A stretch of 11,140 nt of DNA from Dehalococcoidia bacterium. GTDB taxonomy: Bacteria > Chloroflexota > Dehalococcoidia > SAR202 > UBA11138. Positions 1 through 11,140 of this stretch are shown in pieces. Both the position numbers and the translations under genes were made by a program. Location: contig JAAXHZ010000057.1 in assembly GCA_012270625.1 (NCBI GenBank), forward strand, positions 1-11,140, read 5' to 3'. Under the pieces are notes generated by a model. The model did not search any database. It was not told where the DNA came from and was given only the letters and a program-made list of their open reading frames with translations. Position 1 is the first letter of the stretch; every line of letters starts with the position of its first letter.

Positions 1-1370
1 GCCTCCATCACCAGCTTGTCCATCTCCAGTTGAACGGGGATCGGATACTCGCCGGTGAAGCACCCCATACAGAAGCTGTTTCCCGCGTCTTCCAAGGCTC
101 GTGACAGCCCTTCGACGCTAAGGTATCCAAGAGAGTCTGAGCCGACCATCCGCCGGATGCCCTCGACCGACATGTTGGCCGCGATTAGCTCCTTCTTGGT
201 AGCCATGTCCACGCCGAAGTGGCAGGTGGACACGATCGGCGGCGCGGTTATCCGCAGGTGCACCTCAGCCGCGCCTCCCCTGCGCAGAAGCCTGACTACG
301 TGCGGTGTCGTGGTGCCGCGCACGATGCTGTCGTCCACTACGATAAGTCGCTTGCCGCGAATGATGCCGGGCAGCGGGTTGAGCTTCCGTCTGACACCGA
401 GATCGCGGAAGTACTGGGTCGGTTCGATAAAGGTCCGTCCGACGTAGCGATTCTTGACCAGGCCCTCGCCGTAGGGGATGCCCGATTCCTGCGCGTAGCC
501 TACGGCAGCCGCGGTGGCCGAGTCGGGCACGCCGATCACCATATCGGCTTCGACCGGGTGCTCTCTGGCCAGCTCCGCGCCCATCCGCATCCTGTCGCTA
601 TATACTAGCCTGCCTCCGAGAACGCTGTCTGGCCTGGAAAAGTAGATGTTTTCGAAAACGCAGCTTGCGCGCCTCCCGTTCGAGCCGGGGCTTTTGACCG
701 TCCTGAGACCTGAGTCGTCGATCAACACGGCCTCGCCCGGTTCGATGTCCCGAACGTAGTCGGCTCCGACGTGGTCGAGAGCGCACGACTCGGACGCGAT
801 CACCCACCCGTCACCGAGTCGCCCGAGACACAGCGGTCTGACACCCAGAGGATCTCTGATGCCAACCAGCTCGTTCTTCGTCAGCACGGTCAGCGAGTAC
901 GCGCCCTTGAGCCTGCGCATAAGGTGGGAGATGCGAGCTTCCCAGTCCTGGGCAGGCGCGTTGGCAAGCAGACTGGCGATGATCTCGGTGTCGCTGGTCC
1001 CGTCGAATCGGAACCCCTGCTCCTCCATGTCCTGGCGCAGCTCGAGGGCGTTGATGACGTTGCCGTTGTGAGCAAGCGCCAGCTCCATGTCTGGGCCGCG
1101 AGCGATGACCGGCTGCGCGTTGACTATGCGGTTGGAGCCGGTGGTGGAGTAGCGGGTGTGAGCGATCGATATATGGCCCGGAAGGTCAACCAGATCATCT
1201 TCGGCGAAGCTCTGACCAATGAGGCCCATGGAAGTGCGGTTGTGAACGCGGAGGCCGTCTGCCGATGCGATGCCGGCGCTCTCCTGTCCACGGTGCTGCA
1301 GCGCGTAAATGCCGAAGAATGCGACCCGGGCTACGTCCTGTCCAGGGTGGTAAACTCCCACCACACCGCA
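1..1370 (-). CDS. purF: Amidophosphoribosyltransferase (PurF), 3' end beyond the window
   Basis: First step of de novo purine synthesis in the cytoplasm: PRPP plus glutamine to phosphoribosylamine. The frame reads without interruption from the catalytic Cys (codon 1368-1370, context REACGVVGVYHPG) to base 1. Visible class II amidotransferase motifs are LQHRGQES, AHTRYSTTGSNR and LAHNGNVIN, followed by the PRPP-binding segment RLIVVDDSIVRGTTT. Cysteines at CVFENIYFSRPDS, STCHFGVD and SFCMGCFTGEYP match the four Fe4S4 ligands of the B. subtilis-type enzyme. About 456 residues are present, so only a short C-terminal tail is missing. The coordinate given is the mature N-terminal Cys because no standard start can be assigned: the frame stays open to 1565 (stop TAG at 1566-1568) with no ATG, GTG or TTG in those 65 codons. 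Family propeptides are normally 0 to about 11 residues. Identity is certain; the start is not. Confidence 0.95.
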
Positions 1371-1391
1371 GGCTTCACGTGCGGTGTCCGC

Positions 1392-1418
1392 GCCTGCCCC
1401 GTACCCGGATACGGGGTC
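1392..1418 (-). repeat. 27-bp palindromic repeat, copy A (purF leader)
   Basis: On the minus strand the core is CCCCGTATCC next to GGGTACGGGG, a 20-base palindrome with one G-T pair. Related copies lie at 7729-7755 and 8938-8963. Here it is in the purF frame and would read DPVSGYGAG. It ends 21 bases before the catalytic Cys codon. Confidence 0.75.
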
Positions 1419-1466
1419 AGAGAGCGGCTGGGCCGCAGCCGCAAAGGGATCTGTTCGCAGAGCTTG

Positions 1467-1485
1467 CCCCGAACCTGATCCGGGG
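1467..1485. repeat. GC-rich palindrome in purF leader
   Basis: The plus strand reads CCCCGAACC, T, GATCCGGGG: nine pairable positions including two G-T pairs around a single central base. It resembles the dispersed CCCCGGA-type repeats common in GC-rich bacteria. It is a second repeat element in the purF leader, unrelated in sequence to the one at 1392-1418. Confidence 0.5.
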
Positions 1486-1581
1486 TGCAGGCTGTCAGGA
1501 CTGATGGGACTCCACTCCCTCGATCCGTTGCCGTGAACATGGTCTCGGCCCGCCCCCAGGCGAGCCTAGAACCGCATCTGG

Positions 1582-1611
1582 ATTATAAGCGCGATGTTAA
1601 CATACGGTCAA
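1582..1611 (-). promoter_or_regulatory. Predicted sigma70-type promoter for purF
   Basis: Read leftward: -35 TTGACC (1606-1611), an 18-base spacer, then -10 TATAAT (1582-1587), a perfect -10 hexamer. The predicted transcription start is near 1575. No other gene could use it. It lies in the gap between the PIN gene stop (1646) and purF, so purF is transcribed separately from the ATPase/PIN pair. Confidence 0.7.
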
Positions 1612-1645
1612 CGCGAGACGGACGCAGTTTCGGGACTCCCCTGTC

Positions 1646-2116
1646 CTACCCGTCACAAAGATCGCGCCGTCGGAGAAGATTCCTATGCGTTCTGCTGACG
1701 CGACCACCGCGCTGTGTCGTGTAGATGCGTCCCTGTGTGCCACCGATAATCTGTCTATCCCGAAAGTCGTCCTGGAGGGCATTGTCGTTGGTGAAAAGCA
1801 GTCGCGCTCCGCTTATCCGCGCAAGCGCGAGAACGTGCTCGTCATCGGAGCGGCATACGCCTTGGGATCGAATCGCCGTGGTTTCTGAGTCCACTACCTC
1901 ATCAGGGATTCGCCTTGCACGTCCAGCCTGCAATCTTTCAGCGAATACTCTCTTGAAATCTGCGATTCGGTTTAGTTCCCGCAGGTGCTCACCCCCCGAA
2001 ACAAAAGTTCCTCCATTCCTTTTCATCAACCAATTGTAGAAATACTTGCCTGCATTGGATTGGCTGCCTGTAGAAAAGACTTGGTGATAGACGTTCGTAT
2101 CTACGATCGCGCACAT
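1646..2116 (-). CDS. PIN-domain nuclease-like protein, partner of the adjacent ATPase
   Basis: A 156-residue protein that looks like a PIN-fold RNase. It opens with MCAIVDTNVYHQVF, the first PIN beta strand with Asp6. Later come acidic residues at E43/E47, the SDDEHVLALA helix (D91, D92, E93) and LLFTNDNALQDDF (D111, D116, D117), which suit a metal-binding active site. The C-terminus (GRIYTTQ through THRNLLRRRDLC) extends past the minimal PIN core in a way I associate with one PIN subfamily, but I cannot name it. The ATG at 2116 abuts the TAG of the upstream ATPase (TAGATG) and has no good ribosome site of its own, so translation is probably coupled. Expected role: RNA cleavage controlled by the ATPase. 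No catalytic residue appears lost. The PIN call is fairly safe; toxin or defence function is inference. Confidence 0.75.
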   Translation of the reverse strand: MCAIVDTNVYHQVFSTGSQSNAGKYFYNWLMKRNGGTFVSGGEHLRELNRIADFKRVFAERLQAGRARRIPDEVVDSETTAIRSQGVCRSDDEHVLALARISGARLLFTNDNALQDDFRDRQIIGGTQGRIYTTQRGGRVSRTHRNLLRRRDLCDG

Positions 2117-3490
2117 CTAAAGACCGATGGACCTAGTGAGTTCATCAGCGAAGAATTGACGGTAGCCTTCCGGAGCATCCAGCACGTTGCCGTGCTCGTC
2201 CAGCCTGATCGAGTGAATCTTCACGTCCGACTCGCCGCGCTCGAAGTAGAGAATCGAGACTTCTTCAGGCTTGAGATCCGTCTTCTTGTCCCGCACGTCC
2301 ACCCGAACGCGGTCGATGATATAGTCGCTGTGAGTCTCGACTACAAGTTGTCGAGCCGGTCCGGCAATTGAGCAGAACAGGCTGCCAAGGGCGGCCTGCG
2401 CTCTCGGATGCAGGTGTACCTCGGGCTGCTGCAAGAGGAATACTGACGGCGCATCTGTACGCAGAAGCTCAGTGACTATCGGCAGCGTTTGACTTACGCC
2501 GTACCCCACATCAATCAGGTTTCTGTGTACTCCCTTCAGTTCCTTTCCAAACTTCCTGATGCGGATCTGGAACGGCGCTGCATCTGTCTTGCCAAAGGAC
2601 TCCACCGAGATTTCATCGAACATCCCGGAGCTACGCCCAAACTTCACGAGGCCTTTCTTCAGGTTGCCCCACTCGTCCGAGTCTCGACGCGACATGTTGG
2701 CAAGGTATGAAGGGACATGCTCTCCTTCTGGATCCGGGATGAGCCTTGACGGATCGTAGGTGCGTCTTGGTCTTGAGCGGACCGGCGCGCCCGCAAATAG
2801 TCTTGCACTATCGGCGCCAAGATCAAGCATTCGGTCAAATCGCCATGTCGTCAGTTTCTGATACGAACTTCTGATGCGTCCTATATCATCTTCATTAAGT
2901 GAGAGTTCTTCATACTGCTCGGCTGTCTCTCGGATCGAATTCTGCGCCACATTCTCATCGATTATGTGCAGGGCGCCTCTCACCGCTGTACCAATAGGGT
3001 GCAGCCATTCACTGCGCGGTCCGAACCTATCTACCTCCGAATCCACTTTCCAGAAACGCTTTTCGATGCCAAGTCGAAGCTCTCCGCCTTGTCCCGGTAG
3101 AGTTACGGCTTCAAATGACGTATCTCCAACCGAGACGTACCTTGAGACAGGAAATGTTACTCCGTCAACGTCCTGAAACGTGAAGCGCAACAACACTGTC
3201 TCATTGGAATCCGCCGAGCATGAGTCCTGAAATCCTGCCTGGAAAGCATCAGGCTGATCGCTCCGACTGCTGTCGTTGTACACGATTTCGCTGAAAGCGC
3301 CTAGATCGTGCGGCGGCCTGCGGAAATCCGGGACTGATTCGAAGACCGCCACCTCCCACAGCGCGCGCAGGATCGCCAAGAACGACGTCTTTCCCGTGCT
3401 GTTCTCGCCGACGAGCAGTGTCAGCGGCGCCATCCGCGCCGTCTGCTCCCCTCGGAAGCACCGGAAGTCCCTGATCGTTACGCTGTCCAT
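2117..3490 (-). CDS. AAA/OLD-like ATPase (AAA_21, possibly DUF3696 type)
   Basis: A 457-residue cytoplasmic ATPase of the SMC/Rad50-like OLD group. It starts MDSVTIRDFRCFRGE, the usual 'xxIxNFRxF' entry strand, followed by Walker A GENSTGKTS (residues 28-36). An insert-rich middle follows, then the signature-like segment DVGYGVSQTLPIV (327-339), the Walker B region FLLQQPEVHLHP (351-362) and the D-loop/His motif VVETHSDYIIDRV (383-395). The C-terminus (VSILYFERGESDVKIHSI to GYRQFFADE) resembles the DUF3696 tail. The usual Walker B acid in LIEQPE/LIDEPE is Gln354 here, leaving Glu357 as the nearest acid. The ATG at 3490 sits just after the predicted promoter; no strong ribosome site is seen. 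Base composition is lower in GC than its neighbours (25/60 at 2881-2940). It is coupled to a PIN nuclease, which suggests phage defence or a toxin-antitoxin-like switch (inference). Confidence 0.85.
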   Translation of the reverse strand: MDSVTIRDFRCFRGEQTARMAPLTLLVGENSTGKTSFLAILRALWEVAVFESVPDFRRPPHDLGAFSEIVYNDSSRSDQPDAFQAGFQDSCSADSNETVLLRFTFQDVDGVTFPVSRYVSVGDTSFEAVTLPGQGGELRLGIEKRFWKVDSEVDRFGPRSEWLHPIGTAVRGALHIIDENVAQNSIRETAEQYEELSLNEDDIGRIRSSYQKLTTWRFDRMLDLGADSARLFAGAPVRSRPRRTYDPSRLIPDPEGEHVPSYLANMSRRDSDEWGNLKKGLVKFGRSSGMFDEISVESFGKTDAAPFQIRIRKFGKELKGVHRNLIDVGYGVSQTLPIVTELLRTDAPSVFLLQQPEVHLHPRAQAALGSLFCSIAGPARQLVVETHSDYIIDRVRVDVRDKKTDLKPEEVSILYFERGESDVKIHSIRLDEHGNVLDAPEGYRQFFADELTRSIGL

Positions 3491-3497
3491 GTTCAGA

Positions 3498-3526
3498 GTC
3501 TAAACGTATGTACGGATACGCGACAA
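3498..3526 (-). promoter_or_regulatory. Possible promoter for the ATPase/PIN pair
   Basis: Read leftward: TTGTCG (3521-3526), a 17-base spacer, then TTAGAC (3498-3503), or TAGACT one base further on. The spacer contains the short inverted repeat CGTAT / ATACG, which could be an operator. The -10 match is poor, so this is tentative. It falls in the only gap (3491-3539) before the ATPase gene. Confidence 0.3.
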
Positions 3527-3539
3527 CCGTGATCTTCGG

Positions 3540-5138
3540 CTACCCCACTATAGGCTGGGCGATTATCCACAGGCTGGTGGCGGTGTAGATGATCATCAGC
3601 GCCAGCATGGGTATCTGACCCCGGAGAGCGTCCGCCGCGGAGGATGAGCGTCGCTGGGAGATCACGTGCGCCAGATATACGGAGATCACGTGGCCCAGCA
3701 CGATCGCGATCAGGCTGATGAACCACACCGCCTTTGCGCCAATGATGTTCAGGTTGAGCCTGTAGTCCGCCGTGCCGAATATGTTCCACCCGAACCCGAA
3801 CGGGTCTGACGCCAGCGGAACTATCAGCTGACCCTGGATTAGCAGGAGCGTTATGAAGTGGGCCAGATTGTACGCGAGCGCTATCGGCACAAGCGAGAAC
3901 ACGTACACGCTTGCCACTTCCAGCGCGCCTGCTTCCTCGCGGGACAGCGTCTTGATCGCCCAGGCGAACGCCAGATACACAACTGCAAACAGCGCCGGGG
4001 CAAGGGCTAGAGCGACCGTGTCCACCACGTCCGAGGTCGCGAAAGACAGCATGTTGGCGCGCAGGTTCGCCCAGGTCTCCGTGTCCTGGAACCCGTCGAA
4101 GCTCACAGTGGCAAGCGCCAGAACCACGAACGCTGCTGTCGCGACGGACACGCGCTGCTGGAGTGCGAGTCCAACGGCGAATGGACGCAGGTTTAGCTGC
4201 CTGTCTCCAGCGGTGGCGTACTCGTAGCAGTCGTAGCAGTCCACACACTCGGCCTCTAGGCGGCAGTCAGAGGCGCAGTCTCGGCACACGCCCCTGTTCG
4301 TCACTCTCAGCTCCGTCGGAGAGAATCGAGAGAAGAACCCGAAGAGCACAGTGAACGCCTCGCCGTTTCGGAGCCAGGTATGCTTCCCGAACGCGGCCAT
4401 CCCGACCCACGTGACGATCGAGTACATCAGCGCCATCACCGAAAGCGTGAACGGCCTGAACGCGCCGGTGTAAACGTTTTCGGCCCATGCGAACAGGAAG
4501 AACAGCAGCAGCGCGGGCCAGATATCCAATCCCTGTGGATAGTTGAACGGAGGGTCTTCAGGCTCGTCGGATTTTACAAAAAAACCCCTCAGCCTCCGGT
4601 ACCACTCGAAGGTGATCTTCCAGGGGTTGATGAACACCCAGACGTTCCCGACCAGCGCGACGACGTACCCCATCCCAACCCACCAGATAATCCAGATGAA
4701 CGTGGGAGACAGGTTTTCGATTGCCCGGTCAGTGCCGAAGAAACCCACGACCAGCAACAGCAGAAGCGTCAGCGCCGAAACGGCCCTAATCACCACGGCA
4801 AGTATCTGGCTGGACATTACCGCGCCAATTTGCATGTCCAGCTTTAAGCTGGCTCGAAGCAGGTCCAGCCTCGGGTAGCTGAACTTCTCTGAACGCCTCT
4901 GAACGAACAGACCGATCAGCACAAACGACAGAAAGACCGTCGCCACAGCCCCAACCAGGAAGTAGTTCAGGGGTATGGGCAGGTCGTATCGCTGTCCGAA
5001 CGCATGCGCCGAGACCGGAGACACAATCAGCGCAAGCGCGCCGACAGCCGCGGCAGCTAGAATCCTCCACGCATAGCTCCCCGCTTCTTTCCCCCTCCAC
5101 CGGCTGAGATGGGCAGACAAATGTGTACAGACAGGCAT
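3540..5138 (-). CDS. Polytopic membrane protein of the 'fenitrothion hydrolase'-annotated group
   Basis: A 532-residue integral membrane protein with roughly ten or more hydrophobic segments. The N-terminal signal-like segment ends SPVSA, followed by HAFGQRYDLPIPL. This 'HxxGxRxDLPxP' opening and the FINPWK motif recur in proteins databases label fenitrothion hydrolase. That label comes from a pesticide enzyme and says little about the role here. A loop near the middle (residues 285-304) carries six cysteines in the spacing C-x2-C-x3-C-x5-C-x2-C-x2-C, suited to binding metal or Fe-S. The ATG at 5138 is chosen; a TTG at 5147 is in frame three codons upstream. Neither has a good ribosome site, and both lie inside a dispersed repeat (5124-5172), so the first residues may be repeat-derived. 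It follows the CopCD-cytochrome gene by about 160 bp on the same strand, so a membrane copper or redox role is likely but unproven. Confidence 0.8.
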   Translation of the reverse strand: MPVCTHLSAHLSRWRGKEAGSYAWRILAAAAVGALALIVSPVSAHAFGQRYDLPIPLNYFLVGAVATVFLSFVLIGLFVQRRSEKFSYPRLDLLRASLKLDMQIGAVMSSQILAVVIRAVSALTLLLLLVVGFFGTDRAIENLSPTFIWIIWWVGMGYVVALVGNVWVFINPWKITFEWYRRLRGFFVKSDEPEDPPFNYPQGLDIWPALLLFFLFAWAENVYTGAFRPFTLSVMALMYSIVTWVGMAAFGKHTWLRNGEAFTVLFGFFSRFSPTELRVTNRGVCRDCASDCRLEAECVDCYDCYEYATAGDRQLNLRPFAVGLALQQRVSVATAAFVVLALATVSFDGFQDTETWANLRANMLSFATSDVVDTVALALAPALFAVVYLAFAWAIKTLSREEAGALEVASVYVFSLVPIALAYNLAHFITLLLIQGQLIVPLASDPFGFGWNIFGTADYRLNLNIIGAKAVWFISLIAIVLGHVISVYLAHVISQRRSSSAADALRGQIPMLALMIIYTATSLWIIAQPIVG

Positions 5139-5172
5139 GAGCGCCAACTAACAGGCCCCTTCTCCCTCAGGG
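5124..5172. repeat. 49-bp direct repeat, copy 1
   Basis: It starts TGTACAGACAGGCATGAGCG and ends CTTCTCCCTCAGGG. It matches 5192-5240 at 45 of 49 positions, with a period of 68 bases. It covers the start codons (5138 or 5147) of the 532-residue membrane protein. Confidence 0.8.
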
Positions 5173-5191
5173 CTTACAGGGGTAGGTAAGA

Positions 5192-5240
5192 TGTACAGCC
5201 AAGCATGAGCGCCAACCAACAGACCCCTTCTCCCTCAGGG
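5192..5240. repeat. 49-bp direct repeat, copy 2
   Basis: Second copy of the 5124-5172 repeat; differences are at four positions. It continues into a hairpin (5226-5246) and the GGTTGGGATGAGGGT tail typical of a dispersed 'CCCTTCTCCCT' repeat family found in many bacterial genomes. It sits in the gap between the CopCD-cytochrome gene and the next membrane protein. Confidence 0.8.
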
Positions 5241-5246
5241 AGAAGG
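5226..5246. repeat. Hairpin within repeat copy 2
   Basis: Perfect 9-bp arms CCTTCTCCC and GGGAGAAGG around a TCA loop. Copy 1 lacks the right arm. It is transcribed downstream of the CopCD-cytochrome stop (5297) but has no following T run, so it may stabilise an mRNA end rather than act as a classical terminator. Confidence 0.6.
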
Positions 5247-5296
5247 TTGGGATGAGGGTGAAAAGTACGAATGCATACCCCTCGAAAATTACACTC

Positions 5297-7531
5297 CTAC
5301 TTCAACGTCTGGATGTAGTTGATGAGATGCCATATCTCGTCTTCGGACAGCTTATCACCCATCGGCGCCATCGCAGTACCCGGGATGCCGTCCTTGATGA
5401 ACTCGAACAGCGCGCGATCGGGATGCAGCGGGACATGGACCGTCAGGTCTGCCGGGGGTGGCTCCAGGCCCGCGCCGGCGGGGCCGTCGCCCAGGCCTTC
5501 AGCGCCGTGACACAGCTGGCAGTCCTCCTGGTACACCATCATCCCGGCGGTGACCGAGTCCTGTGTCGGAGGAATCGGGTTCCGCGCAGCAACCTCCTCC
5601 CCTGCGCCGAGCGCGCCGAACAGCAACGCTCCGCCCGCGATTACGACCGCCGCGCCCACAACCATGGCTGCCGCGCCGCCACGCGAGTACCAGCCACCTA
5701 ACGGAATGCTGACTCCCATGAACACGAACCCCAGGAGCGCGAGCTCGATCCCGAGCAGCGTTCTGCCTGTATCCGCTGCCGGGGCGATAGCCAGGCTTCC
5801 TCCGCCTCCTTCGGTCACCTCGAATCTGAACGCCGCGCGCGCGTCGAATGCGTCCGGACGCTGGACGACCAGCTCGACCTGCCACGCTCCGGCAATGCCG
5901 ATTAGCTGATCGTCGAGTGCGAACTCCCCTTCGCCTATCTCCGTAGCTGAGTAGGGAGTCTCTCCAAGGTCGGCGTCTAGGTACGATAGCCCCACTCTCA
6001 CGTCGGTCGCGTTGGCGATCGGAGCGCCGGACCGGTCTGTCAGCGAAACGCCGATAACGTTGGGGCCGACCTGACCAGGATCGATCTCCAGCGTCATGCG
6101 AGTGCCCTCAGACACTTCTTCGAAGGTGAGTCCGCTCTCGACACCGATGCCCTCGCGGGACGCGACCTGTCGAGCAGGCTCCAACGACGTCAGGAAGCCC
6201 ACTGACAGGAGCGCGAGCGTCGCCAGAGCTATCTCGGCGCCTACCAAACGCTTGAGCCAGACGCTCGCAGCGTCTCCGGCGCGGAGTCTCGGTCTCACCC
6301 AAATCAGGTTCACCGCCGCTGCCAACAGCAGTGCTCCGACGATAGCCACCTTGCCTGTTAGAACCCTCCCGTATGGGACCTCCAACGCCGGCGCCACAAC
6401 CACCTGCGCCCAGGCGCTGTACATGCCCGTCAGTATGATCACGACGACGCTGAGCCCCGCGACCAGCGAGAACCTGCGCACAAGCGTCGAGAGCATTTGG
6501 CGTCGCTCCGACTTGTCGCGGATACGCAGAACGAGTCGCGCGGCCAGGGCAAGTCCGCACAGTCCACCGACCCACACGGCCACCGCGACCAGGTGAATGA
6601 AGTCGTTGGCTATCGCTTCCGTTCGGACGTTGACCGTCGCGGCCGCGTGGCTGGTCAGACTGATCGCCAGCAGCATGCCTGCGCCCAGCGCTGCGCTGAG
6701 CGCCACCAGCGTTGCGCTGTCCCATCTGCGCCAGGCAGCGATCACCGCCGCCGCGGACGCCGCTCCGAGCGCGACACGCCACAGCCACAGGCGCCCCCAT
6801 TCCGTATCGAACAGCACCTCCCAGACGGGGCCGCCAAACACCGCGGGCAGCGAGGACTCGAACACCACAGACGCCTGGACGATAAGCTGGGCCACAGACG
6901 CCGCCAGCAGGACACCGACCGCGATTGTCACCAGCCGCGCCAGGGAGCCGGTTAGAGTCGAGTTGAGAGCAGCTCGATCTCGCCCGTTGCCGTCGCTCTT
7001 GAGCGCAGGCCTGGAAACCAGGAGGTGAAAGGTCACACCTCCCACCAGTGTCAACCCTCCAAGCAGTACCAGCCATTGGATGACCGGCTCCGCCGGTGAC
7101 TGGAACAGTGGTTGGTCGGCGACTGCCGCAGCAGTACCCCCTGAGATCGGTTCACCCACTGAGAAGACGAAGGCGCCCCTGACACGATGACCGTCCACAG
7201 TCGAGACGTTCTTCCATGCCACCGTGTACGTGCCCTCGGCCAGCGGTCCCACCGATACCGACATCAGGAGCGGGTCTGACGGATCGACCACACTGTCCTG
7301 TCCGTCCACACGGTCGCCCCGCGAGTCGAACACCTGGATCTCACTGAGCGCAGGCTCAAGCGGCTCTGTGAAACGAATCGTGACGCGCGACGGGGACTTC
7401 TCGACCACCGAGTTGGCCGCGGGGTCAGACTCCGCATAGTTGGCGTGCGCCTCCACCAGCGCCGGAGCCGACACAAGCAGAACAAGCAGCGCCAGGACGA
7501 CCCAAGTCGCCGCAAACGCCCTGCCGCTCAC
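5297..7531 (-). CDS. CopC-CopD-cytochrome c fusion, copper uptake/redox protein
   Basis: A 744-residue fusion. A signal peptide (about 1-28) ends VEA, and the CopC domain follows from HANYAESDP to about residue 126. The predicted N-terminal His29 with D113 and H115 (STVDGHRVRGAF) reproduces the Cu(II) ligands of CopC. A CopD membrane domain spans about 148-450 with conserved-looking H295 and H313 (NDFIHLVAVAVWVGG). Next comes an extracytoplasmic beta domain (about 465-575) like those in YtkA/FixH-type proteins, two further membrane segments (about 592-642), and a C-terminal class I cytochrome c domain with CQLCH haem motif (671-675) and likely Met axial ligand M721 or M724 (GTAMAPMGDKL). CopC/CopD bring copper across the membrane; the attached haem suggests electron transfer coupled to copper state (inference). 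The GTG start at 7531 overlaps the TGA of the redoxin gene (GTGA), so the two are translationally coupled. Confidence 0.9.
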   Translation of the reverse strand: MSGRAFAATWVVLALLVLLVSAPALVEAHANYAESDPAANSVVEKSPSRVTIRFTEPLEPALSEIQVFDSRGDRVDGQDSVVDPSDPLLMSVSVGPLAEGTYTVAWKNVSTVDGHRVRGAFVFSVGEPISGGTAAAVADQPLFQSPAEPVIQWLVLLGGLTLVGGVTFHLLVSRPALKSDGNGRDRAALNSTLTGSLARLVTIAVGVLLAASVAQLIVQASVVFESSLPAVFGGPVWEVLFDTEWGRLWLWRVALGAASAAAVIAAWRRWDSATLVALSAALGAGMLLAISLTSHAAATVNVRTEAIANDFIHLVAVAVWVGGLCGLALAARLVLRIRDKSERRQMLSTLVRRFSLVAGLSVVVIILTGMYSAWAQVVVAPALEVPYGRVLTGKVAIVGALLLAAAVNLIWVRPRLRAGDAASVWLKRLVGAEIALATLALLSVGFLTSLEPARQVASREGIGVESGLTFEEVSEGTRMTLEIDPGQVGPNVIGVSLTDRSGAPIANATDVRVGLSYLDADLGETPYSATEIGEGEFALDDQLIGIAGAWQVELVVQRPDAFDARAAFRFEVTEGGGGSLAIAPAADTGRTLLGIELALLGFVFMGVSIPLGGWYSRGGAAAMVVGAAVVIAGGALLFGALGAGEEVAARNPIPPTQDSVTAGMMVYQEDCQLCHGAEGLGDGPAGAGLEPPPADLTVHVPLHPDRALFEFIKDGIPGTAMAPMGDKLSEDEIWHLINYIQTLK

Positions 7532-8229
7532 GGCGCCATCTGGTCTAGCTGCGCCAGAATCATCTCCGCCGTTGGACGGTCGGTGATGTCTCGGCCCACG
7601 TGAAATGCAAGGACCTCTCCGGCCCCATCCAGGATGAACGTCGCGGGCGCAGCCACGCCGTCGCCGTGCCGGTCGAACACGCCGTAGTCATGCGCCACGC
7701 TCGCGTCGTCGTCAGCCAGTATGTAGAAGCCCGTCCCGTGCCCCGATACGGGATCGGCTCCCACAAACTCCGCCATGTTCTTCGCGTCGAGCACATTGTC
7801 CGTGCTTATTGCGACGAGCGCGACATCACGCTTCTCGAACTCCGGGTACGCCTCCGCCAGCTCACCGAGCTGGCTGCGACATATCCCTCAGAAGAAGCCC
7901 CGATAGAACACCAGCGCCACGGCCTGATGCTCTTCGATAAGCCCCGACAGCGACACCTGATCGCCCCGAGCTGAAGACAGGCTGAAGTCTGGGGCGATTG
8001 CGCGAGCTGCGGGACTATCCCCGGGAGGCGGGGCGGGAATCGAAGGAGTCGCCGTAGAAGCCGGAGCCGAAGTGGACGCCGGCGCAGCGGTCGGAGTCGG
8101 GGGCGTCACAGACTCCGAGCCGCAGGCCATCACCACGAAGACCGTCAAAGCGGCGACAAAGTACACCCCCACTCTCAGGAGGGAATTCTGGTTCTGGAGT
8201 GGGGCTGACACAATGACTCTCCCGGTCAC
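7528..8229 (-). CDS. Selenocysteine-containing redoxin (AhpC/TSA-like) lipoprotein, UxxC
   Basis: A single 233-residue gene read through an in-frame TGA at 7888-7890 (residue 114). Before the TGA are a hydrophobic signal with lipobox-like VVMAC (Cys36), a Pro/Thr/Ser/Ala-rich linker (about 42-75), then APDFSLSSARGDQVSLSGL and VALVFYRGFF. After the TGA come GICRSQLGELAEAYPEF, then VALVAISTDN and a complete redoxin fold to residue 233. In AhpC/TSA-type relatives this spot reads FYRGxWCxxCRxQL, so the TGA sits on the first Cys of CxxC and would give U114-G-I-C117. The frame is intact on both sides and a SECIS-like stem-loop follows (7844-7887), which is strong evidence for Sec rather than a broken gene. 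It would be an outer-face thiol/selenol oxidoreductase. The GTG start at 8229 overlaps the previous gene's stop (GTGA), and its own stop overlaps the CopCD-cytochrome start. A 27-bp repeat is inserted in frame (7729-7755, reading DPVSGHGTG). Confidence 0.87.
7729..7755 (-). repeat. 27-bp palindromic repeat, copy B (inside redoxin gene)
   Basis: On the minus strand it reads GATCCCGTATCGGGG then CACGGGACGGGC, aligning with copy A over the full 27 bases. It adds nine codons in frame (DPVSGHGTG) between FVGA and FYILADDD. Relatives would be expected to run more directly from the helix into the strand here. Confidence 0.7.
7844..7887 (-). promoter_or_regulatory. Bacterial SECIS element for the redoxin UGA
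   Basis: It begins on the base after the TGA. The lower stem is GGG-(bulged A)-TATG paired with CGTACCC (7 pairs, one T-G). A 5x5 internal loop TCGCA/GGAGG follows, then a perfect 8-bp upper stem GCCAGCTC/GAGCTGGC with apical loop GGT (7864-7866). The loop starts 21 nt after the TGA and begins with GG. Both features fall within the known bacterial SECIS rules (loop about 16-37 nt downstream, with an early G). It would recruit SelB with Sec-tRNA. Confidence 0.85.
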
Positions 8230-8924
8230 GAGTTCCTACTTCGTATGGACAGTACCAGCGACACACAGCCGAAAGCCATGCCGCCCGCGCCCAGGACTAT
8301 GCCGATTATAGCCATTGTGGCAGTGGCGCTATCAGGCGCGTCGTCTGTATCGAGTGTCTCCTCGGACGCCGCCTGCAACCCTCGAACCGCCGACTCCAGT
8401 TCCCGTGCTGACACGACCGCATCAGGGAAGTGTATCGCAGCAGCGGGCTGCACGTCATCGAAGTAGCCGCCACCGGCCTTTGAATCGAAGATCGCGTCGA
8501 TCTGCTCTCCCTCTATGGCTCCGAAGAGGCGGAATCGGTAGTGTCCCGGCGATGTCGGGATCAGGTCGGCCGCGTAGTGACCTGGGTCGTTGAAAACGGC
8601 CCGCAGGTTCATCGTCTTGGAGACGGCAGATGGAACGTGGGTCACTTCCACCTGGAGCGTGTCCTCCAGTCCCTCGATCGGAGGGGCCTCAGCATCGTGC
8701 TGCTCTCCCATCTCCATACCCGACGACTCTTCTTCCTCGTCTCCGCTCCCCTTTGTCACGCGGAGGCTTACCGCGTTCTTCTCTCCCTCGTAAGCGGGTT
8801 CGTGCAGGAATCCCACGACGAGCTTGTAGCCTCCCTCTTCTCGATCTTCGTGCGCCAGCACGACACTCGATGCCATCGCAGCGAGCGCCGCTACTATCAA
8901 GATTGCTATCAGTGATCTAGTCAA
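8226..8924 (-). CDS. Exported, C-terminally anchored protein of the copper module, unknown family
   Basis: I do not recognise a named family. The 232-residue product has a signal peptide ending SSVVLA, with His25 as predicted first mature residue (HEDREEGGYKLVVGFLHEP). The beta-rich extracytoplasmic domain resembles the Ig-like 'YtkA/FixH' proteins seen near CopC genes. An acidic Met/His stretch (EEEESSGMEMGEQHDAE, about residues 64-80) could hold copper. A single C-terminal membrane helix (about 203-226) ends in IRSRNS. The TTG at 8924 is preferred because GGAGG lies five bases upstream; another in-frame TTG at 8936 would precede that ribosome site. Its stop overlaps the redoxin start (GTGA). 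A role in extracytoplasmic copper binding is inferred from context and composition. Confidence 0.75.
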   Translation of the reverse strand: MTRSLIAILIVAALAAMASSVVLAHEDREEGGYKLVVGFLHEPAYEGEKNAVSLRVTKGSGDEEEESSGMEMGEQHDAEAPPIEGLEDTLQVEVTHVPSAVSKTMNLRAVFNDPGHYAADLIPTSPGHYRFRLFGAIEGEQIDAIFDSKAGGGYFDDVQPAAAIHFPDAVVSARELESAVRGLQAASEETLDTDDAPDSATATMAIIGIVLGAGGMAFGCVSLVLSIRSRNS

Positions 8925-8929
8925 GACCA

Positions 8930-8934
8930 CCTCC
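8930..8934 (-). promoter_or_regulatory. Ribosome binding site fixing the TTG start at 8924
   Basis: GGAGG on the minus strand, five bases (TGGTC) before TTG at 8922-8924. It favours this start over the TTG at 8934-8936, which overlaps the site itself. Confidence 0.65.
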
Positions 8935-8937
8935 AAA

Positions 8938-8963
8938 GCCCGCCCCGTACTCGATACGGGGTC
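8938..8963 (-). repeat. 26-bp palindromic repeat, copy C (intergenic)
   Basis: Minus-strand core CCCCGTATCGAGTACGGGG, one base shorter than copies A and B in the centre. It lies in the 94-bp gap before the gene starting at 8924, immediately upstream of that gene's ribosome site, so it will be part of the mRNA leader or spacer. Confidence 0.75.
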
Positions 8964-9018
8964 TGCCTCCGTACACGCCAGACGTTAGACGTCACCGGCA
9001 CGGTCTCCTCTACGCCCT

Positions 9019-9594
9019 TCAGCGTCTGCCACTTTGGCCGTTGGCTCTCTGCTTCAGGAATGCACGCATGGAAAGTCCCAGGATGATCACGAATGCCAGC
9101 AGCGTCGCCAAGGTGATGATTCCCGCGATCGGGCTCGCCCGCTTCACGTCGTATGTGAACAGCGCCGAGCCGCTGCCGTCCTCACCGGACACGGTGATCG
9201 TTACCGCCCAGGGGCCTTCGTTCTCCAGGACAGCGCGCGCCTCGTACAACGACGGATCATACGAGTCAGGTCCGAACATCAGCGGAGCGCCCGGACCTTC
9301 CGGCCCCTCCGGGACAGCCCTGACGACCGCGTTCGGCACGCGAACGCCTGTGTCTGGGTCTGCCACCTGAAGGATGAGGATCGCCTCGCCCACAATCGGA
9401 GGGTCAGGTATGGTGCCGAGCAGAAGCTCGTAAGGCCCTGCCTGGGCCTGCTTGGTGAGCTGAAATCCGCTCCCGTGCGCGCCGACCCAGTCGGCGACGG
9501 ACAGCCCAACGGCTGCCGCCACCAGGAAAACAGTGCATACAAGCGCGAACTTCAGGCAGGGCGCGCCCTGCACCCGTAAAACAGAAAACCGCAC
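9019..9594 (-). CDS. Exported YtkA/FixH-like membrane-anchored protein
   Basis: A 191-residue product from a GTG start. An internal start at the GTG of codon 8 is also possible, since the hydrophobic signal begins near residue 14. The signal segment (about 14-39) ends DWVGA, leaving His40 as predicted first mature residue (HGSGFQLTKQAQAGPYELLLG). The following beta domain (about 50-150) has the pattern 'GPYxLxxGTxPDPPxVGExxLxLxVxDPxTG' of YtkA/CopC-like Ig folds, with a long GP-rich loop. A C-terminal helix (about 155-176) with basic tail QRANGQSGRR anchors it. It probably sits on the outer face of the cytoplasmic membrane in the copper module. Exact partner and ligand are not visible; no Cys or Met-rich copper motif is present in the domain. 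Confidence 0.75.
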   Translation of the reverse strand: MRFSVLRVQGAPCLKFALVCTVFLVAAAVGLSVADWVGAHGSGFQLTKQAQAGPYELLLGTIPDPPIVGEAILILQVADPDTGVRVPNAVVRAVPEGPEGPGAPLMFGPDSYDPSLYEARAVLENEGPWAVTITVSGEDGSGSALFTYDVKRASPIAGIITLATLLAFVIILGLSMRAFLKQRANGQSGRR

Positions 9595-9647
9595 AGGCCC
9601 AACCTAACTTACCAACACCCCAAGCTCAGAGAGACAATAGCCGGAGG

Positions 9648-10034
9648 CTAGGCGCGAGGCGGTCTTTCGAGAGGGGATACGGACGCGGACTCGAGTACCG
9701 AGTGTGCCGGCGCGCGCAGCGCCAGCGCCACATCCGGGTTGGGCATCAGCCGACTCTCCAGCTCCGAGTCGGCCAGCAATGCCACGGCAGGACCGGCTGA
9801 GAAGACCTCGAAGCTGTACAGCGCGATCCCGCCCTCAGCGGCGCCAGCGGCCTGATCGGGCTGATGAGCGTGCAGGCTCGCGTAGTCGTGCTCGTGGCCG
9901 GCGTCGGCTCCGAAGTGCGCGTGATATGGCTGACGCTCAGCGAAATGGTGGTCGATAACCGGCCCCAGAAACGGCAACGCCAACATCACGACAGCAAGAC
10001 CAACCGGCCACACTCTGACAAGCACACGATTCAT
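9648..10034 (-). CDS. Small exported histidine-rich protein
   Basis: A 128-residue product, not assignable to a named family. The N-terminal hydrophobic segment (about 5-27) looks like a signal peptide or anchor. It is followed by a His cluster with eight His between residues 29 and 57 (DHHFAERQPYHAHFG, GHEHDYASLHAHQ). This composition suits loose Cu(II), Ni(II) or Zn(II) binding outside the cytoplasm. The C-terminal half is Ala/Pro-rich and low in complexity. It is the first gene of the leftward copper module, 53 bp before the next gene, with an extended -10 promoter a few bases upstream. A metal-buffer or sensor role is inference. Confidence 0.65.
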   Translation of the reverse strand: MNRVLVRVWPVGLAVVMLALPFLGPVIDHHFAERQPYHAHFGADAGHEHDYASLHAHQPDQAAGAAEGGIALYSFEVFSAGPAVALLADSELESRLMPNPDVALALRAPAHSVLESASVSPLERPPRA

Positions 10035-10043
10035 TCCAAGAAA

Positions 10044-10052
10044 AGTATAGCA
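10044..10052 (-). promoter_or_regulatory. Extended -10 promoter for the copper module
   Basis: Minus strand TGCTATACT, i.e. TGn plus TATACT (five of six consensus bases). No good -35 is seen 17 bases upstream. The predicted start of transcription (about 10037) is only a few bases from ATG at 10034, so the first mRNA may be nearly leaderless; only a weak ribosome site (TTGGA) is present. Confidence 0.5.
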
Positions 10053-10073
10053 CCTGCCAGTTAAGCAGATGCT

Positions 10074-10409
10074 CTAGGGTTCGTCACGGGACTGGATAAC
10101 GAGGATTACGTCGATGGCGCCTTCAAGCTTCGCCTGATCCTTTTCCATCTGCGTCATTCGGGTATCTAACCCGTCGATAGCCTCATCCAGCTTGGATTCT
10201 AACCGCTCAAGCCTTTCATCAACGTTGTTGAATCTGGCATCGACCTGCGTGAACCTGCCGTTAACGTCGTCAAATCGACCATCGTAAACGAACCCTATCA
10301 CCAGGACGGCAGCCGAAACGACGGCTACTATCGTTGGGAACTGTGATTTGCAGGATGCCCATAGTCCGACAGCCAACTTATGGAAGTCTTGCTGTCCGAT
10401 CCTATTCAC
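10074..10409 (-). CDS. Membrane protein with heptad coiled coil
   Basis: A 111-residue product from a GTG start. One hydrophobic helix (about 25-42, TIVAVVSAAVLVIGFVY) is followed by a heptad repeat (about 43-85): DGRFDDV, NGRFTQV, DARFNNV, DERLERL, ESKLDEA. This is a clear parallel coiled coil. The C-terminus is a further amphipathic helix. The overall look is of small accessory proteins found with phage or membrane modules; function is unknown. It overlaps the preceding 53-aa ORF by eight bases (GTGAATAG), so translation is coupled. Confidence 0.65.
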   Translation of the reverse strand: MNRIGQQDFHKLAVGLWASCKSQFPTIVAVVSAAVLVIGFVYDGRFDDVNGRFTQVDARFNNVDERLERLESKLDEAIDGLDTRMTQMEKDQAKLEGAIDVILVIQSRDEP

Positions 10410-10563
10410 TCTGTAGTCCCTTTATCGCTACTGCCGCACCAAGCAAGCCGCCTAGTATTGCCGCTACCGGAGGGGGCAGGGCATTAATGTCCATTAAAGC
10501 ATAGATTGCCCATGCTGCCAGGGCGCCGATTGCTGCAAATGCACCTATCACAACCCCCGCCAT
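10402..10563 (-). CDS. Small two-helix membrane protein, 53 aa (holin-like in shape)
   Basis: ATG at 10563 with a strong purine-rich ribosome site (AGAGGAGGAG at 10571-10580). The product is two hydrophobic helices (about 2-24 and 32-47) joined by a short DINALPPP turn and ending KGLQSE. The size and hairpin layout resemble small phage holins, but no family motif is evident. It overlaps the next ORF by eight bases. The good ribosome site and coupling make it a real gene despite its size. Confidence 0.65.
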   Translation of the reverse strand: MAGVVIGAFAAIGALAAWAIYALMDINALPPPVAAILGGLLGAAVAIKGLQSE

Positions 10564-10567
10564 CGCG

Positions 10568-10648
10568 TTACTCCTCCTCTGATCTCATTCTAACATACAC
10601 TTTGACGACATCCGTGCACAATGCCCCTACGGAACTGTATTGGCTCAT
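10568..10648 (-). CDS. Predicted 26-aa microprotein
   Basis: ATG at 10648 with GGAGG seven bases upstream, reading MSQYSSVGALCTDVV and ending RMRSEEE. The stop (TAA) is four bases before the 53-aa gene, and its last Glu codons form that gene's ribosome site. It may be a leader peptide for translational coupling or a short protein; only spacing and ribosome site support it. The frame is open further upstream, but that part is Arg/Pro/Gly-rich and passes through a palindromic repeat, so it is unlikely to be coding. Confidence 0.4.
   Translation of the reverse strand: MSQYSSVGALCTDVVKVYVRMRSEEE
10571..10580 (-). promoter_or_regulatory. Strong ribosome binding site for the 53-aa gene
   Basis: Minus strand AGAGGAGGAG ending seven bases before ATG at 10563. 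It is the best anti-16S match in the window and is the reason for calling this short gene. Confidence 0.7.
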
Positions 10649-10713
10649 ATAACATCCTCCACAAGAGCGTAACCCACATATATCTAGGCCTGTGAGAGGT
10701 GGACCGCTTTGCG

Positions 10714-10735
10714 GATTCCAGCCTTCGCTGGAATC
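10714..10735. repeat. Hairpin repeat (GATTCCAGC type)
   Basis: Perfect 9-bp arms GATTCCAGC and GCTGGAATC around CTTC. It belongs by appearance to the widespread 'GGATTCC..CTTCG..GGAATCACG' dispersed repeats seen in many bacteria. No T run follows. Confidence 0.7.
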
Positions 10736-10950
10736 ACGAGGTTCTACAGAGATCTTGAACCCAAGCCCCTGCACCACTAACCCAGCCCCCTGCGGTCTTC
10801 GCTCACCCCCGTGCCTACGACTTCGAGGCCCAGCCCCCCTGTTCGGTCTGAGGGCCTGTAAAGCCGCCTGCTGCGCGTCCTGACAGTTCACCACTCCGGT
10901 AATCCCCCTATTCGGCCCCTCAGATGCTGGGACTGTAACCGGATCACAGG

Positions 10951-10956
10951 TACAAT
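10951..10956 (+). promoter_or_regulatory. Possible -10 element for uvrB
   Basis: TACAAT, five of six consensus bases, 33 bases before the TTG start. The -35 position 17 bases upstream (TGGGAC) is poor. No LexA-type box was recognised. Confidence 0.35.
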
Positions 10957-10989
10957 AGTAGATACATCCTGAGAGCGGGAGAGCGCAGC

Positions 10990-11140
10990 TTGCCCCAGTT
11001 TCAGATAGTATCCGACTTCCAGGCCACCGGGGACCAGCCACAGGCCATAGACGAGGTCGTCGCAGGCATCGACAGAGGCATGGTCCACCAGTCGCTGATG
11101 GGCGTCACAGGCAGCGGCAAGACGTTCACCATGGCGAACG
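10990..11140 (+). CDS. uvrB: Excinuclease ABC subunit B (UvrB), 5' part only
   Basis: UvrB is the DNA-damage verification helicase of nucleotide excision repair; it binds UvrA and then UvrC. Only the first 50 codons are in the window. They read [19 protein letters not shown], then [12 protein letters not shown]. Both the [12 protein letters not shown] opening (the adenine-recognising Q motif region) and Walker A TGSGKTFT are characteristic of UvrB. The TTG at 10990 is chosen because the protein then begins at the usual distance from these motifs, and GGGAGAG lies six bases upstream. It is divergent from the small-ORF cluster. Confidence 0.93.

What the first reader, a model, noticed from the sequence alone, without database searches (positions are those of the whole stretch)
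7528..8229. Hidden selenoprotein: redoxin lipoprotein with UGIC active site
Two apparent ORFs join in one frame through a TGA that sits exactly on the first Cys of the FYRGxWCxxC redoxin motif; the second Cys (C117) is kept. Fold-typical sequence continues on both sides, with no frameshift. Standard gene callers would split it or call a pseudogene. Known families: AhpC/TSA (peroxiredoxin-like) redoxins; UxxC versions of Prx/thioredoxin-like proteins are known from bacteria. What looks new is a secreted lipoprotein form inside a copper/cytochrome operon.
Basis: partly seen in the sequence, partly recalled or inferred. Interest (0 to 1): 0.92.

Follow-up and report, generated by a model that had tools for sequence, protein, structure and literature searches.

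The report
Membrane-anchored selenocysteine redox protein
A bacterial gene that looks cut in two by a stop signal is very probably one gene for a secreted redox protein that puts the rare amino acid selenocysteine in its active site; it belongs to a type known since 2005, in a branch that protein databases often hold only as truncated fragments.

Summary
On the minus strand, 8229-7528 is one open frame interrupted only by TGA 7890-7888, on the first Cys of the redoxin CxxC; C117 is kept.

Selenocysteine is strongly supported. In a search with the front half, 114 of 118 hits end at this site. Cys counterparts exist (P0002, P0134). In Acidobacteriota DNA, 36 of 44 aligned TGA-bearing relatives have TGA at this codon, all with C117; the other 8 have it in the known TxxU position. 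Of the 33 genomes holding those 36 loci, 32 have selB and 31 selA, against 0 of 18 chosen controls. Codon choice after these TGAs favours a SECIS-like hairpin; the window's hairpin meets the published model but is only modestly unusual alone.

Limits: no genome is held for the window, so its own selA/B/C/D are untested. The copper link rests on gene order in this window; it was absent around 10 Acidobacteriota loci.

Kind: UxxC 'Prx-like' selenoproteins, known since 2005 (PMC1088965); a new lipoprotein-like branch, not a new kind. The most novel lead is six database fragments implying tandem redoxins with two Sec.

The parts
7528..8229 (-). Sec-redoxin gene read through the internal TGA (233 codons + stop); probable true start GTG 8211
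   Evidence: N-termini of relatives
7888..7890 (-). in-frame TGA, predicted selenocysteine (U114), at the first Cys position of CxxC
   Evidence: Cys there in P0002 and P0134
7879..7881 (-). C117 (TGT), second residue of the UGIC redox motif
7856..7874 (-). core of the SECIS-like hairpin: 8-bp stem (7874-7867 with 7863-7856), loop GGU 7866-7864, 21 nt after the UGA; a lower stem extends it
   Evidence: model constraints from PMC13188914 section 5
8122..8124 (-). C36, lipobox-like VVMAC; predicted lipid-modified Cys after a hydrophobic stretch
   Evidence: sequence and alignment with N-termini of two relatives; inferred, no signal-peptide predictor run
5297..7531 (-). next gene: CopC + CopD + cytochrome c fusion, overlapping the Sec gene's stop by 4 nt
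8226..8936 (-). preceding gene, 236 aa exported/membrane-type protein (by eye) without a Pfam match; its stop overlaps candidate start 8229
9019..9594 (-). 191 aa exported/membrane-type protein (by eye), weak YtkA-like match below cut-off

Best explanation
The locus encodes one extracytoplasmic, probably lipid-anchored selenoprotein with a peroxiredoxin-like fold and a UxxC (Sec-Gly-Ile-Cys) redox centre. Shown by sequence: one frame, TGA on the redox Cys, Cys/TGA pairs in relatives, and codon bias for a hairpin after TGA in relatives. Inferred: SelB-dependent insertion of Sec at UGA through the hairpin 21 nt downstream. Inferred: the Sec (aligned with the Thr of TxxC in a peroxiredoxin and with the first Cys of CxxC in Cys relatives) is the attacking residue and C117 resolves it as a selenenylsulfide, giving a thiol:disulfide reductase or thiol-dependent peroxidase on the outer face of the membrane. 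Inferred from gene order only: it serves the products of its operon, a CopC-CopD-cytochrome c fusion, for instance by keeping copper- or haem-binding Cys reduced or by removing peroxide there. The confidence given is for the selenoprotein with a UxxC centre, not for the substrate.
For: Pfam domains span the TGA. 8 of 14 homologues end at the TGA site and the other 6 have Cys there. 114 of 118 hits with the N-half end at FYRxx[FWY] (the window's own fragment P0022 included). P0134 is a lipoprotein-like Cys counterpart with FCEIC. In Acidobacteriota DNA, 36 of 44 aligned TGA-flagged loci have TGA exactly at residue 114 with C117 kept, 8 of 44 in the TxxU position, none elsewhere. In the 33 genomes holding the 36 loci: selA over cut-off in 31, selB in 32, selC-like tRNA at E <= 1e-10 in 31; 18 chosen control genomes: selB 0 and selA 0 over cut-off. 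Over 105 genomes, selC-like tRNA at E <= 1e-10 in 61 of 68 TGA-flagged vs 19 of 37 others, Fisher 2e-5. Synonymous codons after TGA favour a SECIS-type hairpin: 35 loci, Wilcoxon 1.3e-7; 18 Cys loci, 0.29. Window hairpin -19.7 kcal/mol, loop GGU, spacing 21 meets the bSECIS model. Fold: nearest solved structures are AhpE peroxiredoxins.
Against: The window's own genome is not held, so its Sec machinery is untested. The window hairpin alone is only modestly unusual: 48 of 2715 background codon positions (some of them overlapping this hairpin) and 31 of 1000 synonymous recodings are as strong, and 1776 of 2715 background positions pass -7.5 kcal/mol in this GC-rich DNA. 4 of 35 TGA loci have no hairpin reaching -7.5 (L006, the best match, has -6.0). 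The loci with DNA are from another lineage at 28-38% identity by local tblastn. selC-like tRNA is common in the sampled phylum (228 of 297 genomes over Rfam's own cut-off). 1 of 33 genomes (G081) lacks selB over cut-off, 2 of 33 (G081, G227) lack selA, and 2 of 33 (G272, G202) miss the selC cut, perhaps because genomes are incomplete. One control (G267) has a below-cut-off selB match over positions 171-578. The CopC-CopD link was not found beside 10 Acidobacteriota TGA loci (about 1.5 kb or less on each side) or in 16 kb around the best one. No biochemical evidence on the reaction.
Confidence: 0.9

Rival explanations
1. Pseudogene or sequencing error: a Cys codon (TGC/TGT) turned into TGA by mutation or miscall.
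For: A single base change would give TGA from TGC or TGT; standard ORF calling splits the gene.
Against: 113 database entries besides the window's own end at the same position, including relatives 81% (P0034) and 74% (P0037) identical over the front half; 36 Acidobacteriota loci have TGA at the same codon; the frame downstream is intact, with coding-like G+C by codon position.
Confidence: 0.03
2. UGA is read as another amino acid (for example Trp, or Cys by a recoded tRNA) rather than selenocysteine.
For: The frame would be open under such codes as well.
Against: The upstream gene and this gene both end in TGA, so TGA is a normal stop here; the TGAs fall only on redox positions in the 44 aligned TGA-flagged loci; selA and selB co-occur.
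Confidence: 0.02
3. The protein is a real selenoprotein but works as a peroxiredoxin-type peroxidase in which C117, aligned with the Cys of AhpE that is peroxidatic (recalled), attacks peroxide and Sec114 resolves it.
For: Best sequence and fold matches are AhpE peroxiredoxins, and C117 aligns with the Cys of FTGIC; the protein matches the PrxU and AhpC models weakly.
Against: The Thr of TxxC is replaced by Sec, as in UxxC Prx-like proteins, whose predicted active site the literature calls thioredoxin-like (PMC1088965, passages). No kinetic data.
Confidence: 0.3
4. The product has no relation to copper or cytochrome handling; the neighbourhood is incidental.
For: Neither 10 Acidobacteriota TGA loci nor 16 kb around the best one encode relatives of the five neighbours tested.
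Against: 4-nt overlap with the CopC-CopD-cytochrome c gene in the window.
Confidence: 0.4

Closest known systems
Prx-like selenoproteins with UxxC (Prx-like thiol:disulfide oxidoreductase, PF00578, UxxC/UxxU; 'Prx-like 1' of the ocean survey)
   Same: AhpC-TSA domain and Sec at the first position of UxxC (PMC1088965, PMC2398784, PMC13188914: passages and tables)
   Different: lipoprotein-like N-terminus with a P/T/A-rich linker, and a CopC-CopD-cytochrome c operon; below every NCBIfam cut-off. The published sequences were not compared one by one.
Redoxin family selenoprotein (PF08534, UxxC)
   Same: PF08534 match 2.9e-19 and UxxC
   Different: not compared sequence by sequence; its reference accession was not fetched
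SelL-related redox proteins (NF040769)
   Same: best NCBIfam match, 1.4e-14
   Different: 54.1 bits against a cut-off of 120; UxxC here, whereas SelL has UxxU (recalled)
Selenoperoxiredoxin PrxU (NF040737) / TxxU peroxiredoxins
   Same: same fold family
   Different: Sec sits three residues earlier than in TxxU proteins; 52.9 bits against a cut-off of 270
AhpE 1-Cys peroxiredoxin (PDB 1xvw, 4x1u)
   Same: closest solved fold, TM-score 0.85 by target length for 4x1u_A, and the FxGIC context
   Different: Thr where this protein has Sec

Membership tests
bacterial selenoprotein | in-frame TGA at a position held by Cys in homologues, with homology on both sides | tested here: met
bacterial selenoprotein | SECIS hairpin directly downstream (loop 3-9 nt, stem 4-16 bp, G in the first two loop positions, spacing 16-37 nt, MFE <= -7.5 kcal/mol) | tested here: met
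   against the model in PMC13188914 section 5; the criterion is permissive in this GC-rich DNA
bacterial selenoprotein | selA, selB, selC, selD in the same genome | not testable with these tools
   no genome held for the window; in Acidobacteriota with homologous TGA genes selA 31/33, selB 32/33; selD was not searched there
Prx-like UxxC selenoproteins (PF00578) | AhpC-TSA/redoxin domain | tested here: met
Prx-like UxxC selenoproteins (PF00578) | thioredoxin-like UxxC in place of TxxU | tested here: met
   definition seen in PMC1088965 (passages)
SelL-related redox protein (NF040769) | score over the curated cut-off | tested here: not met
   54.1 of 120 bits
PrxU (NF040737) | score over the curated cut-off | tested here: not met
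   52.9 of 270 bits
bacterial lipoprotein | N-terminal hydrophobic segment followed by a lipobox Cys | tested here: inconclusive
   VVMAC36 by eye; a strict pattern of mine matched 71 of 114 truncated relatives but not the window's own N-half P0022; no dedicated predictor run

The most novel reading that the evidence does not exclude
A large, hardly annotated clade of extracytoplasmic Sec redoxins (probably including Chloroflexota) uses selenium outside the cell for copper/haem handling, and part of it has duplicated the domain into tandem redoxins that carry two Sec residues in one chain.
Probability: 0.3. Interest if true: 0.65.

Novelty: new member of a known kind. Interest (0 to 1): 0.42.

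Why it matters
It shows that a sizeable branch of probably extracytoplasmic selenoproteins sits in databases as truncated proteins, 103 of the 118 found without a precomputed Pfam domain, so selenium use by these bacteria may be under-counted. If the operon link is real, it would connect selenium to extracytoplasmic copper and cytochrome handling, which can be tested directly. The tandem fragments would be an unusual two-Sec protein design in bacteria.

Tried and rejected
Rejected: frameshift or pseudogene (recurrent position); genome-wide UGA reassignment (TGA is the stop of this gene and of the upstream gene); the window's hairpin taken alone as proof. Rfam gave 0 matches at gathering score in the window. 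Led nowhere: viral-contig scans; phages and plasmids by tblastn (1 phage record and 68 plasmid records, all below 60% identity; the plasmid relative from a Chloroflexota record was not followed up); genome contigs with P0001 (1 distant Acidobacteriota locus with Cys, which led to the genomes); third protein search (4 hits including the query itself). Paper searches on Acidobacteriota, Chloroflexi/SAR202 and tandem or multi-Sec bacterial selenoproteins listed nothing that names this branch (listings; passages in PMC12013277 and PMC5029168). PMC12013277 lists 3 known selenoprotein genes in one Acidobacteriota genome, so selenoproteins in that phylum are in print. Not done: selD search; any search of Chloroflexota genomes, because no handle there could be had.

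Caveats on counts. In one search the query was itself a profile of truncated proteins and only proteins of 0.55-1.75 times its length could be candidates (and only the 7992 sharing most words were scored), so full-length Cys forms were largely excluded; what counts is that the ends coincide. In one search I passed 75 loci plus the window: 50 flagged TGA and 25 not, taken from the top of a list of matches that was itself cut; 6 of the 50 gave no tblastn hit and were dropped; 3 of the 36 (L052, L053, L060) have a different motif (VDRGFI-TGA-PFC); 2 of the 18 unflagged loci with Cys at 114 have Ser at 117. One search dropped one TGA locus with an N and includes the window; its non-TGA group includes one TGA-bearing TxxU locus (L044). 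In one search I copied 105 of 297 genomes by hand from the lists; TGA positions of genomes beyond the fetched loci were not checked, one genome with a TAG (G143) was left out, and the E-value cut for selC was chosen by me after seeing the values. The 18 control genomes were chosen for lacking both a listed TGA gene and a clear selC, so they are not a random sample.
Full report
What is there. On the minus strand, 8229-7528 is a frame of 233 codons with a single internal stop, TGA 7890-7888, and a terminal TGA 7530-7528. Standard ORF calling gives two pieces, 113 and 88 aa. Read through, the product carries AhpC-TSA (3.5e-24) and Redoxin (2.9e-19) domains that span the TGA. The TGA falls on the first residue of the redox motif FYRGFF-U-GIC; C117 is kept. 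The frame overlaps the CopC-CopD-cytochrome c gene by 4 nt, and the preceding gene by 4 nt if it starts at GTG 8229; the start is more likely GTG 8211, with GGGAGAG shortly upstream and matching the MSAPLQN-type starts of relatives, which leaves 14 nt to the preceding gene. The truncated reading would leave about 356 nt between the stop and the CopC gene.

Homologues. A search of about 5.8 billion proteins with the read-through product gave 14 hits: 8 end exactly at FYR[GA][FYW][FW] and 6 have Cys at the position. A search with a profile of three front halves gave 118 hits, of which 114 end at FYRxx[FWY]. The four others are two that depart from the family before the motif (P0070, P0089), one with FYRSANW and one with FYYDYT at the end. 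The query being a front half and the length filter mean that full-length Cys forms were largely excluded, so the share is not a rate; that so many proteins end at the same residue is the point. Cys counterparts: P0002 (FYRGFFCGIC) and P0134, a lipoprotein-like protein with FCEIC. Named sources among the hits are a Chloroflexota MAG (P0097) and Bryobacteraceae (P0090, P0100); the host of the window itself was not identified.

DNA of relatives. No genome is held for the window. Through L001 (an Acidobacteriota MAG) 297 genomes of that phylum could be searched: 270 match, and many of the listed matches carry exactly one TGA. I examined 75 loci, 50 flagged TGA and 25 not. 44 of the 50 aligned; TGA lies exactly on residue 114 in 36 and in the TxxU position of known selenoperoxiredoxins in 8 (7 aligned to residue 117 and one, L044, with the same motif shifted by an alignment gap); in none of the 44 does it lie elsewhere, and all 36 keep C117. 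Of the 25 unflagged loci, 18 have a Cys codon at 114 (2 of them with Ser at 117) and 7 have another residue at 114 with C117 kept.

Sec machinery. In the 33 genomes that hold the 36 loci, selA is over the family cut-off in 31, selB in 32 and a selC-like tRNA at E <= 1e-10 in 31. In 18 control genomes chosen for lacking a listed TGA gene and a clear selC, selB is over cut-off in 0 (12 have weaker matches) and selA in 0. Over 105 genomes, a selC-like match at E <= 1e-10 is found in 61 of 68 TGA-flagged and 19 of 37 others (Fisher 2e-5). By Rfam's own cut-off 228 of 297 genomes have a tRNA-Sec match, so the trait is common in this phylum. This is evidence for the gene family; it does not test the window's organism.

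Hairpin. The window's mRNA folds into an 8-bp stem with loop GGU, 21 nt after the UGA, -27.9 kcal/mol over 61 nt (z -3.1, 2 of 200 shuffles as stable) and -19.7 for the constrained hairpin. It meets the constraints of the bacterial SECIS model as printed in PMC13188914 (section 5 read). On its own this is modest: 48 of 2715 background codon positions, some overlapping this hairpin, and 31 of 1000 synonymous recodings are as stable. Across relatives the signal is firmer: TGA-following hairpins are more stable than those at non-TGA loci (36, the window included, against 26; p 8e-5), and synonymous codons after TGA favour such a hairpin in 35 loci (mean z -0.90, Wilcoxon 1.3e-7; 31 of 35 reach -7.5 kcal/mol) but not in 18 Cys loci (mean z -0.13, 0.29; 7 of 18 reach it; difference 0.002).

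Mechanism. In the alignment with AhpE, U114 stands on the Thr of FTGIC and C117 on its Cys (that these are catalytic in AhpE is recalled). The AlphaFold model has mean pLDDT 77.9; its ten-residue blocks from 81 to 230 average 88 or more except 161-170 (69), and residues 1-38 are below 50. Its nearest solved folds are AhpE peroxiredoxins. Most likely Sec attacks and C117 resolves, a thioredoxin-like centre in a peroxiredoxin fold, at the outer face of the membrane. A peroxidase with C117 as attacking residue remains open. Service to the CopC-CopD-cytochrome c product is inferred from the gene overlap only; relatives of the window's neighbours were not found beside 10 Acidobacteriota TGA loci or in 16 kb around the best one.

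What is known. PMC1088965 (passages) describes 22 Prx-like selenoprotein sequences with a UXXC motif in place of TXXU. PMC2398784 (passages and tables) lists Prx-like 1 (PF00578, UxxC) with 225 sequences. PMC9312934 and PMC13188914 (passages and tables) list Prx-like thiol:disulfide oxidoreductase and Redoxin family protein with UxxC. The window's protein meets these definitions and scores below every NCBIfam cut-off. It is therefore a new member, of a lipoprotein-like branch. My paper searches showed no description of that branch or of tandem redoxins with two Sec in the listings; the papers listed were not all read.

Tandem lead. Six fragments (P0003, P0009, P0011, P0013, P0014, P0015) begin within the post-Sec half of one redoxin and end, after a linker, with the pre-Sec half of a second one, cut exactly at residue 113 of the window's protein. 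P0011 and P0013-P0015 are close to one another, so they are not six independent cases. This implies two in-frame stops in one gene; the DNA could not be fetched.

Noticed in passing
database proteins P0003, P0009, P0011, P0013, P0014, P0015: Fragments holding the back half of one redoxin and the front half of another, the second cut at the Sec site: likely tandem redoxins with two Sec.
   Followed up: partly
database proteins such as P0090, P0092, P0095-P0096, P0098-P0100, P0106, P0109-P0112, P0114-P0117, P0121-P0124, P0127, P0131: A second architecture: mostly about 140 aa with what look by eye like several N-terminal membrane segments, also ending at FYRGYW, some named as Bryobacteraceae; a likely membrane-embedded Sec redoxin.
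   Followed up: no
L036, L042, L044, L046, L047, L055, L058, L061: Acidobacteriota loci with TGA in the TxxU position, the known selenoperoxiredoxin arrangement.
   Followed up: partly
L052, L053, L060: UxxC loci with a different motif, VDRGFI-TGA-PFC; perhaps another Sec family.
   Followed up: no
window 1646-3490, minus strand: AAA ATPase (AAA_21/AAA_15) gene directly followed by a short gene with a PIN-domain match just below cut-off; looks like a toxin-antitoxin or defence-like pair.
   Followed up: no
window 3540-5147, minus strand: 535-aa membrane-type protein with a Cys-rich loop (CRDCASDCRLEAECVDCYDC) and no Pfam or NCBIfam match.
   Followed up: no
window 3-1364, minus strand: purF (amidophosphoribosyltransferase), over the family cut-off.
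   Followed up: no
P0001 residues 160-167: The window's protein has an 8-residue insertion (PVSGHGTG) absent from the four Cys relatives aligned.
   Followed up: no
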